DNA of 64,000 nucleotides from Meiothermus sp. (GTDB lineage Bacteria; Deinococcota; Deinococci; Deinococcales; Thermaceae): positions 745,803 through 809,802 of the forward strand of contig NZ_BPIJ01000002.1 of NCBI RefSeq assembly GCF_026004055.1. Direction: 5' to 3'. Within the stretch, counting starts at the first letter, position 1, and each line of letters opens with the position of its first letter. Both the position numbers and the translations under genes were made by a program. The notes below the pieces were generated by a model. It was not told where the DNA came from and made no database searches. It was given only the letters and a program-made list of their open reading frames with translations. This document shows, in pieces, positions 1 to 64,000 of this stretch.

Positions 1-249
1 GCCCCAAAAGCGCACCCGGGGGTCTTGCAACACCTTCTGCATCACCTTGGTCACCGACTTGATGGTCTGGTGGTCGGGAGCCACCCCGTAGCGCACCAGC
101 CCATATGGGGTGGGCAGTCGGTCAAACACATCTACCGAGACAGGGGTTTCGCTTTGTTTGATGAGGGCTTCCGCAGCATAGATACCCGAAGGCCCCGAAC
201 CGATGACTGCGACCCGTAGGGGGCGGTTTGCGTCAAACTGATTTGCCAT
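1..249 (-). CDS. Ferredoxin/NADPH reductase (adrenodoxin-reductase-like), N-terminal part only
   Basis: The gene enters from the left edge of the window, so only the first 83 codons are visible. They begin [10 protein letters not shown] and contain the dinucleotide-binding loop GSGPSG at residues 17-22, followed by the stretch [16 protein letters not shown]. That stretch is characteristic of FprA/adrenodoxin-reductase-type FAD enzymes, which pass electrons between NADPH and ferredoxin. The start at 249 is supported by a GGAGGAAG ribosome site at 256-263 (minus strand). The family assignment is firm. The electron partner and the integrity of the rest of the gene cannot be judged. Confidence 0.85.
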
Positions 250-387
250 TTTCAACTTCCTCCGGCCTGTTTGTGGAATACGGTGGCAGGTCAGCCCACA
301 CAGACAGCGCAAATCATACCAAGTTTGGATAGAGAGGCTTCCAAAAGCCAGTGGTCTGGTAACAAAGTATGTGATGCCGGCCTTCTC

Positions 388-485
388 TTGTCATTGCGAG
401 CATTTGCAGGATGCGAAGCAATCCAGAGCTGACTCCCACGAAATCCGGATTGCTTCGTCGGCGGGGGCCTCCTCGCAATGACAAG
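388..485. repeat. REP-like inverted repeat (CTTGTCATTGCGAG type)
   Basis: The ends CTTGTCATTGCGAG (388-401) and CTCGCAATGACAAG are perfect inverted repeats. Inside are GAAGCAATCC and GGATTGCTTCGTC, again inverted. This REP-like layout is shared with a second, degenerate copy at 14551-14663. It lies inside the larger element 350-740. Confidence 0.7.
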
Positions 486-491
486 GGGGTC

Positions 492-688
492 ATACCGGAT
501 TCAAAAAGATAGTCTTCAGAACAAACAACCCGGATGGTTATCTTTTTGAATCCTAGAGCACACCCCTCCCTGACGGTCGGCGAAAAAAACGTCTCCCTTC
601 CAAGGGGCGGTATCGCCCTCCGCTACGCGGATAACTTCGGTCGGGTTAGTTTGTCACCGTTCGGTGACAAACTAACCGAATCTGGTAT
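492..688 (+). repeat. Two-hairpin repeat, copy 1 (with about 70-bp internal insertion)
   Basis: Terminal inverted repeats are ATACCGGATTC and GAATCTGGTAT. The first internal hairpin pairs GGATTCAAAAAGATA with TATCTTTTTGAATCC; the second pairs GGTTAGTTTGTCACC with GGTGACAAACTAACC. Other copies lie at 10537-10662 (inverted) and 56328-56454. This copy carries about 70 extra bases between the two hairpins. Confidence 0.75.
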
Positions 689-740
689 CACATTTGGACT
701 TGTAAGGGCAAAGTGACGAAAATCAGATTACCAGACCACT

Positions 741-1082
741 AGTGGTCTGGTAACTAAATTTCCGAAGTTTTGTACCGCACACCGAATACATCGTTGTAGA
801 GATTCCATCCCACTTCGGCCCCCGAGATGGCCTAAAAACGCCCTCCCTACCGCGTAGGGAGGGTGGGGGAGGGTATCAGGCAAGGCCCCCAATCCGCTGG
901 GTGAAGGGCCAGGTCAGCCACCCCACCTGGCCTCCCCTACGCAGTAGGGGAGGGAAGGGGCGAAGCGGGGTGGGGTGCTTTTTGCATGACCGTACAGGCA
1001 AGGCACCGAAGGCCCAGGTTTACGAGACACGGCGCGTTCTGAAGGCTAAACCCCATACTGCGTATTTTGTTACCAGACCACT
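741..1082 (+). mobile_element. 342-bp MITE, copy 1 of 3
   Basis: The terminal inverted repeats are AGTGGTCTGGTAAC and GTTACCAGACCACT. Almost identical copies are at 21268-21608 and 42842-43183, differing at only a few positions. Two strong internal hairpins are visible, CCCTCCCTAC/GTAGGGAGGG near 841-863 and CCTCCCCTAC/GTAGGGGAGG near 933-955. There is no transposase, and the only open frames are short and GC-skewed. A non-autonomous element is the natural reading. It is joined end to end with the element at 350-740. Confidence 0.85.
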
Positions 1083-1084
1083 AG

Positions 1085-1172
1085 AGCGGTTCCCACGAAT
1101 AGTCCCTACGGCGGTTTTTGCTGTAGGGACTACAATACGAGCCACCGCGTGGGCCCTTTTGGTGAGAACCGC
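1085..1172. repeat. 88-bp palindromic repeat, copy 1 (AGCGGTTCCCAC family)
   Basis: The repeat begins AGCGGTTCCCACGAATAGTC and ends TTTTGGTGAGAACCGC. The inner inverted pair is TAGTCCCTAC/GTAGGGACTA. Other copies are at 32553-32640, 35937-36010 and 55036-55124, with a diverged one near 21612. A stray end fragment, ATTCGTGGGAGGCCGCTCT, follows near 1199-1217. Confidence 0.75.
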
Positions 1173-1221
1173 GATAGAAAGACCTTCAAAGCACCCGATA
1201 TTCGTGGGAGGCCGCTCTGGT

Positions 1222-1746
1222 TCAGACCGTTCCTAGCTTGGCCTCGTCGGCCAGATTGAGGGCATCCTCATCTTCGGCCTTGTGTGCTTTTTTGCCCTTG
1301 CCGGGTTTGCGATCCAGCTTGCGCACCTCTTCGATAAAGTTTTCCAGGCTGTCAAACTCGCGGTAGACCGAGGCGAAGCGGATGTAGGCCACCGGATCCA
1401 GTTCTTTCAAGAATGCCAGGGAGCGCAGCCCGATCTCCTCGGAGGTAATTTCCATTTCCTTGACCGTGTCCTCAAAGCCAAAGGCAAACTCCTGCAATAC
1501 CTCGGGGTCAATGGGGCGTTTCTGAGCGGCCAGGCTCAGGCCGCGCAGCAGCTTGTTGGGGTCGAAGGTCTCTTTGCGCCCCGAACGCTTGATCACGAGC
1601 AAAGGCTCCACCTGGGCCCGCTCGTAGGTAGTAAAGCGACGTTTGCAAGCCGGACACTCCCGGCGGCGGCGAATGACCGAGCCCTCGTCGGAAGGACGCG
1701 AATCCAGCACGCGGCTATCGGGGTTTCCACAAAATGGGCAGTTCAT
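1222..1746 (-). CDS. nrdR: Transcriptional repressor NrdR
   Basis: NrdR represses ribonucleotide reductase genes by sensing nucleotides. The N-terminus MNCPFCGNPDSRVLDSR carries a zinc ribbon with Cys3, Cys6, Cys31 and Cys34, followed by an arginine-rich stretch and then an ATP-cone domain (about residues 48-138). The 174-residue length exceeds the usual 150 or so because of a charged, low-complexity C-terminal tail. I chose the ATG at 1746 because homologues start MNCPFCG. An in-frame GTG at 1779 would add 11 residues with no family support. It lies 61 bp downstream of the SDR gene and may be cotranscribed with it. No ribonucleotide reductase gene is in the window, so its target boxes are elsewhere. 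Confidence 0.95.
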   Translation of the reverse strand: MNCPFCGNPDSRVLDSRPSDEGSVIRRRRECPACKRRFTTYERAQVEPLLVIKRSGRKETFDPNKLLRGLSLAAQKRPIDPEVLQEFAFGFEDTVKEMEITSEEIGLRSLAFLKELDPVAYIRFASVYREFDSLENFIEEVRKLDRKPGKGKKAHKAEDEDALNLADEAKLGTV

Positions 1747-1807
1747 AGGCTGTGCCCCAGAGAGCCAGAAGCATAGCACCGAAAGCCATTTCCGCTCTCT
1801 GCCCTCC

Positions 1808-2527
1808 TCACGGTAGCTCTCTCAGCAAATCGTAGATTTCCGGCTGGTGCGGCGGTTCGGGCAGCAAAACCTCTAAAAGCTGGCCCCGTACCCCCTCCGA
1901 GACCATCGAGCCCAGGGCCACCGCTACCCGCACCAGGGGCCGGTCGTGCTCCTCGCCTACGGGATCGCGGCTGGGGATGACTCCATTGACCCGTACATTG
2001 GTAGGGAAGATGCGGGTGGCCCCTTCAATCAAGCCGGTCACCGCCCCGCGAATCGCCGCAACATGGGGCTGCTCTCGTTGCAAGGGGGGCAATACCAGCG
2101 TCACGAAGCCCCCGCCGCTCAGGTAGCGAAGGCCCTGCTGCAACACGTAGAGGCTGGACTTTACGTCGGCGTTGAGCAGGTCGTACCACTCCCCCTCCAA
2201 GAGCTCCACAAAAGGCGTTTTGCTCTCGGCGCTGGTGACATGCACAATCCCGTCGAGCATCCCAAACAACTCTTGAATCTTCTCGAAGGTGTTCATCACG
2301 TCGAGCACCACCGACATGTCCCCCCGGATGGGAATAGCAGTCGCCCCCAGTTGCTCGACCTCGGAGGCAATCGCGGTGGCCATTTCCACATCGGGATCTA
2401 CGGTGATGACCGTGGCCCCGTTGCGGGCATAGGAGCGGGCCACCGAACGCCCAAAGCCCCGCCCGGCTCCCGTCACCATAACGATGCGCTGTTCCAAGCC
2501 CAACAAATCTCGTGAAAATTCGACCAT
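1808..2527 (-). CDS. Short-chain dehydrogenase/reductase-like protein, catalytic residues missing
   Basis: The 239-residue protein has the SDR Rossmann loop TGAGRGFG near residue 20 and follows SDR spacing throughout. The NNAG motif is replaced by HVTSAE, and the region of the catalytic Ser-Tyr-Lys triad reads LPPLQREQPHVAAIRGAV, with His and Arg where Tyr and Lys belong. It probably binds a nucleotide but is unlikely to act as a classical oxidoreductase. A TATGAT box lies 8 nt before the ATG, suggesting a leaderless mRNA. Its position just upstream of nrdR hints at cotranscription; a functional link is unproven. Confidence 0.8.
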   Translation of the reverse strand: MVEFSRDLLGLEQRIVMVTGAGRGFGRSVARSYARNGATVITVDPDVEMATAIASEVEQLGATAIPIRGDMSVVLDVMNTFEKIQELFGMLDGIVHVTSAESKTPFVELLEGEWYDLLNADVKSSLYVLQQGLRYLSGGGFVTLVLPPLQREQPHVAAIRGAVTGLIEGATRIFPTNVRVNGVIPSRDPVGEEHDRPLVRVAVALGSMVSEGVRGQLLEVLLPEPPHQPEIYDLLRELP

Positions 2528-2590
2528 TAACCCCCATCATAGCGCAAAAGGCCGTGTGGAGCGTAACGTCGGTAACGCTGACGACCCCCC

Positions 2591-3709
2591 TCAGTCGGCA
2601 GCTTGGGAGAAAACCATGGCGTCTTCCAACCCCTGGATTCTGAGAAACACCTCAACCAGGCGGCGATCCAGATGGCCGCTGTAGGCGCTGCGCCAGAGCT
2701 CGCAGGCAGCCACATCCGGCGGCATAGCAGCTTTGTAAGGCCGCTCGGAGCAAAGCGCATCGAACACATCGCAGATGGCAAAAATGCGGGCCGGTAGAGG
2801 GATGTGCTCGGCGGCCAGGCCGTCTGGGTAGCCGCGCCCATCCCAGCGTTCGTGGTGGTGGCGCACCACCTGACGGGCCGCAAGCGGCACAAAGGGCAGG
2901 TTGCGCACCAGATCATCGCCAAGCCGGGCATGGGTTTTCATGGTGCTGAACTCTTCCGGGGTGAGCTTGCCCGGCTTGAGCAGGATGGCATCGGGGATGG
3001 CGAGCTTGCCCACATCGTGCAGATAGGCCCCCCAGCGCAGGTCGCGCAGCTCGGTCTCGCTCAAGCCCAGCGCCCGGCCCAACTGCTCGGCCATGGCGGC
3101 CACCCGGTCGGTATGGCCGGCGGTCTCGCGGTCGCGGGCCTCGAGGGCCAGACCGATGGCCCGTAGGGCGCCGTCGTAGGCGGCCTCGAGCTGACGAGTG
3201 CGCTCCAGACGCAAAAGCAGGGCCCCCAAAATCCGGGCGGCGCCCTCCAACAGGCGGTTTTCCGAGGCATTCCAGCCCTGGCTGGGCTTGTAGCGGTACA
3301 GCAACATCCCGGCCCGCAGCTCAGGTTCGTTGACCACCCCGACCATATAAAGCCCGTGAACGCCTACCTTAGCAAAGGCCTGGAGTTCTGGGTGGGCGTC
3401 AATTTGACCCAACTGGAAGGATTTTCCCGGGACAACCTGTTGCAAAGGCGGGTGTTGGAGGGGCAGGGGCGCCTCTAAAAGTCTTTCTATTTCCGGGCGT
3501 ACATCCCCCGCTACGGCCCTGGTACGCAAAGCATTGCCCTCGAGCACCCCCAGCACCACGCCGTCGGCATGGCCCATCTGGCGAATTGTTTCCAGGGCCA
3601 GCCCAAGCAAGGCCGGGTCGTTGCCTTCCAGCATCTGCGAAAGCTCCAGCAGGGCGGTTTTTTCGGCAATCTCGGCCTCGAGGTTTTCGTTGGCCCGCAC
3701 CCGTTCTAA
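2591..3709 (-). pseudogene. 3' part of an IS-split signalling gene: coiled coil, GAF-like and HD-GYP domains
   Basis: This is the distal part of a gene whose 5' part is at 4816-6417. After a charged coiled coil (LERVRANENLEAEIAEK) comes a GAF-like sensor domain and then an HD-GYP domain with the metal ligands HDVGK, the pair HHHERWDGRGYPDG and a downstream DVFDAL helix. HD-GYP enzymes typically hydrolyse cyclic di-GMP. An open frame continues from within the IS (start 3766), so a soluble GAF/HD-GYP fragment could still be made. Removing the IS with one TAA duplication joins both parts in frame, giving about 905 residues. Confidence 0.85.
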
Positions 3710-3717
3710 TACCAACT

Positions 3718-4365
3718 CTACGACGAGGTGACACATAAAGCCTCTTGAATCCAAGGCCAAAAGCAAAGCCGCTTGACCCTAGTTGGATCAGCCGCAAGCT
3801 GGGTGAGGAACTCCTCGGCAGCCAGGCGTTTGTGTTCCAGCGAAGGGTACACTTTGCCTTCAATGGCCCGCCTGACCTCCTCAAACACCCGCTCGGCAGG
3901 ATTGAGCTCGGGCGAATAGGCCGGTTGAAGGATACGACTCCCCGCTAGCTCGGATAGGCTACGACCCCGATGAACCCCCGCCCCATCCCAAACGTTGATG
4001 GCTAACCCCCATTGCTCCAGCACCGGTTTGAGGTGTTCTTGCTTCAGGCGGGGAATCCAACCCCACCTCAACTGACCGATGGCCGGTATCACCGCCAGCA
4101 GCAGGTAGGCATACTGGTATGCCCGCTGTACCGTTTGAACGACCTTCACCCCCCGAGGCGCCAGCACCCGTCGAACTTGACCCAGCAGTCCCAACCGCAG
4201 CTCATCGCTAAACCCAATCCGGCCCAGAGCCTCCCCCAGGGTCTGACCCCCTCGGTGGAGCTGCTCGGCTATCAGGGCTTTGAGCCCCCCTTTTTCCAGC
4301 GCGCTTGCGCTGCCGCATCGGCCTTGGCAGCACTCGGTCGCGGTACTTTGGGGTGAATCTTCCAT
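3718..4365 (-). CDS. IS630-like transposase, second frame (DDE catalytic part)
   Basis: This 215-codon frame encodes the DDE domain of the transposase: [10 protein letters not shown], then [11 protein letters not shown] and the diagnostic [19 protein letters not shown] with the final catalytic Glu. It overlaps the first frame by 94 bp and lies in the -1 frame relative to it. The residues before about position 25 are not transposase-like, so it is probably expressed by frameshifting from the upstream frame and not from its own ATG. Confidence 0.8.
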
Positions 4366-4772
4366 CGAGCCATCAGCCCATAGAGGCCTTTATAGCTGTA
4401 CTGCACCCCAAAGCGTTGTTGCACCCACTGCCGCGCTTCTTCGTAGGTGCGAAAGCTTCCTTGGGCACTCTCGGCTCGCAGTTCCAGTTGTTGGTCTTGA
4501 TCCAACCAGGCTCGACTGACCTTGACCCCCCAGCCCGGTACGCGCTTCAACACCTCCTGCAATCCCCCGGCCCGATACCAAGCCAGCCACCGGTTGAGGG
4601 TTTTACGTCCAATCCCCACTTCTTTGGCCGCATCCTGTGCAGCTTTGCCTCGACGTACCAGCCACATCGCCTGCAGCCGTTTACGTCGTTCCAGGTTCCT
4701 CTCCCGTCTATACTGTGCCTCCAGCTCCTCTGCGCTTTCAGTCCAATCGATTGGGGCAATCCTACGACCCAT
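4272..4772 (-). CDS. IS630-like transposase, first frame (DNA-binding part)
   Basis: The 166-residue frame begins [20 protein letters not shown] and contains a helix-turn-helix ([20 protein letters not shown]) and a second winged-helix segment ([20 protein letters not shown]), as in IS630/Tc1 N-termini. Its end crosses a run of five A and six G (minus strand, 4285-4295). The heptamer G GGG GGC in the reading frame would allow -1 slippage into the DDE frame at 3718-4365, yielding a full-length protein of about 340 residues. This is the arrangement seen in several IS630 elements. Confidence 0.8.
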
Positions 4773-4815
4773 TCCCCAATCCTACTATAGGTGTCACCTC
4801 GAGGGAGATTTGGTA

Positions 4816-6417
4816 TAAGGTGTTGGCGGCAATGTTGCTAATCACCTGCATCAAGCGCACGTCCCGGTCGAGGTAGGCCCCCGCTCCGTTCCGGGCAGAA
4901 ATCAGCACCCCCAAAGGGTGCCCCTTGGAGCTAAACAAGGGCATCGCTATTTCTGAGTAGGGTGGGCGGGGCGTCTTGAAGAGCCCAAAGGTTCGCTTAT
5001 CGAGGTGAGCCTGCTGGCTCCAGACGGGGGCCCGGCTTTCCACTGCAGCCCAGCTCAGGTCCTGTCCCCGGGGCACCGGCAAATCCTTGATCTCCAGGAA
5101 AAACCCCGCCGCTGCGTAGCAGCGCATGTGCTCTCCATCGGGTTCGATCAAAAGCAGCGCCGCGTGTTCTGAACTCATCAGACGGATGGTCTCGCGCACC
5201 AGCCGCTTGGTAATCTCGCCGGTGCCCTTAAGGCCCCGCAAAGCCCCGCTCAGGGCCTCGATCACCTCAAACTCGTGGATGCGGGCCTCGAGTTCGGCCT
5301 GCTGCCGGCGGGCTGCCAGCAAGACCGTGATCTGTAGAGCAAACTGGCGGGCTATTTCCACCGACGCTTCGCTAAAGGCCCGGTCGTGGAAGGCATCCAG
5401 GTTGATCTCGGCCACCACCTCGCCCCCCAGCAGGATGGGCATGCAAAGGGTAGAGCGGATGCGGCCCACTAGGTCGCCACTCACCCGGTTCAGTTTTTGG
5501 CCAAGCTGCTCGTTGCGCTGGTGCGCGGCATAGATTTGGAGTATGTCGGCCTGGTTGGCAATACGCGGCTGGCCCTGCCGCCAGGCCGCTGGGTTGCCAT
5601 GCCAGGCCATGACCTCGAGCTCGCTACTGCGCATCCCCAGAATTCCGTCGCCAAAGCCCTGCTGGGCCACAAAAACAAAATCGGAACCCTGGCGCAGACG
5701 GATGCTACCGGCCTGGGCCCCCGGCACCACCCGTACCGCCGATTCCAGCAAGCGGGGCCACAGTTCCTCTTCGGAGGGTCTGGCCAGCGCCTCGACCGTG
5801 CTCAAAAGGGCAGAATGCGCGGTCTCGATGGGCTTATTCTTTTTTGGACGACGCGCCCAGCCCAAATAAAATCCCAGCATAGGCCCGGTTAGCAGCGCTT
5901 GTAACCCCAGACCCGCCAGTAGCTTCCCCTGTCCTTCGGGCGCAAGCAAGAACACCAGGCCGGCATCTACCCCGACCAGACCCGCCAGTGCTGCCGCCAA
6001 CCCCTGCCCTGGGCTCCGCGCCGCCAGCCGGGGGTAGAACTTCCAGGCCAGCATTGTGCCCAGCAAAAGGGCCAGCCCTTGAAGAACGGCTCTTTTTTCG
6101 GCAAAGGCGGCCTGTAGCACCGGCCCACCCAGCCCGGGCAGGCTGTACAAAACCAGGGCCATCAGGCTAATCAGCAGTAGACCCGCCAGGGTTCTTTGCC
6201 AGCGTGCTTCCTCGCCCTCGAGGATCGGCACTAAAAGGCCCGCTTGCAGGCTAAACAGGAGGCCCAGATAAACCCCCAGATCGGCTGTACCCAAGGCCGC
6301 CATGAAGCCAAGCGCCGCGAGCAGCATACTAAAGGGCGTGGTGCCCCAGCGCTCCCGTCCGGCGTTGGCCAGCACCAGCAAGGCGGTCAAGATGGTTGCG
6401 AAGACTACCTCTGCCAC
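4816..6417 (-). pseudogene. 5' part of the IS-split signalling gene: membrane domain and two GAF domains
   Basis: Starting at a GTG (6417), the fragment has about six to seven hydrophobic segments in residues 1-185, resembling a MASE-type membrane sensor. A GAF domain follows at about 195-355 (ending near LCMPILLGGEVVAEINLD), then a short coiled coil, then a second GAF domain at about 380-530. The frame runs into the IS and stops at 4762 after 18 foreign residues. The truncated product would lack the HD-GYP output domain found at 2591-3709. The ancestral gene therefore joined membrane, GAF, GAF, coiled coil, GAF-like and HD-GYP modules. Confidence 0.85.
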
Positions 6418-6619
6418 ATCCCCCTGAGATTAGCTTGAAGATGCACTAAACAAGGGGCATTTGCACCACCTCTGGCCGCAAAGCGTTACAAAGACCGGGC
6501 CTAAACCCCCTTCTCCGACCACCTGCAGGAGAATCGGCAACCCAATCCGTCTTGCGGGGCTTGTGGAACCTGTGCTACACTCCCAGGAGTCGAACGAGTA
6601 CCGCAAAGGAGGTGAGCCC

Positions 6620-6697
6620 ATGATGAAAGCCTGTTTTCTGCCCGTTCCTGGTGTCGCATCGGTGGGTTGCCGCCCTGCGGTTACGTTAATGCCATAA
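6620..6697 (+). CDS. Putative 25-residue peptide with a perfect Shine-Dalgarno site
   Basis: The ORF begins MMKACFLPVP and ends GCRPAVTLMP. It follows AAAGGAGGTGA (6605-6615), an 11-base match to the usual 16S rRNA 3' end, the strongest ribosome site in the window. A possible promoter (TTGCGG, 18 nt, TACACT) lies about 40 bp upstream, and an intrinsic terminator follows at 6714-6747, so the unit looks like a self-contained short transcript. The peptide has two cysteines and no similarity I recognise. It could be a real small protein, a leader peptide or part of a small RNA. 6418-6560 shows nothing else. Confidence 0.5.
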   Translation: MMKACFLPVPGVASVGCRPAVTLMP

Positions 6698-6713
6698 GCG
6701 CCAACGTATACCA

Positions 6714-6747
6714 AGCTGGGGGCAAACCTAAAGCCCCCGGCTTTTTT
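6714..6747 (+). terminator. Intrinsic terminator after the 25-residue ORF
   Basis: AGCTGGGGGC pairs with GCCCCCGGCT around a 9-base loop and is followed by six T residues. It ends the short transcript from 6620 and insulates the acetyltransferase genes that follow. Confidence 0.85.
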
Positions 6748-6845
6748 CTGTCCAAAGGAGGGTGCGATAGTTCGAAATCCGCTTTATCAGGTGGGGCAAT
6801 TGCCCGCAAGAACACCGCCCGTTGACCCCCAAAGGAGACCCTGCT

Positions 6846-7781
6846 ATGCATATCCGCCCCTTCGACTTTTCCGAGGCCGACTACCAGGCCTATGCCGGCG
6901 TGCGCGAGGCCGCCCACCCGGAGGCTCCCCTGGACATCGCGGGGGCGCAGCACCTCGATCGCACCCGTTCCAGCAGCGATGTGATGGCGCGTTTTTTGGT
7001 AGAGCAGAGCGGGCAGGTAGTGGGGGTGCTGGAGTATGCCACCCCCTACTACGACCCCAGGCCGGGGGCGCTCGAGGTGCGCTACCACCTACGCCCCGAG
7101 GCCCAGGCCCTCGAGGGCGCGTTGTGGGCCTTCCTGCTGGAGCAGCTGACCCCCTACGCACCCCACGAGCTCCTGGCGCAGGTGCGGGAAAACTGGCCGG
7201 AGTACCGCTTCTTTTTGGAACAGGGCTTTGCCGAGGTGGAGCGTCGCTGGGAGTCGGTGCTGGATCTAGATCATTTTGACCCGACGCCTTTTGTCAGACC
7301 CTTGCCGCCAGGCCTGGTGCTGCGGCCCCTTAGCGAACTGCCCTGGCAAGAAGAGGGTTTCCAGCGGGCTTTGTACCAGCTCGAGATCGAACTGCTGGCC
7401 GATGTGCCCAGCGCCGAGCCCATAACCCCCTGGCCCTTCGAGGTCTGGCAGGCGCGCACCTTGAGCGACCCTAACCTGCTGCCCGAGGGCTTTTTTCTGG
7501 CCCTACAGGGTGAGCAGCTGGTGGGCGTAACCATGCTCTTCAAGTCCCACCGCCCCCAGACCCTGCGCACCGGCCTCACCGGGGTGCGCCAAAGCCACCG
7601 CCGCCAGGGCCTGGCGCTGGCTCTTAAGCTACGGGCTGCCGAGTTTGCCAAGACCTATGGGGTGCGGTATATTCGCACCTCCAACCACCAGACCAACCGC
7701 CCCATGCTCGCCATCAACGAGGCCCTAGGGTTTGTGAAAGAACCCGCAGCGGTGTTGTTGCATAAGGAGTTGCAGTCATGA
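6846..7781 (+). CDS. Two-domain GNAT N-acetyltransferase (paralogue 1)
   Basis: The 311-residue protein has two GNAT folds in tandem. The N-terminal one starts HIRPFDFSEADYQAYAGVRE; the C-terminal one carries the acetyl-CoA loop in TGVRQSHRRQGLALALKLRA and the closing NRPMLAINEALGFVK. Enzymes of this layout acetylate small amines or peptide-like substrates; the substrate here is unknown. The start at ATG 6846 follows AAAGGAG at 6830-6836; an upstream GTG/ATG frame would put the ribosome site inside the gene. The stop overlaps the next start (ATGA at 7778), so both are translationally coupled. Confidence 0.85.
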   Translation: MHIRPFDFSEADYQAYAGVREAAHPEAPLDIAGAQHLDRTRSSSDVMARFLVEQSGQVVGVLEYATPYYDPRPGALEVRYHLRPEAQALEGALWAFLLEQLTPYAPHELLAQVRENWPEYRFFLEQGFAEVERRWESVLDLDHFDPTPFVRPLPPGLVLRPLSELPWQEEGFQRALYQLEIELLADVPSAEPITPWPFEVWQARTLSDPNLLPEGFFLALQGEQLVGVTMLFKSHRPQTLRTGLTGVRQSHRRQGLALALKLRAAEFAKTYGVRYIRTSNHQTNRPMLAINEALGFVKEPAAVLLHKELQS

Positions 7782-8740
7782 ACATTCGCCCGCGCCAAGC
7801 CGCCGATTGGCCCCAGATTGCCGAGCTGCGTAACCGCTCCGAACCCGACTGGCCGGTGACGACAGAAAAATTGCAACTCTGGGATGCCCAGCGCGACCCC
7901 AAGTATTTTTATGCCGAGTTCGTGGCCGAGTTGGAAGGCCGGGTGGTAGCGGTTGGCAAAATCGAGGAAGATAGCTTCGCCTATGAGCCTGGCAAGTTCT
8001 GGATTGGGATGATAGTGCACCCCGATTTCCGACGTCGGGGAATTGGAACAGAGTTATACGGATTTTTGCTGGAACAACTCGCTCCGCATCGGCCCCGAAA
8101 ACTGGTAGCCAGGGTGGAGGAAGGCCAGGAAGCAGGGCTTCATTTCGTACACAAGCACGGTTTTAGCGAGGAATGGCGACGCTACAACAGCCGTTGGAGC
8201 CCAGAAGGGTTCGACTTCGCACCCTATAAGCATTTGGAGCAAACCCTTCATGCAGAAGGTCTAGAAATCAAGAGCCTGGCCGAGCTGGACATAAGTGACG
8301 ACATCCTGCGCCAGCTTTGGGAACTGGACTGGATTCTGTTTCAGGATGTGCCGATGGGTGTTACCTTTACCAAGCGCACGTTTGAACAGTGGAAAAAGGA
8401 GGAGACCGAAACGCCCGACTTTGTACCCGAAGCCGTGCTGATTGCACTAGACCCCCAGCGCAAAGACCCGCTGACGGGCCCGATGGTTGGCTATACCCAG
8501 CTTTCGTATGTGGTGGAGGGGGGGTTCTGGGTGATCAACATGACCGGGGTGCTACGCGAGTATCGGGGTAAAAAGGTCGCCCACAACCTCAAGCTGCGCG
8601 GTATGAAGCTGGTAGCCCAACGGGGCGGCGAAATCCGCACCACCAATGACCCCCCCAACAAGGTGATGTACGAGATGAATCTGAAGCTGGGCTTCAAGCC
8701 TTATCCGAGCTGGCTACGTTTTGCCAAAAAACTCGACTAG
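7778..8740 (+). CDS. Two-domain GNAT N-acetyltransferase (paralogue 2)
   Basis: This 320-residue protein again has two GNAT domains: N-terminal with HPDFRRRGIGTELYGFLLEQ as the acetyl-CoA loop, C-terminal with GVLREYRGKKVAHNLKLRG and NKVMYEMNLKLGFKP. It overlaps paralogue 1 by four bases (ATGA). It is more distant from paralogues 1 and 3 than those are from each other in the C-terminal motif. The N-terminal loop keeps the full RRxGxG signature, so this domain is probably the active one. The substrate is unknown. Confidence 0.85.
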   Translation: MNIRPRQAADWPQIAELRNRSEPDWPVTTEKLQLWDAQRDPKYFYAEFVAELEGRVVAVGKIEEDSFAYEPGKFWIGMIVHPDFRRRGIGTELYGFLLEQLAPHRPRKLVARVEEGQEAGLHFVHKHGFSEEWRRYNSRWSPEGFDFAPYKHLEQTLHAEGLEIKSLAELDISDDILRQLWELDWILFQDVPMGVTFTKRTFEQWKKEETETPDFVPEAVLIALDPQRKDPLTGPMVGYTQLSYVVEGGFWVINMTGVLREYRGKKVAHNLKLRGMKLVAQRGGEIRTTNDPPNKVMYEMNLKLGFKPYPSWLRFAKKLD

Positions 8741-8934
8741 TCCCGCACCCCAAAGGCCCGGCTGATTAGGTAATCGATGCACAAAAACAGTACCACTAAC
8801 ATAATCAAAGCCCCCCACCAGGGGGTATTGACCCAGATCAGCACAAAGGTGCGCTCGAGCAGTTTGAAGAGAAGAAAGCCAAACACCACCGTGGTCACGA
8901 TGGCGGCCAACTTCTGGCGAAGCTTTTGGCTCAC
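8737..8934 (-). CDS. Small two-helix membrane protein, function unknown
   Basis: The 65-residue protein starts at GTG 8934 and has a charged N-terminus, two hydrophobic segments (about residues 12-34 and 38-58) and the C-terminus SRAFGVRD. A TAGCCT -10 box ends 6 nt before the GTG, which points to a leaderless transcript and fixes the start. Its last four bases overlap the convergent acetyltransferase gene. I recognise no family. Confidence 0.65.
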   Translation of the reverse strand: MSQKLRQKLAAIVTTVVFGFLLFKLLERTFVLIWVNTPWWGALIMLVVLFLCIDYLISRAFGVRD

Positions 8935-9062
8935 CTGTTTAGGCTAGCACATTGGGTAGGGGATGAGGAGAAGAACAAAACCTGCTTGTGGTAAAAGGCC
9001 TGATGTTTTTACTGGCTATAAGCCACGCGCTTCCATCCCCTGCCCCCCTCGAGGAGAACCTT

Positions 9063-10025
9063 ATGGCCACCAACCTTGTCATTCGACCCTTTAGCCAACA
9101 CGACTATCCGGCTATTGCCGAGGTGCTAAACGCCGCCTGGCCCGACGAAGTACACACCGAAGCCGGGCTGCGCGAGGACGACGACCACGCCCCCGAGGTC
9201 AAGTGGGGACGCTTTGTGGCCGAGATGGACAAAGAGGTGGTGGCAACCGCCCACTACACCCAGTTCGAGGGGATGTATCACCCGCAAAAGTTTGGAGTTT
9301 GGGTGACGGTGAAGCCGGATTTCCGCAGCCGAGGCATTGGGAAGGTGCTGTACCAGGCGGTGCTGGAGGCCCTTAGGCCCCACAATCCCATCTCGATCCT
9401 GAGCAGCACCCGCGAAGACCAACCGCACGCCCTGGCCTGGCTACAAAAACTGGGTTTTGCCGAGAAAATGCGCTACTGGGAGTCGCGGCTGGATGTACAA
9501 GCCTTCGAGTTTGGCCGCTGGGCGCACAAAATTGAGGCCGTAAAGGCGGCGGGCTTCGACCTCAAAAGCCTGAAGGAGCTGGAAGCCGACCCGGCGCACC
9601 GGCAAAAGCTCTACGACCTCTGGCTCGAGGCCCGCCAGGATGTACCGCGCCCCGAGGCCATGAGCGAGGTGCGCTTCGAGGATTACTGCAAGTGGGTGTT
9701 CGAGAGCAAGTACTACCTGCCCGAAGGGCACTTCGTGGCCATAGACCCCAGCACCGGTCAGTACGTGGCCCTCTCCACCCTCTGGAAAACCGACGGCGAC
9801 TACCTCCACACCGGCCTCACCGGCACCCGCCGGGCCTACCGCCGCAAGGGTCTGGCCCTGGCCCTCAAGCTTCTGGGCATCGGTTTCGCAAAGGCTTATG
9901 GAGCCAAGGAAATTCGCACCGGCAACGAGGCGGGCAACCGCGCTATGCTCTCCATCAACGAGGCCCTGGGCTTCGTGAAGCAGCCCACCTGGATCGACCT
10001 AGTCAAGCTGCTGCAAGAAAGCTGA
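9063..10025 (+). CDS. Two-domain GNAT N-acetyltransferase (paralogue 3)
   Basis: The 320-residue protein repeats the layout of the two genes upstream. Acetyl-CoA loops are VKPDFRSRGIGKVLYQAVLE in the first domain and TRRAYRRKGLALALKLLGIG in the second, with the same NRAMLSINEALGFVK ending as paralogue 1. The ATG at 9063 is preceded by GAGGAGAA; the longer frame from 8988 would add 25 hydrophobic residues not seen in the paralogues. The gene is separated from the first two by the small minus-strand membrane gene, so it probably has its own promoter. Confidence 0.85.
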   Translation: MATNLVIRPFSQHDYPAIAEVLNAAWPDEVHTEAGLREDDDHAPEVKWGRFVAEMDKEVVATAHYTQFEGMYHPQKFGVWVTVKPDFRSRGIGKVLYQAVLEALRPHNPISILSSTREDQPHALAWLQKLGFAEKMRYWESRLDVQAFEFGRWAHKIEAVKAAGFDLKSLKELEADPAHRQKLYDLWLEARQDVPRPEAMSEVRFEDYCKWVFESKYYLPEGHFVAIDPSTGQYVALSTLWKTDGDYLHTGLTGTRRAYRRKGLALALKLLGIGFAKAYGAKEIRTGNEAGNRAMLSINEALGFVKQPTWIDLVKLLQES

Positions 10026-10066
10026 GGTCGGTGGCATCTGGCCTGGCTCGAGGTTGAAGCCCGGGT

Positions 10067-10471
10067 TCAAAGCCGATACTGGGCATCGGAGACCTGCTCC
10101 AGCCACTCCGTACTCACCCCGTCCACCGCTGCTTGCATAGCCAGGTGAATCATGGCGTGGGTTGCGCTGGCCCCGTGCCAGTGCTTCTCGCCGGGGGCAA
10201 AGTAGATGGTGTCGCCCGCCTTCATCTCCCGCACCGGCTCACCCCAGCGCTGGAACCAACCAATCCCGGCTTCCACGTGCAAAACCTGCCCCTTGGGGTG
10301 GGTATGCCAGGCCGTGCGGGCCCCCGGGGCAAACATCACCCGCAGCAGGTGCAGGTGCATGGGTGCGGGCGTCACCACCAGCTCGCTCAGATAGACCGTA
10401 CCGGTGAACCATTCGGGCTTACCCAAGCGGGTAGGGGCCTGGGGCACAAAGGTTTTCCAGGGGTTTTCCAT
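10067..10471 (-). CDS. Cupin metalloprotein related to manganese hydroxynitrile lyases
   Basis: The 134-residue single-domain cupin has the metal-site motif ARTAWHTHPKGQVLHVEAG and the second motif GEKHWHGASATHAM. From memory these match the Granulicella hydroxynitrile lyase (R-selective, Mn-dependent) family closely, including the WFTGTV stretch near residue 25 and the QYR ending. Many relatives are annotated only as cupins with dioxygenase-like or unknown activity, so lyase activity is an inference. The ATG at 10471 is preceded by AAGGAG; the frame extends upstream to 10504 without support. The gene stands alone. Confidence 0.8.
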   Translation of the reverse strand: MENPWKTFVPQAPTRLGKPEWFTGTVYLSELVVTPAPMHLHLLRVMFAPGARTAWHTHPKGQVLHVEAGIGWFQRWGEPVREMKAGDTIYFAPGEKHWHGASATHAMIHLAMQAAVDGVSTEWLEQVSDAQYRL

Positions 10472-10536
10472 AAAGTGAGACTCCTTGGACTCTAGTCTGG
10501 TCATAGCGACCGCAAAACGACTCTCTCCATCGGTTT

Positions 10537-10662
10537 ATACCAGATTCGGTTAGTTCGTCACCGAATGGTGACGAACTAACCCGACCGAAGGGAGTGCTCT
10601 AGGATTCAAAAAGATAGCCTCTGGGTTTTTGGTTTTGAAGAGTATCTTTTTGAATCCGGTAT
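10537..10662 (-). repeat. Two-hairpin repeat, copy 2 (inverted)
   Basis: This is a 126-bp copy of the family at 492 and 56328, in the opposite orientation, with ends ATACCAGATTC and GAATCCGGTAT. The hairpin GGTTAGTTCGTCACC/GGTGACGAACTAACC carries paired base changes relative to the other copies, so the stem is preserved. It fills the gap between the cupin and the GidA-like gene. Confidence 0.75.
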
Positions 10663-10708
10663 TAGACTACCTTGAACGCCTCTTCCGCAGCCGTTTTTCC
10701 CCCTCCAG

Positions 10709-11455
10709 TCACAATTTTTCGACTTTTGATGGGTGCTTACCATCTTCTCGTGCGGCCTCGAGCCCCAGGCTTTCCGCCAAACGCATGCCCTCCTCGGCCA
10801 TCTGCGCATAGGTACCCTGGCCCAGCACACACAAGCCTACTGCATACAACCCTTCCAGGCGGTTGAGTCGGAAGGTTGCCGCATCCCACTCACCCTCTGC
10901 AAAAACCCGGTATGCCACCCGGTAACCAGGGGTTCCGCTCTGCTCGAGCACGCTGGCTTCTTGGGTAGAAAAGGTGAACCCAAGCTGCTCGAGGTGCTCA
11001 TAGAGGTCGGGATAGGCCACCTCCGAGAGCCGCCCGGCCTCCTCGGCTATGCTGCCTATATAGAGCCTGGGCGAGAGAAAACTCCCCACCGCCAGCACCA
11101 CCTTGCCCGCCGTTTTGGAGGGCCCTTCCCAGCTTTGAATACCCACCACAGCCGACTCTTCCAGCAGCAGGCGGGTCACAGAGAGCTGTAAGAGGTGAAT
11201 GTGGGGATGGTTTTCCAGCTTGTACTTGGCCCGGCTGTGAAGCGCCCACCCTTTTAGACCTTCCTCGCCCACCTCGGCCAGCAGCGAACCCTGGGGAAAG
11301 GGGGCCTGGATGGGCGTGAAGGGCAGATAAACCGAGTCCAGGCTGGTGGTTATAAGCCCCACCCGGACGCCCTTTTGGGCCAGGGCATAGGCGGCCTCGG
11401 AACCGGCAAACCCTGCCCCCACGATCAACACATCGTAGTCCACGGGTCTCATCAT
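10709..11455 (-). CDS. FAD-dependent GidA/MnmG-like flavoprotein (short form)
   Basis: The 248-residue protein starts MMRPVDYDVLIVGAGFAGSE, with the FAD-binding GAGFAG loop, and continues with a MnmG/TrmFO-like core and a final flavin-binding segment YAVGLCVLGQGTYAQMAEEG. It has less than half the length of MnmG (about 620 residues) and lacks the tRNA-binding C-terminal domain. Short GidA-related proteins of this size are known in Deinococcota, so I do not think it is truncated. The role is unknown. The start codon lies only 2 bp from the repeat at 11458-11557, which must contain or displace its promoter. Confidence 0.75.
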   Translation of the reverse strand: MMRPVDYDVLIVGAGFAGSEAAYALAQKGVRVGLITTSLDSVYLPFTPIQAPFPQGSLLAEVGEEGLKGWALHSRAKYKLENHPHIHLLQLSVTRLLLEESAVVGIQSWEGPSKTAGKVVLAVGSFLSPRLYIGSIAEEAGRLSEVAYPDLYEHLEQLGFTFSTQEASVLEQSGTPGYRVAYRVFAEGEWDAATFRLNRLEGLYAVGLCVLGQGTYAQMAEEGMRLAESLGLEAAREDGKHPSKVEKL

Positions 11456-11457
11456 AG

Positions 11458-11557
11458 AGCGCTCTTCACAAATATCGAGCCATCGGGGATCAAGAATCTT
11501 TTGTCTTGGACAGAACAGTGGCCGCCCATCCCGGCGGCCACGTCTGTGAAGAGCGCT
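11458..11557. repeat. 100-bp palindromic repeat, copy 1 (AGCGCTCTTCACA family)
   Basis: The ends AGCGCTCTTCACA and TGTGAAGAGCGCT are perfect inverted repeats. Inside are ACAGAACAGTGGCCGCC and GGCGGCCACGTCTGTG. A second full copy is at 40674-40771 and a partial one ends at 21800. Confidence 0.75.
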
Positions 11558-11560
11558 ATA

Positions 11561-11752
11561 AGGTTTGGGGTTGGCGTAGTTCTTGGTAAAAGCGCTGTCG
11601 CACAGACATTGCCAAGGATGAATAACAGCCAGAGGCGAGACCAGTCAATCGAGTACTCCACGGGAACCTTTACCGCATGGGTTGGTCAAGGCAACGCAAT
11701 CTTCTCAAGACACTTCCTGCGGAGGTTTTGGGTGAGGTGAAGTGGAGGGCAC
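11561..11752 (-). other. Intergenic remnant, possible truncated membrane-protein start
   Basis: On the minus strand a GTG at 11661 with AAAGG upstream opens a frame for about 30 hydrophobic residues (EYSIDWSRLWLLFILGNV) before it runs into the repeat at 11557. It looks like the beginning of a membrane or exported protein cut off by the repeat, but it is too short to prove. 11662-11752 shows nothing. Confidence 0.3.
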
Positions 11753-13015
11753 TTAATGCAAAAGACCCTCCAAAGCGCCCCAAACCACCTCCTCCCAGCG
11801 CGTGTAGGCCGAGTAAGTGCCCTTGAAGGTTGCGGGGTCGCAGCCCTGCCCACCGATAATGTAGATGAGCGCGTTCCTTCCCTCGGGGTCGAAGAGCAGC
11901 CCGCTCAACAGGCCGTAGGCATCGCCCAGGTGCCCATACCAGGGCCTTGGGTAGCCCTTTAGTGGGCAGTCCAAACCGGGGGTGTTGGTAAACCGCCAGA
12001 CTCCCAACCCCCAACTGAGGGCCTGCCCCTCCATGGGGTCGCCGTTGTGGCCGTTCCACGTCCACTGGGGTTGCAGCATGTGCCCCAGCGTCTCTGGCTT
12101 CATGAACTCTATTCCCCCAACTCGCCCCTGGTTCATAAACAGCAACGCGACCTGCGCCAGCTCGAGGGCCGAAACCCTGAGGCCCCCTTGCGGCGAGAAA
12201 AAAGTGGCGTTGGTGCCGGGTCGGTAGGTGCTCAAATCCACGACCATAAAACTGTCGTCGGGCTTATCGGGGTTCTGGGTCATGGGGCCTGGAGGCACCA
12301 CCCCGCCATAGTCGTCAACCTGCGCGACCCAGGGGCCCGCCGGGTTCCACGCCTCACCCATACGTTTGCGGTATAGCACGGCCAGGTTGCCAATCTGGGC
12401 CGGGGTGAACCTACTCACGTTGAACCCGCCCTCCATCCCCAAAGGCCGCAGCACTTCCTGCTCCATGAACACATCGAAGCGCTGCCCGCTGACGCATTCG
12501 ATAAGCGTACCCAGCACCCCGGTATTGAGGTTGGCGTAGCACGCACAGGCGCCAGGGGCCTGGTGGGGGTCAAAGTGCGCCCCACCCTCAAAAAAGCGGC
12601 CTTCGGGACTGAAGAAGTCTTGCAGGGTGTAGGGGCTGGGAATGGCGTACCGGCTGCCGTCCCGCAGGGAGGAGGTGTGGCTGAGCAGATGCCAGACACG
12701 AATGGGCATCTTGGAAAAAGCCGGGTTGCGCAGGGTAAAGCCCAGGTATTCGCTCACATCGGCATCCAGGTCTATCTGACCCTGCTCCACCAGCTTCATC
12801 ACACCTAGCGCCACCACCAGCTTGGAGATGGAGGCCACCCGGAAGCGGGTCTGGTGGTTCACCGGCAGGTGTTGGTCGGGGTCGGTAGGGTGGAGGTAGC
12901 GATACCCAAGCGACCCGGCGTAAACAATTTCCCCCGCCCGAATCACCGCAACCTGCAAGCTGGGGATGGCGTGTAGGGGGTCTTGGAGAAGGGTTTGGAG
13001 ACTTTGAAAGGGCAT
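11753..13015 (-). CDS. Serine hydrolase of the beta-lactamase / penicillin-binding (class C-like) family
   Basis: The 420-residue protein has the active-site SxxK motif as SISK near residue 67 (RVASISKLVVALG), the YxN motif as YANLN and a C-terminal HLGDAYGL that takes the place of the KTG/HxG triad. This is the pattern of esterases, D-aminopeptidases and class C-type enzymes. No signal peptide is visible, so it is probably cytoplasmic; beta-lactam resistance is unlikely and esterase or peptidase activity more plausible. A TACAAT box ends 8 nt before the ATG, suggesting a leaderless mRNA. It is divergent from the exported-protein genes at 13166. Confidence 0.85.
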   Translation of the reverse strand: MPFQSLQTLLQDPLHAIPSLQVAVIRAGEIVYAGSLGYRYLHPTDPDQHLPVNHQTRFRVASISKLVVALGVMKLVEQGQIDLDADVSEYLGFTLRNPAFSKMPIRVWHLLSHTSSLRDGSRYAIPSPYTLQDFFSPEGRFFEGGAHFDPHQAPGACACYANLNTGVLGTLIECVSGQRFDVFMEQEVLRPLGMEGGFNVSRFTPAQIGNLAVLYRKRMGEAWNPAGPWVAQVDDYGGVVPPGPMTQNPDKPDDSFMVVDLSTYRPGTNATFFSPQGGLRVSALELAQVALLFMNQGRVGGIEFMKPETLGHMLQPQWTWNGHNGDPMEGQALSWGLGVWRFTNTPGLDCPLKGYPRPWYGHLGDAYGLLSGLLFDPEGRNALIYIIGGQGCDPATFKGTYSAYTRWEEVVWGALEGLLH

Positions 13016-13085
13016 CTGATTGCATTGTAGGGGTCAAGCCAAAGAATATGGCAAAATATACTAAGTTGAAATTGAATTGCAGTCA

Positions 13086-13115
13086 TTGACTTAACTTTCC
13101 TCCCTGGCCTACACT
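13086..13115 (+). promoter_or_regulatory. Sigma-70-type promoter for the exported-protein genes
   Basis: TTGACT at 13086-13091 and TACACT at 13110-13115 are separated by 18 bp, about 50 bp upstream of the ATG at 13166. A GGAGGTGA ribosome site lies at 13150-13156. Confidence 0.65.
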
Positions 13116-13165
13116 GCGGCTGGCTACCCCAAACTGTAGCCCAGACTATGGAGGTGAATTCAGCC

Positions 13166-13803
13166 ATGCGTTTTTCATCTTTTGGTCGTTGGTCGTTGGG
13201 CTAGTACTGCTGCTGGCGGCCTGGTTACCGGAGAAAATGGACTCTCAGCATTTCCAGGGGCAGACCAATACCAGTTTTGCCAGTTTGCTGAATGGGGGTA
13301 ACGCCTGGCTGTCCGACAACGGTTGGCCGGAGCGCCTGACGGGGGCGTGGCTGCGCGACATAGATTTGCCCAGCATTGTGGGAGGCATCCTTCCCCCAGT
13401 GCTCAATTTTGTCACCTGGTCGCAGGCTACCTGGAAGGTGGGTGGCACACTCAAGGACTCCATTGGCGCCCCGGCAGACAGGGAGATGCCGGCCATAGTG
13501 GGCTACCAGACAGACAACTCCATACCCCTCAATGTAAACGGTATTCGCTTCGGAAACGGGCACTTTGCCCTGGCCAAAAAGTTTAAGGTGCTGGAATACT
13601 GGGACTGGTCGGAGAACTACGCCGACATAAGCGTGGCTTTCCGAGACGACCGCCCTTACTATATCCGCTCATCGGATTCGTATTATTGGAACGGTAGCAG
13701 CACCATATACCTGAGCGACTACTACGACATGTCCTTTGCGGCTTACCGGCTCTACACACCCGCCTCCAATCCACCCCCGCCCGGAGACGGCCCGCGCGAC
13801 TGA
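13166..13803 (+). pseudogene. Exported protein of unknown function, frameshifted in its signal peptide
   Basis: A well-placed GGAGGTGA precedes ATG 13166, but that frame (MRFSSFGRWSLG) stops at 13202. The main frame is open from TTG 13189 to 13803 and reads a hydrophobic stretch GLVLLLAAWLP followed by a Trp/Tyr-rich soluble part of about 190 residues ending in a proline-rich tail. Two tandem TTGGTCG heptamers (13182-13195) lie at the frame break. A third copy would join the ATG to the main frame and give a complete signal peptide. The gene is thus off, misassembled, or phase-variable. I recognise no family. Confidence 0.6.
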
Positions 13804-13810
13804 GGTGCTT

Positions 13811-14362
13811 ATGCGTTGGTTTTATGTGCTTCTACTAGCCTTGACCCTACATCTGCCGGCCTGCAACATTTCTCCATCTGGCGCGTACATGACACTGTTT
13901 TACTTTCCGGAGAACCCGGCTTTGTGCCCGCAGGGTATCCAGGCCGAGGTTAGACTTGGAATAGGTGACCAGGGCTATATTGCTCGTAGTCTTTATTTCA
14001 ACCCCGGGAATAACAGAAGTTACGACATAGAGCCGGTTAATGGAGAATGGGAGCCTAGGCCGGGTAGCGACAGAACGTTTCAAGCGGTTCGCTTTCAGAT
14101 AACCCGACCCGCGACCAGCCCATCGCGGAGTGAAACTCTTAGTATCCCCTTACCTTCCCTGGAGTCGTGGAAGGGATTTTACAACCTGGCCTATCTCTTG
14201 TATTACGGGCGGGTACCCAACCTACGGCTACAATGCGGCGATGCAACCCCATTGGAATTCAAAAGCGAGCCGAACAAGACGTTTTTTGCGATACTGGAGG
14301 ATGCCTCAACCCCCAGCAAATTGCGGGTGTTGCAGTACAGCATTATCGATTTTAGGCCCTAA
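13811..14362 (+). CDS. Putative lipoprotein of unknown function
   Basis: The 183-residue protein starts MRWFYVLLLALTLHLPACNI, a lipoprotein signal peptide with lipobox LPAC, so it should be anchored by a lipidated cysteine. The rest is a polar, beta-rich domain (YFNPGNNRSYDIEP, TFQAVRFQITRP) with two further cysteines. The ATG at 13811 follows GAGGTG just after the stop of the preceding gene, so the two form an operon. I recognise no family; a small beta-sandwich envelope protein is plausible. Confidence 0.7.
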   Translation: MRWFYVLLLALTLHLPACNISPSGAYMTLFYFPENPALCPQGIQAEVRLGIGDQGYIARSLYFNPGNNRSYDIEPVNGEWEPRPGSDRTFQAVRFQITRPATSPSRSETLSIPLPSLESWKGFYNLAYLLYYGRVPNLRLQCGDATPLEFKSEPNKTFFAILEDASTPSKLRVLQYSIIDFRP

Positions 14363-14376
14363 GAGTGCTTCCTTGC

Positions 14377-14413
14377 CCCCCTGGTGATGAACCCTACTAC
14401 CAGGGGGTCTATT
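14377..14413 (+). terminator. Terminator-like hairpin after the lipoprotein gene
   Basis: CCCCCTGGT pairs with ACCAGGGGG across a 13-base loop and is followed by the short pyrimidine tract TCTATT. The weak U-tract makes it a moderate candidate. Confidence 0.5.
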
Positions 14414-14550
14414 GCGGTGAAGTTGCGCAGCTTTGTCTGTAATGTCCGGACTGGATCAGTGGAACGGCTGAGCAACGCAGCACCCGGCGCGGAATGGTTC
14501 ATTGAGTCCACTCACGGCTATGCTGGTGTCCTTTCCTGGGATAAAAAAGG

Positions 14551-14663
14551 TCATTGCGAGGAGGCCACTGGCCGACGAAGCAATCCAGAAGGGGGTCATC
14601 AATCCTACAGGGCTAGCGGGGTGAACTGGATTGCTTCTCCTGGCTTTGCCTCCGGATCGCAAA
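14551..14663. repeat. REP-like repeat, degenerate second copy
   Basis: TCATTGCGAGGAGGCC and GACGAAGCAATCC match the REP-like element at 388-485, with the inverted partner GGATTGCTTC further on. The right end is decayed. The rest of the gap 14414-14758 shows no gene. Confidence 0.6.
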
Positions 14664-14758
14664 GACGGCTCGATACCAAAATGATTTCAGGTGTGTTTGT
14701 ATATCCATGTATGGGGTATCAACGGGAGCTGCTTTAATTTGAGCCTGAACCCGTACTT

Positions 14759-15787
14759 CTAGCGGCTCTTGATTGCCGTCCAGACCTCGTCGTAGAGGCG
14801 GGTGTCCTTGCCTAGGTCGAGGACGAACTCGAGCTTGGCCATGGTGGCGGCATCGGGGTAGATAGCGGGGTTCTTGCGGTCGGCGGGGTTGATGAAGGGC
14901 AGGGCGGCCTTGTTGGGGGTGGCGTAGCGGTTGAAGTTGGAGAGCTGGGCCCCGATTTTGGCATCCAGAATAAAGTTGATGAACTGGTGGGCGGCCTGGG
15001 GGTTGGGGGCCTTGGCCGGTATGGCCAGGTTGTCCAGGAAGAGCGCGGCCCCTTCTTTGGGCACCACAAAGCCCACATTGGGGTTCTCGTCGGCAGCCTT
15101 GAGGGCGTCGCCGTTGTAGACCACCGCATAGGTGGCCGTACCCGCGACCAGCCGGTTCTTGGCCCCCACCCCGCCTTCAAAGCCCAGGAAGCGGGGGTTT
15201 TTCTTGGCGTTCAGGAGCACCTGTCCGGCAGCCCGTACCTCGGCGGGGTTTCTGGTGTTGATGGACTTGCCCTGGAAGCGCAGCGCTGCGCCCATCATCT
15301 CGCGGATGGAGTCCATCAGCACGAAGGGCTTGTCGGCCCCCGGCCCCAGAATGACGCCCCAACTGGTGGGGGTGGGCACCCGGTCTTTGCGGTACATGAG
15401 GCCCGACATGCCCCACTGGTAGGCCACGCTGTAGCGGTTGCCGGGGTCGAAGGGGGGGTTGGCAAACTTGGGCTCGAGGTTTTTCAGGTTCGGAATCTTG
15501 CTCTTGTCCAGCGGCTGCACTAGCTTGAGCTGGATCAGGGTGGGGATGATGTAGTCGCCCGGCACGATCACGTCGTACTGCGAGACCCCCCCGGCCTGGA
15601 GCTTGGCCAGCATGTCCTCGTTGGACTCGTAGAGGTCGATGCGCACCCGCAGGTTGAAGCGCTGCTCGAAGGCTTTGATGATGGCCGGATCCATATACTC
15701 CGACCAGATAAAAAGCCGCATCTCGCGGGGCTGAGCCAGGGCTAGGGGCATGGCCAGTATACCGAGCAGGGCTAAAAGGCGTTTCAC
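14759..15787 (-). CDS. potD: Spermidine/putrescine-binding periplasmic protein
   Basis: PotD captures polyamines outside the membrane and delivers them to PotBC. The 342-residue protein has a signal peptide (KRLLALLGILAMPLALAQ) and the family stretches RLFIWSEYMDP, AYQWGMSGLMY and YNGDALKAADENPNVGFVVP. The start is a GTG at 15787 with AAGGAGGA upstream. It is the last gene of the operon potA-potB-potC-potD, 61 bp after potC. Whether putrescine or spermidine is preferred cannot be read from the sequence. Confidence 0.92.
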   Translation of the reverse strand: MKRLLALLGILAMPLALAQPREMRLFIWSEYMDPAIIKAFEQRFNLRVRIDLYESNEDMLAKLQAGGVSQYDVIVPGDYIIPTLIQLKLVQPLDKSKIPNLKNLEPKFANPPFDPGNRYSVAYQWGMSGLMYRKDRVPTPTSWGVILGPGADKPFVLMDSIREMMGAALRFQGKSINTRNPAEVRAAGQVLLNAKKNPRFLGFEGGVGAKNRLVAGTATYAVVYNGDALKAADENPNVGFVVPKEGAALFLDNLAIPAKAPNPQAAHQFINFILDAKIGAQLSNFNRYATPNKAALPFINPADRKNPAIYPDAATMAKLEFVLDLGKDTRLYDEVWTAIKSR

Positions 15788-15848
15788 GATTCCTCCTTCA
15801 GGGTGTGCTTAGTGTACCGTAGGGATTTGCATTTCTGCATGTAGTCGC

Positions 15849-16634
15849 TTATCGCCGGGTTAGGCGTTCGGAGGCCAGCACCAGCAGCACCGTAATCAAA
15901 AAGATGAGTGTGGAAAGGGCGTGAATCTCGGGGGTGACGCCCCGCCGCACCGAGGCGTAGATGAGCAGGGGCAGGGTTTGGGAGGTAGGGCCGGCGGTGA
16001 AGAAGCTAATTACAAAGTCGTCGAGCGAGAGGGTGAAGGCCAGCATGGCCCCGGCCACGATGCCGGGCATCAAGAGGGGCAGCAGCACCCGGCGTACATA
16101 GTAGCCATAGCTGGCGTAGAGGTCGCGGGCGGCCTCGTCGAGGTCGGGGCCCAGACTCTTGAGGCGGCTGCGCACGGTGAGGGCCACAAAGGCAATCTGG
16201 AAGGTCACGTGGCCCAGAATCATGGTAAAAAGGCCCGGCTCGAAGAGGCTCGAGACCATCCGGAATGCACCAAAGGCCACCACCAGGGCCACCGCAAAGA
16301 TAATGTCGGGGGTAACCACCGGCAGATAGAGGATGTTTTCCAGAAAGCCCTGGCTTTTGCGGGGCCAGGGGTAGCGCTCGAGGGCGATGGCAAAAAGCGT
16401 GCCCAGCACGGTGGCTACTAGGGTGGAAAGCGCCGCCAACACAAAGGTGTTGCGGGCGGCCTCGAGGATGTCTGGGTTGCTAAAAAGCCGCACATACCAG
16501 TCCCAGGTAAACCCCGACCAGGTCAGGCCATAGCGGGTCTTGTTGAAGGAAAGCACCGCTACCGCCAGCATGGGCAGGTACAAAAAGGCCAGGGTGGCCA
16601 TGGCCGCGAGACCGACAAACGGGTTCAGGCGCAT
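15849..16634 (-). CDS. potC: Polyamine ABC transporter permease PotC
   Basis: The 261-residue protein has six hydrophobic segments and the inner-membrane-permease coupling loop EAARDLYASYGYYVRRVLLP, which contacts the PotA ATPase, followed by the typical LSLDDFVISFF of PotC. The ATG at 16634 follows GGGAGG. It is separated from potB by a 103-bp spacer rich in inverted repeats, unusual within an operon. Confidence 0.92.
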   Translation of the reverse strand: MRLNPFVGLAAMATLAFLYLPMLAVAVLSFNKTRYGLTWSGFTWDWYVRLFSNPDILEAARNTFVLAALSTLVATVLGTLFAIALERYPWPRKSQGFLENILYLPVVTPDIIFAVALVVAFGAFRMVSSLFEPGLFTMILGHVTFQIAFVALTVRSRLKSLGPDLDEAARDLYASYGYYVRRVLLPLLMPGIVAGAMLAFTLSLDDFVISFFTAGPTSQTLPLLIYASVRRGVTPEIHALSTLIFLITVLLVLASERLTRR

Positions 16635-16737
16635 GAACGCCTCCCTCCGGGGGTCGATGGTTGATGGTCTATGGTCGATAGTCGAGCGTCGGTGAGCATT
16701 TGGCTATGGACGACTGACCATCGACTATGGACGCTCT
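16635..16737. repeat. Inverted-repeat spacer between potB and potC
   Basis: The spacer is built from variants of GTCGATGG and CTATGG. GAGCGTC (near 16684) and GACGCTC (near 16730), and TGGTCGATAGTC and GACCATCGACTATGG, can pair into a long imperfect hairpin in the transcript. It lies between the potB stop and the potC ribosome site. Confidence 0.5.
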
Positions 16738-17643
16738 TCATACCAGATCCACATCCTTCCCCCGGCGGCGGTAGAGGGCCAGGCCCACCAGGGTCATGAC
16801 CATCAGGCCCAGGCTGACCGCAGCCCCGTAGGGCCAGTCACGGCTGGCGTAGAACTGCTGCTGGATCAGGTTGCCCACCAGCAAGTACTTGGCTCCGCCC
16901 AGCAGGTCGGGAATAACGAACATGCCCATGGCCGGAATGAAGGTCAGGATGACGCCTACCGTGAGGCCCGGCAGGGTCTGGGGCCAGATGGCTTGGAAGA
17001 AAGTGCGGGTGCGGCTGGCGTAGAGGTCTTGCGCGGCCTCCACCAGGCTCCAGTCGAGCCGCTCCACCGAGGAGAACAATGGCATCACCACAAACGGCAA
17101 AAAAGCCGTAATCATGCCGATATAAACCGCCAGGGGGCTCGGGTAAAGGCCCGCGTCCGGGGCCAAAAGGCCCAGGGCCTGGGCCAGCTTGGCGAAGGGA
17201 AAGTCGGGCGCCAGGAGCATCTGCCAGGCGTAGGTGCGGATCACCAGGTTGGTCCAGAAGGGAATGATGACCAGCGCCAGCCAGAGGTAGCGGGTGCGCG
17301 GCGGCCTGCTGGCAATGAAGAAGGCCAGCGGGTAGGCCAGTACGATGCAGACCAGGGTGGTCACAAAAGCCACCCAGAGGCTCCGCACCAGAATCAGCAC
17401 GGTATCGGGGCTCCAGCCAAAAATGCCGTAGCCCAGCAAGCGGGCGTAGTTTTCCAGGGTGAAGTTCCAGACCACCTCGCCGTACTGCCCGCGCTCGGCG
17501 AAAGAGAGGGCCACCAGTGAAAGCCCCGGAATCACCAGGAGCCCCAGAATCCAGACCACCGCCGGCAACAAGAACCATAGCCCCCTGCGGTAAAGCCTGC
17601 CGGGGGTGGTGAGCTCGCCAAACCAAACGATCAGGCGGTTCAT
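16738..17643 (-). CDS. potB: Polyamine ABC transporter permease PotB
   Basis: The 301-residue protein has six membrane segments and the permease coupling motif EAAQDLYASRTRTFFQAIWP. With PotC it forms the channel for polyamines. I chose ATG 17643 (MNRLIVWFGELTTP), preceded by GAGGT; the open frame extends to 17709, but the added residues are not membrane-like and overlap the G-rich spacer. It lies 81 bp downstream of potA. Confidence 0.9.
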   Translation of the reverse strand: MNRLIVWFGELTTPGRLYRRGLWFLLPAVVWILGLLVIPGLSLVALSFAERGQYGEVVWNFTLENYARLLGYGIFGWSPDTVLILVRSLWVAFVTTLVCIVLAYPLAFFIASRPPRTRYLWLALVIIPFWTNLVIRTYAWQMLLAPDFPFAKLAQALGLLAPDAGLYPSPLAVYIGMITAFLPFVVMPLFSSVERLDWSLVEAAQDLYASRTRTFFQAIWPQTLPGLTVGVILTFIPAMGMFVIPDLLGGAKYLLVGNLIQQQFYASRDWPYGAAVSLGLMVMTLVGLALYRRRGKDVDLV

Positions 17644-17695
17644 GGTGTACCTCGTCCAGCGCTTTGGGCCGCGCATTGCGTGCAAAAAGACCTGA

Positions 17696-17720
17696 CCCCC
17701 AACCCCCAACCCCTGACCCC
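17696..17720 (-). other. Potential G-quadruplex in the potA-potB spacer
   Basis: On the minus (transcribed-sense) strand four G-tracts of 4, 4, 5 and 5 bases are separated by loops of 2-3 bases, just after the potA stop codon. Both the DNA and the mRNA could fold into a stable G-quadruplex and modulate expression of potB relative to potA. Confidence 0.5.
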
Positions 17721-17724
17721 TCTC

Positions 17725-18780
17725 TTACTCATCCAGCACCACCAGCGCGTCTATAGGCAGCTCGGCCCAGAGCTCCTGCCCGGCCTGCAGGGTGGGGTGG
17801 GGGGCGGTGCGGACGCGCAGGTCGCAGGGCTCGAGCCAGACCTCCTGATACGCCCCCCGGTAGACCGCCTCGCGCACCTGTACCCGCAGGCCGTTGTGCC
17901 GGGGCTCCACCTCCGAAAGCCGCACCCGCTCGGGGCGGATGGCCACATAGCCCTCGTCCCAAGGGGGTGTGCGGTTCAGGGCCAGCTTGCCAAAGGAGGC
18001 CTCGAAACCCATAGGGAGCCGCCGGCCTTGGATGAGATTGGCGGCGCCCAGAAACTCGGCGGCGTAGCGGGTGCGGGGCCGCTCGTAGACTTCGTCCGGG
18101 GTGCCGACCTGCTCGAGGTGGCCCATTCGCATGAGGGCGATGCGATCCGAGACCGCCATAGCCTCGTCCTGGTCGTGGGTGACCAGGATAAAGGTGAGGC
18201 CCAACTGCTGCTGCAAGCGCCGCAGCTGTACCTGCACCTCGGCCCGCAGCTTGGCGTCCAGGGCGCTCATGGGCTCGTCCAGCAAGAGCACCTGGGGCTC
18301 GTTGACCAAAGCCCGGGCCAGCGCCACCCGCTGCCGTTGCCCCCCCGAAAGCTGGTGGGGGAGACGCTCGGCGAATTTCTCGAGCTGCAAAATCTCGAGG
18401 CCGTACTTCACCCGTCGCTCCACTTCAGCCCTGTCCATGCGGCGGCTCTTGAGACCGAAGGCGATGTTTTCCCGCACGTTCAGGTGGGGGAACAGAGCAT
18501 AGCTCTGGAAGACCGTGTTCACCGGGCGCTGGTTGGCCGGCAGGGGGGTGATGTCCTTCCCCAGCAGCACCACCCGGCCCTCGGTGGGCACCTCGAGGCC
18601 CGCGATAATCCGCAGCAGGGTGGTTTTTCCGCAGCCCGAGGGGCCCAAGAGGGTAAAAAACTCACCCGACGGAATCTCGAGGCTCACCCCACCTAGGGCA
18701 GTAAAGTCGCCGAATTTTTTGACCACATGCTGTATGGAAAGGGACTCCCCTGTGGCCGGGGGCCGGATGGCGGCGGTCAT
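17725..18780 (-). CDS. potA: Polyamine ABC transporter ATP-binding protein PotA
   Basis: PotA energises the transporter. The 351-residue protein has Walker A GPSGCGKTT, the Q-loop, signature LSGGQRQR, Walker B VLLLDEPMSALD and the H-loop THDQDEA, then a C-terminal TOBE-type regulatory domain (about 285-350). The ATG at 18780 gives the usual PotA length; the frame runs open to 18876 over the region of the gabT terminator. A TAATCT box lies 11 nt upstream of the ATG. It is the first gene of the pot operon. Confidence 0.92.
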   Translation of the reverse strand: MTAAIRPPATGESLSIQHVVKKFGDFTALGGVSLEIPSGEFFTLLGPSGCGKTTLLRIIAGLEVPTEGRVVLLGKDITPLPANQRPVNTVFQSYALFPHLNVRENIAFGLKSRRMDRAEVERRVKYGLEILQLEKFAERLPHQLSGGQRQRVALARALVNEPQVLLLDEPMSALDAKLRAEVQVQLRRLQQQLGLTFILVTHDQDEAMAVSDRIALMRMGHLEQVGTPDEVYERPRTRYAAEFLGAANLIQGRRLPMGFEASFGKLALNRTPPWDEGYVAIRPERVRLSEVEPRHNGLRVQVREAVYRGAYQEVWLEPCDLRVRTAPHPTLQAGQELWAELPIDALVVLDE

Positions 18781-18854
18781 GGTTGGCGCACAGATTACCA
18801 GAGGGGTCGCGATCTTGACTAGGGTGCGGGTGGAGCGACATAGCCCTGAACAGC

Positions 18855-18882
18855 AAAACCTCCCGTGCTGCTGCACAGGAGG
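18855..18882 (-). terminator. Intrinsic terminator after the aminotransferase gene
   Basis: On the minus strand CCTCCTGTGC pairs with GCACGGGAGG around a 4-base loop and is followed by TTTT. It separates the aminotransferase transcript from the pot operon, so the two are probably independent units. Confidence 0.8.
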
Positions 18883-18897
18883 CCTAATTCTTTAGGT

Positions 18898-20202
18898 CTA
18901 TTTAGCTTCGCCCAGGGCCTGCTCGAGGCTCGCCTCCAGAATCTCCAGGCCCTTCTTGGCTTCCACTTCGCTCACCATCAGCGGCACCAGGCAGCGAATC
19001 ACGTTGGAATGCATCCCGGCCTTGAACAAGAGCAGCCCCTTCTCGCGGGCGATTTCCAGCAGGCGGTTGGCGAGTTGGGCATCGGGGCTTTTGGAAGTGG
19101 GGTCTTTGACCAGCTCCAGTGCAATCATGGGCCCCAAGCCGCGCACGTCCCCCACCGTCTGGGGGAAGCGGGCCTGAATCTGACGGAAGCCCTCGTGCAG
19201 AATTTCCCCGAGCTTCTGGGCTTTTTCCAACAAGTTTTCCTGCTCGAAGATGTCCAGCACCGCCAGGGCCGCGGCGCAGGCCAAGGGGTTGCCCCCAAAG
19301 GTGCTGCCCAGGCCACCTACGGTGGGCGCGTCCATGATCTCGGCCTTGCCCATCACCCCCCCAATAGGCAGCCCCCCGCCGATGCTCTTGGCAAAGCAGA
19401 TCAGGTCGGGCTCTACCTCGGCGTGTTCGATGGCCCAGAACTTGCCGGTGCGGCCAATGCCGGTCTGAACCTCGTCGTCAATAAACACGATGCCGTGCTT
19501 CTGGGTGAGGCTCCGCAGGGCCTTGAGGAAGGGCTTGGGGGCCGGCACAAAGCCGCCTTCGCCCAGTTGTGGCTCGATGATGATGGCGGCTACCCGGTCG
19601 GGCTGAATCTGGGTATCGAACACCTCGTGCAGGCCGTCCAGGGCTTTGCGGGTGTCTATACCGTGGTACTCGCTCGGGTAGGGGGCGTGGTAGACCTCGG
19701 GGGCAAAGGGGCCGAAGTTCTGGCGGTAGGGGTTGGATTTGCCGGTGAGGGTCATGCCCATTAGGGTACGCCCGTGGAAGCTGCCCCGAAAGGCAATGAC
19801 GCCGGGCCGGTTGGTGTAGGAGCGGGCGATTTTGATGGCGTTTTCGGTGGCCTCCACGCCGGTGTTCAAGAAGAAGGCTTTTTTGTCGCCCTGGATGGGC
19901 GCGGTGGCCGTAAGCCGCTCGGCCAGCTCGATGTAGGGCTCGTAGGCCACGCCGGGAAAGCAGGTGTGCAGGTACCGGCGCAGTTGCTTTTCGACCGCCT
20001 CCACCACCTTGGGGTGATTGTGCCCCACATTGAGCACCCCAATCCCTCCGAACCAGTCCAGGTACTCGTTGCCGTCTACGTCCCAAATTTTGCCGCCCTC
20101 GGCCCGGTCTACCACGATGGGGTGTACCTGCGAGACCCCTCGAGGGACAATCCGGTGCCGCCGTTCGATTAGGGCTTGGTTTTTGGAAGGAGCTTGAATC
20201 AT
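18898..20202 (-). CDS. gabT: Class-III aminotransferase, 4-aminobutyrate (GABA) type
   Basis: The enzyme moves the amino group of GABA or a similar omega-amino acid to 2-oxoglutarate, using PLP. The 434-residue protein shows NTGVEATENAIKIAR (phosphate binding), FIDDEVQTGIGRTGKFW (cofactor Asp) and CFAKSIGGGLPIGG, with the Schiff-base Lys near residue 270. The start at ATG 20202 (MIQAPSKNQ) has GGAGGAA at the right distance. The neighbourhood of polyamine uptake genes fits putrescine breakdown via GABA, although 5-aminovalerate or another omega-amine cannot be excluded, so the symbol is tentative. Confidence 0.85.
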   Translation of the reverse strand: MIQAPSKNQALIERRHRIVPRGVSQVHPIVVDRAEGGKIWDVDGNEYLDWFGGIGVLNVGHNHPKVVEAVEKQLRRYLHTCFPGVAYEPYIELAERLTATAPIQGDKKAFFLNTGVEATENAIKIARSYTNRPGVIAFRGSFHGRTLMGMTLTGKSNPYRQNFGPFAPEVYHAPYPSEYHGIDTRKALDGLHEVFDTQIQPDRVAAIIIEPQLGEGGFVPAPKPFLKALRSLTQKHGIVFIDDEVQTGIGRTGKFWAIEHAEVEPDLICFAKSIGGGLPIGGVMGKAEIMDAPTVGGLGSTFGGNPLACAAALAVLDIFEQENLLEKAQKLGEILHEGFRQIQARFPQTVGDVRGLGPMIALELVKDPTSKSPDAQLANRLLEIAREKGLLLFKAGMHSNVIRCLVPLMVSEVEAKKGLEILEASLEQALGEAK

Positions 20203-20322
20203 AGGGTTCCTCCAGTAGTTCGAACTCGAGTGTATCCCGCTCGAGCCCGCTTGTGTACCCCTTGCGGCAGGAGGGATGCCGGCCAAAGCCAGAACCTCGA
20301 GCAAATTCCGGTAGACTGGGTC

Positions 20323-20565
20323 ATGCTGGGCAAAATAGCCACCTCGCTGGGCTTGCTCTTGTGGACGGGACTGCTGGTGTACACCTCGGCGTTCTTTTTT
20401 TCTCTGGGACAAGACTTGCTCAACGGGTTTCACCTGGTGTTGGGGGGGTTGATGCTTGGGGGATGGTGGGGGGCGTGGCGGGGACGCAAAACCTGGGTTG
20501 GCTGGGCTTTGGGGCTGCAAATGCTGCTCACGGTGGGCTTATACATCCTCTACCTGAGCCGTTAG
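20323..20565 (+). CDS. Small three-helix membrane protein, function unknown
   Basis: The 80-residue protein begins MLGKIATSLGLLLWTGLLVY and has three hydrophobic segments, a GRK-containing loop between the second and third, and the end LYILYLSR. A TAGACT box at 20312-20317 lies 5 nt before the ATG, so the mRNA is likely leaderless. The same stretch CGGTAGACTG precedes the small membrane gene at 23120. No family recognised. Confidence 0.65.
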   Translation: MLGKIATSLGLLLWTGLLVYTSAFFFSLGQDLLNGFHLVLGGLMLGGWWGAWRGRKTWVGWALGLQMLLTVGLYILYLSR

Positions 20566-20581
20566 GGGTAGTGTATGAGGC

Positions 20582-21268
20582 ATGAGCCAACCAGCCATAC
20601 AACTCTTGTGGCCCACCCCTATCCTGGTACGTAAGTTTGACCAAGCGGAGGCAGTGAATGCCGAGTTACTCCGGCTGTTTTATGGTGAGGTGCAAGCCAG
20701 CGGCAGCCTGAAGGGCACGGTGTATAGCAGCTCGGATGACATCCTGGAGCGCTACCAGAGCCCGGCGCTCCAGGCCCTGTTTGGTTTTATTTCCAATGCG
20801 GTGTTCGAGGCCGCCAGCACCATGAACGGCTCCATCTGGCAACAGATTGGGGTCAGAAATTTGCAGATGCGGGTGGTAGGGGCCTGGTTCCAGATACAAA
20901 ACCGCTTTGGCTTTCACGACATCCACAACCACGGCAACTGTTCTTGGTCCGGAGTGTACTATGTGCAGCTCGACCCGGCCGAGCGGCGCCGGCAGCACCC
21001 GGTCTTGGGTGCGCTCAACGGTATCACCCGGTTTTATGCCCAACACCTAAGCCTGTTGGGGGGCGCCCACATGGATCTGGGCAACGCCTACATGCAGCAG
21101 TCCACCTTTGATGTAACCCCCGAGGAAGGGGTGCTGGTGGTGTTCCCAAGCTGGCTCCTGCACAAAGCCATGCCCTATGATGGCGAACGCGACCGGGTGA
21201 TCATCTCCTTCAATGCCCAGGTGCATGGCGAACGGGGAAACCAGGCTTTTGCGTACGGATTCCACTAA
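20582..21268 (+). CDS. Putative Fe(II)/2-oxoglutarate-dependent oxygenase (TIGR02466-like)
   Basis: The 228-residue protein resembles the TIGR02466 family of uncharacterised dioxygenase-fold proteins. It begins with the family's LLWPTPI strand, carries the iron-ligand region HDIHNHGNCSWSGVYYVQL near residues 107-125 and closes with FPSWLLHKAMPYDGERDRVI, which supplies the distal His and the Arg for 2-oxoglutarate. The substrate is unknown. A TAGTGT box lies 7 nt before the ATG. The TAA stop codon coincides with the TAA duplicated at the ends of the adjoining MITE (21266-21268 and 21608-21610). Confidence 0.75.
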   Translation: MSQPAIQLLWPTPILVRKFDQAEAVNAELLRLFYGEVQASGSLKGTVYSSSDDILERYQSPALQALFGFISNAVFEAASTMNGSIWQQIGVRNLQMRVVGAWFQIQNRFGFHDIHNHGNCSWSGVYYVQLDPAERRRQHPVLGALNGITRFYAQHLSLLGGAHMDLGNAYMQQSTFDVTPEEGVLVVFPSWLLHKAMPYDGERDRVIISFNAQVHGERGNQAFAYGFH

Positions 21269-21608
21269 GTGGTCTGGTAACTAAATTTCCGAAGTTATGT
21301 ACCGTACACCGAATACATCGTTGTAGAGATTCCATCCCACTTCGGCCCCGAGATGGCCTAAAAACGCCCTCCCTACCGCGTAGGGAGGGTGGGGGAGGGT
21401 ATCAGGCAAGGCCCCCAATCCGCTGCGTGAAGGGCCAGGTCAGCCACCCCACCTGGCCTCCCCTAGGCAGTAGGGGAGGGAAGGGGCGAAGCGGGGTGGG
21501 GTGCTTTTTGCATGACCGTACAGGCAAGACACCGAAGGCCCAGGTTTACGAGACACGGCGCGTTCTGAAGGCTAAACCCCATACTGCGTATTTTGTTACC
21601 AGACCACT
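21268..21608 (+). mobile_element. 342-bp MITE, copy 2 of 3
   Basis: Nearly identical to 741-1082 and 42842-43183 over its whole length, with the same terminal inverted repeats and hairpins. It is flanked by the direct repeat TAA, consistent with a TA-containing target duplication. It begins inside the stop codon of the oxygenase gene. Confidence 0.85.
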
Positions 21609-21611
21609 AAG

Positions 21612-21800
21612 AGCGGTTTCCACGAATACCCCCAACAGCGGTGTGTGCTGTTGGGGGTAAAACACCGGCCGCCGCGAGGGCAGTGTTTGTGGGAAACACG
21701 ATGGCCCCAGACGCAAAGCAGACAAGCGTGCCTCACCGAGGTGAGGCACGTCTGCTTGTCCCTTCTCGTTTTCGTGGGCGGCCGCGTCTGTGAAGAGCGC
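21612..21800. repeat. Composite of diverged palindromic repeats
   Basis: The left part (21612-21699, AGCGGTTTCCACGAATA at the start) is a diverged copy of the 88-bp family. A perfect hairpin GTGCCTCACC/GGTGAGGCAC follows at about 21728-21749. The right part ends TCTGTGAAGAGCGC, the end of the 100-bp family. It seems a patchwork of at least two element types downstream of glyA. Confidence 0.6.
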
Positions 21801-21834
21801 GATAAGGCAAACCTTTTGCGCCGATTTTGAACGG

Positions 21835-23067
21835 TTAGGGCAGTGGAAACTGCGAAGCAAAGGCTCTAACTTCAGCTTTTAGCGCCTCGGGGTTTTCGCC
21901 CTTCAGGGCACGGTCGATCAGGTCGGCGATGGTGGGCATGTGCGCTTCGGTCATGCCACGGGTGGTGATGGCCGGGGTGCCGATGCGGATGCCCCCCCCG
22001 TGGATGATTTTCTCGGTGTCGTAGGGCAGGGTGCTTTTGGAGATGGTGATGTGTACGGCGTCTAGTAGCTTGGTAGCCTTGGTGCCGTTGAGGCCCTGGG
22101 GGCGCAAATCTACCACAAAGAGGTGGTTATCGGTGCCGCCCGAAACGATGCGGTAACCGCGCTTTTGCAGCTCGGCGGCCAGCGTCTGGGCGTTTTTGAT
22201 GATCTGGGCTGAGTAGGTTTTGAAGGAGGGCTGCAAAGCCTCCCAGAAGGCCACTGCTTTGCCCGCGATGACGTGCTCCAGAGGCCCTCCCTGGGTTCCG
22301 GGGAAAATGGAGCGATCTAGGATGGCGGCTATCTCGAGGTCGTTCGACAGGAGCAGGCCCGCCCGTGGCCCCCGCAGCGTCTTGTGGGTGGTGGAGGTAA
22401 CCACGTGAGCGTAGGGCAGGGGCGAGGGGTGCAGACCGGTGGCCACCAGCCCTGCAATGTGGGCGATGTCGGCCATCAGGTAGGCTCCCACTTCGTCGGC
22501 GATCTCGCGGAAAGCCTTGAAGTCGAGGATGCGGCTATAAGCGCTGGCCCCGCAGATGATCATCTTGGGCTTGTGCTCCAGTGCCAGGGCCCGCACATCC
22601 TCCATGTGCAGCAGCTCGTCTTCCTGGCGCACCTTGTAGCCGAAGAACTTGTAGTTGAGGCCCGAGAAGTTGACCGGGGAGCCGTGGGTGAGGTGGCCCC
22701 CGTGCGACAGGTCCATGCCCAGCACGGTGTCGCCGGGTTTGAGCAGGGCTGCGTATACCGCGATGTTGGCGCTCGAGCCCGAATGGGGCTGCACGTTGGC
22801 CCAGGCCGCACCAAAGAGCTGTTTGGCCCGCTCGATGGCTAGGGTTTCGATCTGGTCTACAATTTCACAGCCGCCATACCAGCGCTTGCCAGGGTAGCCC
22901 TCGGCGTATTTGTTGGTGAGCACGCTGCCTACCGCCTCGCGCACCGCCGCCGAGGTAAAGTTCTCCGAGGCAATGAGCTCTAAGCCGTTGCGCTGGCGCT
23001 CTTCTTCCTGGCGGATCAGGTCGAACACCAGCTCGTCACGCGGGGGGTTGTCGGGAGCCTTAATCAT
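21835..23067 (-). CDS. glyA: Serine hydroxymethyltransferase
   Basis: GlyA interconverts serine and glycine while charging tetrahydrofolate with a one-carbon unit. The 410-residue protein matches family length and shows [20 protein letters not shown] near the N-terminus, the PLP region [17 protein letters not shown] with the Schiff-base Lys near residue 227, and the GTQGGPLEH loop. A TATACT box ends 6 nt before the ATG at 23067 and no ribosome site is visible, so it should be translated from a leaderless mRNA. Confidence 0.96.
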
Positions 23068-23073
23068 TTTCCA

Positions 23074-23113
23074 AGTATAGCAATTTCAAACTGCCCCTCA
23101 AATCCGGTAGACT
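23074..23113. promoter_or_regulatory. Interleaved divergent promoters (glyA and 23120 gene)
   Basis: For glyA (minus): -10 TATACT at 23074-23079 and -35 TTGAGG at 23096-23101, 16 bp apart. For the plus gene: -35 TTCAAA at 23085-23090 and -10 TAGACT at 23108-23113, 17 bp apart. The two promoters interleave within 40 bp, so their polymerases should exclude each other. Confidence 0.6.
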
Positions 23114-23119
23114 GAGGCC

Positions 23120-23374
23120 ATGAGTGTTTTGGGGCGTATCTCCTTGATCCTCGGGCTTATCCTTTTAATCGTGGCGATTATCCTGGCCACGCTGAATTTC
23201 ATCACCATCCGCGACTACCTGGTGGCCCTCACCGCCCAGCGCAGCCGCGACTTTTACAACGTAAACCCACGCCTCTGGATTACCTACCTGGTGGTGTTTG
23301 GCTCGGGCTTGTTCCTGGGCCTGGGCATGGTCTGGAGCCTAATGGCCCGCCGGCAGCCCCGCGCTACCGAGTAA
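23120..23374 (+). CDS. Small two-helix membrane protein, function unknown
   Basis: The 84-residue protein has two hydrophobic helices (about residues 7-29 and 53-76) with a charged loop containing TAQRSRDFYNVNPRLW. Its TAGACT -10 box is 6 nt from the ATG, so the mRNA is probably leaderless. It ends 4 bp before the EamA transporter start and is probably cotranscribed with it. Confidence 0.7.
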   Translation: MSVLGRISLILGLILLIVAIILATLNFITIRDYLVALTAQRSRDFYNVNPRLWITYLVVFGSGLFLGLGMVWSLMARRQPRATE

Positions 23375-23378
23375 AACC

Positions 23379-24239
23379 TTGGCCGGTTACCTCTACGTTC
23401 TGGCCGCGGCTTGCTTGTGGGGCCTCTTGGGGGTGGTGTCCAAGTGGGCCTTCGAGCAGGGGGTGAGCCCCCTCGAGGTGGCCTTCTGGCGGGCCGCTTT
23501 GGGGGCGGTGTTGTTCGGTGCACAAGCCGTCTGGATACAAAAAGTGCACCTCGAGCGCCCCGACCGCTGGGCCGTCCTGGGCTTTGGCCTGGTGGGGATT
23601 TCCCTCTTTTACGGAGCCTATCAGCTGGCTATCGAGAGCGGAGGGGCGGCTTTGGCCTCGGTGCTGCTGTACACCGCCCCGGCCATTGTGGCCCTGTTGT
23701 CGTGGCTCTTTTTGCGCGAGCCAATGGACGCCCACAAGCTCTTTGCGGTGGGCCTGACCCTGCTGGGCGTGGCCCTGGTCAGTTTGCAAGGGGGTGGGGT
23801 GAAGGTAAGCCCGGCGGCCTTGTTCTGGGGGCTTCTGTCGGCGCTGACCTATGCCACCTACTACCTGTTTGGCAAGCTCTACCTGAACAAATACAGCACC
23901 CCCACGGTGTTTTTATATGCGCTGCCGGTGGGGGCCTTGGGGCTCTTACCTTTTGTGGATTTTGTGCCCAAGAACGCCGAAGCCTGGACGGCCATTGCCT
24001 TTTTGACCCTGGCCTCCACCTTTTTGGCAGTCACGCTCTACTTTGCCGGGCTCAGGCGCTTAGAGGCCACCCGGGCTTCGGTGGTGGCCACCATAGAGCC
24101 GGTGGTGGCGGCCCTGGCGGCCTGGCTCTGGTGGGGCGAGCGCTTCAGCCTGCTGGGGTATCTGGGGGCGGGGCTGGTGCTGTTGGGGGTGGTCTGGATG
24201 GTTTTGAGGCCAGAACCTAGTACAGCGCCTAGTCTTTAG
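23379..24239 (+). CDS. EamA/DMT-family membrane transporter
   Basis: The 286-residue protein has ten predicted membrane segments in two five-helix repeats. Each repeat bears EamA signatures: LWGLLGVVSKWAFEQGVSPL near the N-terminus and ATRASVVATIEPVVAALAAW before helix 9. Such proteins export amino acids or related metabolites; the substrate is not predictable. The start is a TTG immediately after the preceding gene, without a strong ribosome site, which suggests coupled translation. It converges on and overlaps the nucleotidyltransferase gene by 11 bp. Confidence 0.85.
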   Translation: MAGYLYVLAAACLWGLLGVVSKWAFEQGVSPLEVAFWRAALGAVLFGAQAVWIQKVHLERPDRWAVLGFGLVGISLFYGAYQLAIESGGAALASVLLYTAPAIVALLSWLFLREPMDAHKLFAVGLTLLGVALVSLQGGGVKVSPAALFWGLLSALTYATYYLFGKLYLNKYSTPTVFLYALPVGALGLLPFVDFVPKNAEAWTAIAFLTLASTFLAVTLYFAGLRRLEATRASVVATIEPVVAALAAWLWWGERFSLLGYLGAGLVLLGVVWMVLRPEPSTAPSL

Positions 24240-24669
24240 GCCGTAAGGCCTCGACGTCCTCGAGGTCTTTAGGCCGTCCCGCAGCTACTTTGGAAGCGAT
24301 GAGATCCTCCAGCGAGACCACGTAAAAGGGCTGCCCCTGATACTGCATCAGGTTTCTTCGTTCCCAGGCAGCCTCAAAATCCAGCCCGGGGGTATTGGTT
24401 TGCACATCCAGCCGAATACGATCCTTGAAGACGGTCACGTCATTGCTCAAAATCTCCTTTGGGGAGGTCAAATTCGCCGAAGTGATATTGGCTTTTGCCA
24501 GGGCATCCAGCAGCCGGGCTGCGTTATCGTGGGTGGCCTCAATCAAGATATCAAGATCCAGGGTTGCCCTAGGTACCCCATACAGGACAGCGGCTATGCC
24601 CCCAATGACCAAATACTTCACCTCATGGGCGTTCAACGACGCGAACACGTCTTTTAGCGTATTTAGCAT
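24229..24669 (-). CDS. Nucleotidyltransferase-fold protein (AbiEii/DUF6036-like)
   Basis: The 146-residue protein carries the minimal nucleotidyltransferase motif GGIAAVLYGVPRATLDLDIL (residues 24-43), with the DLD metal-binding pair and a third Asp at RIRLDVQTN, and ends SLEDLIASKVAAGRPKDLED. Proteins of this type often act as toxin-like partners in toxin-antitoxin or AbiE-type abortive infection systems. Its start overlaps the end of the small gene upstream by 47 bp, a compact pairing that favours a two-component module, but neither toxicity nor defence is shown. Confidence 0.75.
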   Translation of the reverse strand: MLNTLKDVFASLNAHEVKYLVIGGIAAVLYGVPRATLDLDILIEATHDNAARLLDALAKANITSANLTSPKEILSNDVTVFKDRIRLDVQTNTPGLDFEAAWERRNLMQYQGQPFYVVSLEDLIASKVAAGRPKDLEDVEALRPKD

Positions 24670-24835
24670 GGTCCTGGCGATCCTTAGCCGCGATGATGTG
24701 GGGGTTGTTTTGCAAGATGAGGTCGGTCATCATGACCAGGTAGGCCATGCGCTCCTCGAGCGACAGCGATTGAAACCAGCGGGCCTTGGCCTGCAAACTC
24801 TCCTCGGCGCGGTCATGGGAAACGCTGACCTTCAC
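24623..24835 (-). CDS. Small partner protein upstream of the nucleotidyltransferase
   Basis: The 70-residue protein starts at GTG 24835, 7 nt after a TACAAT box, so it is probably leaderless. It is helical and charged: VSVSHDRAEESLQAKARWFQ, then SLEERMAYLVMMTDLILQNN, with a basic tail. It overlaps the nucleotidyltransferase gene by 47 bp in another frame. The position and size fit an antitoxin or regulatory partner. I recognise no family. Confidence 0.55.
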   Translation of the reverse strand: MKVSVSHDRAEESLQAKARWFQSLSLEERMAYLVMMTDLILQNNPHIIAAKDRQDHAKYAKRRVRVVERP

Positions 24836-24930
24836 GTTACAGATTGTATCAGAAGGTCTTTGTGTGATTACTAGGTGCCCTGTAGGCTGGGATAGCGTTG
24901 AGGCACCCATCTTCAAACTGGGGGTAGCAG

Positions 24931-27081
24931 ATGCAAGAATTCAGGCACTGGATTTTATTGGCATTCTTCCTGCTAGGCTTCTCGTGGGCCCAGCAGAAAA
25001 TTGCCGTCACCTTCACCTACGACCCCCCTTATGGCCTCGAGGTGCGCTCGGTGAGCCTGCGGGGGAGCTTCAACAACTGGGCCGAGCTGCCCTTGCAAAA
25101 AACCGAGGAAGGGGTCTGGCAGGTGGTGGTGGAGCTGCCCCCTGGCCCGGTGCATTACAAGTTCTTCATCAACGGGCAGTGGCCCCGCAACATGTGCGAA
25201 GACGAGATTTTTGGCACCCCGCAAGTAGACCTCGAGGCCCAGGGCTGCCTGGACGACGGCCAGGGGGGCCAGAATGCGGTGCGCGAGGTGGGCCGGGTAG
25301 CCGATAACCCGCCCGATACCGTCGGGCTGGCTTTTGCACACGACCCCAACCGGCCACAGTTCGTTTCAGAGGCAGCAGGCCGCCTTTCGGTGCGCTTCCA
25401 GGTGCCCCAAAGCAGCATCCAAAAGGCGGTGCTGCTGGCCGACAAGGCATATCCCATGACCCTGCAACTCACCGCACCGGAGGGCGAGATCTGGCGGGCT
25501 GCGTTGCCGCTCTCGGTCAAAACCTATCGGATTCAGATTCTCGATAAAGACGGCCAAGAGCAGACTTTTGGCCCCTACCAGACCCCGGCCCAGCCCTTTC
25601 GTGCGGTGGACTGGGTGGCCGGGCGGGTGGGCTACCAGATTTTCCCCGACCGCTTCTGGAACGGCGACCCCCGCAACGACCGCCGGGCCCTGGAAACCAG
25701 TCAGGCCCGCTTCGACCAGACTTGGACGGGCCGGCTGCCCTACCTCTCGCGCTGGAGCGACCCGCCGGGCGATTACCACTGCTGCCAGCAGTACTACGGC
25801 GGCGACCTGGCCGGGGTCTTGCAGCGCCTGCCGCACCTGCGGGCGCTGGGGGTGAACCTTATCTACTTCAACCCCCTCTTCGATTCCGGCTCGGCCCACG
25901 GCTACGACACCCACGACTACGTGCGCGTGGCTCCCCGGCTGGGCGACAATGCCCTTCTGCGGCGGGTGCTGGCCGAGGCGCATCGGCAGGGCATCAAGGT
26001 TCTCTTCGACTTTGTGCCCAACCACACCGGCCTGGGGCACTGGGCTTTTCAGGATGTGGTGAAGAAAGGCCGCGACTCCCGCTACTGGAACTGGTACTTC
26101 ATCCGCCAGTGGCCCTTCACCCCAGGGGATGGGCGGGCCTATGTGGGCTGGGCCGACCTGGGCAGCCTGCCCAAGCTCAACACCATGAACCCCGAGGTGC
26201 AGGATTACCTGATCCGAGTCTCCCGTTTCTGGCTCAACTTTGGCTTCGACGGCATTCGGGTAGACGTGGCCAACGAGATTGCCCCCGAGTTTGTGCGGAA
26301 ATGGCGGGCCACGCTCAAGGCCCTGAAGCCGGAGGTCTACCTGGTAGGCGAGGTCTGGGATTTGCGCCCCCAGTACCTGCAAGGCGACCAGTTCGACTCG
26401 CTGATGAACTACACCGTGGGGCGGGGGGGATCGCCCCCGGCTTTGGGGGGTGTGCTGGGCTTTGCGCGGGGCGGCCCCTTGCAGAACGGACGGCGGGTGC
26501 TGGCCGAGCTGGCGCGGGTCTACGCCGCTTACCCCGAAGCGGTGGCGGCCATGGGCTTCAACCTGATAGGCTCACACGACACCCCACGGGTGCTGACCGA
26601 CCTGGGGGGCGGGGGTTGGCGCGATACCCCAAGCCCGGAGGCCCTGGCCCGGTTGCGGCTGGCCTCGGCCATGCTGTATGCCCTGCCGGGGGCTTCGGTG
26701 TTTTTTCAGGGCGAGGAATGTGGTTTTGCCGGCGAGCGAGGGCAGTGGCCGGTCAACGAGCTGTACCGCTATCCCCTTCAGTGGGACAAATGCCGGGCCG
26801 ATGTGCTAGAGCACTACCGGTTACTGGGCCGCCTCAAGGGCCAGCTTAAAGCGTTCCAAAGCCCGCTCTTCCGCACCTATCTGGGCGAGGGCCCGCTCCT
26901 GGCCTTCTTGCGCGGGGAGCCGGGGGTGGGGGAGGTGCTGGCGGCTTTCAACAACAGCCTCGAAGAAGCCCGGCTGCTGCTACCCGAGGGCCGGTGGCGC
27001 GATGAGGTGGAGGGGCGGGTCTACCAGGGAGAGGTGGGTCTAAGCGGGCTGGGGTGGCGCTACCTCGAGCGGATCCGCTAA
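24931..27081 (+). CDS. Secreted GH13 alpha-glucanase (neopullulanase/cyclomaltodextrinase-like)
   Basis: The 716-residue protein has a signal peptide (LLAFFLLGFSWAQQ), a carbohydrate-binding CBM48-like domain (about 25-105, SLRGSFNNWAELPLQK), a linker domain and a GH13 barrel from about 215. The four conserved regions are present: DFVPNHTG, GIRVDVANE with the nucleophile Asp near 445, GEVWD with acid Glu near 474, and GSHDTPR with Asp near 550. It should cleave alpha-1,4 (and possibly alpha-1,6) glucans outside the cytoplasm. The exact specificity is open. It converges on the operon to its right, overlapping by 4 bp. Confidence 0.9.
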   Translation: MQEFRHWILLAFFLLGFSWAQQKIAVTFTYDPPYGLEVRSVSLRGSFNNWAELPLQKTEEGVWQVVVELPPGPVHYKFFINGQWPRNMCEDEIFGTPQVDLEAQGCLDDGQGGQNAVREVGRVADNPPDTVGLAFAHDPNRPQFVSEAAGRLSVRFQVPQSSIQKAVLLADKAYPMTLQLTAPEGEIWRAALPLSVKTYRIQILDKDGQEQTFGPYQTPAQPFRAVDWVAGRVGYQIFPDRFWNGDPRNDRRALETSQARFDQTWTGRLPYLSRWSDPPGDYHCCQQYYGGDLAGVLQRLPHLRALGVNLIYFNPLFDSGSAHGYDTHDYVRVAPRLGDNALLRRVLAEAHRQGIKVLFDFVPNHTGLGHWAFQDVVKKGRDSRYWNWYFIRQWPFTPGDGRAYVGWADLGSLPKLNTMNPEVQDYLIRVSRFWLNFGFDGIRVDVANEIAPEFVRKWRATLKALKPEVYLVGEVWDLRPQYLQGDQFDSLMNYTVGRGGSPPALGGVLGFARGGPLQNGRRVLAELARVYAAYPEAVAAMGFNLIGSHDTPRVLTDLGGGGWRDTPSPEALARLRLASAMLYALPGASVFFQGEECGFAGERGQWPVNELYRYPLQWDKCRADVLEHYRLLGRLKGQLKAFQSPLFRTYLGEGPLLAFLRGEPGVGEVLAAFNNSLEEARLLLPEGRWRDEVEGRVYQGEVGLSGLGWRYLERIR

Positions 27082-28040
27082 GGGAAAGCCCGCACCCCCA
27101 GGCCAAGGCCCAGCGCGGGGGTGGGGCCAAGCTGGAGGTGGAGCGTGAGGCTTAGCTCGGCGTCGGGGCGGCTTTGGGTGTAGCGGGCGCTGAGCGCAGG
27201 CCGGACTGGGCCGTCCAGAAGAAGGTAGGCGCTCAGGTTCCAAAGGGCCTCCTCTCCCAGGGGAACGGCCCACTGCCCGGCCAGGAAGGGGCCTAAGGGC
27301 AGGAGGAGTGGAAGGCTGGCGTAGCCTCCCTCGAGCGTCCACACCCCCTCGCCCAGGCTGCCGCTCAGGCCCAGCGCATAGCGGGCTTCGGAGGGGTTGA
27401 ACAGGAGCCAGCCCTCCCCATAGACCACCACGCCCGCCACGGTGCCGCTCCCGCCCAGGCCCAGCACCGCTTTAGCCCGGTAGAGGGCGTGGGCCTCGAG
27501 TTCAAACCCGCCGAACTCGCGCCGCAGGCTCAAGACAGGAACCAATTGGCCCGCCTCCTCCAGCACCGCCAGGCGCAGCCGGGTGGCCTCGGGGTTCCAG
27601 CTCAGCCGCAGGCCCCAGCGGCCCCGGCGGTGGCCCAGCGGACCGACGGGCTCCAGGCTATAGGGCAGGGTGAGGCGGGCCACCTCCAGCGGCAGGCGCT
27701 CGAGCCCCGCGCTAAAGTCCAGCTCGCCCTCGCGGTACAGGGCATACAGCTCGGTCAGACCCGCGTCGGTAGTAACCGAGCGGGAAAAGCTCACCCCCGG
27801 ATCGAGCACCAGTTGCAAGCGCAGCGGGCCCAGGTCGTAGCGGGCCTCGAGGAGCGCCCCCAGGCCCCAGCTTGCCGCCGCTGGCGCGTTGCTGATGGCC
27901 AGGGCGGTGCTGAAGCGCAGCTCGAGCCGGGTCTCCAGGGTTTGCGCCAGGGCGGGTTGGCCAACCACCCCCAGCCATACCCCCAGCGCAACGAGCCACG
28001 GGCGATTCACCCTGCGTTGCCGGTTCCTCACCTCAGACAT
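27078..28040 (-). CDS. Exported protein, probable outer-membrane component of the ABC/LolA-like operon
   Basis: The 320-residue protein has a signal peptide (RPWLVALGVWLGVVGQPALAQ) and a body of alternating hydrophobic/polar strands, such as LETRLELRFSTALAIS and LRLQLVLDPGVSFSRS, ending in an aromatic/hydrophobic strand and Phe-Pro. This looks like a beta-barrel or other beta-rich envelope protein. It is the last of six genes; its ATG (28040) lies 10 bp after the ATPase stop. I recognise no named family. Confidence 0.6.
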   Translation of the reverse strand: MSEVRNRQRRVNRPWLVALGVWLGVVGQPALAQTLETRLELRFSTALAISNAPAAASWGLGALLEARYDLGPLRLQLVLDPGVSFSRSVTTDAGLTELYALYREGELDFSAGLERLPLEVARLTLPYSLEPVGPLGHRRGRWGLRLSWNPEATRLRLAVLEEAGQLVPVLSLRREFGGFELEAHALYRAKAVLGLGGSGTVAGVVVYGEGWLLFNPSEARYALGLSGSLGEGVWTLEGGYASLPLLLPLGPFLAGQWAVPLGEEALWNLSAYLLLDGPVRPALSARYTQSRPDAELSLTLHLQLGPTPALGLGLGVRAFP

Positions 28041-28050
28041 CAGTCCCCTG

Positions 28051-28725
28051 CTAGGCCGCAACCTGCCCATCCTCGAGCCGCACAATCCGGTCTACCCGCT
28101 CCAGCAGCCTGGGGTCGTGGGTGCTGAAGACAAAGGTAACGCCCTGTTCGCGGTTGAGGGTGCGCATGTGCTCGATGAGGGCCAGGCCGGTCTTGGAATC
28201 GAGGTTGGCGGTGGGCTCGTCGGCCAGGATGATCTTGGGCCGGGCGGCCAGGGCCCGGGCCACCGCCACCCGCTGCTGCTGCCCGCCCGAGAGCTGGTTG
28301 GGGCGGCGGTGGGCCAAGTCTTTCAGACCCAGGGTTTCGAGCGCCTCCAGGGCCTTAGCCTCGCGCGCCGCCTTGGGCTCGCCGCGCAGCTCGAGCACGA
28401 AGGCCGCGTTCTCCAGCGCGGTCAGCACCGGAATCAGGTTGTAGGCCTGAAACACAAAGCCCACGTTCCACAGCCGCAGGCGGGCCAGCTCCGCTTTAGA
28501 GAGCCCGTCTATGCGCTGCCCTTCCAGCCAGACCTCGCCCGAGGTGGGCCGATCCAGGCCTCCCATCAGGTGCAGAAGGGTGCTCTTGCCACTGCCCGAG
28601 GGCCCGGCCAGGGCGATGAACTCCCCCTGGTGTACCTCCAGGCTCACCCCACGCAGGGCGGGGGTTTCCACGGTATCTACCCGGTACACCTTGGTCAGTT
28701 CCTTGACCTCTAAAACAGGCTTCAC
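28051..28725 (-). CDS. ABC transporter ATPase, MacB/LolD type
   Basis: The 224-residue ATPase has Walker A GPSGSGKST, signature LSGGQQQR, Walker B IILADEPTANLD and an H-loop STHDPR, and the overall length and GGLDRPTSGEVWL stretch of MacB/LolD subunits. It should power the two FtsX-type permeases encoded just upstream. These ATPases drive mechanotransmission to envelope proteins, not classical transport through a channel. The ATG follows GAGGTGGC. Confidence 0.92.
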   Translation of the reverse strand: MKPVLEVKELTKVYRVDTVETPALRGVSLEVHQGEFIALAGPSGSGKSTLLHLMGGLDRPTSGEVWLEGQRIDGLSKAELARLRLWNVGFVFQAYNLIPVLTALENAAFVLELRGEPKAAREAKALEALETLGLKDLAHRRPNQLSGGQQQRVAVARALAARPKIILADEPTANLDSKTGLALIEHMRTLNREQGVTFVFSTHDPRLLERVDRIVRLEDGQVAA

Positions 28726-28738
28726 ATGCCACCTCGCT

Positions 28739-29971
28739 TCAAGCGGTAAAACGCATGGCCTCCACCGGTTCCAGCCGGGCCGCCAGCCGGGCCGGCCACC
28801 AGGCGGCCAAGAGGCCGGTGAGGAGGGCGTAGGCCAGGGTGACGGGCAACTCCCAGGGCCGCAGGCTCAGGTAGAGCACCTCGGGCAGGCCGAAGGTGCT
28901 GGCCACGCCGCCAAAAACGGCCTCCAGCGAGAAGCCGCGGGAGAGCGCCCCCACCGTGGCCAGGCCCAGCCCACTGCCCACCAGGGCCCCGCTCAGGGTG
29001 AGCAGCAGGCTCTCCAGTACCACCATCCGCGTCACCTGGGCCGGGCCCGCGCCCAGGGCCACAATCACGCCCAGCTCGCGGGTGCGCTCGAGCAGGCCCA
29101 GGTAGATGGTGTTCAGCACCAAAAGCCCCGCCAGCCCGAAGAAGATGGCCGCGAAAATCAGCACCAGCGGGGTCAGCAGGTTGAAGATTTGCGCCAGGGC
29201 CGGGCTGGCCTCGCGCCAGCTTTCCAGGCTCAGGCCAGGCCCCAACCGGGCCTCGAGCTGGGGCGCCAGGGCGGCGAGCTGGGCGTCCTGGCCGAGGCGG
29301 GTAAAGGGGAAGTGCAGCTCGATGCGAGTAGCGCTCCCCGGCGCGGCCAGCTCCTGGGCGGCGGCCAGCGAGAGGTAGGCGCTTTTGGCCTCGGCGGCGG
29401 GGTCGGGGAAGTGGAGCAGCCCCACCAGCCGGTAGACCCCGGCCCCCCGCCCCTCGGTGCCCGGGGCGTAGACGTACACCGGGTCGCCCAGCCCCACCTT
29501 TAGGGCCCGGGCCAGCGAAGCGCCCAGCGCGATGCCCTCCAGGTCATTTTCTTCCGGCAAGCGTCCTTGGGCCAGGTATTGCTGGGCAAAGCGTTCGCGC
29601 AGTTCGGGCGGGCGCCAATCGCCCACCAGCAGAACCCCCCTCGAGCGGCTCTCGCCCGCCACCAGCGCGGGCACCTCGAGGGCCACCACCAACCGGGCTT
29701 CGGTTCCTTCGGCCAGCCGGGCCTCCACCTGCCTTGCCTCGGGGATGAGCAACTCGCGGAACTCCCGCTTTTCGCGGTAGCCCTCCACCCGCACCTGCAG
29801 GTGCCCCACCGAGTCGGTGAGCTGGTTGTACATGGCGTTTTCCAAAGCCCCCAGGAAGCTCAGGTAGACCAGGGTAAAGAACACCGCCAGGCCCACCGCC
29901 CCGGCGGTTATCAGGCTGCGCCCACGGTGCCGCCAGAGGTTGCGCCAGGCGAGGGGAAGCAAGTCAAACAT
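28739..29971 (-). CDS. FtsX/LolC-type ABC permease (second of the operon)
   Basis: The 410-residue protein has the MacB/LolCE layout: one membrane helix at residues 20-42, a large extracytoplasmic domain (about 45-260), then three helices in the C-terminal FtsX domain (LGLLERTRELGVIVALGAGP in the coupling loop). AAGGAG precedes the ATG at 29971. It pairs with the permease at 30778-32010, giving a two-permease complex like LolC/LolE. Confidence 0.9.
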   Translation of the reverse strand: MFDLLPLAWRNLWRHRGRSLITAGAVGLAVFFTLVYLSFLGALENAMYNQLTDSVGHLQVRVEGYREKREFRELLIPEARQVEARLAEGTEARLVVALEVPALVAGESRSRGVLLVGDWRPPELRERFAQQYLAQGRLPEENDLEGIALGASLARALKVGLGDPVYVYAPGTEGRGAGVYRLVGLLHFPDPAAEAKSAYLSLAAAQELAAPGSATRIELHFPFTRLGQDAQLAALAPQLEARLGPGLSLESWREASPALAQIFNLLTPLVLIFAAIFFGLAGLLVLNTIYLGLLERTRELGVIVALGAGPAQVTRMVVLESLLLTLSGALVGSGLGLATVGALSRGFSLEAVFGGVASTFGLPEVLYLSLRPWELPVTLAYALLTGLLAAWWPARLAARLEPVEAMRFTA

Positions 29972-30037
29972 GGTTCATAGCTCCTTATGACTGCCCTTCC
30001 AAGTGCCCATCCGCCGATTTTCCCGCATCTGGGGTGC

Positions 30038-30766
30038 TCAGCAACCGGCCTCCAGCGCCCGCACGGTGAAGCAGCTTTCGGGGATAGCTACGCCAAAGCG
30101 GTAGTTGCTGTAGACCACGCTGGTGCGGTAGCCCGGACGCAGCAAATCCTCCACGGTGGTCTGGGTGGGAAAGCTGCGCCCACCTACCTGGGCAAACTGG
30201 GCAAAGGTAACCCTGCGCACCGCCTGGCCGCGCTGGTCGTAGTAGAGCACCTCGCGGGGCACGAAGCCGGGCTTGCTGGCCTGCAACACCAGCTTGCCGT
30301 ATGGGGTGGGGGCCTGGGGCTTGGGGATGAGCTCGAGGGTGAGGCTGCCCTCGGTTTCCGCGCCGATGCTGGGGGTGTAGTCTTGCTCGAGATCGCGCCC
30401 GGCCAGGTCGCTGTAGGAGAGGTCGGAGCCCAGGAAGCTATCGCTGCGCCCGCTGGGGGGCAGCCGCAGTACCCGCTTGAGGGTAGGGTTGTAGAGCTGG
30501 ATGTTGTCCCCCACCCGCAAAAAAGCCTGTCCGGCCTCGCGCGGGGGGGCCTTGACCCAGGTGATGGCCCGCTCGCCCCCATCCGAGGCCACCTCGAGCA
30601 CGTACTGGGTCTGACGGTCGGGGCGGGTCACGCTCAGGGTCAGGGTGGCCCGCACGCTCCCGCCGCGCTGGTTGTCCACGATGGCCTTGAGCACCGCCTG
30701 GGGGTCGGTGGCCGCGCTGCCGAGGCTAAAGCAGAGCAAGCCGAGCACGATGGGTCGTAGGTTCAT
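30038..30766 (-). CDS. LolA-like outer-membrane lipoprotein-sorting protein
   Basis: The 242-residue exported protein has a signal peptide (LGLLCFSLGSAA) and the pattern of the LolA-related lipoprotein-sorting family: VSRPDRQTQ-type first strands, then AFLRVGDNIQLYNPTLKRVL and LSYSDLAGRDLEQDY. LolA-like proteins carry lipids or lipoproteins through the periplasm. AGGAGGT abuts the first ATG (30772), so the second ATG at 30766, 6 nt further on, is the better start. It sits between the two permease genes. Confidence 0.85.
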   Translation of the reverse strand: MNLRPIVLGLLCFSLGSAATDPQAVLKAIVDNQRGGSVRATLTLSVTRPDRQTQYVLEVASDGGERAITWVKAPPREAGQAFLRVGDNIQLYNPTLKRVLRLPPSGRSDSFLGSDLSYSDLAGRDLEQDYTPSIGAETEGSLTLELIPKPQAPTPYGKLVLQASKPGFVPREVLYYDQRGQAVRRVTFAQFAQVGGRSFPTQTTVEDLLRPGYRTSVVYSNYRFGVAIPESCFTVRALEAGC

Positions 30767-30777
30767 CCGCATACCTC

Positions 30778-32010
30778 CTACTCCGTGCGCATGGCCTCGG
30801 CAGGGTTGAGCGCTTTTACCCGCCGGGCCGGAATCAGAACCGAGAAAAAAGCCGCCAGGGCGATGGTCAGGGCCGCATAGAGGGCGTAGAGCGGGCTTTG
30901 CGCGGTGTAGATCTCACCCCCGGTGCCCAGGATTTCCCAGGCCGCCCCGTAGCTGGCAAAGATGGGCCCCAGCACGTTCTGGGTGGCCAGCCAGTAGTTG
31001 AGCCCATAGCCCAGCGCCAGCCCCACAACCCAGCCGAGGGCGGTGGCCAGCACCGTCTCGAGCGTCACCATGGCCGCCAGGCCGGCGGGGGCCAGGCCGA
31101 TGGCCCCCATCATGCCAAACTCGCGGGTGCGCTCGAGCACGCTCACCAGCACCGTGCTGGTCACGGCCAGCGCGGCGAAGAGGGAAAAGGCCAGGCCGAT
31201 GAGGAAGACCGTGCCCTGCCGGGATTGCAGCGCCTGGCTAAGCCCCCCCAGAAGCTCGCCCAGGTCGTGGGCCTCGAGCCCCTCCGGCAGCTTTGCGGCC
31301 AGGGCCCGGGCCACCCGGGCCTCCTGCCCCCGGGGCACGTCCAGCGCCACCCCGGTGGCGGTGGGAAGGCCGCTGAGCCTGCGTGCGTCTTCCAGGTGCA
31401 AGAGCACCGCTCCCCGATCCACCGAGGCGATGCCCGAGGCCACCAGCCCCACCACCCGCAGCCCCAGGGCCTGGGGCCCGGCCAGGGCGGCGGCGTCCAG
31501 CACCACCCGCTCGCCCAGCCGGGCGTCCAGCCGCTCGGCCAGCCTTTTCCCCAGCACCACCTCGCCGGGCCCCTCCACCATGCGGCCCTCCACGATGGCC
31601 TGGGGAATCCCGCTGACCCGGGCCTCGAGCGCGGGCTCTACCCCCCGGGCCTGCACCGGTTCGGCGGCGTAGGCCGAGCGCAGCAGGGCGGGGAACTCCA
31701 GCCGGGGCGCGGCGGCCCGCACCCCGGGCGCCGCGGCGAGTTGGGGCAGAAAATCCAGACTGGGCAGGCCCCGCTCGGGGTCGGGGTCTTCCAGGTAGCC
31801 GCGGGCGGTGATAAGCACCGGGGCGCTCAGGAAGCGGGCGTTGCCGTACTGGATGGACTGGATGAAGCCGTCGTTGACCCCCCAGAAGAGCACGATGGTC
31901 AGGGAGGCGTAGGCCACCACCAGCAAGAGCAAGAGGGTGCGCCTGCGCTGCCGCCAAAGGTTGCGCCAGGCCAGCCTGGCCAGAACTCCTATGTTGCTAT
32001 TTACCGGCAT
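30778..32010 (-). CDS. FtsX/LolE-type ABC permease (first of the operon)
   Basis: The 410-residue protein has the same layout as its partner at 28739: N-terminal helix after NIGVLARLAWRNLWRQRRRT, a large external domain (about 55-265) and three C-terminal helices with the coupling motif VLERTREFGMMGAIGLAPAG. The equal lengths and matching N-termini (LAWRNLWR) suggest the two permeases arose by duplication. The ATG at 32010 has GGGAGGT upstream; it lies 12 bp after the regulator gene. Confidence 0.9.
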   Translation of the reverse strand: MPVNSNIGVLARLAWRNLWRQRRRTLLLLLVVAYASLTIVLFWGVNDGFIQSIQYGNARFLSAPVLITARGYLEDPDPERGLPSLDFLPQLAAAPGVRAAAPRLEFPALLRSAYAAEPVQARGVEPALEARVSGIPQAIVEGRMVEGPGEVVLGKRLAERLDARLGERVVLDAAALAGPQALGLRVVGLVASGIASVDRGAVLLHLEDARRLSGLPTATGVALDVPRGQEARVARALAAKLPEGLEAHDLGELLGGLSQALQSRQGTVFLIGLAFSLFAALAVTSTVLVSVLERTREFGMMGAIGLAPAGLAAMVTLETVLATALGWVVGLALGYGLNYWLATQNVLGPIFASYGAAWEILGTGGEIYTAQSPLYALYAALTIALAAFFSVLIPARRVKALNPAEAMRTE

Positions 32011-32022
32011 CCCAACCTCCCC

Positions 32023-32484
32023 TCACGCCTTACGCTTGCTTCGCTCGTAGCGCTCGAATAGCCCTTGCAATTCCTCCTCAAAAAAAGCGTACAGATCGCG
32101 CATCTCCCGCAGCCGCTCGCCGCGCGCGGGCGGGGCCTCCTGCAAAAGCCGCAGGCCCTGCTCGGCCAGGGCCCGGTAGCGGCTCAGGCTGGACAGGCCC
32201 TGCTGAACAGAGCGGCTCCAGGTGTCGGGACGGATGCAGAAGTGGGTCTGCCTCGAGCCCCGCTTGGGCACCCGCTCGATTAGGTGCATCTGCAGCAAAA
32301 GCCGGGTCATGGTGCTGATGGAGGCCTTGCTGGCCCCCAGGGCCTCCGCGAGCTGCGAGGCGGTCTGCTCGGGGGGATCGCAGACCATCAGCCAGCCCAG
32401 GATGCGCCCGGCGGTGCGGGGAATTCCCGCGGCCTCGTAGGCCAGGGCAAACTCCTCGACGAAGTGGTGCAGCTCCCCGGACAC
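32023..32484 (-). CDS. MarR/GbsR-family transcriptional regulator of the ABC operon
   Basis: The 153-residue protein has a winged helix (GRILGWLMVCDPPEQTASQL, then ALGASKASISTMTRLLLQ) of the GbsR/MarR type and a helical dimerisation region with FEEELQGLFERYER at the end. As the first gene of the operon it probably autoregulates it. The start is chosen as GTG 32484 because TAAACT ends 6 nt upstream, fitting a leaderless mRNA; the open frame begins at TTG 32490, which would overlap the promoter. Confidence 0.85.
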   Translation of the reverse strand: MSGELHHFVEEFALAYEAAGIPRTAGRILGWLMVCDPPEQTASQLAEALGASKASISTMTRLLLQMHLIERVPKRGSRQTHFCIRPDTWSRSVQQGLSSLSRYRALAEQGLRLLQEAPPARGERLREMRDLYAFFEEELQGLFERYERSKRKA

Positions 32485-32490
32485 GCCCAA

Positions 32491-32519
32491 AGTTTAGTTA
32501 GTTTTGTTTGTTTAGTCAA
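32491..32519 (-). promoter_or_regulatory. Promoter of the marR/ABC operon
   Basis: On the minus strand TTGACT (32514-32519) and TAAACT (32491-32496) are separated by exactly 17 bp. The spacer is an AAAC-rich run with repeats of AAACAAACAAAACTAAC, a likely operator for the encoded regulator. Confidence 0.75.
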
Positions 32520-32552
32520 TACTGAACAAAGAGAAATGAAACTGAATCTGAG

Positions 32553-32640
32553 AGCGGTTCCCACGAATAGTCCCTCCAGCGGTTTTGGCTGTAGGGACTA
32601 CAATACGAGCCACCGCGTGGGCCCTTTTGGTGGGAACCGC
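32553..32640. repeat. 88-bp palindromic repeat, copy 2
   Basis: Ends AGCGGTTCCCAC and GTGGGAACCGC, inner pair GTAGGGACTA. It lies between the marR promoter and the prolyl oligopeptidase stop codon, a 243-bp gap with no gene. Confidence 0.75.
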
Positions 32641-32733
32641 GACAACCAAGCTCGAGCCATCTCCTAAGGCGCAGTTGATGGGTTGCCGGCCTCACCACAA
32701 CAGCCCGGCTGCAAGCGATTCCAGTACGTGGCC

Positions 32734-34782
32734 CTAGGCCAGTCCCATCTGACGCAGGGTAAAGGCGTAGAGGTCGGCCTGTTCTTCGATGAGCATGCGG
32801 GTAGGCTTGCCCAGGCCGTGCCCGGCCTTGGTCTGGATGCGGATAAGCACCGGTGCTTCGCCTCCCTGGGCGGCTTGCAGGGCCGCCGCAAACTTGAAGG
32901 AGTGGGCGGGTACCACCCGGTCGTCGTGGTCGGCGGTGGTGATGAGGGTGGCGGGGTAGCGGGTTCCTTGCTTCAGGTTGTGCAAGGGTGAGTAGGCCAG
33001 CAGATAGCGGAACTGGGTGGGGTCGTCGGGCGAGCCGTAATCCGAGACCCAGGCCCAGCCGATGGTGAACTTGTGGAAGCGTAGCATGTCCAGCACGCCC
33101 ACCGCGGGCAGGGCCACCCCAAATAGCTCGGGGCGCTGGGTCATAGCTGCTCCCACCAAAAGCCCCCCGTTGGAGCCGCCCTGTATGGCCAAGCGCCGGG
33201 GCTGGGTATAGCCCTGCTCGATAAGCCACTCGGCGCAGGCGATGAAGTCGTCGAACACGTTTTGCTTGCGCCCCAGGGTGCCGGCCCGGTACCAGTCTTC
33301 GCCGTACTCGCCGCCCCCGCGCAAGCAGGCCTGGGCCAATACCCCGCCCTGCTCGAGCCAGACCAGGCGCCCGGGGTTGAAGGCCGGGGTCATGGCGATG
33401 TTGAAGCCCCCATAGCCATAGAGCAAGGTGGGGTTCTGGCCGTCTAGCACCAGCCCTTTCTTGTGCACCAGGAAGAGCGGCACCTGTGTACCGTCCTGGC
33501 TGGTCACAAAAACCTGGTGCGTTTCATACAGGCTCGGATCAAAGTTCAGGGGTGGGGCAAAAAGGGTCTGGGTCTGGCCGGTGGAGAGGTGGTGATGGTA
33601 CAGGGTGGTAGGGTACAGGAAGGACGTAAAGCCGAAAAAGAGCTCTGGGTCGTCCTCCTCCCCGGCGAGGGGCGCTACCATGCCCAGGGTGGGCAAGGGC
33701 AAACTTCCCCGGGAATGGCCCTCGAGGTCAACCATCTCCAGCCTGTGGCTGGCGTGGTGCAGATAGCCCAGCACCAGCGCGTCGCCCGCCGGCTCCACAA
33801 ACGCCAGCACGTCCTCACCCTCGGGCACCAGGGTCTGGTGGCCCTCCAGACCGCCCCCGGCCACGTCCACCGCAATCACCCGGCCCTTGGGGGCTTGCAG
33901 GTTGGTTTTGAAATAGAAGCGAGAGCCCTGGTTGCGAATAAACTCAAACGAGGCCACAAACTCGCCCACCAGCTCCACAAAAGGCCCTCCGGAGCCATAC
34001 GCCCGGTAAAAGAACAGGTTCTCGCGGTGCGTGCCCCGCCACACGTGCAGGCACTCGTAGCGCCCGTCGTGGGTCACAAAGGCCTGAAACCCCCACTCCT
34101 TCTGGTCGGGCCGCTCGTACACCAGCACATCTTCGCGCTGGGGGTTACCTAGCTTGTGCAGATAGACCTTCTGGAAGTAATTGGCCCCGGTGTAGTCGGC
34201 GCCTTCGGTGGGAGGGTCGTAGCGGCTATAAAAAAAGCCCGAGGCGTCCGGCAGCCAGGCAGCGGTGCTGAACTTGCTCCACCTTATTTCGTCGGGCAAG
34301 TCCTGGCCGCTTGCTACCTCGCGCACCTTCCAAACAAGCCAGTCCGAGCCGCTCTGGCTCAGGGCATAGGCCAGGTAACGCCCGTCGCGGCTCACCGAAT
34401 ACTGGGTCAGGGCCACCGTACCGTCCTCGGACAGCGCGTTGGGGTCGAGCAGCACCCGTGGGGCACTCTCCAGGCTCTCCTGCACGCAAAGCACATTTTG
34501 GTTTTGCAGGCCGTCGTTGCGCAGGCTGAAGTAGCGCCCGCCTTTCTTGAAAAAACCCACCACGCGGGGGTAGTTCCAGAGCTCTTCCAGGCGCTTTCGC
34601 AGGGACTCACGCAGGGGAATTTGCGCCAGATAGTCAAAGGTGAGCCGGTTCTGGGCCTCGATCCAAGCCCGGGTCTCGGGCGCGTGGGGGTTCTCGAGGG
34701 GACGGTAGGGGTCGGGTACCTGGATGCCGTGCCAATCGTCTACAACTTCGGCTGTGGGTGCGGGGGGATACAAAAACTTCAT
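32734..34782 (-). CDS. Prolyl oligopeptidase (serine peptidase family S9)
   Basis: The enzyme cuts short peptides after proline. The 682-residue protein has an N-terminal seven-bladed propeller (about 75-400) and a C-terminal alpha/beta hydrolase with the nucleophile in GGSNGGLL (Ser near 537), Asp in TADHDDRVVP (near 617) and His in KAGHGLG (near 655). It starts MKFLYPPAPTAEVVDDWHG at ATG 34782, 6 nt after a TATATT box, so leaderless; the open frame to 34842 would read through that promoter. No signal peptide, so cytoplasmic. Confidence 0.93.
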   Translation of the reverse strand: MKFLYPPAPTAEVVDDWHGIQVPDPYRPLENPHAPETRAWIEAQNRLTFDYLAQIPLRESLRKRLEELWNYPRVVGFFKKGGRYFSLRNDGLQNQNVLCVQESLESAPRVLLDPNALSEDGTVALTQYSVSRDGRYLAYALSQSGSDWLVWKVREVASGQDLPDEIRWSKFSTAAWLPDASGFFYSRYDPPTEGADYTGANYFQKVYLHKLGNPQREDVLVYERPDQKEWGFQAFVTHDGRYECLHVWRGTHRENLFFYRAYGSGGPFVELVGEFVASFEFIRNQGSRFYFKTNLQAPKGRVIAVDVAGGGLEGHQTLVPEGEDVLAFVEPAGDALVLGYLHHASHRLEMVDLEGHSRGSLPLPTLGMVAPLAGEEDDPELFFGFTSFLYPTTLYHHHLSTGQTQTLFAPPLNFDPSLYETHQVFVTSQDGTQVPLFLVHKKGLVLDGQNPTLLYGYGGFNIAMTPAFNPGRLVWLEQGGVLAQACLRGGGEYGEDWYRAGTLGRKQNVFDDFIACAEWLIEQGYTQPRRLAIQGGSNGGLLVGAAMTQRPELFGVALPAVGVLDMLRFHKFTIGWAWVSDYGSPDDPTQFRYLLAYSPLHNLKQGTRYPATLITTADHDDRVVPAHSFKFAAALQAAQGGEAPVLIRIQTKAGHGLGKPTRMLIEEQADLYAFTLRQMGLA

Positions 34783-34859
34783 TCCGTCAATATACCCGTT
34801 GCGGCCCGGTGGGGTCTTTGGGTCTGTTTTTACAGAACCCAATCGCAGGAGGAAGCTTT

Positions 34860-34983
34860 ATGAAAGCACTGCCAAGCATTGTTCTTTTGCTCCGGCCACC
34901 CGGCCCTCAGCGGGGCTCAGGGTCAAAACGCCCCAGGGGGTATCAATGTCAACACCGCTAACCAGACTCCATCTCCGGCGTGA
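34860..34983 (+). pseudogene. Small exported peptide or lipoprotein, apparently frameshifted
   Basis: AGGAGGAAGC precedes ATG 34860. The frame begins MKALPSIVLLL, like a signal peptide, then becomes arginine-rich and stops after 33 codons. In the next frame, from 34891, the sequence reads SGHPALSGAQGQNAPGGI and continues with Asn/Thr/Pro to a TGA at 34983, which looks like a natural secreted tail. Dropping one base in the TTTT run near 34885 would join both parts into about 40 residues. It may be a decayed gene or a sequencing slip. Confidence 0.4.
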
Positions 34984-35833
34984 TCTGCTCGGGGTGGGGT
35001 TTGCCGCCTCTGAGCTGGCTGATCAGGGTTGCGGCGATAATCAGGGCCGCCCCCAGCATTCCCTGCCAGCCCAGCCGCTCGCCCAGCAACACATAGGCAA
35101 AAGCCGCGGCGTAGACCGGCTCGAGGGTAAAAATCACCGCTGCCTGGGGGGCGGGCACCCGCCGCTGGCCCAGGGCCTGCAACCAGATGCACAACGCCGA
35201 GGCCACCAAACCCAGGTACAAAAGCGAAAGGTAGGGGAATCCCTCGGCGTTCCAGACAGGCCTTTCCCAAAGCATCCACAAGAGCGATAGCAGGGTGACC
35301 GCCAGCATCTGAATGCCGGTGAGCGGCAAGGCCGCAAAGCGCCGGGCCAAGTGCTCCAGCCGCCAGATGTACAGGGCATACGAAAGAGCGGTGCCGAGCG
35401 TCCACAAATCGCCCAGGTTGGGGGGCGAGCCATCGTAGGACAAAAGCCCCACACCCAGAACCGCCAGCCCCGCCGCCAGCCAGATGGGCCAGCCCAGGCG
35501 GTGCCCCAGCACCCCCAGCAGCAGGGGCAGGGCCACCACATAGAGCGTGGTGATGAAGGCGCTGCGGCTGGCGGTGGTGTATTGCAGGCCGATGGTCTGG
35601 GTCAGGTAGGCCACGAAAAGCACCGCACCGAGCTCGAGGCCCGCCCGCCAGAGCTGAGCGTCGCGCTTGAACAAGAATGGAACAAAAACCAGGGTGGCAA
35701 TCGCAAAGCGTACAAAGTTAATCTGGCCTGGCCCCAAGGTTTGCAGGCCATCCTTCACCAGCACAAACGTGCTGCCCCAGAAGAGCGTAGCCAGGTTGAG
35801 GTAGAGCAGTCCCAAAAGCTGGCTTCGGCGCAC
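34958..35833 (-). CDS. EamA/DMT-family membrane transporter (second in window)
   Basis: The 291-residue protein has ten membrane segments in two EamA repeats, with LATLFWGSTFVLVKDGLQTL near the N-terminus and QAAVIFTLEPVYAAAFAYVL before the ninth helix. It likely exports a small metabolite. The start is a GTG at 35833, 7 nt after a TAAACT box (leaderless). It is only distantly similar to the EamA protein at 23379. Confidence 0.87.
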   Translation of the reverse strand: MRRSQLLGLLYLNLATLFWGSTFVLVKDGLQTLGPGQINFVRFAIATLVFVPFLFKRDAQLWRAGLELGAVLFVAYLTQTIGLQYTTASRSAFITTLYVVALPLLLGVLGHRLGWPIWLAAGLAVLGVGLLSYDGSPPNLGDLWTLGTALSYALYIWRLEHLARRFAALPLTGIQMLAVTLLSLLWMLWERPVWNAEGFPYLSLLYLGLVASALCIWLQALGQRRVPAPQAAVIFTLEPVYAAAFAYVLLGERLGWQGMLGAALIIAATLISQLRGGKPHPEQITPEMESG

Positions 35834-35936
35834 AAAGAAGAGTTTACCGGTTTACCTGGCATTTATTGCACTTCCCTGCTGGGTGGAGCAGGCCGGTCGG
35901 TACTCCAATTGGAATCATTTATCTTGAGCGGTTCCC

Positions 35937-36010
35937 ACCAAAAGGGCCCACGCGGTGGCTCGTATTGTAGTCAACAAAAACCGCTGTAGGGACTATTCGT
36001 GGGAACCGCT
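35937..36010. repeat. Palindromic repeat of the 88-bp family, copy 3 (shortened)
   Basis: AGCGGTTCCCACCAAAAGGG to CGTGGGAACCGCT, in the opposite orientation to copies 1 and 2 and lacking about 8 internal bases. It ends 1 bp before the stop codon of the UspA gene. Confidence 0.75.
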
Positions 36011-36011
36011 C

Positions 36012-36449
36012 TCAAACCTCCTGCACCCCACCCACCGCGAAGCGTTGCAGCCAGGGTTTGCTTGGCGCCAGCAGGGCGGCGGGAACCACCTGAACGGGTA
36101 CCTTAGCGCTAGCCACAATGCTCTGGGCCGCGGGGCCTAGCCCCTCTGGGGCCTGCTGGGCGCTGTCATGGCAGCCAATCACGATCAAGTCGGCGTGGGT
36201 TTGCTGGGCAATCTCGGCCACCACCGCGCCGATGGTCTGGCTATGGGGCTCCACCACCAGCACCGTCGGTTGACGGCGGGCCCCCTGCACCATTTGGGCG
36301 AAGGTTTCGAAAACCGAACCCTCGGTGTTCTCGAGCACATGTACCAACGTCACCTTACAGCCCAGCCAGCGGGAAAGATGGAGAGCATGCTGGGCGGCGG
36401 CCAGGCTGCCCGGTCCCACCCCCACAGGCACCAAGATGTGACGAAACAC
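36012..36449 (-). CDS. Universal stress protein (single UspA domain)
   Basis: The 145-residue protein begins FRHILVPVGVGPGSLAAAQH and has the UspA nucleotide-binding fold, with DLIVIGCHD in place of the usual GTHG and a shortened G-loop (APEGLGPAAQSIVASAKVPV), so ATP binding is uncertain. GGAGGT sits just upstream of GTG 36449; the open frame begins at GTG 36455, which would lie within 2 bp of the ribosome site. Its promoter region carries the TGGTAAY direct repeat (36503-36520) proposed as a BTAD-regulator site. Confidence 0.8.
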   Translation of the reverse strand: MFRHILVPVGVGPGSLAAAQHALHLSRWLGCKVTLVHVLENTEGSVFETFAQMVQGARRQPTVLVVEPHSQTIGAVVAEIAQQTHADLIVIGCHDSAQQAPEGLGPAAQSIVASAKVPVQVVPAALLAPSKPWLQRFAVGGVQEV

Positions 36450-36502
36450 AAGCACCTCCGGTTCGGGGCAACCCCTCCTGAGTTCAAGGCTGCACCCAGG
36501 GC

Positions 36503-36520
36503 ATTACCAAGGTGTTACCA
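36503..36520 (-). promoter_or_regulatory. TGGTAAY direct repeat upstream of uspA (site 1)
   Basis: On the minus strand TGGTAAC (36514-36520) and TGGTAAT (36503-36509) are separated by 4 bp, an 11-bp period. The same arrangement precedes the genes at 37529 and 38712. The site lies between the divergent UspA and BTAD genes. Confidence 0.65.
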
Positions 36521-36596
36521 CCCCCCCTGGCCTCGAGCAGCCCACCTACTCCAAAGGGAGGATGAAGCCGTAATGGTTTTGTAACAAAATTAAGCC

Positions 36597-37412
36597 ATGA
36601 AAAGGATGTCGTACCCAAAACAGGCTTCCCCTGTGCTCCAGGTACGCACCTTGGGCCAGGTGGAGGTTCTGGTTGCAGGCCGTCCTGCTGTCTGGCACGC
36701 TCACACTGCCGAGGAACTTTTCTTCTACCTGCTCTCCTATCCCGAGGGCAAGAGCAAGGCGGAAATCCTCGAGACCCTGTGGGGCCTCGACCCCGGCCCC
36801 GTGGCCAACAACCGCTTCCGGGTTACGCTTTTTCGCCTTCGCACCGCCTTGCAAAACCCCGAGGCCGTTCAGGAAGACCACGGGCGGTATCGTTTGCACG
36901 AAAGCGTTTTGCAAAGCGCGGATTTGTACAGTTTTTATCGGGCCTTAAGCGAAGGTTACCACGCCAGCAGCGAAGCTATGCGCCTGGAAAGCTTCCTCAA
37001 GGCTATTGCGCTGTACCAGGGCGACTACCTGCCGGGCTTCTCGACCAACTGGGTTATGCAGGCCCGCGAGGAGCACAAAACGGCCTATGTGCAAGCGCTG
37101 CTCGAGGTAGCCCTTATCCACTACGACCGCTCAGACTGGAAGAATACCGCCGCCTACCTGCAACAGGCCTTGCATAAAGACCCCTACCTGGGTGAGCACT
37201 ACCACCAACGGCTGATGTGGTGCCTGGCTGCGGCCGGGGATCGCTACGGGGCCATCGAGCACTACCGTCGCTTTGTGAAGTTCCTGCGCGAGGAGTTGGG
37301 CGATACCCCCATGCCCGAGACCCAGGCGCTGGCCGAGCACATCAAGCAAAACCAGCCCCTGCTGTCCTACCCCGACTGGCATAACTTGAACCTGCACGGC
37401 CATGCGGCCTAG
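36597..37412 (+). CDS. BTAD-domain (SARP-like) transcriptional regulator
   Basis: The 271-residue protein has an N-terminal winged-helix DNA-binding domain (about 13-100: LQVRTLGQVEVLVAGRPAVW, then KAEILETLWGLDPGPVANNR and FRVTLFRLRTALQ) and a C-terminal bacterial transcriptional activation domain (about 108-255) of TPR-like helices, with WVMQAREEHKTAYVQALLE and GDRYGAIEHYRRFVKFLREE. SARP-type regulators activate by binding direct repeats next to the -35 region. It lies inside a cluster of stress genes with such repeats. No ATPase or sensor domain is attached, so the signal is unknown. Confidence 0.85.
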   Translation: MKRMSYPKQASPVLQVRTLGQVEVLVAGRPAVWHAHTAEELFFYLLSYPEGKSKAEILETLWGLDPGPVANNRFRVTLFRLRTALQNPEAVQEDHGRYRLHESVLQSADLYSFYRALSEGYHASSEAMRLESFLKAIALYQGDYLPGFSTNWVMQAREEHKTAYVQALLEVALIHYDRSDWKNTAAYLQQALHKDPYLGEHYHQRLMWCLAAAGDRYGAIEHYRRFVKFLREELGDTPMPETQALAEHIKQNQPLLSYPDWHNLNLHGHAA

Positions 37413-37430
37413 AGTGGCGCCCTATCCAAA

Positions 37431-37448
37431 TGGTAATGCCCAGGTAAT
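37431..37448 (+). promoter_or_regulatory. TGGTAAT/AGGTAAT direct repeat (site 2)
   Basis: TGGTAAT (37431-37437) and AGGTAAT (37442-37448) are 4 bp apart with an 11-bp period, about 80 bp upstream of the eRF1-like gene. CTTGAAT follows 10 bp downstream, as CTTGAAC does 14 bp after site 1. Confidence 0.65.
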
Positions 37449-37528
37449 TGGCATCCCCTTGAATCGAGCTAGGCAGCGGCAGCAAACCAACACCTGCCAC
37501 CTAACAAACCAAGTTCAAGGAGGTTGTC

Positions 37529-38665
37529 ATGCTGACCCAAGAAAGCATCCGCTATATCCGCGAGTTTGTGGCACCACGGGTTGTACCGGTGTTGTCGCTG
37601 TATCTGGACGTGAACCCGGCCAACCCCGACAACCAGGGCAAGGCCTATCTGCTGCGGGCCCGCGCGGCCCTAGAGGCTGCCCAGACCCCGCCAGAGATTG
37701 GCCAGAAAGTTTTGGAGGCGCTCGAGCGCAACCTACCCCAGGCCCGCAGCCGGGTCGTCTTTGCGGCCGAGGGGTGGATGGAAATCTATGACCTGCAGGT
37801 GGATTTGCCTCTGGTACAGGGCGTCGAAGCCCGCTGGGGTGAGCCCTACCTGACCCCCATTCTCTATGTGCTGGACGAGTACGACCGGGTAGGGGTGGTC
37901 TACCTCGACAGCGAGAAGTGGCGGATGTTTGAGGTGTACCTGGGGGAGATAGAAGAACTGCCCGGGGCTTTTAGGGCGGTGCCCACCCAGGAGTGGAACC
38001 AACTCACCCGGGATAGCCAGGGACGCCGCTACTCGCAGGGGGGCATCCACCGGGCCGCAGCCGATACCGACCGCTTCGAGCGTCGGTTGGATGTTTGGAC
38101 GCACCGCTTCTACAAACGCCTGGCCGGCCTGCTCGAGCAGACCATCCAAGAACGCAGCATCCAGCGGCTGGTGTTGATGGGGCCCAAGGCCGAGGCGCAG
38201 ATGTTCAAAGAACTGCTCCCCCGCCGGTTGCGCGAGCGGGTTATTGCCACCTTGCCCTCCCTGCCTACCCCGCGCGCCCAGGCCGGTGAAGTGCTGAAGC
38301 TCGTGCAAGAGGTACTGGAACCCATCGAGCGTGAACGGGAAAACCGTCTCTTGGACGAGCTGGCCGAACGGGGGGTGGGCGGGCTGGATCAGACCCTGGA
38401 GCTCTTGCAACAGGGCGGGCTGCACCTGCTGGTAGCCCCCTGGAACCCTCAGGGCACGGTCTACCGCGCCCCCGATGGTTGGGTGGGCAGCAGCATGGAG
38501 GGTGCAGTAGCGCATGGGGCCGGGCGCATCGAGGAGGTCGAGCTTAAGCAGGTTCTGCCCGAGCTGGCCGAGGCCTATGGAACCCGGCTCGAGTTTGTGC
38601 GGGGGCCGGCCGAAGAACGTCTAAAACAGACTTTTGGCGGTCTGGCCGGGCTGCCCCGTTGGTAA
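37529..38665 (+). CDS. Bacterial eRF1-like protein (baeRF/VLRF1-type release-factor fold)
   Basis: The 378-residue protein has the three-part eRF1/Pelota-like architecture of the baeRF families: an N-terminal part with VPVLSLYLDVNPANPDNQGK, a central domain with VYLDSEKWRMFEVYLGEIEE and HRFYKRLAGLLEQTI, and a C-terminal domain with AVAHGAGRIEEVE. Such proteins are proposed to act on stalled ribosomes, but none is well characterised, so function is inferred. The start follows AAGGAGG at ATG 37529. A TGGTAAT repeat precedes it, and the partners are two Usp genes and hsp20, consistent with translation rescue in stress. Confidence 0.75.
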   Translation: MLTQESIRYIREFVAPRVVPVLSLYLDVNPANPDNQGKAYLLRARAALEAAQTPPEIGQKVLEALERNLPQARSRVVFAAEGWMEIYDLQVDLPLVQGVEARWGEPYLTPILYVLDEYDRVGVVYLDSEKWRMFEVYLGEIEELPGAFRAVPTQEWNQLTRDSQGRRYSQGGIHRAAADTDRFERRLDVWTHRFYKRLAGLLEQTIQERSIQRLVLMGPKAEAQMFKELLPRRLRERVIATLPSLPTPRAQAGEVLKLVQEVLEPIERERENRLLDELAERGVGGLDQTLELLQQGGLHLLVAPWNPQGTVYRAPDGWVGSSMEGAVAHGAGRIEEVELKQVLPELAEAYGTRLEFVRGPAEERLKQTFGGLAGLPRW

Positions 38666-38677
38666 TGCCTTGGTAAC
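38660..38677 (+). promoter_or_regulatory. TGGTAAT/TGGTAAC direct repeat (site 3)
   Basis: TGGTAAT (38660-38666) and TGGTAAC (38671-38677), 4 bp apart with an 11-bp period, overlap the stop codon of the preceding gene and lie 35 bp before the tandem UspA start at 38712. Confidence 0.65.
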
Positions 38678-38711
38678 GGGGGTGCGTTACCTTCAGAGCA
38701 AGGAGGGTGCC

Positions 38712-39647
38712 ATGTTCCGCAAAATCCTGATCGCAGTGGATGAGTCCTCTTGCAGTGAGCGGGCAGGACGGGTGGGTTTGGCCTTTGCCCAAAAACTAGG
38801 TGCGGCGGTGGTGGTCACCCACGTGCTCAAAACGCCCCCGGCCTACTGGGGTTTGGCTGCTCCCGACATGATGCGGCACGCCCAGGAAATTCTGGCCCCC
38901 TGGACAGAGCTGGGGCGGCAGATGGGGCTCGAGCTCCACGCCGAACCCACGCAACACGACGACGTTGCAGAGGGCATTGTTTTCCTGGCCAACCGCAGCC
39001 ACTGTGACCTGATTGTAATGGGCACCCACGGGCGCGGGGGGCTGGGGCGGGTGCTGTTGGGTAGTGTGGCCGAGCGGGTCAGCCGCCTGTCCAAAGTACC
39101 GGTGATGCTGGTGCGGGGCGATGGGAAGGTGGAGCCCAGCACGGGCCTCTTCAAACGCATCCTGGCCCCGGTAGATGGCAGCGAGGCGGGCCGTCCGGCT
39201 TTCGAGCTGGCCGACCAACTGGCAGTTCAGCTCGAGGCCGAGCTGCAGATTCTGCACGTGGTGCCCCCACTGCCCACCCCGGTAGCAGGCCCCTACAGCG
39301 GTAGTATGACCCCCTTCAACTGGGGAGAGATCCTCCGCGCCATGGAAGAACAAGGCGAGGTCATCCTGGCCAATGCCCAGAAGCAGGCCCGGGCCCCAAG
39401 GGTAAAAACCGTCCTGCTCAAGGCCCAGACCCGGCGGGAAGCGGACGTGATCGTGGACTTTGCCCGCGATAGCCAGGCCGATCTGATTGTGATGGGCACC
39501 CACGGGCGCACCGGTCTGGAACGCCTGTTGCTGGGTAGCGTGGCCGAGGGGGTTGTCCACCAAGCGCCGGTGCCGGTGCTGCTGGTTCGTGCTGTGCCGG
39601 CGCCACCCGATGTGAGCCAAGCTGCGGCGGAAACGGCCCATGCTTGA
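38712..39647 (+). CDS. Tandem universal stress protein (two UspA domains)
   Basis: The 311-residue protein has two UspA domains: FRKILIAVDESSCSERAGR to VPVMLVR, and FKRILAPVDGSEAGRPAFEL to VPVLLVR. Both retain the ATP-binding loop, GTHGRGGLGRVLLGSVAERV and GTHGRTGLERLLLGSVAEGV, so this paralogue probably binds ATP, unlike the single-domain one at 36012. The start is ATG 38712 with AAGGAGG; the open frame extends upstream only through the repeat site. It sits between the eRF1-like gene and hsp20. Confidence 0.92.
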   Translation: MFRKILIAVDESSCSERAGRVGLAFAQKLGAAVVVTHVLKTPPAYWGLAAPDMMRHAQEILAPWTELGRQMGLELHAEPTQHDDVAEGIVFLANRSHCDLIVMGTHGRGGLGRVLLGSVAERVSRLSKVPVMLVRGDGKVEPSTGLFKRILAPVDGSEAGRPAFELADQLAVQLEAELQILHVVPPLPTPVAGPYSGSMTPFNWGEILRAMEEQGEVILANAQKQARAPRVKTVLLKAQTRREADVIVDFARDSQADLIVMGTHGRTGLERLLLGSVAEGVVHQAPVPVLLVRAVPAPPDVSQAAAETAHA

Positions 39648-39762
39648 CATCAAAAAACCTCTGGGTTTCGGGCTAGGTGGCAGCTCGGAACGCTAGGGGT
39701 TAGGCCCAAGATCTTGCCCGGCGTGCAGCCACCCACGCCACAAACGAAAGGAGAGAAAGCCT

Positions 39763-40212
39763 ATGTTAGCCCGTTTCGACCCTTGGCGTGAAATGGACAC
39801 CATGCGTAGGGAAATCGAGCGCTTGTTCGACGAAAGCCTGTTCCGTCGTGAGTTCCCGTTCCTCGATAAAGAGGTGGCGGCTATGCCGCTCGACATCTAC
39901 GAAGAGGGCAACAACATCGTGGTGAAAGCCTCGATTCCCGGCCTCAAACCCGAAGACATCAAGATCGAGGTGCGCGGCGATATCCTGCGGATCCATGGCG
40001 AAGCCAAAAAGGAGGAAGAGAAGAAAGAACGCAACTACCACCTGCGTGAGCACCGCTACACCCGCTTTGAGCGCTCGGTAGTGCTGCCCAGCGAGGTACA
40101 GACCGATAAGGCCGAGGCGGTGTTCGAAAACGGTGTGCTGACCCTGACCCTGCCCAAGAGCGAGGTCGCCCAGGCCAAAGCCATCCCCATCAAGACTCCT
40201 GCCAAGGTCTGA
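39763..40212 (+). CDS. Hsp20 family small heat-shock protein
   Basis: The 149-residue chaperone starts LARFDPWREMDTMRREIERL, has the alpha-crystallin core (about 43-135: MPLDIYEEGNNIVVKASIPG to GVLTLTLPK) and the C-terminal anchoring motif as AIPIKTPAKV, in which the IPI triplet matches the I-x-I motif. It holds unfolding proteins. GAAAGGAGAG precedes the ATG. It follows the tandem UspA by 115 bp and has no TGGTAAY site, so it may be read through or separately controlled. Confidence 0.95.
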   Translation: MLARFDPWREMDTMRREIERLFDESLFRREFPFLDKEVAAMPLDIYEEGNNIVVKASIPGLKPEDIKIEVRGDILRIHGEAKKEEEKKERNYHLREHRYTRFERSVVLPSEVQTDKAEAVFENGVLTLTLPKSEVAQAKAIPIKTPAKV

Positions 40213-40260
40213 GCCCTTTTTAGGGCCGGTGTCTCGGTCGAAAAGAGAAAGGAGGTAACC

Positions 40261-40614
40261 ATGGCTCAAAAAATTGATCTGTTGATGGGACTGGTGTTTG
40301 CCCTGCTGGCGGTACTGGGGCTGTTCTTTGCTCCCAGCGGTCTGATTCTGGGCTTCATCCCCAGCACCACCGGCCTGGCTCTGGTCTACCTGATCACTGC
40401 GGTGGTGCTCCTTTACGGCTACTTCACCAACGACCAAATGGCCCATATGGTCGCTGCCGTGATCGGGGTGGTCTATGCTGCGCTGGCCATCATCGGGTTC
40501 TTTAGCAGCAGCTTCCTGGGCCTGCCCACGGGCGGCTGGAACATCGTGGTGAACCTGATTGCCGCGGTGGTGCTGATCTACGACTGGCTAGGCACACCCA
40601 GAACTGCCTCTTGA
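40261..40614 (+). CDS. Four-helix membrane protein, DUF4383-like
   Basis: The 117-residue protein has four hydrophobic segments (about 5-27, 37-56, 63-84, 92-111) linked by short loops with GFIPSTTGLALVYLI. This resembles the DUF4383 family, of unknown function. A near-perfect ribosome site AGAAAGGAGGT precedes ATG 40261, 48 bp after hsp20, so the two are probably cotranscribed and the protein highly produced. A terminator follows. Confidence 0.8.
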   Translation: MAQKIDLLMGLVFALLAVLGLFFAPSGLILGFIPSTTGLALVYLITAVVLLYGYFTNDQMAHMVAAVIGVVYAALAIIGFFSSSFLGLPTGGWNIVVNLIAAVVLIYDWLGTPRTAS

Positions 40615-40627
40615 GGTGCAAACCCAT

Positions 40628-40663
40628 GCAAAACGGGGTGCGTCTGGTTTCACCCCGTTTTGT
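40628..40663 (+). terminator. Intrinsic terminator of the stress island
   Basis: GCAAAACGGGGTG pairs with CACCCCGTTTTG across a 10-base loop and runs into TTGTTGTGTTT. It closes the hsp20/membrane-protein transcript. Confidence 0.75.
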
Positions 40664-40673
40664 TGTGTTTATC

Positions 40674-40771
40674 GCGCTCTTCACAGACGTGGCCACCCGG
40701 ATGGGCGGCCACTGTTCTGTCCGGGGCAAAGCGTTCTCGAAGTCGCGTGGCCCCAAAATTGTGAAGAGCGC
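40674..40771. repeat. 100-bp palindromic repeat, copy 2 (GCGCTCTTCACA family)
   Basis: Ends GCGCTCTTCACA and TGTGAAGAGCGC, with the inner GTGGCCACCCGGATGGGCGG matching the copy at 11458-11557 in the opposite orientation. Both lie beside gene ends. Confidence 0.75.
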
Positions 40772-40839
40772 ACTAGACCGGGCTGGATCGGGTGATTCCC
40801 CACGCATACTGCCCAGCGATTGTGTTTGTAAGCCGTGAT

Positions 40840-40866
40840 CTATGCTGCACGGGGTGCAGCGTATAG
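40840..40866. promoter_or_regulatory. Isolated palindrome before a short plus-strand ORF
   Basis: CTATGCTGCAC and GTGCAGCGTATAG form a near-perfect 27-bp palindrome without a T-tract. It lies just before GGGAGGAAAC and an ATG (40876) opening a 35-codon basic ORF (MKAAAFGYTS) that overlaps the opposite-strand gene at 40896. The palindrome could be an operator; the ORF may be a decayed gene start. Confidence 0.35.
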
Positions 40867-40895
40867 GGAGGAAACATGAAGGCGGCAGCCTTTGG

Positions 40896-41132
40896 TTATA
40901 CGTCTTCCCAGCGCCGAATCTGCGAGGGTAACCTGCGCCAGCGCTTGGCGCGGAACCGGGCCTCCAGACGCCGCCAGCTATAAGCCAGCGCCCCCACGAT
41001 GCCGGCCCCTATGGCCAGCACCCACAAGGTAGCGAGGAGCCAGAGCACCACAAACAGGCCCACTGTTCCGGCTAACATCAGCAAAAGTACTCCGAGGGGG
41101 CCACGCGGAAGATTGAAAGCGAACGACCTCAC
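40896..41132 (-). CDS. Small two-helix membrane protein, function unknown
   Basis: The 78-residue protein has a long hydrophobic region (GVLLLMLAGTVGLFVVLWLL and WVLAIGAGIVGALAYSW) likely forming two helices, followed by a strongly basic tail (RRLEARFRAKRWRRLP). A TACTCT box at 41140-41145 (minus) ends 7 nt before GTG 41132, supporting this start; ATG 41138 is an alternative. No family recognised. Confidence 0.6.
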   Translation of the reverse strand: MRSFAFNLPRGPLGVLLLMLAGTVGLFVVLWLLATLWVLAIGAGIVGALAYSWRRLEARFRAKRWRRLPSQIRRWEDV

Positions 41133-41243
41133 GTACATCAGAGTAGGGCAAAAGCCATGAGGTAAATGATGTGAGGACGGCCATGACCCGCCCGGTGATT
41201 TTTGGCCTTCCATTCCAAAAACGTGGCCTATAATGCGCCTAGT

Positions 41244-42206
41244 ATGCCGGGCTCCGACAGCCTACCCATGGTGTTTGCTGCGGCGTTGACCGATCCGGGC
41301 CGCAAGCGAGCCCTCAACGAGGACGCGGTTGCCCAACTGCTAACTCCTTATGGTGGCATTTTTATAGTGGCCGACGGCATGGGTGGGCACCGAACCGGCG
41401 AGGTGGCTTCGCAAATGGCGGTGAGCCAGATTGTGGAAGTGCTCAAGCGCAGCGAACCCTCGCCCCAAGGGCTGCTAGAAGCCTACGAGGCCGCCAACGA
41501 GGCCATCTACCTGGCCGGACAAAAGCCCGAATCGCGGGGGATGGGCACGACCTGCACGGCCCTGTGGCTCGACCTGCCCTATGCCCTGATTGCCCACGTG
41601 GGCGACTCGAGGGCCTACCTGCTGCGCGACGGGGAACTCCTGCAGCTGACCCAGGATCACTCCTGGGTGGCCGACCGGGTGCGCCAGGGCCTACTAACGG
41701 AGGAGGAAGCCCGCAACCACCGCTGGCGCAACGTCATTACCAACGCCCTGGGCTCGTTTCCCGGTGCACGGGTAGACCTGGTGGGTCTCAAGGTGCGGCC
41801 AGGCGATGTGTTTTTGCTCTGCTCGGATGGTCTGAGTGGGGTTCTGGAAGACAAGGTGCTTTCCGAAATGATCCTTACTAACCCCCCCGAACCGGCGGTG
41901 GCCAAACTGATCAAGCTGGCCAACGACTGGGGTGGCCCCGACAACATCAGTGCGGTGGTGGTGACAATTGGCAGCCAGGTAGCCGAAAACCCCAGACCCT
42001 ACGCCCTTCCGCTCGAGGCCAACAACGGCCAGCCGGTGCACCTGCAAAGCGGCAACGACCCGGAAGTGCTTACCACCCAGATTGCCGAACCGGAAAAGAA
42101 ACCCAGCTTCTGGCAGCGCTGGGGCAGTGTGATTTTGCTTTTGCTGTGGTTTGGCCTGCTGGGGTTGGTCTTGTTCAATCAGTTTGGAAGTGGCAGCACC
42201 CCCTGA
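41244..42206 (+). CDS. PP2C-family serine/threonine phosphatase, membrane-anchored
   Basis: The 320-residue protein dephosphorylates Ser/Thr proteins with two metals. Motifs in order are RALNEDAVAQ, FIVADGMGGHRTGEVASQMA, HVGDSRAYLL, LCSDGLSGVL and GGPDNISAVVV. A hydrophilic linker leads to a C-terminal membrane helix (WGSVILLLLWFGLLGLVLFN), so the catalytic domain faces the cytoplasm. TATAAT at 41229-41234 lies 9 nt before the ATG. No partner kinase gene is in the window, unlike the usual PrpC/PrkC pair. Confidence 0.92.
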   Translation: MPGSDSLPMVFAAALTDPGRKRALNEDAVAQLLTPYGGIFIVADGMGGHRTGEVASQMAVSQIVEVLKRSEPSPQGLLEAYEAANEAIYLAGQKPESRGMGTTCTALWLDLPYALIAHVGDSRAYLLRDGELLQLTQDHSWVADRVRQGLLTEEEARNHRWRNVITNALGSFPGARVDLVGLKVRPGDVFLLCSDGLSGVLEDKVLSEMILTNPPEPAVAKLIKLANDWGGPDNISAVVVTIGSQVAENPRPYALPLEANNGQPVHLQSGNDPEVLTTQIAEPEKKPSFWQRWGSVILLLLWFGLLGLVLFNQFGSGSTP

Positions 42207-42307
42207 CTGCGATGGCCAACCATCCGGTGCGGCGAACTTTGCTGTAACGGGTACATTACGTTTCACGCGGTGAGGCGTAATGGTGTGATACCAAATACCT
42301 TCCTGTG

Positions 42308-42840
42308 CTACCTACCCTCAACCTCCATCCCCGCCATCTTCAACAGCACCCGGCTCCGGATGAGGTTGTGGGCCACCAGAAGCAGGTTCACCCGCGCCAC
42401 CAAACCCCACCAAGGGCGGGCCTCTATCCGGTGGAACCCAAGCAAACGCACCAAAACACCAAACCGCGTCTCAATCCCGTTCCTCACCCGTCCCATCCAA
42501 TCCTCTTCTCCCGACCATTCCCCGGCAGAAGGGCGAAGCGGAAAAAGAGGCCCCGCTCGTTCATCACCGCTACCAGGACATGACCCGCAAAAGCTCCGAG
42601 GAGGCCTGCTCCGATGGCTGCGTGGGGGAAGGAGAGGGTGTGGATGCGGTGGCCGTAGGCCAGGGGGTAGGGGTTTGAGGGTTTGGCGGCCATGTAGCCT
42701 TTGGCGAGGTTCCGGCCGTGGAGGGCGGGGTTTGGGGAGTTTGAGGCCTTGGGCTTGGCGGGCCTTGAGGGTGTCGTCCACCCAGATGTAGATGGATACC
42801 AGAAGGGTTTCTGCGTCAAGAAAAGGGGGTGCTCACGGTC
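42308..42840 (-). pseudogene. Degenerate transposase fragment
   Basis: Read on the minus strand, three frames are needed: WVDDTLKARQAQGLKL, then LAKGYMAAKPSNPYPLAYGH with FPHAAIGAGLLGAF, then GIETRFGVLVRLLGFHRIEA and GLVARVNLLLVAHNLIRS. The last part is typical of the C-terminal end of DDE transposases of the IS4/IS5 superfamily. At least two frameshifts, plus the MITE inserted at its 5' side (42842), make it dead. The exact family is uncertain. Confidence 0.65.
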
Positions 42841-42841
42841 T

Positions 42842-43183
42842 AGTGGTCTGGTAACTAAATTTCCGAAGTTTTGTACCGCACCCCGAATACATCGATGTAG
42901 AGATTCCATCCCACTTCGGCCCCCGAGATGGCCTAAAAACGCCCTCCCTACCGCGTAGGGAGGGTGGGGGAGGGTATTAGGCAAGGCCCCCAATCCGCTG
43001 CGTGAAGGGCCAGGTCAGCCACCCCACCTGGCCTCCCCTACGCAGTAGGGGAGGGAAGGGGCGAAGCGGGGTGGGGTGCTTTTCGCATGACCGTACAGGC
43101 AAGGCACCGAAGGCCCAGGTTTACGAGACACGGCGCGTTCTGAAGGCTAAACCCCATACTGCGTATTTTGTTACCAGACCACT
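42842..43183 (+). mobile_element. 342-bp MITE, copy 3 of 3
   Basis: Same ends and hairpins as 741-1082 and 21268-21608, with few differences. Flanks are CTAG on both sides. AAAAGGGGGTGCT at 42822-42834 and AGCACCCCCTCTTTTTT after 43190 form an inverted repeat around it, so it seems to sit in the loop of an older hairpin or element end. 43184-43303 holds no gene. Confidence 0.85.
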
Positions 43184-43315
43184 AGAGTCATAGCACCCCC
43201 TCTTTTTTCACATCCGAGCCTGGGAATCAAGTAGCACACGAAGGTTGGTATAAGACCCCTGCTCTAGCCGTCCTGTGCTTTCCCCTTTTTGCCCTCACCT
43301 GGGTAGTATCTACCC

Positions 43316-44326
43316 ATGACCGCTGCTTTCTCCTTAGCCCAGGTACGCGAGGCCATTCAGCGCTATTTGCTGGAAGCCTTGCCCAAGCCCGAGGCCTACC
43401 AGCGCCCTGAACTGGCCGAGTATGCCCGGCTTTTGCGCGACTACCCCGAGCGCGGCGGCAAGATGTTGCGCGGCATGCTGCTGGTCTATACCGGGCTGGC
43501 CTATGGGGCCAAACTCGAGGCCCTGCTTCCGGTAGCAGCCGCCCTCGAGCTCTTCCAAAACTGGGCCCTAATCCACGACGATATCGAGGATGCTTCCGAA
43601 GAACGGCGGGGTAAGCCCGCCTTGCACAAGCTCTACGGAATGCCCCTGGCGCTGAATGCAGGTGACGCCCTGCACGCCCGGATGTGGGCCATCCTGATCA
43701 AGGCCCAGGTGCCCCACACGGTTCTTTCGGAGTTTGTGAAGCTGGTCGAACTGACTGCGCAAGGGCAACACCTCGAGATGACCTGGATGGAGCGCCAGCG
43801 CTTCGACCTGCAGGAGGCCGATTATTTGGAGATGGTGGGGCAGAAGGCTGCTTACTACACGGCCGTGGCTCCTCTGCGGCTGGGCGCCCTGGCCGCTGGG
43901 GTGGAGCCGCCGGTAGTCTTTGAAGAAGCCGGGATGAAACTGGGGATTGGTTTTCAGATTGTGGATGATGTACTCAACCTCGAGGGCGACCCCGCCAAGT
44001 ACGGCAAGGAAATCGCAGGCGACCTGTGGGAGGGCAAGCGCACCTTAATCTTGCTGCACTTTTTGCAAAAGGCCGATCCAGACGAGCGGGCACGGGCCGA
44101 ACACCTGCTGCGCATCCCGCGGGAACAAAAACCCGCTGCCGAGGTGGGCTGGCTGCACGAGCGCCTCTTGCAGTCGGGCGCGGTGGCCTACGCCCAGCGG
44201 GCGGCCGAGGCCCTGCTGACGGAAGGGCTGAAGCAACTGGAACCGGTGCTGCTTGAGGCGCCCCAAAAAGATTTCGCTGTGGGGGTGCTGGGGGTACTGC
44301 AAAGCCTGGTGCGGCGCGAGGCCTGA
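43316..44326 (+). CDS. Polyprenyl diphosphate synthase (trans-prenyltransferase)
   Basis: The enzyme lengthens allylic diphosphates with isopentenyl diphosphate. The 336-residue protein has the first aspartate-rich motif in [20 protein letters not shown] (near residue 88) and the second as [20 protein letters not shown] (near 217), where the usual DDxxD ends in Asn. The length fits GGPP- or longer-chain synthases for carotenoids and quinones. TAGTAT ends 6 nt before ATG 43316, so leaderless. Product chain length cannot be told safely. Confidence 0.9.
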
Positions 44327-44408
44327 AGCGTGTTTTTGCCAGGCCGGTAGTCCAGGCATCGTAATCCAGTCCAGGGTTCACAGTGCTATAAAAAGTATAC
44401 TAAAGTCC

Positions 44409-45473
44409 ATGGAACCCATGCCCTTCGAGCTCGGGCTCTACACCTTTGTCGAAAATACCCCCGATCCCTATACCGGGCAACTGCAAGCTCCGGCGGAGCG
44501 CATGCGCGACTTGCTGGAAACCGCCGAGCTGGCCGAGCAGGTGGGTCTGGACGTGTTTGCGGTGGGTGAGCACCACAGAGAAGAGTATCTCTCGAGCGCC
44601 CCCGCAGTTATTCTGGCCGCCATCGCCGCACGCACCCGCCGCATCCGCCTGAGCAGTGCCGTGACGGTGCTCAGCTCCGACGACCCGGTGCGGGTGTTCC
44701 AGCAGTTTGCCACGCTCGACCTGCTCTCGCAGGGGCGGGCCGAGATCATGGCCGGGCGGGGTTCTTTCATCGAGTCGTTTCCCCTGTTCGGCTACGATTT
44801 GCATGATTACAACGAACTATTCGAGGAAAAACTGCGGCTATTGCTCAAAATTCGCGAGCAGGAGCGGGTAACCTGGAGCGGCAAACACCGGCCTGCGCTC
44901 GAGGATCAGCCCATTTACCCCCGCCCCGTGCAGAATCCGCTGCCGGTCTGGGTCGCGGTGGGCGGCACCCCGGCCTCGGTGGTGCGGGCTGCCAGCCTGG
45001 GCCTGCCCATGGCCCTGGCCATCATCGGGGGGATGCCGGAGCGTTTTGCCCCCCTCTTCGATCTCTACCGCCAGACCGCCCGCCGCCTGAACCAGAGTCC
45101 ACAGCCCCTTTCCATCAACGCCCACGGTTTTATCGCCGACGACCCCAAGGAGGCCCTCGAGGTCTCCTACGCCACCAGCAGCCCCATCATGAACCGCATC
45201 GGGCGCGAGCGCGGCTGGCCCCCCCAAAGCCGCGCTCAGTACGAGGCCGGCACCAGCCTGCGTGGAGCGCTCTTTGTGGGCAGCCCGGAGCAGATCATCG
45301 AGAAAATTCTGTTCCAGCACGAAATCTTCGGACACCAGCGGTTCTTGCTGCAACTGAGCGTGGGCACCGTGCCACACCAGAAAATGCTGCGGGCCATCGA
45401 GCTTTTTGGCACCGAAGTGGCGCCGGTGGTGCGGCGGGAGATTGCCCGGCGGGCCGGCTCGGTGGCGGTGTAG
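44409..45473 (+). CDS. Luciferase-like (LLM class) flavin-dependent oxidoreductase
   Basis: The 354-residue protein has the bacterial-luciferase barrel, with [18 protein letters not shown] at the start, [17 protein letters not shown] (flavin pocket), [20 protein letters not shown] and [19 protein letters not shown]. Such enzymes use FMN or F420; the cofactor is not certain but FMN is likely here. TATACT (44396-44401) ends 7 nt before ATG 44409, fixing the start and suggesting a leaderless mRNA. The frame extends upstream into the prenyl synthase region without support. Confidence 0.88.
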
Positions 45474-45619
45474 AAATAGCGGCTTGCACCTCTGGTTTTA
45501 TCTGGCGCAAAATGCCCCTGCTGCTGTGGTGTGGCTAAGGCCGGGCTCGCAGGCTCGAGCGTGTAGCGAGAAAGCGTCCCACCGTTGGAGCACTCAACGG
45601 CTTTGATACCATGTGGCGA

Positions 45620-46900
45620 ATGGATCCCAAGCAGGTCATGCAGAAACTCTCTTTCCTACCCGACCTGCACATGGTGGGCGGTGCGGTGCGTGATATTTTG
45701 CTAGGGCTGAAGCCCGAAGACCTGGACTTTGCTACCTCGGCGCCCCCGGAAGAGGTTATGCGCCAGGCCAAAGCCCACGGCCTCGCGGCCATCCCCACCG
45801 GCGTGGAACACGGTACCGTGACGGTTCTGATCGACCACCACCCCTACGAGGTCACCACCTTTCGCCGCGATGTGGAGACCTTCGGGCGCAAGGCCAGGGT
45901 GGCTTGGGGCCAGAGCATCGAGGAAGACCTGGCCCGGCGCGATTTCACCATTGGGGCTATAGCCATGAACCTCGAGGGGCAAGTAATTGACCCCTACGGC
46001 GGCCAGCGGGATATCGAGGCAAAAGTATTGCGGGCAGTCGGCGACCCGGCCCAGCGCTTCCGCGAGGATTACCTGCGGGTGATCCGGGCAGGCCGGTTTG
46101 CCTCGCGCTACGGTTTCGAGATCGAGCCCAAAACCCTGCAAGCCGCGCGGGAAGCAGCCCCAGAGGTGCTCTCGCACGTGGCCATCGAGCGCGTCACCGC
46201 CGAGTTCAACAAGGCCTTCCAGAATGGCATCCCCAGCCGCTTTGTACGCTACTTGTACGACCTAGAAATCTTGCAACGGCTCATCCCCGAATTTGAAGAC
46301 ACCCACCTACTGCTGCAAAACCCCCGCTGGCACCCCGAAGGCGACGTGCTAACCCACGTGCTTCAGGTGGTGGATCGGGCTCCGCCCCCCATCCGCTGGC
46401 ACGCTCTGCTCCACGACATCGGTAAAAAAGACACCGCCCGCTGGAAACCCGAAGGCTGGTATAGCTTTTATGGCCACGAACAGGTGGGGGCCCGGCTTAT
46501 TCCGCGTATCGCCCGCGACCTGCGCTTGCCCAACCACCTGCGCGACGAACTGGTGGTCACTACCGCCTTGCACATGGTGCCGGTCTTTACCAAGCCCACC
46601 CCGGCAGCCATCCGCAAGTTCCAGGCCCAGGCCGGGCCCTATCTGCCGGCTTTGCAAGCCCTGTACCAGGCCGATGGGGCCGAGCGTCGTCCCAAGGAGT
46701 CCTGGAAGTTTTTTGAGCCCCAGCCGGTGCCGGTGAAGCCAGTTTTGCTGGGGCGCCACCTGATCGAACGGGGGCACAAGCCGGGAAAGGATTTTAGCCG
46801 GATGCTCCAGGCGGCCCACAACTGGCAACTAGAAACCGGCGAGACCGACATTGAAAAGCTTTATCAGGTTGCTTTGAAGGCTCGGGCAAAGGAAGGTTAA
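45620..46900 (+). CDS. cca: CCA tRNA nucleotidyltransferase / poly(A) polymerase family protein
   Basis: The 426-residue protein has the nucleotidyltransferase core GGAVRDILLGLKPEDLDFAT with the DLD metal pair, RRDFTIGAIAMN, the RxxR-type nucleotide-recognition helix EDYLRVIRAGRFASRYGFEI, and a C-terminal HD domain (HALLHDIGKKDTARW) that could give phosphohydrolase activity. It adds or repairs the tRNA 3' CCA end, but some relatives add only parts of it. ATG 45620 is chosen: TACCAT ends 7 nt upstream with TTGGAG at the -35 place; ATG 45611 lies within that box. Confidence 0.88.
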   Translation: MDPKQVMQKLSFLPDLHMVGGAVRDILLGLKPEDLDFATSAPPEEVMRQAKAHGLAAIPTGVEHGTVTVLIDHHPYEVTTFRRDVETFGRKARVAWGQSIEEDLARRDFTIGAIAMNLEGQVIDPYGGQRDIEAKVLRAVGDPAQRFREDYLRVIRAGRFASRYGFEIEPKTLQAAREAAPEVLSHVAIERVTAEFNKAFQNGIPSRFVRYLYDLEILQRLIPEFEDTHLLLQNPRWHPEGDVLTHVLQVVDRAPPPIRWHALLHDIGKKDTARWKPEGWYSFYGHEQVGARLIPRIARDLRLPNHLRDELVVTTALHMVPVFTKPTPAAIRKFQAQAGPYLPALQALYQADGAERRPKESWKFFEPQPVPVKPVLLGRHLIERGHKPGKDFSRMLQAAHNWQLETGETDIEKLYQVALKARAKEG

Positions 46901-46988
46901 CCCAGTCCGGTATCCGCGGATTTTCTCTGACCCGATTTTGGCCTGCTTTCGACGACAAAAATAGGGAGAGGCGCGATAAGCTATTTAG

Positions 46989-48161
46989 GTGCGACGCTAT
47001 TGGGAACAACCCTACACCAGCGAGTTCGAGGCCCGGGTAGTACGGGCCTGGAGCGAGGGTGAAAAGCACTATGCGGTGCTGGATCAGACCCTCTTTTACC
47101 CCACCTCGGGGGGCCAGGCCTGCGATACCGGCAGCCTGGGTGGGGTGGCGGTGTTGGAGGTGCTCGAGGATGCCAAAGTTACTGGCAACATCGTCCACCG
47201 CCTGGAAGGCCCCCTTGTCGAAGGGCAAAGCGTCGTGGGAAAGCTCGACTGGGCACGCCGCTACCGACACATGCAGCGCCACACCGCCGAGCACATACTG
47301 GGGCAGGCTTTTTTGCGGGCCGCAGGCTGGAATGTGGTGGCGGTCAACATGGGCAGCCCGGTATGCACCATGGACTTCGATGGCGAACCCGCCGAGGAAA
47401 CCGTCCGCCAGGCCGAGGCCTTGGCCAACTGGGCGGTGTACGCCAACACCCCGGTACACACCTACTTTATCGACCACACCGAGGCCGAGGCCCACGGCCT
47501 GCGCCGTTCGCCCAAGGTTACGGGCACCATCCGGGTGGTGGAGATCGAGCACTGGGACAAGGTAGCCTGCGGGGGCCTGCACGTGGCCCATACCGGCGAG
47601 GCCGGCCCCATCAAGATCACCAAGTTCGAGCGCTACAAGGGCGGTACGCGCATCTACTTTGTGGCGGGTTGGGAGGCCCTGGAGCTTTTCGACCAGGAAC
47701 ACCGCCTGCTCGTGCGCCTGGGCGAGAAGTTTAGCGCGGGGATGCTGGAGCTGGAAAAGCCCCTCGAGAACCTGCGCAGCGAGTGGCAGCGGGTACGGGC
47801 CGAAAACGCCGCCCTCAAAGACGAGCTGGCCGAGCGCTTCATGCGCGAACTGCTCACCGAGTTCCCTGGCCTGACCATCGGGGCCCAGGTTCCGGGCGCC
47901 GTGCTGGACATAGTGGGCAAGCGGCTGGCCGAGTGGCCGGGGGTGCTGGCCCTGCTCCTTGCCCAGGCCGGGGACAAAGCCCGCTACGTGCTGCTCAAGC
48001 ACCCGAGCCGCCCCGAAGACTTACAGGCCCTCTGGGACGCCGTACTGAAGCCGCTGGGTGCCAGAGGCGGGGGGGCTTTGGTCAAGCTGGGGGTGCTGCC
48101 CCTGTCGGCCCTACACCCTGCCCTGGAAGGCTTCCAGCAATACCTGGCTAGCCGTTCTTGA
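46989..48161 (+). CDS. Alanyl-tRNA editing protein (AlaX-L type)
   Basis: The protein removes serine or glycine wrongly attached to tRNA-Ala. The 390-residue chain has the zinc ligands HTAEH (near residue 99) and CGGLH (near 191) of the second additional domain, and a DHHA1-like C-terminal domain (GARGGGALVKLG), like the editing half of AlaRS but without the catalytic aminoacylation domain. It begins at GTG 46989, 6 nt after TAAGCT (leaderless). It is next to cca, another tRNA quality enzyme. Confidence 0.9.
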   Translation: MRRYWEQPYTSEFEARVVRAWSEGEKHYAVLDQTLFYPTSGGQACDTGSLGGVAVLEVLEDAKVTGNIVHRLEGPLVEGQSVVGKLDWARRYRHMQRHTAEHILGQAFLRAAGWNVVAVNMGSPVCTMDFDGEPAEETVRQAEALANWAVYANTPVHTYFIDHTEAEAHGLRRSPKVTGTIRVVEIEHWDKVACGGLHVAHTGEAGPIKITKFERYKGGTRIYFVAGWEALELFDQEHRLLVRLGEKFSAGMLELEKPLENLRSEWQRVRAENAALKDELAERFMRELLTEFPGLTIGAQVPGAVLDIVGKRLAEWPGVLALLLAQAGDKARYVLLKHPSRPEDLQALWDAVLKPLGARGGGALVKLGVLPLSALHPALEGFQQYLASRS

Positions 48162-48162
48162 G

Positions 48163-50367
48163 TTACGATTCCAGGCTCATCTTGGGCATTATCCGGCGGA
48201 GCGGCTCCGGCAGCCACCAGTTCCACCGGCCCGCGAGTACCAGCACCGCGGGCACCAGCACCAGCCGCACCAGGGTTGCATCCAACAAGACCGCTACCGC
48301 CAGACCCAGGCCGATGGTCTTGTTGGCGACCACCTGCCCAAACACAAAGGCCGAGAAAACAATAATCATAATCAGGGCCGCACTGGTAATCACCCCGGCG
48401 GTGCGCTCGAGGGCATACCGCACCGCCTGGGGGGTATCCAGCCCGGCCAGATGGGCTTCCTGCACGCGGGAGAGCAAAAAGATTTCGTAGTCCATCGAAA
48501 GCCCAAAAATCACCGCAAAGAGCAGGATGGGCAGCGAGCTATCGATGCCGCCCACATCGGTAGGCGCTCCCACCAGTCCGGCGCCCAGGCCCTCCTGGAA
48601 GATCAGGGTGATCAGGCCATAGGCCGCCCCCACCGTGAGGGTGTTCATCAGGATGGACTTGAGGGGAATCAAGAGGCTGCGGAAGGCCACGGCCAGCAGC
48701 AGAAAAGTGGCCACAAAAACTGTCCCGATGGACAGCGGCATGGCCCCCACCAAAGCCTGGGTAAACTCCATGGAGCCCACCGGCGCCCCGCCCAGCAGCA
48801 CCCGTTCAAAGCCCGCGTTCTGGGCTTCCTGTTTGAGCCTTGTGTACCACTCGGGGATCCGGGGGGCCTGCACGGCATCGCGGGGAATCACCGTTAGGCG
48901 CAGGTAGCGGCGGTTCTGGCTCACATACTGGTTGGAAAGGCCCACCAGTTCGGCAAACCCGCCCTGGCCCGAAAGCCGCCCGGCCAGAAAAGGCGAGACC
49001 ACCAGCCGCACCTCGGGCCAGGCCGAAAGGCGCTGCTCGAGGTCGCGCCAGCGGGCGCGGTGCTCGGGGGTGAAGCCTTCTTCGCCCAGGTCTAAGAGGA
49101 TTTCAAAGGCGTCCAGGGCACCCCCCAGCTCCATCTGTCGGATGAGCTCGAGGCCCTTGCGCGACTCCACATTCGGGCCCAGTCCAAAAGCCCCGGTGTA
49201 GCCCAACTTCATCTGGGTGGCCGGCCAGGCCAGGGCCAGAAGCAGCCCCGTCACCCCCAAGGCCCACGTCCAGGGACGCTGCATCACCCCCCGGGCCCAG
49301 CGGCCCCAGAAGGGGCTCACCCGCCCGCTGCTGGTGGGCTTGAAGGCGAAGCGACGAGGGGCGTTCACCCGCTCGCCCAGCATCGAGAGGATGGCCGGGA
49401 GCAGGGTAATCGAGGCCAGCACGGTCAGGGTAATGGACATCACCCCGCCCACCCCCATCGAACGGATGAAGGTCAGGTCGGGCACCAGCATGGCCCCCAT
49501 GGCGATGGCCACCACCAATCCGCTCGAGGCCACCGTCCGCCCCGCGGTCTGGGTGGTGATGGCGGCCGCCGCCTGCGCCGGTCGCCCCGAGGCCAGCTCT
49601 TCGCGGAAGCGATTGACCATCAGCAAGGCGTAGTCAATTCCGGCCCCCAGCGAAAGCATGGTGATCACCGAAAGGGCAAAGCTGCTCACTTCGCCCAAAT
49701 ACGTGAGGAAAAACAAGCAGGCCAGGCCGGTGGTGATGGCCACCACCCCCACCATCAGGGGCAGCCCGGTGGCCACCAGCGCCCCAAAGGCCAGCAACAA
49801 GACCAGCCCGGTGAGGGGCAGGGCCATCAGTTCGCTGCGTTTGACATCGGCTTCCAACAGGTGCAAAAAGTCTTTGGTGACGGCAGTGGCCCCGGTCACG
49901 TAAAAGCGAATCTCGGGGGTCTGGGCTGCTTTGGCCTCGCGTCGCAGAGCCTCGATTACGGCCTCACCGTTCTCGAGGCGGGTGTCCAGCAAGGTGGCGG
50001 TAATCTTGCCGTCGGGGCTTTGTTGTTGTAAGGGGCTGGGTGCGTCGTAGCGGCTGAGCCGGATGACCCCCTCGAGGTGCTCGATTCGGGCGATGAGCTG
50101 GTTGTAGATCGCCCGAAACCGAGGGTCGCTCTCGGGCAAGCTGGACTCGCTCACCAGCACCGTGCGGTCTACCGACGGTTGGGCAAACTGTTCGGTGTAG
50201 ATTTGCGTGACCTTTTGGGCCTCGCTGTGCCTCACATCACTCGCGTTGGCCGCCAGGCGCCCTGGGGCCATGCGAGCCGCCGGAATGGCTAGCAACACCA
50301 CCAAGACCCAAACCAAAATAACCTGTAGCGGATATCGCGTCACGAAGCGGGCCAGGCGGGCAAACAT
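48163..50367 (-). CDS. MMPL/RND-family membrane exporter
   Basis: The 734-residue protein has twelve membrane segments in two halves, each with a large extracytoplasmic loop. The signature segments are MLSLGAGIDYALLMVNRFRE in the first half and IFGLSMDYEIFLLSRVQEAH in the second, including the Asp-Tyr proton-relay pairs typical of MMPL transporters. Substrates are usually lipids or hydrophobic compounds; here unknown. It lies 44 bp downstream of the NUDIX gene and converges on the AlaX gene with only 1 bp between them. Confidence 0.9.
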   Translation of the reverse strand: MFARLARFVTRYPLQVILVWVLVVLLAIPAARMAPGRLAANASDVRHSEAQKVTQIYTEQFAQPSVDRTVLVSESSLPESDPRFRAIYNQLIARIEHLEGVIRLSRYDAPSPLQQQSPDGKITATLLDTRLENGEAVIEALRREAKAAQTPEIRFYVTGATAVTKDFLHLLEADVKRSELMALPLTGLVLLLAFGALVATGLPLMVGVVAITTGLACLFFLTYLGEVSSFALSVITMLSLGAGIDYALLMVNRFREELASGRPAQAAAAITTQTAGRTVASSGLVVAIAMGAMLVPDLTFIRSMGVGGVMSITLTVLASITLLPAILSMLGERVNAPRRFAFKPTSSGRVSPFWGRWARGVMQRPWTWALGVTGLLLALAWPATQMKLGYTGAFGLGPNVESRKGLELIRQMELGGALDAFEILLDLGEEGFTPEHRARWRDLEQRLSAWPEVRLVVSPFLAGRLSGQGGFAELVGLSNQYVSQNRRYLRLTVIPRDAVQAPRIPEWYTRLKQEAQNAGFERVLLGGAPVGSMEFTQALVGAMPLSIGTVFVATFLLLAVAFRSLLIPLKSILMNTLTVGAAYGLITLIFQEGLGAGLVGAPTDVGGIDSSLPILLFAVIFGLSMDYEIFLLSRVQEAHLAGLDTPQAVRYALERTAGVITSAALIMIIVFSAFVFGQVVANKTIGLGLAVAVLLDATLVRLVLVPAVLVLAGRWNWWLPEPLRRIMPKMSLES

Positions 50368-50411
50368 AAATCAGGACAACTTTAAAGCTGTTCAATGGGT
50401 GGAAACCACCC

Positions 50412-50888
50412 TCAAACCACGATTCCTTCGCTGCCCCAGCTCGAGTACGCATAAAAGCGGCCCCGCTCACCCCGCAGGTAGTCCATCAGGGGCTCCAGCA
50501 GGGGGCGGTGCTCATCGAGCTTGACCGCGACCTCCTCGGCAGCGAAGAAGCGGGCCTCCACGATATGCCCGTCGGGGTCTTTGGGGTTGAGCAAGCCCTC
50601 GTAATCGGCGCGAAAAGCCATGGCGATGGTGCGCTCGTTTTTGCGCGAGTCCTCTACCTGAACGACATAAGCCAGGTGTTGGATTCCCTTAACCCGGAGG
50701 CCGGTTTCTTCTTGCACCTCGCGCATGAGGGCAGCCGGGATGGTCTCCCCGGCTTCGACCATGCCCCCCGGCAGGGTGTAGCGCACTCGGCCCCGGCGGC
50801 TCCAGTCGTTGGCAACCAGCAGAACCCGGCCCTGCTTGTCCATCAGGATGGCTGCTACTACCAATAGGTCACGTCGCAACCCATGCAT
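50412..50888 (-). CDS. NUDIX hydrolase
   Basis: The 158-residue protein has the complete NUDIX box GGMVEAGETIPAALMREVQE followed by ETGLRV, with the metal-binding Glu pair. It hydrolyses a nucleoside-diphosphate-linked compound; the exact substrate is unknown. It begins MHGLRRDLLVVAAILMDKQG at ATG 50888 with AAAGGCGGG upstream. It is 19 bp downstream of prfA and might be cotranscribed. Confidence 0.88.
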   Translation of the reverse strand: MHGLRRDLLVVAAILMDKQGRVLLVANDWSRRGRVRYTLPGGMVEAGETIPAALMREVQEETGLRVKGIQHLAYVVQVEDSRKNERTIAMAFRADYEGLLNPKDPDGHIVEARFFAAEEVAVKLDEHRPLLEPLMDYLRGERGRFYAYSSWGSEGIVV

Positions 50889-50907
50889 AAAACCCGCCTT
50901 TCATACC

Positions 50908-51984
50908 CTAGGCGGACTTGGGTGCGCTGGAGAGGGCCTCGAGCTGGCGTTCCTGGTCGGCTTTGCGCAGGGCTTCGTGCAGCTTGGACAGGTCGCCCGA
51001 GAGCACCCCTTCTAAGTCGTGGGTGGTGAAGCCGATGCGGTGGTCGGTCACGCGCGACTGGGGGAAGTTGTAGGTGCGGATTTTCTCCGAGCGCTCGCCC
51101 GCGCCAATCTGAGCCAGGCGATCCTCGCGGCGGCGGGCAGCCTCCTCGGCCCGTTTGATTTCCAGCAGGCGCGAACGCAGGATGGAGAGGGCTTTTTCCT
51201 TGTTTTTGATCTGACTGCGCGACTCCATGCAGGAGACAATCATGCCGGTGGGCTTGTGCAGAACCTGCACCGCCGAGTCGGTGGTATTGACCCCCTGGCC
51301 CCCCGGGCCGGAGGCCCTCGAGACGGTAATTTCCAGGTCGGCGGGGTCGAGCTGTACGTCTACCTCCTCAGCCTCGGGCATCACCGCTACGGTTGCGGTG
51401 GAGGTGTGGATGCGGCCCTGGGTCTCGGTGGCGGGCACCCGCTGCACGCGGTGTACCCCGGCCTCGTACTTCAAGTAGCCATAGGCCCCCGGCCCCGTCA
51501 CCTCGAAGGAGACCTTGGAGACCCCTCCCAGGTCGGTGAGCGAGGTATCCAAGAGCTCGACCCGGTAGCCCCCGCGCCGGGCATACTCCATGAGCATGTC
51601 GCGCAGCTCGGCAGCAAAGAGGGCGGCCTCCTCCCCCCCGGTGCCGGCCCGAATCTCCACGATGGCATTTTTTTCATCGAGGGGGTCTTTGGGGAGCAAC
51701 AGTAGCTCGAGCTCGGCCTCGAGTTTTTGCACCCGGGGCTCCAGGGCTGCAATATCGGCCTGGGCCATCTCGCCTAGCTCGGGGTCGAACTGTAGCTCAC
51801 GGGCCTCCTCGAGGTGGGCCAGAGCTTCTTTGTAGTTGCGGATGGTTTCGACCAGATGCCCCATCTCGGCATAGCGCTTGCTGATGCGCTGATACTCGGG
51901 TGGGTTGGTGAGCACCGCCGGGTCGGCCAGTTGCCGCTCGAGCATCTGGTACTCGGCTTCCAGGGATTCAAGTTTCTCTAGCAT
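50908..51984 (-). CDS. prfA: Peptide chain release factor 1
   Basis: RF1 ends translation at UAA and UAG codons. The 358-residue protein has the codon-recognition tripeptide PAT (in HRVQRVPATETQGRIH, near residue 182), where RF2 would have SPF, and the catalytic GGQ in SRASGPGGQGVNTTDSA near residue 229. Length and domain order are standard. The ATG is at 51984. Confidence 0.97.
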   Translation of the reverse strand: MLEKLESLEAEYQMLERQLADPAVLTNPPEYQRISKRYAEMGHLVETIRNYKEALAHLEEARELQFDPELGEMAQADIAALEPRVQKLEAELELLLLPKDPLDEKNAIVEIRAGTGGEEAALFAAELRDMLMEYARRGGYRVELLDTSLTDLGGVSKVSFEVTGPGAYGYLKYEAGVHRVQRVPATETQGRIHTSTATVAVMPEAEEVDVQLDPADLEITVSRASGPGGQGVNTTDSAVQVLHKPTGMIVSCMESRSQIKNKEKALSILRSRLLEIKRAEEAARRREDRLAQIGAGERSEKIRTYNFPQSRVTDHRIGFTTHDLEGVLSGDLSKLHEALRKADQERQLEALSSAPKSA

Positions 51985-52110
51985 AAACGGTCACTGCCTA
52001 CCAGGATAACGCGGATGCCGCCCGGCTGATAGGTGATGCCTTACCGAAACGCCTTTCTACATTTGAGTATCCAGCTTTTAGCTACCGGCGAAGGGCCATT
52101 CGGCTATGTA
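51985..52110. other. Intergenic spacer with decayed short repeats
   Basis: The 126 bp upstream of prfA contain variants of GGCTGATAG, CTTTTAGCTACC and GGCTATGTATCAGCTATCGG, resembling the tracts near 62063-62100 (GCCGAAGGCTAAAAGCTGAG). They look like remains of a short intergenic repeat family. No gene seen. Confidence 0.35.
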
Positions 52111-52743
52111 TCAGCTATCGGCCTTGGGCTTTGAGCCTTCGGCCTCATCTTTTGGTTTTAGCCGGATGGGACTCTGTTTGCTGGGGTCGCGGCCTACCTT
52201 GTCGGCGTAAAAAGCCCTGATTTGCTCGAAGTCGGCCTCGAGGTTGCCGCTGGGGGTGAAATAGCCCCCAATACCCACCTCTTTGCGAGCATAATCGATG
52301 TAGGCCAGGGCGATGGGCACTTTGGCCTCCAGGGCCATGTAATAAAACCCGCTTTTCCAGTAGGGGGCGCGGCTACGGGTGCCCTCGGCAGCCACCACCA
52401 CCCAGAGGTTGTCGTGCTGGTCGAAGATACGGGCCACCTGTTTAACAAAGTCGCCGCCCGCTTTGGAGCGATCCACCGGGATACCGCCCAGCCACCGCAT
52501 CACCACCCCCAGCACCGGCGGAAAAAGCTCCTTCTTGCCCACCCACCGAAAGCGCGTACCTGAGGCCATGCCCCACAAGAGCGCATAGAGAAAGTCCCAG
52601 TTGGAGGTGTGGGGGTAGCCCACCAGCACAAATTTTTTACCAGGCGGTGGGGCCATCACCGCCGTCCAGCCCAGCATTTGCAAGGCCCAAACCCCAAAAC
52701 GCTGCCAGGGCGTCTGGGGCCGAATCGCATAGGGATGTGCCAT
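52111..52743 (-). CDS. 1-acylglycerol-3-phosphate acyltransferase-family protein
   Basis: The 210-residue protein has the acyltransferase motif HTSNWDF (H-x4-D, near residue 45), the glycerolipid-binding KKELFPPVLGVVMRWLGGIP and the third motif AAEGTRSR. It transfers an acyl group to a lysophospholipid or related acceptor at the membrane. Its length is near the short end of the PlsC family, and it lacks clear membrane helices apart from residues 18-32. The highly charged C-terminus is not conserved in the family. Confidence 0.85.
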   Translation of the reverse strand: MAHPYAIRPQTPWQRFGVWALQMLGWTAVMAPPPGKKFVLVGYPHTSNWDFLYALLWGMASGTRFRWVGKKELFPPVLGVVMRWLGGIPVDRSKAGGDFVKQVARIFDQHDNLWVVVAAEGTRSRAPYWKSGFYYMALEAKVPIALAYIDYARKEVGIGGYFTPSGNLEADFEQIRAFYADKVGRDPSKQSPIRLKPKDEAEGSKPKADS

Positions 52744-52772
52744 TGACTACTGGTATACCACACCGGGCGGGG

Positions 52773-53435
52773 TTAGCCCTGGTAGACCACCTCGGTCTTC
52801 CACCGGCCGGGCGGCTGGGCGTGCAGCTCCCAGAACTTTTCGGCGATCAGGTCGGGGTCGAAGGGGGTGTTGCGCCTTATCTGGCCCGCAATGGTCACGG
52901 TGGCCACATGGATGCCTTCGGAGTAGAGCTCTTTGCTGAGCGCACCCACCAGGGCGCGTAGCGAGGCTTTGCCGATGGAGAGCGCGGCCAGATCCGGCGC
53001 GGGGTTCAGGGCCAAGCCGCCCCCGGTAAAGAGGATGGTGCCTTTGTGGCGCGAGAGCATGCCTGGGATCACCAGTTGGGCCGCTACCAGCGCTCCGTAC
53101 AGGTTGACCTTGAGGGTGTCCTCGAGGGCCTCTACGCTGAGTTCCGAAGCCCGGCTGCCCGCCGAGGCATAGGCGTTGTAGACCAGTACCTCGATGGGGC
53201 CGAGCTGCTTTTCGGTTTCTCGCACCGCAGAAATCAGTTGGGGGGTGCGGGTGATGTCGGTGGGAAAGGCTTTGACCGTACAGCCATCGAACTCGAGGGC
53301 GCCGGCATAGTTTTCCAGGTTGGCTTCGCTGCGGGCAATCAGGCCCAGCCGATACCCTTCCCGACCAAAGCGCCGGGCCACGCTCAGCCCAATACCCCGC
53401 CCCATGCCCACCACCAGACACACCTTGGGTTTCAT
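52773..53435 (-). CDS. Atypical short-chain dehydrogenase/reductase
   Basis: The 220-residue protein begins KPKVCLVVGMGRGIGLSVAR, a Rossmann loop in SDR style (GMGRGIG), with YNAYAS in place of NNAG and LAALSIGKASLRALVGALSK in the active-site region: the Lys is kept, but the Tyr four residues before it is Leu. Classical SDR chemistry is therefore doubtful. The start at ATG 53435 is the one nearest the family N-terminus; the frame extends to 53576 with unrelated sequence. It lies 29 bp upstream of the acyltransferase gene. Confidence 0.8.
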   Translation of the reverse strand: MKPKVCLVVGMGRGIGLSVARRFGREGYRLGLIARSEANLENYAGALEFDGCTVKAFPTDITRTPQLISAVRETEKQLGPIEVLVYNAYASAGSRASELSVEALEDTLKVNLYGALVAAQLVIPGMLSRHKGTILFTGGGLALNPAPDLAALSIGKASLRALVGALSKELYSEGIHVATVTIAGQIRRNTPFDPDLIAEKFWELHAQPPGRWKTEVVYQG

Positions 53436-53678
53436 ACCTGGGGCGCATGGTAACATCAAGGATGCTGTTTGTGGATTCAGGTAACGCTGCTCAGCCAACC
53501 TCTGTCCTGCGCCTGAGACCCCCTCACCCGACGACACTTTCCTTGTTCTGGGTGGCAGAGCCTGAATTAAGAACAATACGGGGTTGCCACCCTCTCCCCG
53601 AGCGCGGCGAGGGGAAGGGGCAAAGAATAACGGCTTGCGCTGACCGAGGCCGTCCTTGAACCGAATGCGAGTGGAACT

Positions 53679-55034
53679 ATGTACCGAGTGGTAATTGTGG
53701 GTCGCCCCAATGTGGGCAAGTCGAGCCTGTTCAACAAGCTATTGGGGTTGCGCGCCGCACCCGAGAAGTATGCCAAGGCCGGGAGCCAGTTTGCGGTGGT
53801 GGCCGACGTGCCGGGAGTTACCCGCGACCTCAAAGAGGGCGTGGTGGAAAGCGAGCAGGGCCGCTTCAAGCTGGTGGATACCGGGGGCTTGTGGTCGGGG
53901 GATGTATGGGAAAAGAAAATTAAGCAAAAGGTGGAGCGGGCCATTCAGGAGGCCGACCTGGTGCTGTTTGCGGTGGATGGCCGCAGCGATATCGTGACGG
54001 CAGACCTCGAGGTTGCCGACTTTCTGCGCCGCCAGGGCAAACCGGTGCTGCTGGTAGCCACCAAGATAGACGACCCCAAGCACGAAGCCTATCTGGGCAA
54101 CTTCTACGCCTTGGGCTTTGGCGAACCCGTCCCCACCAGTGCGGCCCATGGCCGGGGTTTCGACGAGCTCTTAGAGCGCATCTGGGCCCTGCTGCCGGTT
54201 CGCCCGGAGGAGAGCGAGCCCGAGGTGGTGCCCATCCGCCTGGCCATTGTGGGCCGCCCCAACGCAGGCAAGTCCAGCCTGCTGAATGCCATTCTGGGCG
54301 AGGAGCGGGTGATTGTCTCCGAACTACCCGGCACCACCCGCGACAGCATCGATGTAGAGTTCGACTACGGGGGTAGCAAGTTCTTGCTGGTAGACACCGC
54401 AGGCATCCGCAAGCGCCCCGAGACCGGGGTCGAGGAACAGGCCATCGGGCGTGCCCATCAGGCCATCCTGGATGCCGACGTGGTGCTGCTGGTGGTAGAC
54501 CCCAAGGAACTCGGCGACCACGAGCTCAAGCTGGCCAACGAAGCTCTGGAAGCGGGCAAGCCGGTGATCGTGACCATCACCAAATGGGACTTGATTGGGA
54601 ACAAGGAAGAGGCCAAGCGGGTGCGGGCCGACCTGGCCCTCAAACTGTCGCACATCCAACACCTGCCCATCCTCTACGTTTCGTCGGTTACCAAGCAGAA
54701 CCTGCACAAGCTCTTGTCGGAGGCGGCCCGGCTTTATGAGCTGGCTCGAGTGCGCTTCGAGACCGCCGAACTCAACCGCTGGCTCTCGGTCTGGAGCACC
54801 CAGACCATGCTGCCCAACTTCAAGGGCAAGCCCCTCAAGCTCTTTTTCCTGACCCAGCCCGAGGTGGCTCCGCCCACCTTTGTCTTTTTTTGCAACCATC
54901 CCGAGTTCGTGACCCGGGCCTTTGAGGGCTTTTTGCGCAACCGCATCGGCGAAGACCTGGGCCTGCGCGAGATTCCCTTCCGGATGGTCTTCCGGGGCCG
55001 TAGGGATTCGAAGGGTGGGGGAGAGGCTTCCTGA
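53679..55034 (+). CDS. der: Ribosome-associated GTPase Der (EngA)
   Basis: Der assists assembly of the 50S ribosomal subunit. The 451-residue protein has two GTPase domains in tandem, VGRPNVGKSSLFNKLL (residues 7-22) and VGRPNAGKSSLLNAIL (about 188-203), with DTGG/DTAG switch motifs, TKID and TKWD specificity motifs, and a C-terminal KH-like domain (about 355-445). The upstream 243-bp gap (53436-53678) contains only a CCCTCTCCCCG-type low-complexity stretch and no gene. A palindromic repeat begins 2 bp after its stop. Confidence 0.96.
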   Translation: MYRVVIVGRPNVGKSSLFNKLLGLRAAPEKYAKAGSQFAVVADVPGVTRDLKEGVVESEQGRFKLVDTGGLWSGDVWEKKIKQKVERAIQEADLVLFAVDGRSDIVTADLEVADFLRRQGKPVLLVATKIDDPKHEAYLGNFYALGFGEPVPTSAAHGRGFDELLERIWALLPVRPEESEPEVVPIRLAIVGRPNAGKSSLLNAILGEERVIVSELPGTTRDSIDVEFDYGGSKFLLVDTAGIRKRPETGVEEQAIGRAHQAILDADVVLLVVDPKELGDHELKLANEALEAGKPVIVTITKWDLIGNKEEAKRVRADLALKLSHIQHLPILYVSSVTKQNLHKLLSEAARLYELARVRFETAELNRWLSVWSTQTMLPNFKGKPLKLFFLTQPEVAPPTFVFFCNHPEFVTRAFEGFLRNRIGEDLGLREIPFRMVFRGRRDSKGGGEAS

Positions 55035-55035
55035 T

Positions 55036-55124
55036 CGCGGTTCCCACCAAAAGGGCCCATGTGGTGGCTCGTATTGTAGTCCCTACAGCAAAAACCGCTG
55101 TAGGGACTATTCGTGGGAACCGCT
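55036..55124. repeat. 88-bp palindromic repeat, copy 4
   Basis: CGCGGTTCCCACCAAAAGGG to CGTGGGAACCGCT, same orientation as the copy at 35937 and opposite to 1085 and 32553. The inner pair TAGTCCCTAC/GTAGGGACTA is intact. It lies between the der stop codon and the convergent lipoprotein gene, where it may act as a bidirectional terminator. Confidence 0.8.
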
Positions 55125-55134
55125 CTGACTGGCT

Positions 55135-56181
55135 TCAATTGCCCGCGCTGGCCAGCACCCGCCCGCCAGCGTCCACAAACTCTACTCGCTCAAAGCGTCC
55201 CGGCACTTCCAGTATCACGAAGGGACTGGTGAGGGCCTGGGTCAGGATGGCCCCCGGCGCCGGGCTGTTCAGGCGCAGCGTGACCCGCAGGGTATTGCCC
55301 GAAAGCTGGCTGCTCACATACTGTACGCTGTAGCCTCCGGTGGGTTTCTGGCCCCAGAAGAAGGCCACCACTCGATTAAGGTTGAAGTCCACTGCAGGCG
55401 TGGCCGGCTGGGGAATCTGGTTGCCGGTGGCCAGGCGCCAGAGGGTTAGCAGCTGGCTGGTGTTGCTGGCGAGGTAGGCTGCCGGGCTTGAAGCGGTGTA
55501 GGCGGACTGGCTGCCTTGCTGCAGGATGCGGGGGGTGGGGGTAGGATTGGGGGGCATAAGGGTTAGCTCCGTCTCGAGGCCATACTGTACGGCCAGCGCC
55601 GCCACCCGGCTCTGGGTGGGGGCAGGCTCATAGCGGTTGGGTTCTAGGGGAGGCTCAATTTCATATACCACTACCGGGCGTCCTCCCCGGCGGCTCAGGA
55701 TTTCCCGCAACACCACCTCGTTTTCGGCTTCCGAGAGGAGGGCCAGACGAGGGGTGCCAGGGCGGTTCTCGACCACCTGTGCGGCGTTGCTGGCAAAGGC
55801 ACTGCCCAGCCGCGACCAGCCCCCATCGAACAGCCAGGCGCTTTGCACGTTGCGGACGGTACGCACCACGAACTGCAAACCGGGGAAGGTGCGGGTGGTC
55901 TGGGCCACGCGTGGCAGGGCCGGGCCAATCTCCCGATAGAGGGCCTCACCCTCCACCAGCAGGGCCTCGGCTAAGGCCAGGGGACTCGCCGACGGGCCAC
56001 GGGTCAGAGCCAGGCTGCGTTCCCCCAGCCGGATAACCTGGGGCTCACCGTAGAAATACGTCCAGCGCTCGGTGTTCTCGGCAAAAAGCAACTGAATCTC
56101 GCCGACCTGATAGGCTTGCGCCTGCGGTTGGGGAATGCAGCCTGCCAGGGCCAACAGGGTCAGACCGATCCATGGTTTCAT
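55135..56181 (-). CDS. PrcB-domain lipoprotein
   Basis: The 348-residue protein starts KPWIGLTLLALAGCIPQPQA, a lipoprotein signal with lipobox ALAGC. A middle region without known domain follows, and a C-terminal PrcB-like domain (about 265-345) includes RVVAFFWGQKPTGGYSVQYV. PrcB of spirochetes activates a protease complex, but most family members are uncharacterised. TAAGAT ends 6 nt before ATG 56181, so leaderless. No protease gene is adjacent. Confidence 0.75.
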   Translation of the reverse strand: MKPWIGLTLLALAGCIPQPQAQAYQVGEIQLLFAENTERWTYFYGEPQVIRLGERSLALTRGPSASPLALAEALLVEGEALYREIGPALPRVAQTTRTFPGLQFVVRTVRNVQSAWLFDGGWSRLGSAFASNAAQVVENRPGTPRLALLSEAENEVVLREILSRRGGRPVVVYEIEPPLEPNRYEPAPTQSRVAALAVQYGLETELTLMPPNPTPTPRILQQGSQSAYTASSPAAYLASNTSQLLTLWRLATGNQIPQPATPAVDFNLNRVVAFFWGQKPTGGYSVQYVSSQLSGNTLRVTLRLNSPAPGAILTQALTSPFVILEVPGRFERVEFVDAGGRVLASAGN

Positions 56182-56327
56182 GCTTTCATCTTAGCGGCTG
56201 CGAGAGGAGCCCTGGCCTTGGGTGAATCTTTGCTCAAAATAGGATGGGCTGAATTGGGTTGGGATAAGAAACAGATAAAGGGAATTGTGGCCATTCGGGC
56301 CAGCAAATTTAGCCCCCGTGTGGTTTG

Positions 56328-56454
56328 ATACCGGATTCAAAAAGATAGTCTTCAGAACAAACAACCCGGGTGGTTATCTTTTTGAATCCTAGAGCACTTC
56401 CTTCGGTCGGGTTAGTTTGTCACCGTTCGGTGACAAACTAACCGAATCTGGTAT
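56328..56454 (+). repeat. Two-hairpin repeat, copy 3
   Basis: A 127-bp copy with ends ATACCGGATTC and GAATCTGGTAT and both hairpins intact, nearly identical to 492-688 apart from the insertion in the latter. It sits in the 599-bp gap upstream of livJ; 56455-56702 shows no gene. Confidence 0.8.
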
Positions 56455-56702
56455 GACACCCAACTCGCTTTGTTTGATATGCTGGGGCACACTTGAACGG
56501 TGCCCAGCCGCCCAAGCTGGCAACCAGGGGCTCCAGCCAACCCCTGGCCGATATGAATCCATCGAACGGCGGATGGACGGAGGGAGGGGTTGCTAGCGAC
56601 CCGCTCACAGGGTTTTTAGGAGGTCTTTTGTCGGGCGATTGTTGAAGTTTAACCAAAATTGTGTACCCTCGAGTACGGCTGGCAAAACCAAGTCCCCCCT
56701 CA

Positions 56703-56733
56703 TTGACACAAGTCTGTGTAGGTTGGGTAGAAT
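56703..56733 (+). promoter_or_regulatory. Candidate livJ promoter
   Basis: TTGACA (56703-56708) and TAGAAT (56728-56733) are 19 bp apart, slightly long, about 50 bp upstream of the livJ ATG, which has AGGAGGAA as its ribosome site. Confidence 0.55.
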
Positions 56734-56780
56734 AGGCCAGCCATCTAAGGCTAAGCTTTGGTTTTTTAGGAGGAATCGGC

Positions 56781-57941
56781 ATGAAAAAGCTCGCAATTCT
56801 AGCGCTGGGTGCTTTGGCTCTGGGTGTAGCCTCGGCCCAGTCCAACGTCATCAAGATCGCTTCGGTATCGCCCCTTTCGGGGCCCCAGTCGGGTTTGGGT
56901 ACAGCCATCCAGCAGGGAGCCCAGATGGCCATCGAGGACGCCCAGGCCCGCTTCCAGCAGCTCGGCTTCCAGCTTCAGTTCGCGCCCCAAGACGACCAAG
57001 CTACCCCGGATGTGGGCGTAGCGGTGGCCCGGCGTATCGTCAACGACCCCGATCTGCTGGGCATTGTGGGGCACCTGAACTCGGGTGTGGCCATCCCGGC
57101 CTCCGAGATTTACAAAGATACCAACCTGGTGATGGTTTCCCCGGCCAACACCAACCCCCGCGTTACCGACCGGGGTTACCTCAGCGTCAACCGCATCTGC
57201 GGCCGTGACGACGTGCAGGGCCCGGTGGGTGCCGAATATGCCGTTAAGGTGCTCAAGCGCACCCGTCTGTTCGTCATCCACGACAAAACCCCTTACGGCC
57301 AGGGTCTGGCCGAGGCCTTCGCCAACCGGGCCAAGGAACTCGGCGCTAACGTAGTGGCCCTGGTGGGCACCGAGGAAGCCTCCAACTTCCAGCCCCTCAT
57401 CCTCCAGATGCGGGCCCAGCGCCCCGACCTGGTCTACTACGGCGGCATCTACGACAAGGGTGGCGTCTTGGTCAAGCAGATGCGCGAGCGCGGCATTACC
57501 GCTACCTTCATGGGCGGTGACGGTCTGGACGCTTCCGACCTGGTCAAGATTGCCGGTAGCGCCTCCAAGGGCGTGCTCTTCACCACCACGGCCGGCCCCA
57601 TCAGCACCCTGCCCAAGGCCGCGGCTTTTGCCCAGCGCTACAAAGCCAAGTTTGGTAAAGACCCCGAGGCCTATGCAGTGTACGCCTACGACGCGGCCAA
57701 CGTAATCCTGAATGCCCTCGAGGCCGCCATTAAGGCCAACGGTGGCAAGAAGCCCACCCGTGAGCAGGTAGCCCGCGCCGTGCGCGAAGTCAAGCTCGAC
57801 GGCCTGACCGGCCGCATCGAGTTCGACAGCAAGGGCGACCGCAAGCTCTCGGACTACTACATTGTGGGCATGAAGGAAGCCAAATACCCCGGCGAAGTGC
57901 TGCGGGTGATTCAGTTCGCCCCCCCGGCGGCCCGCCAGTAG
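56781..57941 (+). CDS. livJ: Branched-chain amino acid-binding periplasmic protein
   Basis: The 386-residue protein has a signal peptide (KLAILALGALALGVASAQS) and a type-I periplasmic fold of the LivJ family: KIASVSPLSGPQSGLGTAIQ at the first strand, GIVGHLNSGVAIPASEIYKD in the hinge region, and AYAVYAYDAANVILNALEAA. It binds Leu/Ile/Val or related amino acids and feeds LivHMGF. It is followed by a strong terminator, so the binding protein can be made in excess of the membrane parts. Confidence 0.93.
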   Translation: MKKLAILALGALALGVASAQSNVIKIASVSPLSGPQSGLGTAIQQGAQMAIEDAQARFQQLGFQLQFAPQDDQATPDVGVAVARRIVNDPDLLGIVGHLNSGVAIPASEIYKDTNLVMVSPANTNPRVTDRGYLSVNRICGRDDVQGPVGAEYAVKVLKRTRLFVIHDKTPYGQGLAEAFANRAKELGANVVALVGTEEASNFQPLILQMRAQRPDLVYYGGIYDKGGVLVKQMRERGITATFMGGDGLDASDLVKIAGSASKGVLFTTTAGPISTLPKAAAFAQRYKAKFGKDPEAYAVYAYDAANVILNALEAAIKANGGKKPTREQVARAVREVKLDGLTGRIEFDSKGDRKLSDYYIVGMKEAKYPGEVLRVIQFAPPAARQ

Positions 57942-57955
57942 GACTCAGAGCAAAT

Positions 57956-57985
57956 AGACTCCCGCTTTGGCGGGGGTCTTTTTTT
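57956..57985 (+). terminator. Intrinsic terminator between livJ and livH
   Basis: AGACTCCCGC pairs with GCGGGGGTCT around a short loop and is followed by at least seven T residues. It ends the livJ transcript. Confidence 0.9.
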
Positions 57986-58033
57986 GTTGGAAGCAGTTTT
58001 GACCGTGTGATTCTGGTGACATTGGCCAGCCCG

Positions 58034-58062
58034 TTGTCAGGTACTTGAGCAAACGATATACT
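58034..58062 (+). promoter_or_regulatory. Promoter of the livHMGF operon
   Basis: TTGTCA (58034-58039) and TATACT (58057-58062) lie exactly 17 bp apart, about 80 bp before the livH TTG start, which is preceded by AGGAGGT. Confidence 0.7.
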
Positions 58063-58140
58063 CTGGCAGGCTAAAGCTTTAGAAAGAATGCACCCGTAAA
58101 TGCCTTTATGAGTGCGTTCGGGAAAGACTAGGAGGTTTAC

Positions 58141-59121
58141 TTGACGTTCGCAGATCTGCTCGCCATCCTGCCGCAGACCTTGCTCGAGGGTTTGTTGCTG
58201 GGCTTTGTGTATGCCATGGTGGCTTTGGGCTACACCATGGTCTACGGGGTGCTGGGGCTCATTAACTTCGCCCACTCCGAAGTGTTCATGATCGGAGCGG
58301 TAATTGGCCTCGAGGTGTTCCGCTTCTGGGGCAACCCGGAAGCGCCCGTCATATCCAACCCATTGCTACTGCTGTTGGTGGCTTTGGTGTTTGCCGCAGC
58401 GGGCTCAGGTACCATGGCGGTGCTGGTGGAGCGCTTTGCCTACCGGCCTTTGCGCAAGCGAGGCAGCAAGAACATTCTGGTGCCCATGATTACGGCCATT
58501 GGGGTCTCGTTTTTGCTGCAAGATCTGACCCGTATCTATGCTGCGCTGCGCCACAACGAGTTCAACATGCAGTACCGCACCTACGATGTGCTCAATACGG
58601 TCTTCGAGCTGCCTTTGCAAACCAGCATTCAGTTCAAAGGCATCATCGTGATTGCGGTCTCCATCCTGATGCTCATAGGACTTACCTACCTGGTCAACCG
58701 AACCAAGCTCGGCAAGGCCATTCGGGCGGTCTCGCAAGACATGCAGACCGCTGCTTTGATGGGCATCAACCCCGATACCATCATCTCCCGTACCTTTCTA
58801 ATCGGGGGTTCGCTGGGGGGAGTGGCTGGGGTTCTGTTCGGTCTGCTGTACACCAACGTCACCCCCTATTCGGGCGTGCTGCCGGGCCTCAAGGCCTTCA
58901 CCTCGGCGGTTCTGGGGGGCATCGGCAACATCCCGGGGGCCATGGTGGGAGGGCTTATTTTGGGCCAGCTCGAGACCCTTTCGGGCACCTTTCTGCCCTT
59001 CCTCACCAACGGCAACTTTGGTACCGAGTACAAAGACGTTTTTGCCTTCTTGACCCTGGTCTTGCTGCTGCTGTTCAGACCGCAGGGCATCTTTGGCCAG
59101 AATGTGAGTGAAAAGGTATGA
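58141..59121 (+). CDS. livH: Branched-chain amino acid permease LivH
   Basis: The 326-residue membrane protein has eight or so hydrophobic segments and the LivH signature VYAMVALGYTMVYGVLGLIN with NFAHSEVFM; the transmission loop near MQTAALMGINPDTIISRTFL contacts the ATPases. It starts at TTG 58141 with AGGAGGT at 58130-58136. Its stop overlaps the livM start (ATGA at 59118). Confidence 0.93.
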   Translation: MTFADLLAILPQTLLEGLLLGFVYAMVALGYTMVYGVLGLINFAHSEVFMIGAVIGLEVFRFWGNPEAPVISNPLLLLLVALVFAAAGSGTMAVLVERFAYRPLRKRGSKNILVPMITAIGVSFLLQDLTRIYAALRHNEFNMQYRTYDVLNTVFELPLQTSIQFKGIIVIAVSILMLIGLTYLVNRTKLGKAIRAVSQDMQTAALMGINPDTIISRTFLIGGSLGGVAGVLFGLLYTNVTPYSGVLPGLKAFTSAVLGGIGNIPGAMVGGLILGQLETLSGTFLPFLTNGNFGTEYKDVFAFLTLVLLLLFRPQGIFGQNVSEKV

Positions 59122-60551
59122 AGCAGTTCATGTTTCCTTTCACCCTCGCCTTTACGGGCCTGGCTATTCTGGGGGCCCTGCTGGCGCCCCAAAACGGGCT
59201 GACCAACCTGGCCTTGCTGGTTTCTGTGGGTTTGGTGAGCCTGGGCAAAATACCTACCGCCTGGCGTTCGGGTCTGCTGGCCGTGTTGGCCCTGGCGCTT
59301 ACCGTTCTGTTGCGGCTCAACCCCAGCGACAAACTGGCCTTCTATGGCTTGCTGGCCGTGTTGGTAGCAACCTTCTTGCTACCCAACCTTTCCACCTTGG
59401 TGCGGGTGGCCCTGGGAGTGGCGGTGCTGTTTATTGCCGTACCCATTGCCGGCCTGACCAATTCATTCTTGTTCGAACTGGGAATCCAGATTGGCATTTT
59501 TGCCGCGCTGGCGTTGGGCCTGAACGTGGTGGTAGGCCAGGCCGGGCTGCTCGACCTGGGCTTTGCCGCCTTTTTCGCTATTGGAGCCTATACTTGGGGT
59601 ATTTTCGGTTCGCCCCAGGCGGCCGAGTTCATCAACGGTTTTCCTGCTTCGGGTCTGCCGGGCAACTACCTCTTCTTGTTCATGGCCCTGGCCATTATCA
59701 CCGCGGCCATTACCGGGGTGCTGATCGGCTTGCCCGCCCTAAGGCTCCGGGGCGACTATCTGGCCATCGTCACCCTGGGGTTGGGCGAGGTGGTGCGGGT
59801 ATTGGCCAACAACCTCGACAAACCCCTCAATATCACCAACGGCCCCCAGGGTATTACCCCGGTTAACCGGCCCGATGTGGGGCTGCTCTTGGACTTTTTG
59901 CGCGCTGTGGGCGCCGAACGCTTATACGGGCGCCCCATCGATGAATCCATTGCCTACTCGTTTTTTTTCTACCTGCTGGTGCTGCTGGTGATCGGCGTGG
60001 TGGTGCTGGTCAATATCCGACTGGCCAACTCCCGCTTTGGCCGAGCCTGGGTGGCCATTCGAGAAGACGAGATTGCCGCCAAGGCCATGGGGATCCCACT
60101 GCTGCCTACCAAGCTGCTGGCTTTTGCGACCGGGGCGGCTTTCTCTGGCATTATGGGCGCGGTTTTCGCAGCCAAACAAACCTTTGTGAGCCCCGAGTCC
60201 TTTACCTTGCAGGCCTCCATTAACATCCTGGCCTTTGTGATTCTGGGCGGCATGGGTTCCATTGGCGGGGCGGTGGTGGGCGCCGCTGCCGTTACGGTGC
60301 TCAATATCGGCATATTGAAGGACTTTTCCGACCTGCTCAACACCTGGCGGCAGACCGGGGTCACCATTCTGGGCTACAACATGGCCAATCTGCCGCCCCA
60401 GCTCAACCCTGCCAAATACGAGCGCCTGGTGTTTGGCCTTATTCTGATTTTGATGATGATTTTCAGGCCCGAGGGATTGATTCCTGAGCAAAGGCACCGC
60501 GCCGAGATGCAGGAGGCCCGTCAGGAAGCCCAGGAAGGCGGTGCCAAGTGA
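59118..60551 (+). CDS. livM: Branched-chain amino acid permease LivM
   Basis: The 477-residue protein has the LivM core from about residue 120 (ALALGLNVVVGQAGLLDLGF, then LRGDYLAIVTLGLGEVVRVL and GRAWVAIREDEIAAKAMGIP in the coupling loop) and an N-terminal extension with about four extra helices, making it longer than many LivM proteins. A charged tail (HRAEMQEARQEAQE) ends it. It overlaps livH and livG by 4 bp each. Confidence 0.92.
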   Translation: MKQFMFPFTLAFTGLAILGALLAPQNGLTNLALLVSVGLVSLGKIPTAWRSGLLAVLALALTVLLRLNPSDKLAFYGLLAVLVATFLLPNLSTLVRVALGVAVLFIAVPIAGLTNSFLFELGIQIGIFAALALGLNVVVGQAGLLDLGFAAFFAIGAYTWGIFGSPQAAEFINGFPASGLPGNYLFLFMALAIITAAITGVLIGLPALRLRGDYLAIVTLGLGEVVRVLANNLDKPLNITNGPQGITPVNRPDVGLLLDFLRAVGAERLYGRPIDESIAYSFFFYLLVLLVIGVVVLVNIRLANSRFGRAWVAIREDEIAAKAMGIPLLPTKLLAFATGAAFSGIMGAVFAAKQTFVSPESFTLQASINILAFVILGGMGSIGGAVVGAAAVTVLNIGILKDFSDLLNTWRQTGVTILGYNMANLPPQLNPAKYERLVFGLILILMMIFRPEGLIPEQRHRAEMQEARQEAQEGGAK

Positions 60552-61354
60552 GCGAGTTGGCTTTGGATGTACAAAACGCCACCAAGAAGTTTGGCGGGTT
60601 GGTGGCCGTCAACGACGTGAGTTTGCAGGTGCGATCCAAGGAGATTTTCTCGGTGATTGGCCCCAACGGGGCGGGCAAAACCACCTTCTTCAATCTTTTG
60701 ACCGGAATTTACAAGCCTGACACCGGACGGGTAGTCTTTTTCGGCAAGGACATTACCGGCTACTCCCCAGACAAGGTAGCCCGTAGCGGCATTGGCCGCA
60801 CCTTCCAGAACATCCGGCTGTTCAAGGCCATGACGGTGTTAGAGAACGTGCTGGTCGGGCACCATAGCCTAACCCCCCAGACCTACTTCGATGTACTGCT
60901 GCATACCCCCCGTTTTCATGCCTCGGAAAAGAAAGCCAGGGAGCGGGCCATGGAGCTGCTGGCCTACATGAACCTGGACAAGCGGGCCGAGGAACTGGCC
61001 TCGGGGCTTTCGTATGGCGAGCAGCGCAGGCTCGAGATCGCCCGGGCCCTGGCCCTGGAACCCAAGCTACTGTTTTTGGATGAGCCAGCGGCGGGTATGA
61101 ACGAACAGGAAACCGAAGACCTCAAAATGCGGGTACGCAAACTGCGGGACGACCTGGGCCTGACCATCGTACTGATCGAACACGACATGGCCATGGTGAT
61201 GAGCATCTCGGATCGGATTGCGGTGCTCGAGTACGGCTCCAAGATTGCCGAAGGGCTGCCCGCCGAGATCCGCAGCAACCCCAAGGTGATCGAAGCCTAT
61301 CTGGGCAAGGGCGCAGCAGGCCAGGCCGGAGGGAGCACCCATGCCTCTGCTTGA
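60548..61354 (+). CDS. livG: Branched-chain amino acid ABC ATPase LivG
   Basis: The 268-residue ATPase has Walker A GPNGAGKTTFFN, the LivG-type GIGRTFQNIRLFKAMTVLEN, signature LSYGEQRRLE, Walker B LLFLDEPAAGMN and the H-loop IEHDMA. It begins at a GTG overlapping the livM stop and overlaps livF by 14 bp. Confidence 0.94.
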   Translation: MSELALDVQNATKKFGGLVAVNDVSLQVRSKEIFSVIGPNGAGKTTFFNLLTGIYKPDTGRVVFFGKDITGYSPDKVARSGIGRTFQNIRLFKAMTVLENVLVGHHSLTPQTYFDVLLHTPRFHASEKKARERAMELLAYMNLDKRAEELASGLSYGEQRRLEIARALALEPKLLFLDEPAAGMNEQETEDLKMRVRKLRDDLGLTIVLIEHDMAMVMSISDRIAVLEYGSKIAEGLPAEIRSNPKVIEAYLGKGAAGQAGGSTHASA

Positions 61355-62054
61355 AGTCAAGGACATCCACACCTACTACGGTCACATCCACGCCCTCAAG
61401 GGGGTGTCCCTCACGGTGGAAGAGGGCGAGATTGTGACCCTGATCGGCGCCAACGGCGCAGGCAAGAGCACCACCCTGCGCACCATCAGCGGCATGAACA
61501 AGCCCCGCAAAGGGGAGGTGATTTACCAGGGCAATCCCATTCACAAAATGCCCGCCGACCGAATTGTGGGGCTGGGCATCGGGCACGTGCCCGAAGGGCG
61601 GCGCATCTTCCCCCGCATGACGGTGGAGGAGAACCTGGAGATGGGAGGCTTTCTCATCCGCGACCCCAAAGTGGTGCAGGAGCGCAAGGAGCAGGCTTTT
61701 ACCCTGTTTCCCCGTCTGGCCGAACGACGGCACCAGAAGGGCGGCACTTTGTCGGGGGGTGAACAGCAGATGCTGGCCATTGGCCGGGCCCTGATGCAAG
61801 ACCCCAAGCTCCTGCTGATGGACGAGCCCTCGATGGGTCTGGCCCCCGTGCTGGTGGATTTTATCTTCGAGATTATTCAGAAGCTCAACCAGCAGGGCAA
61901 AACCATTTTGTTGGTGGAACAAAATGCCCGCCTGGCCCTGCAAATTGCCCACCGGGGCTACGTGCTCCAGACCGGCCACCTCACCATGAGCGGCCCGGCC
62001 CAGGAGCTAGCGGCCCGGCCCGAGATTCAGGAAGCTTATCTGGGAGGGCACTGA
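61341..62054 (+). CDS. livF: Branched-chain amino acid ABC ATPase LivF
   Basis: The 237-residue ATPase has Walker A GANGAGKSTTLR, the LivF-type VPEGRRIFPRMTVEENLEMG, signature LSGGEQQM, Walker B LLLMDEPSMGLAPV and the H-loop VEQNA. It pairs with LivG to power the transporter and is the last gene of the operon. Confidence 0.95.
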   Translation: MPLLEVKDIHTYYGHIHALKGVSLTVEEGEIVTLIGANGAGKSTTLRTISGMNKPRKGEVIYQGNPIHKMPADRIVGLGIGHVPEGRRIFPRMTVEENLEMGGFLIRDPKVVQERKEQAFTLFPRLAERRHQKGGTLSGGEQQMLAIGRALMQDPKLLLMDEPSMGLAPVLVDFIFEIIQKLNQQGKTILLVEQNARLALQIAHRGYVLQTGHLTMSGPAQELAARPEIQEAYLGGH

Positions 62055-62103
62055 GCATTAGCCCAAAGCCAACCGCCGAAGGCTAAAAGCTGAGGAGCAG
62101 TCG

Positions 62104-62439
62104 ATGAAAGCCAAATTTGCCCATAGCGCCCTTTTACCGGCCATCGAAACCCCTGCGGCATTGCTGCGGCCTTTTGCGGGGGAAAAGCTAATGCTACTCC
62201 GGGCCGAGGGGAAAGCCGGCGTAGCCCTCCCGGCCCATGCCCACCCGCACGAGCAAATCACCCTGGTATTCTCCGGGCGGATGCGCCTGCGGGTGGGAGA
62301 AGAATGGCTCGAGCTCGGCCCCGGCGACCTTGTTCACGTACCCTCGAGCGTCGAGCACGAGGCTTTTTTTATCGAAGATAGCGTGGTGTTTGACGCCTTT
62401 CATCCGGTACGGCAGGATTTGCTGGATAAACTCAGGTAA
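62104..62439 (+). CDS. Small cupin-domain protein
   Basis: The 111-residue protein is a single cupin barrel with the metal motif PAHAHPHEQITLVFSG and the second motif GDLVHVPSSVEHEAFF. The metal ligands are His, His, Glu and His. It may bind a small molecule or act as a simple dioxygenase or isomerase; the substrate is unknown. The ATG at 62104 has GAGGAG upstream. It lies 49 bp after livF and may be transcribed with it. Confidence 0.8.
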   Translation: MKAKFAHSALLPAIETPAALLRPFAGEKLMLLRAEGKAGVALPAHAHPHEQITLVFSGRMRLRVGEEWLELGPGDLVHVPSSVEHEAFFIEDSVVFDAFHPVRQDLLDKLR

Positions 62440-62517
62440 GGGTTAAGACCTCCAGAGGGCCCTGTCATGTTGCCGATTGGACGGTTCCGTACAGTACACC
62501 CAACAGGAGGTGCCATC

Positions 62518-62871
62518 ATGCACAAGTTTTTGTGGGTGGGCTTGGGGGTTTTGGGATTGTTGGAAATCTTCGCGGCCTGTCAGAACAACTCGGGCCCCAA
62601 CACCGGACTACCCACCTGTCCGACCACCATCGGCATTGAGGGCTTTGCCTATAAGCCTTCCAGTTGCAAAATCGGGGTAGGGCAGAGCGTGACCATCTTG
62701 GCCAGTGCCACCCACCCCCTGCGGGGCCTGGGAACGGGCAACCCCATCCCGGCTACCCCGACCACGGCAACCGAGAGCTACACCTTTAGCACCGAGGGAA
62801 CCTACGAATACGAGTGTGCTACCCACGGTGCGCAGGGTATGAAAGGCTCTATTACCGTGGTGGGCCCCTGA
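62518..62871 (+). CDS. Cupredoxin-like (blue-copper) lipoprotein
   Basis: The 117-residue protein has a lipoprotein signal peptide (GLGVLGLLEIFAACQNN) and a plastocyanin/azurin-type fold with candidate copper ligands His in SATHPLRGLG and Cys, His and Met in YECATHGAQGMKGSI. It would be a membrane-anchored periplasmic electron carrier. The spacing Cys-x2-His-x4-Met fits type-I copper sites. The start at ATG 62518 has AGGAGGT upstream; the frame extends earlier without support. Confidence 0.8.
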   Translation: MHKFLWVGLGVLGLLEIFAACQNNSGPNTGLPTCPTTIGIEGFAYKPSSCKIGVGQSVTILASATHPLRGLGTGNPIPATPTTATESYTFSTEGTYEYECATHGAQGMKGSITVVGP

Positions 62872-62891
62872 AAAGCCGATACAATCGGCCC

Positions 62892-63431
62892 ATGCAGGCC
62901 GAAGTGACCACCTACTACCTCGAGATGTGCTCCCCCAACGAACTGCGGCCCAAGCACGTCCAAATAGAGGGACTTCAAGTTATCAAAGCGGAAATCCCCA
63001 GCGCCGAGCTGCAGCACTTCTTGTACCGTAGTGTTGGCGGCAACTGGTACTGGTACGAGAAAGCCCACTGGACCTACCAGCAGTGGTGGGCGTATGCCCA
63101 GAACCCCAACCTGCACACCTGGGTGGCCTACTTGAAGGGCACCCCGGCGGGCTACTTTCAGCTCGAGGTGCAGCAGGGGGGCAACGTGGAAATCGTCTAT
63201 TTTGGCCTGCTGGAGCAGTTTGGCGGGATGGGACTGGGGGGCTATCTGCTGACCTGTGCGCTCGAGGAAGCTTGGCGCTTAGGCGCCCGGCGGGTCTGGG
63301 TACACACCTGCTCGCTCGATAGCCCGGCGGCCCTGCCCAACTACCAAGCCCGGGGGATGCGGCTGTACAAAACCGAAACCGCCATCCTGGAGATACCCGA
63401 TCAGACCCCAGGCCCCTGGGACGGCGCTTAG
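62892..63431 (+). CDS. GNAT-family N-acetyltransferase (single domain)
   Basis: The 179-residue protein has a GNAT core: TWVAYLKGTPAGYFQLEVQQ (central strands), then LLEQFGGMGLGGYLLTCALE as the acetyl-CoA loop, in which the usual R-G-x-G becomes GMGLGG, and ALPNYQARGMRLYKTE at the end. TACAAT ends 6 nt before ATG 62892, so leaderless. It is unrelated in layout to the three two-domain GNAT genes at 6846-10025. Substrate unknown. Confidence 0.8.
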   Translation: MQAEVTTYYLEMCSPNELRPKHVQIEGLQVIKAEIPSAELQHFLYRSVGGNWYWYEKAHWTYQQWWAYAQNPNLHTWVAYLKGTPAGYFQLEVQQGGNVEIVYFGLLEQFGGMGLGGYLLTCALEEAWRLGARRVWVHTCSLDSPAALPNYQARGMRLYKTETAILEIPDQTPGPWDGA

Positions 63432-63814
63432 GCTGGGGGTTCGCAGGTCTCGCCGAACCACTCTCGAGTCTTTTGCCGGGCCTGCTCCTTGACCGCCGGG
63501 GTGATGTAAGCCGCTACCGTACTCACCGCCACCAGCAAAACGCTCAGATCGTCGGTAAAACCCACCAGCGGCGCTAGGTCGGCCACCAGGTCGAAGGGCA
63601 ACACAAAGTACACCAAAGCCCCGATGATGGTGCGCTTGGCCCAGGCGGGGGTCTCCGGGCGCTCTAGGGCATAGTAGAGCCAGAGGGCTTTTTCCACCAC
63701 TTCGCGGCCCGCCTTACGGGCGAAGCGCCTGAGCTTGTGCCAGAAATCGGCCTCGCTGTAGCGCTCGCGCAGGTCTATATCGATGGTGTCAAATTTTTGA
63801 ATTTCGTGCTTCAA
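63428..63814 (-). CDS. YkvA/DUF1232-family membrane protein
   Basis: The 128-residue protein carries the DUF1232 segment RTIIGALVYFVLPFDLVADL with APLVGFTDDLSVLLVAVSTV, a membrane hairpin typical of YkvA, with a helical charged part before it. Function is not known. The start is a TTG at 63814 with GGGAGGTGG just upstream; the open frame continues to 63949 with a proline/glycine-rich extension absent from the family. Confidence 0.8.
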   Translation of the reverse strand: MKHEIQKFDTIDIDLRERYSEADFWHKLRRFARKAGREVVEKALWLYYALERPETPAWAKRTIIGALVYFVLPFDLVADLAPLVGFTDDLSVLLVAVSTVAAYITPAVKEQARQKTREWFGETCEPPA

Positions 63815-63944
63815 CGGCCACCTCCCCACTCGACAGACGCCCCAACCCCAGCCAACCCTGGGTAGCCCTAATGGTAGCAAACCTACAGACCCAACACGCC
63901 CCCGAAGATTAGGTTTTTTGGCTTGGTGAAGGAGAACCATTCCC

Positions 63945-63972
63945 TTCACACCAGGGCCTCGAGGTGTATACT
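63945..63972 (+). promoter_or_regulatory. Candidate promoter leading out of the window
   Basis: TTCACA (63945-63950) and TATACT (63967-63972) are 16 bp apart on the plus strand, followed by no gene start before the window ends. Confidence 0.45.
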
Positions 63973-64000
63973 TCGCTCTGTAGTTTTGCTACCGAGCTGC

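Follow-up and report, generated by a model that had tools for sequence, protein, structure and literature searches.

The question raised by this locus is whether a small regulator gene lying among stress genes controls them through direct repeats placed in front of them, and how far such control would extend in the genome. SARP-type activators are best known from Streptomyces antibiotic genes. The window, by which we mean the whole stretch of 64,000 nucleotides of Meiothermus sp. that was analysed, belongs to a genome of 3.18 Mb in 3 contigs. A sequence-only reading of it had proposed that a BTAD-domain regulator governs three promoters, those of a UspA gene, an eRF1-like gene and a tandem UspA gene, each preceded at short distance by a pair of heptamers. 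The genes concerned are the following, in window coordinates:

36012..36455, minus strand: uspA-type universal stress protein, 147 aa (PF00582)
36597..37412, plus strand: small SARP-type regulator (winged helix + BTAD), 271 aa (PF03704)
37529..38665, plus strand: baeRF family 10 protein, 378 aa (PF18854, E 6e-35)
38712..39647, plus strand: tandem-domain universal stress protein (usp2), 311 aa (PF00582 twice)
39763..40212, plus strand: HSP20 chaperone, downstream of usp2
40261..40614, plus strand: DUF4383-like membrane protein, after hsp20 (Pfam match below cut-off)

The domain searches bear out the naming of the regulator and of both stress proteins: PF00582 is found in each Usp, twice in the tandem one, and the BTAD domain of the regulator matches PF03704 with 66 bits against a cut-off of 22 (E 5e-18). 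The profile of the regulator family aligns with the SARP of AfsR over both domains (positions 4-245, E 1.6e-13), and a Pfam domain search found no receiver domain in it. The N-terminal OmpR-type winged helix is present in a divergent form, with weaker support from sequence and fold than the BTAD half, as its match to Pfam Trans_reg_C falls below the cut-off. A Foldseek search with an AlphaFold model of the regulator, built from four sequences (pLDDT 64), returned AfsR and EmbR as top matches; at this low confidence the model is taken as support only. Arg92 of AfsR, a base-contacting residue (PMC10936776), aligns with Arg80 of the regulator, invariant in 16 of 16 homologues, and AfsR Thr88 aligns with Val76. 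The closest named relatives, at 77-79% identity, come from M. hypogaeus and two Meiothermus MAGs.

The gene that had been read as eRF1-like does encode a member of baeRF family 10, but the ribosome-rescue-like role suggested for it gives way to a different one: judged by its sequence, the protein is a homologue of the Balon/MSMEG_1130-type ribosome hibernation factors. It matches PDB 8v9j with E 2e-5 over residues 59-378, and scores 67 bits against NCBIfam NF052288, below the equivalog cut-off of 480, and is thus a distant member of the Balon/MSMEG_1130 family. Further downstream, hsp20 is probably transcribed in the unit that begins in front of usp2; in G005, G009 and G016, where usp2 is missing, the equivalent repeat is the closest site before hsp20. 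The homologue of the DUF4383-like membrane protein in G003 has a site of its own. In G018 the frame of the tandem usp is truncated to 155 aa (L115:4016-4462), compared with a copy of 313 aa in G007.

All three heptamer pairs are present, with 0, 1 and 0 mismatches, at 47, 80 and 34 bp from the respective start codons, in agreement with the short distances that had been proposed. Each is followed by a putative −10 element:

36503..36520, minus strand: operator 1, before uspA, TGGTAAC-acct-TGGTAAT, 0 mismatches
36487..36492, minus strand: putative −10 CAGCCT, 10 bp past operator 1
37431..37448, plus strand: operator 2, before baeRF, TGGTAAT-gccc-AGGTAAT, 1 mismatch
37459..37464, plus strand: putative −10 TTGAAT, 10 bp past operator 2
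38660..38677, plus strand: operator 3, before the tandem usp, TGGTAAT-gcct-TGGTAAC, 0 mismatches
38688..38693, plus strand: putative −10 TACCTT, 10 bp past operator 3

The one mismatch, in operator 2, is in heptamer 2, which begins with A instead of T. Across the aligned promoters, the heptamer columns have a pairwise identity of 0.90-0.92 versus 0.29-0.34 in the upstream flank (0.92 versus 0.34 for operator 1), and the scored −10 positions an identity of 1.0. The Trp-stop codons (TGG TAA) at the end of baeRF lie within operator 3 and form its heptamer 1 (38660-38666). In G011 and G015, which do not have the regulator, the Trp codon of baeRF is kept, but the stop codon is TAG or TGA; the operator may therefore constrain the choice of stop codon. 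A third, weaker TGG-like unit (TGGGTGC) follows operator 1 with the same 11-bp period (window 36492-36520), and its TGG is retained in most orthologues, making a three-unit operator possible at this promoter.

With up to 3 mismatches allowed, 11 matches are found in the window (all those other than the three operators have 3 mismatches), versus a mean of 6.3 in shuffled sequences, 7 of 100 of which reach 11. Because this count is only slightly above that of the shuffles, the window by itself leaves the matter undecided, and it is the whole genome that decides. The exact motif, which we define as TGGTAAYN5GGTAAY with the reversed pattern as control, occurs 6 times in the genome, 3 of them in the window, and the reversed pattern 0 times; the three extra sites precede the genes of a PEP synthase, of a dienelactone-hydrolase-like protein and of an ABC transporter, the last of which comes after a second baeRF gene. 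Across 50 Thermaceae genomes there are 46 exact matches versus 0 reversed, with none in the small genomes of genus g4, presumably Thermus; in the Thermus genomes searched, neither the motif nor a close homologue of the regulator was found. On the strength of the reversed-pattern controls a chance origin of the repeats was rejected. A YAnnnT element lies exactly 10 bp past heptamer 2 in 34 of the 46 exact sites, which were picked without regard to any −10, and at any other offset in 0-3 of them. With at most 1 mismatch, the extended motif gives 153 matches versus 13 reversed in 14 genomes with the regulator, and 16 versus 4 reversed in 7 genomes without it.

Some matches were set aside. Two in G003 (C7) and one in G002 with no −10 look spurious, and an identical 33-base match (GGTAATTTCCCGGTAACGCGGCTTCACCAGGCT; L198, L199), present in several genomes including ones that do not have the regulator, is probably a conserved gene region and not an operator.

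The sequence-only reading implied that the repeat should accompany the orthologues of these genes in related genomes. This is what we find where the regulator is present: in Meiothermus genomes that have it, the site is kept before uspA (10 of 10), baeRF (10 of 10) and usp2 (6 of 6), and at operator 2 both heptamer 2 and the −10 TTGAAT are kept in 10 of 10 (as TTCAAT in G019). In genomes without the regulator, the box is absent from the baeRF promoters of G008, G011, G015, G001 and G002 and from the usp2 promoters of G008, G011 and G015. The PEP synthase paralogues provide a control within the same genomes, with the site in front of ppsA1 in 10 of 10 cases and of ppsA2 in 0 of 16 (L220-L245). 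The archease-rtcB operon carries the site in 9 of 9 readable promoters, and was not found in G008, G011, G015 and G021, none of which has the regulator. Over the genus, the exact motif occurs in 12 of 12 Meiothermus genomes with an intact regulator versus 1 of 6 without it, with a Fisher p of 7e-4 that overstates independence, because the genomes are related. The sole exception in this comparison is G017, whose assembly is 84% complete; its archease site is present and the regulator was undetected. In the PpsA2 gene tree G008, G011 and G015 group with the genome of the window, and G021 with G009, G016 and G017, and these placements suggest at least two separate absences of the regulator.

Regulator-bearing Meiothermus mostly have two PEP synthases, the box being confined to the copy that accompanies the regulator. 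In G010 the regulator is frameshifted into two frames (L124:4095-4861), rtcB is interrupted by a stop codon, and the uspA box is degraded while other boxes persist, as though the genome were shedding the module.

Outside the Thermaceae, boxes are located within about 1 kb of regulator homologues in G052, G053, G055 and G056, and adjoin Usp genes in G052, G055 and G056. A single contig of G055, which belongs to a different family of the order, holds seven boxes, five of them exact, within 12 kb (L216:1600-13547).

A regulon is therefore supported, as had been proposed, with the correction that the predicted set is far larger than three promoters. The families that come first after boxes in several genomes are Usp, baeRF, HSP20, PEP synthase and archease followed by RtcB; further ones are P-type ATPases, a phosphoribosyltransferase, a dienelactone-hydrolase-like protein, an ABC transporter and a VanW-like protein, together with a CapA-like protein followed by a P-type ATPase, ferredoxin, ferritin, and subunits II and I of a ba3-type oxidase. 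An M50-CBS protease, a CoA-binding protein and a flavodoxin are led by a box in one case each, and in G003 a hemerythrin comes after a box-led phosphoribosyltransferase. The ba3 oxidase, ferredoxin, ferritin and hemerythrin are predicted targets in some species only. By its gene content the predicted regulon appears to have a low-oxygen or dormancy character. A search of the open-licence literature turned up no account of a SARP/BTAD regulon in Meiothermus, and nothing direct on one shared low-oxygen regulon.

The promoter of the regulator itself contains a weak, site-like arrangement:

36557..36590, plus strand: regulator's own promoter, site-like, weak
36557-36563, plus strand: weak half-site GGAGGAT
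36568-36574, plus strand: half-site CCGTAAT
36579-36585, plus strand: extra half TTGTAAC, overlapping the −10-like element
36585-36590, plus strand: −10-like CAAAAT, 6 bp before the regulator ATG

In most orthologues this promoter reads CGGTAAT, 10 bp, CAAAAT, 6 bp, ATG, with CCGTAAT in the source genome and one extra base ahead of the ATG in G016. The pattern is kept in 9 of 10 orthologues (it is lost in G009), and is not significant when judged by shuffles alone. Autoregulation from a leaderless mRNA is thus possible; the pattern is suggestive only.

These results have to be weighed against other explanations of the repeats. That they are non-regulatory, and due to chance, to codon or stop-codon context or to the common ancestry of adjacent genes, finds some footing in the overlap of operator 3 with the Trp-stop codons of baeRF, the more so as a paralogous baeRF locus has the same end. 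However, the same motif with a fixed −10 offset is common to unrelated genes on different contigs, with a reversed control of 0; ppsA1 and ppsA2 differ in carrying it; and the box is lost in genomes without the regulator even though baeRF and usp2 are retained there, all of which makes this explanation very hard to credit. Less far-fetched, though still improbable, is the idea that the regulator represses the box promoters instead of activating them. A repressor would suit a box that overlaps the core promoter, and a half-site that overlaps the −10 in the promoter of the regulator; the constant spacing to a poor −10 with no −35 is instead what is expected of an activator that stands in for the −35 contact, in the manner of AfsR, and where the regulator is missing, archease-rtcB and ppsA1 are absent as well instead of being released from control.

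The identity of the protein that reads the repeats is the point on which we retain the most doubt. OmpR/PhoB-type response regulators bind 11-bp direct repeats near the −10, and for this reason geometry alone cannot name the protein. Besides this likeness to boxes of the PhoB type, some nine other BTAD-like matches occur in the source genome and the promoter of the small BTAD gene is itself site-like, so that this gene could be a mere member of a regulon run by a different regulator of similar fold, either of the OmpR/PhoB type or a larger BTAD protein. Against this, the motif tracks the presence of the small BTAD gene (although genomes without it still yield other, weaker BTAD candidates), the sites cluster round small BTAD homologues in other families of the order, and in G010 the uspA site decayed alongside the frameshift in the regulator. 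We regard a different regulator as unlikely, if the least unlikely of the three alternatives.

We thus favor, with considerable confidence, the explanation that the window is the hub of a conserved, SARP-controlled dormancy regulon. Computed directly were the motif with its spacing and conservation, the list of targets, and the way in which the motif co-occurs and is linked with the regulator; geometry, co-occurrence and linkage to the regulator gene fit the SARP-type regulon of the sequence-only reading, in which binding by the regulator is presumed. In the mechanism that we infer, two regulator protomers would bind side by side to two TGGTAAY half-sites spaced 11 bp. The half-site pair would occupy the −35 position, the second of the two beginning 17 bp ahead of a weak −10 (YAnnnT), and the bound activator would recruit RNA polymerase to otherwise poor promoters with no −35, as AfsR does at afsS; autoregulation would be part of the same scheme. 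As the regulator has no sensor domain, the trigger can only be guessed from the genes it would control, and may be low oxygen or growth arrest.

To our knowledge, SARPs have been studied almost solely as actinomycete antibiotic switches. Here one SARP appears to run a genome-wide stress/dormancy regulon in an early-branching thermophilic lineage, through a predicted operator that is directly testable, and one predicted switch would govern both archease-RtcB RNA repair and a hibernation factor of the Balon type. Thermus, where we found neither the regulator nor the motif, would be a clean host in which to rebuild the system. SARPs as a kind are known; what appears to be new is a small one in Deinococcota with an operator of its own and a regulon of the dormancy type.

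The system can be compared with several known ones. Among M. tuberculosis genes, we take Rv2623 and Rv2624c to be Usp, Rv2625c to be an M50 protease and Rv2630 and Rv2631 to be archease/RtcB-like. The SARP domain of AfsR of Streptomyces coelicolor (PDB 8hvr, 8jke, 8k60; PMC10936776) resembles the full-length winged helix + BTAD of the regulator; two AfsR protomers occupy the 11-bp repeats between −40 and −19 and take over from the −35 contact in holding sigma region 4 (PMC10936776). AfsR promoters likewise have 11-bp direct repeats over the −35/−10 spacer and a suboptimal YAnnnT −10 (CACTGT in afsS), and the 17 bp from heptamer start to −10 start are also shared, assuming that the TGGTAAY register begins where the AfsR repeat begins; the gap to the −10 is stated as 8 bp from the 3′ repeat, a value that depends on how the repeat is delimited (PMC10936776). 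Unlike AfsR, the regulator described here has no NOD/TPR part, and would read a different half-site (TGGTAAY) and serve a dispersed stress/dormancy regulon in a Deinococcota host instead of antibiotic control.

Oxygen-linked BTAD regulators are already known. EmbR of Mycobacterium tuberculosis (BTAD + FHA), which shares the SARP fold by Foldseek match, is reported to influence hypoxia genes, hspX and devS among them (PMC9239209); it differs in its FHA domain and kinase control, and a common operator is not known. DnrS of Thermus thermophilus (GAF + BTAD), from the same bacterial family, is also a BTAD activator with oxygen-linked control, but it is large, has a GAF domain, and controls denitrification genes from a mobile nitrate-respiration element (PMC5748679). 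With Balon, MSMEG_1130 and Rv2629 (PMC10901736) the window shares a baeRF homologous in sequence and a stress-gene neighbourhood with Hsp20 and RtcB; Rv2629 is hypoxia-induced (PMC10901736), while the window baeRF is below the NCBIfam equivalog cut-off and its ribosome binding is predicted from homology.

A parallel in gene content is the DosR (DevR) regulon of M. tuberculosis, whose list includes ctpF, fdxA, hspX, bfrB and Rv2623-Rv2630 (PMC4082495): Usp, the Balon homologue Rv2629, hspX, ctpF, the ferredoxin fdxA and bfrB all have counterparts here at the level of gene kind. DosR, however, belongs to the response regulators of the NarL/LuxR type, works with heme-sensor kinases and has a palindrome as its box, whereas the regulator of the window is a sensor-less SARP (BTAD) linked to a direct-repeat box. 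The comparison suggests that a gene set of the DosR type is a movable unit that different regulators have taken over. We lean slightly towards the view that, in Meiothermus and its relatives, a low-oxygen/dormancy programme like that of DosR has a sensor-less small SARP as its master switch. One conserved group of functions (ribosome hibernation, RNA repair, Usp, HSP20, ba3 oxidase, ferredoxin, ferritin and cation ATPase) would then have unrelated regulators across phyla.
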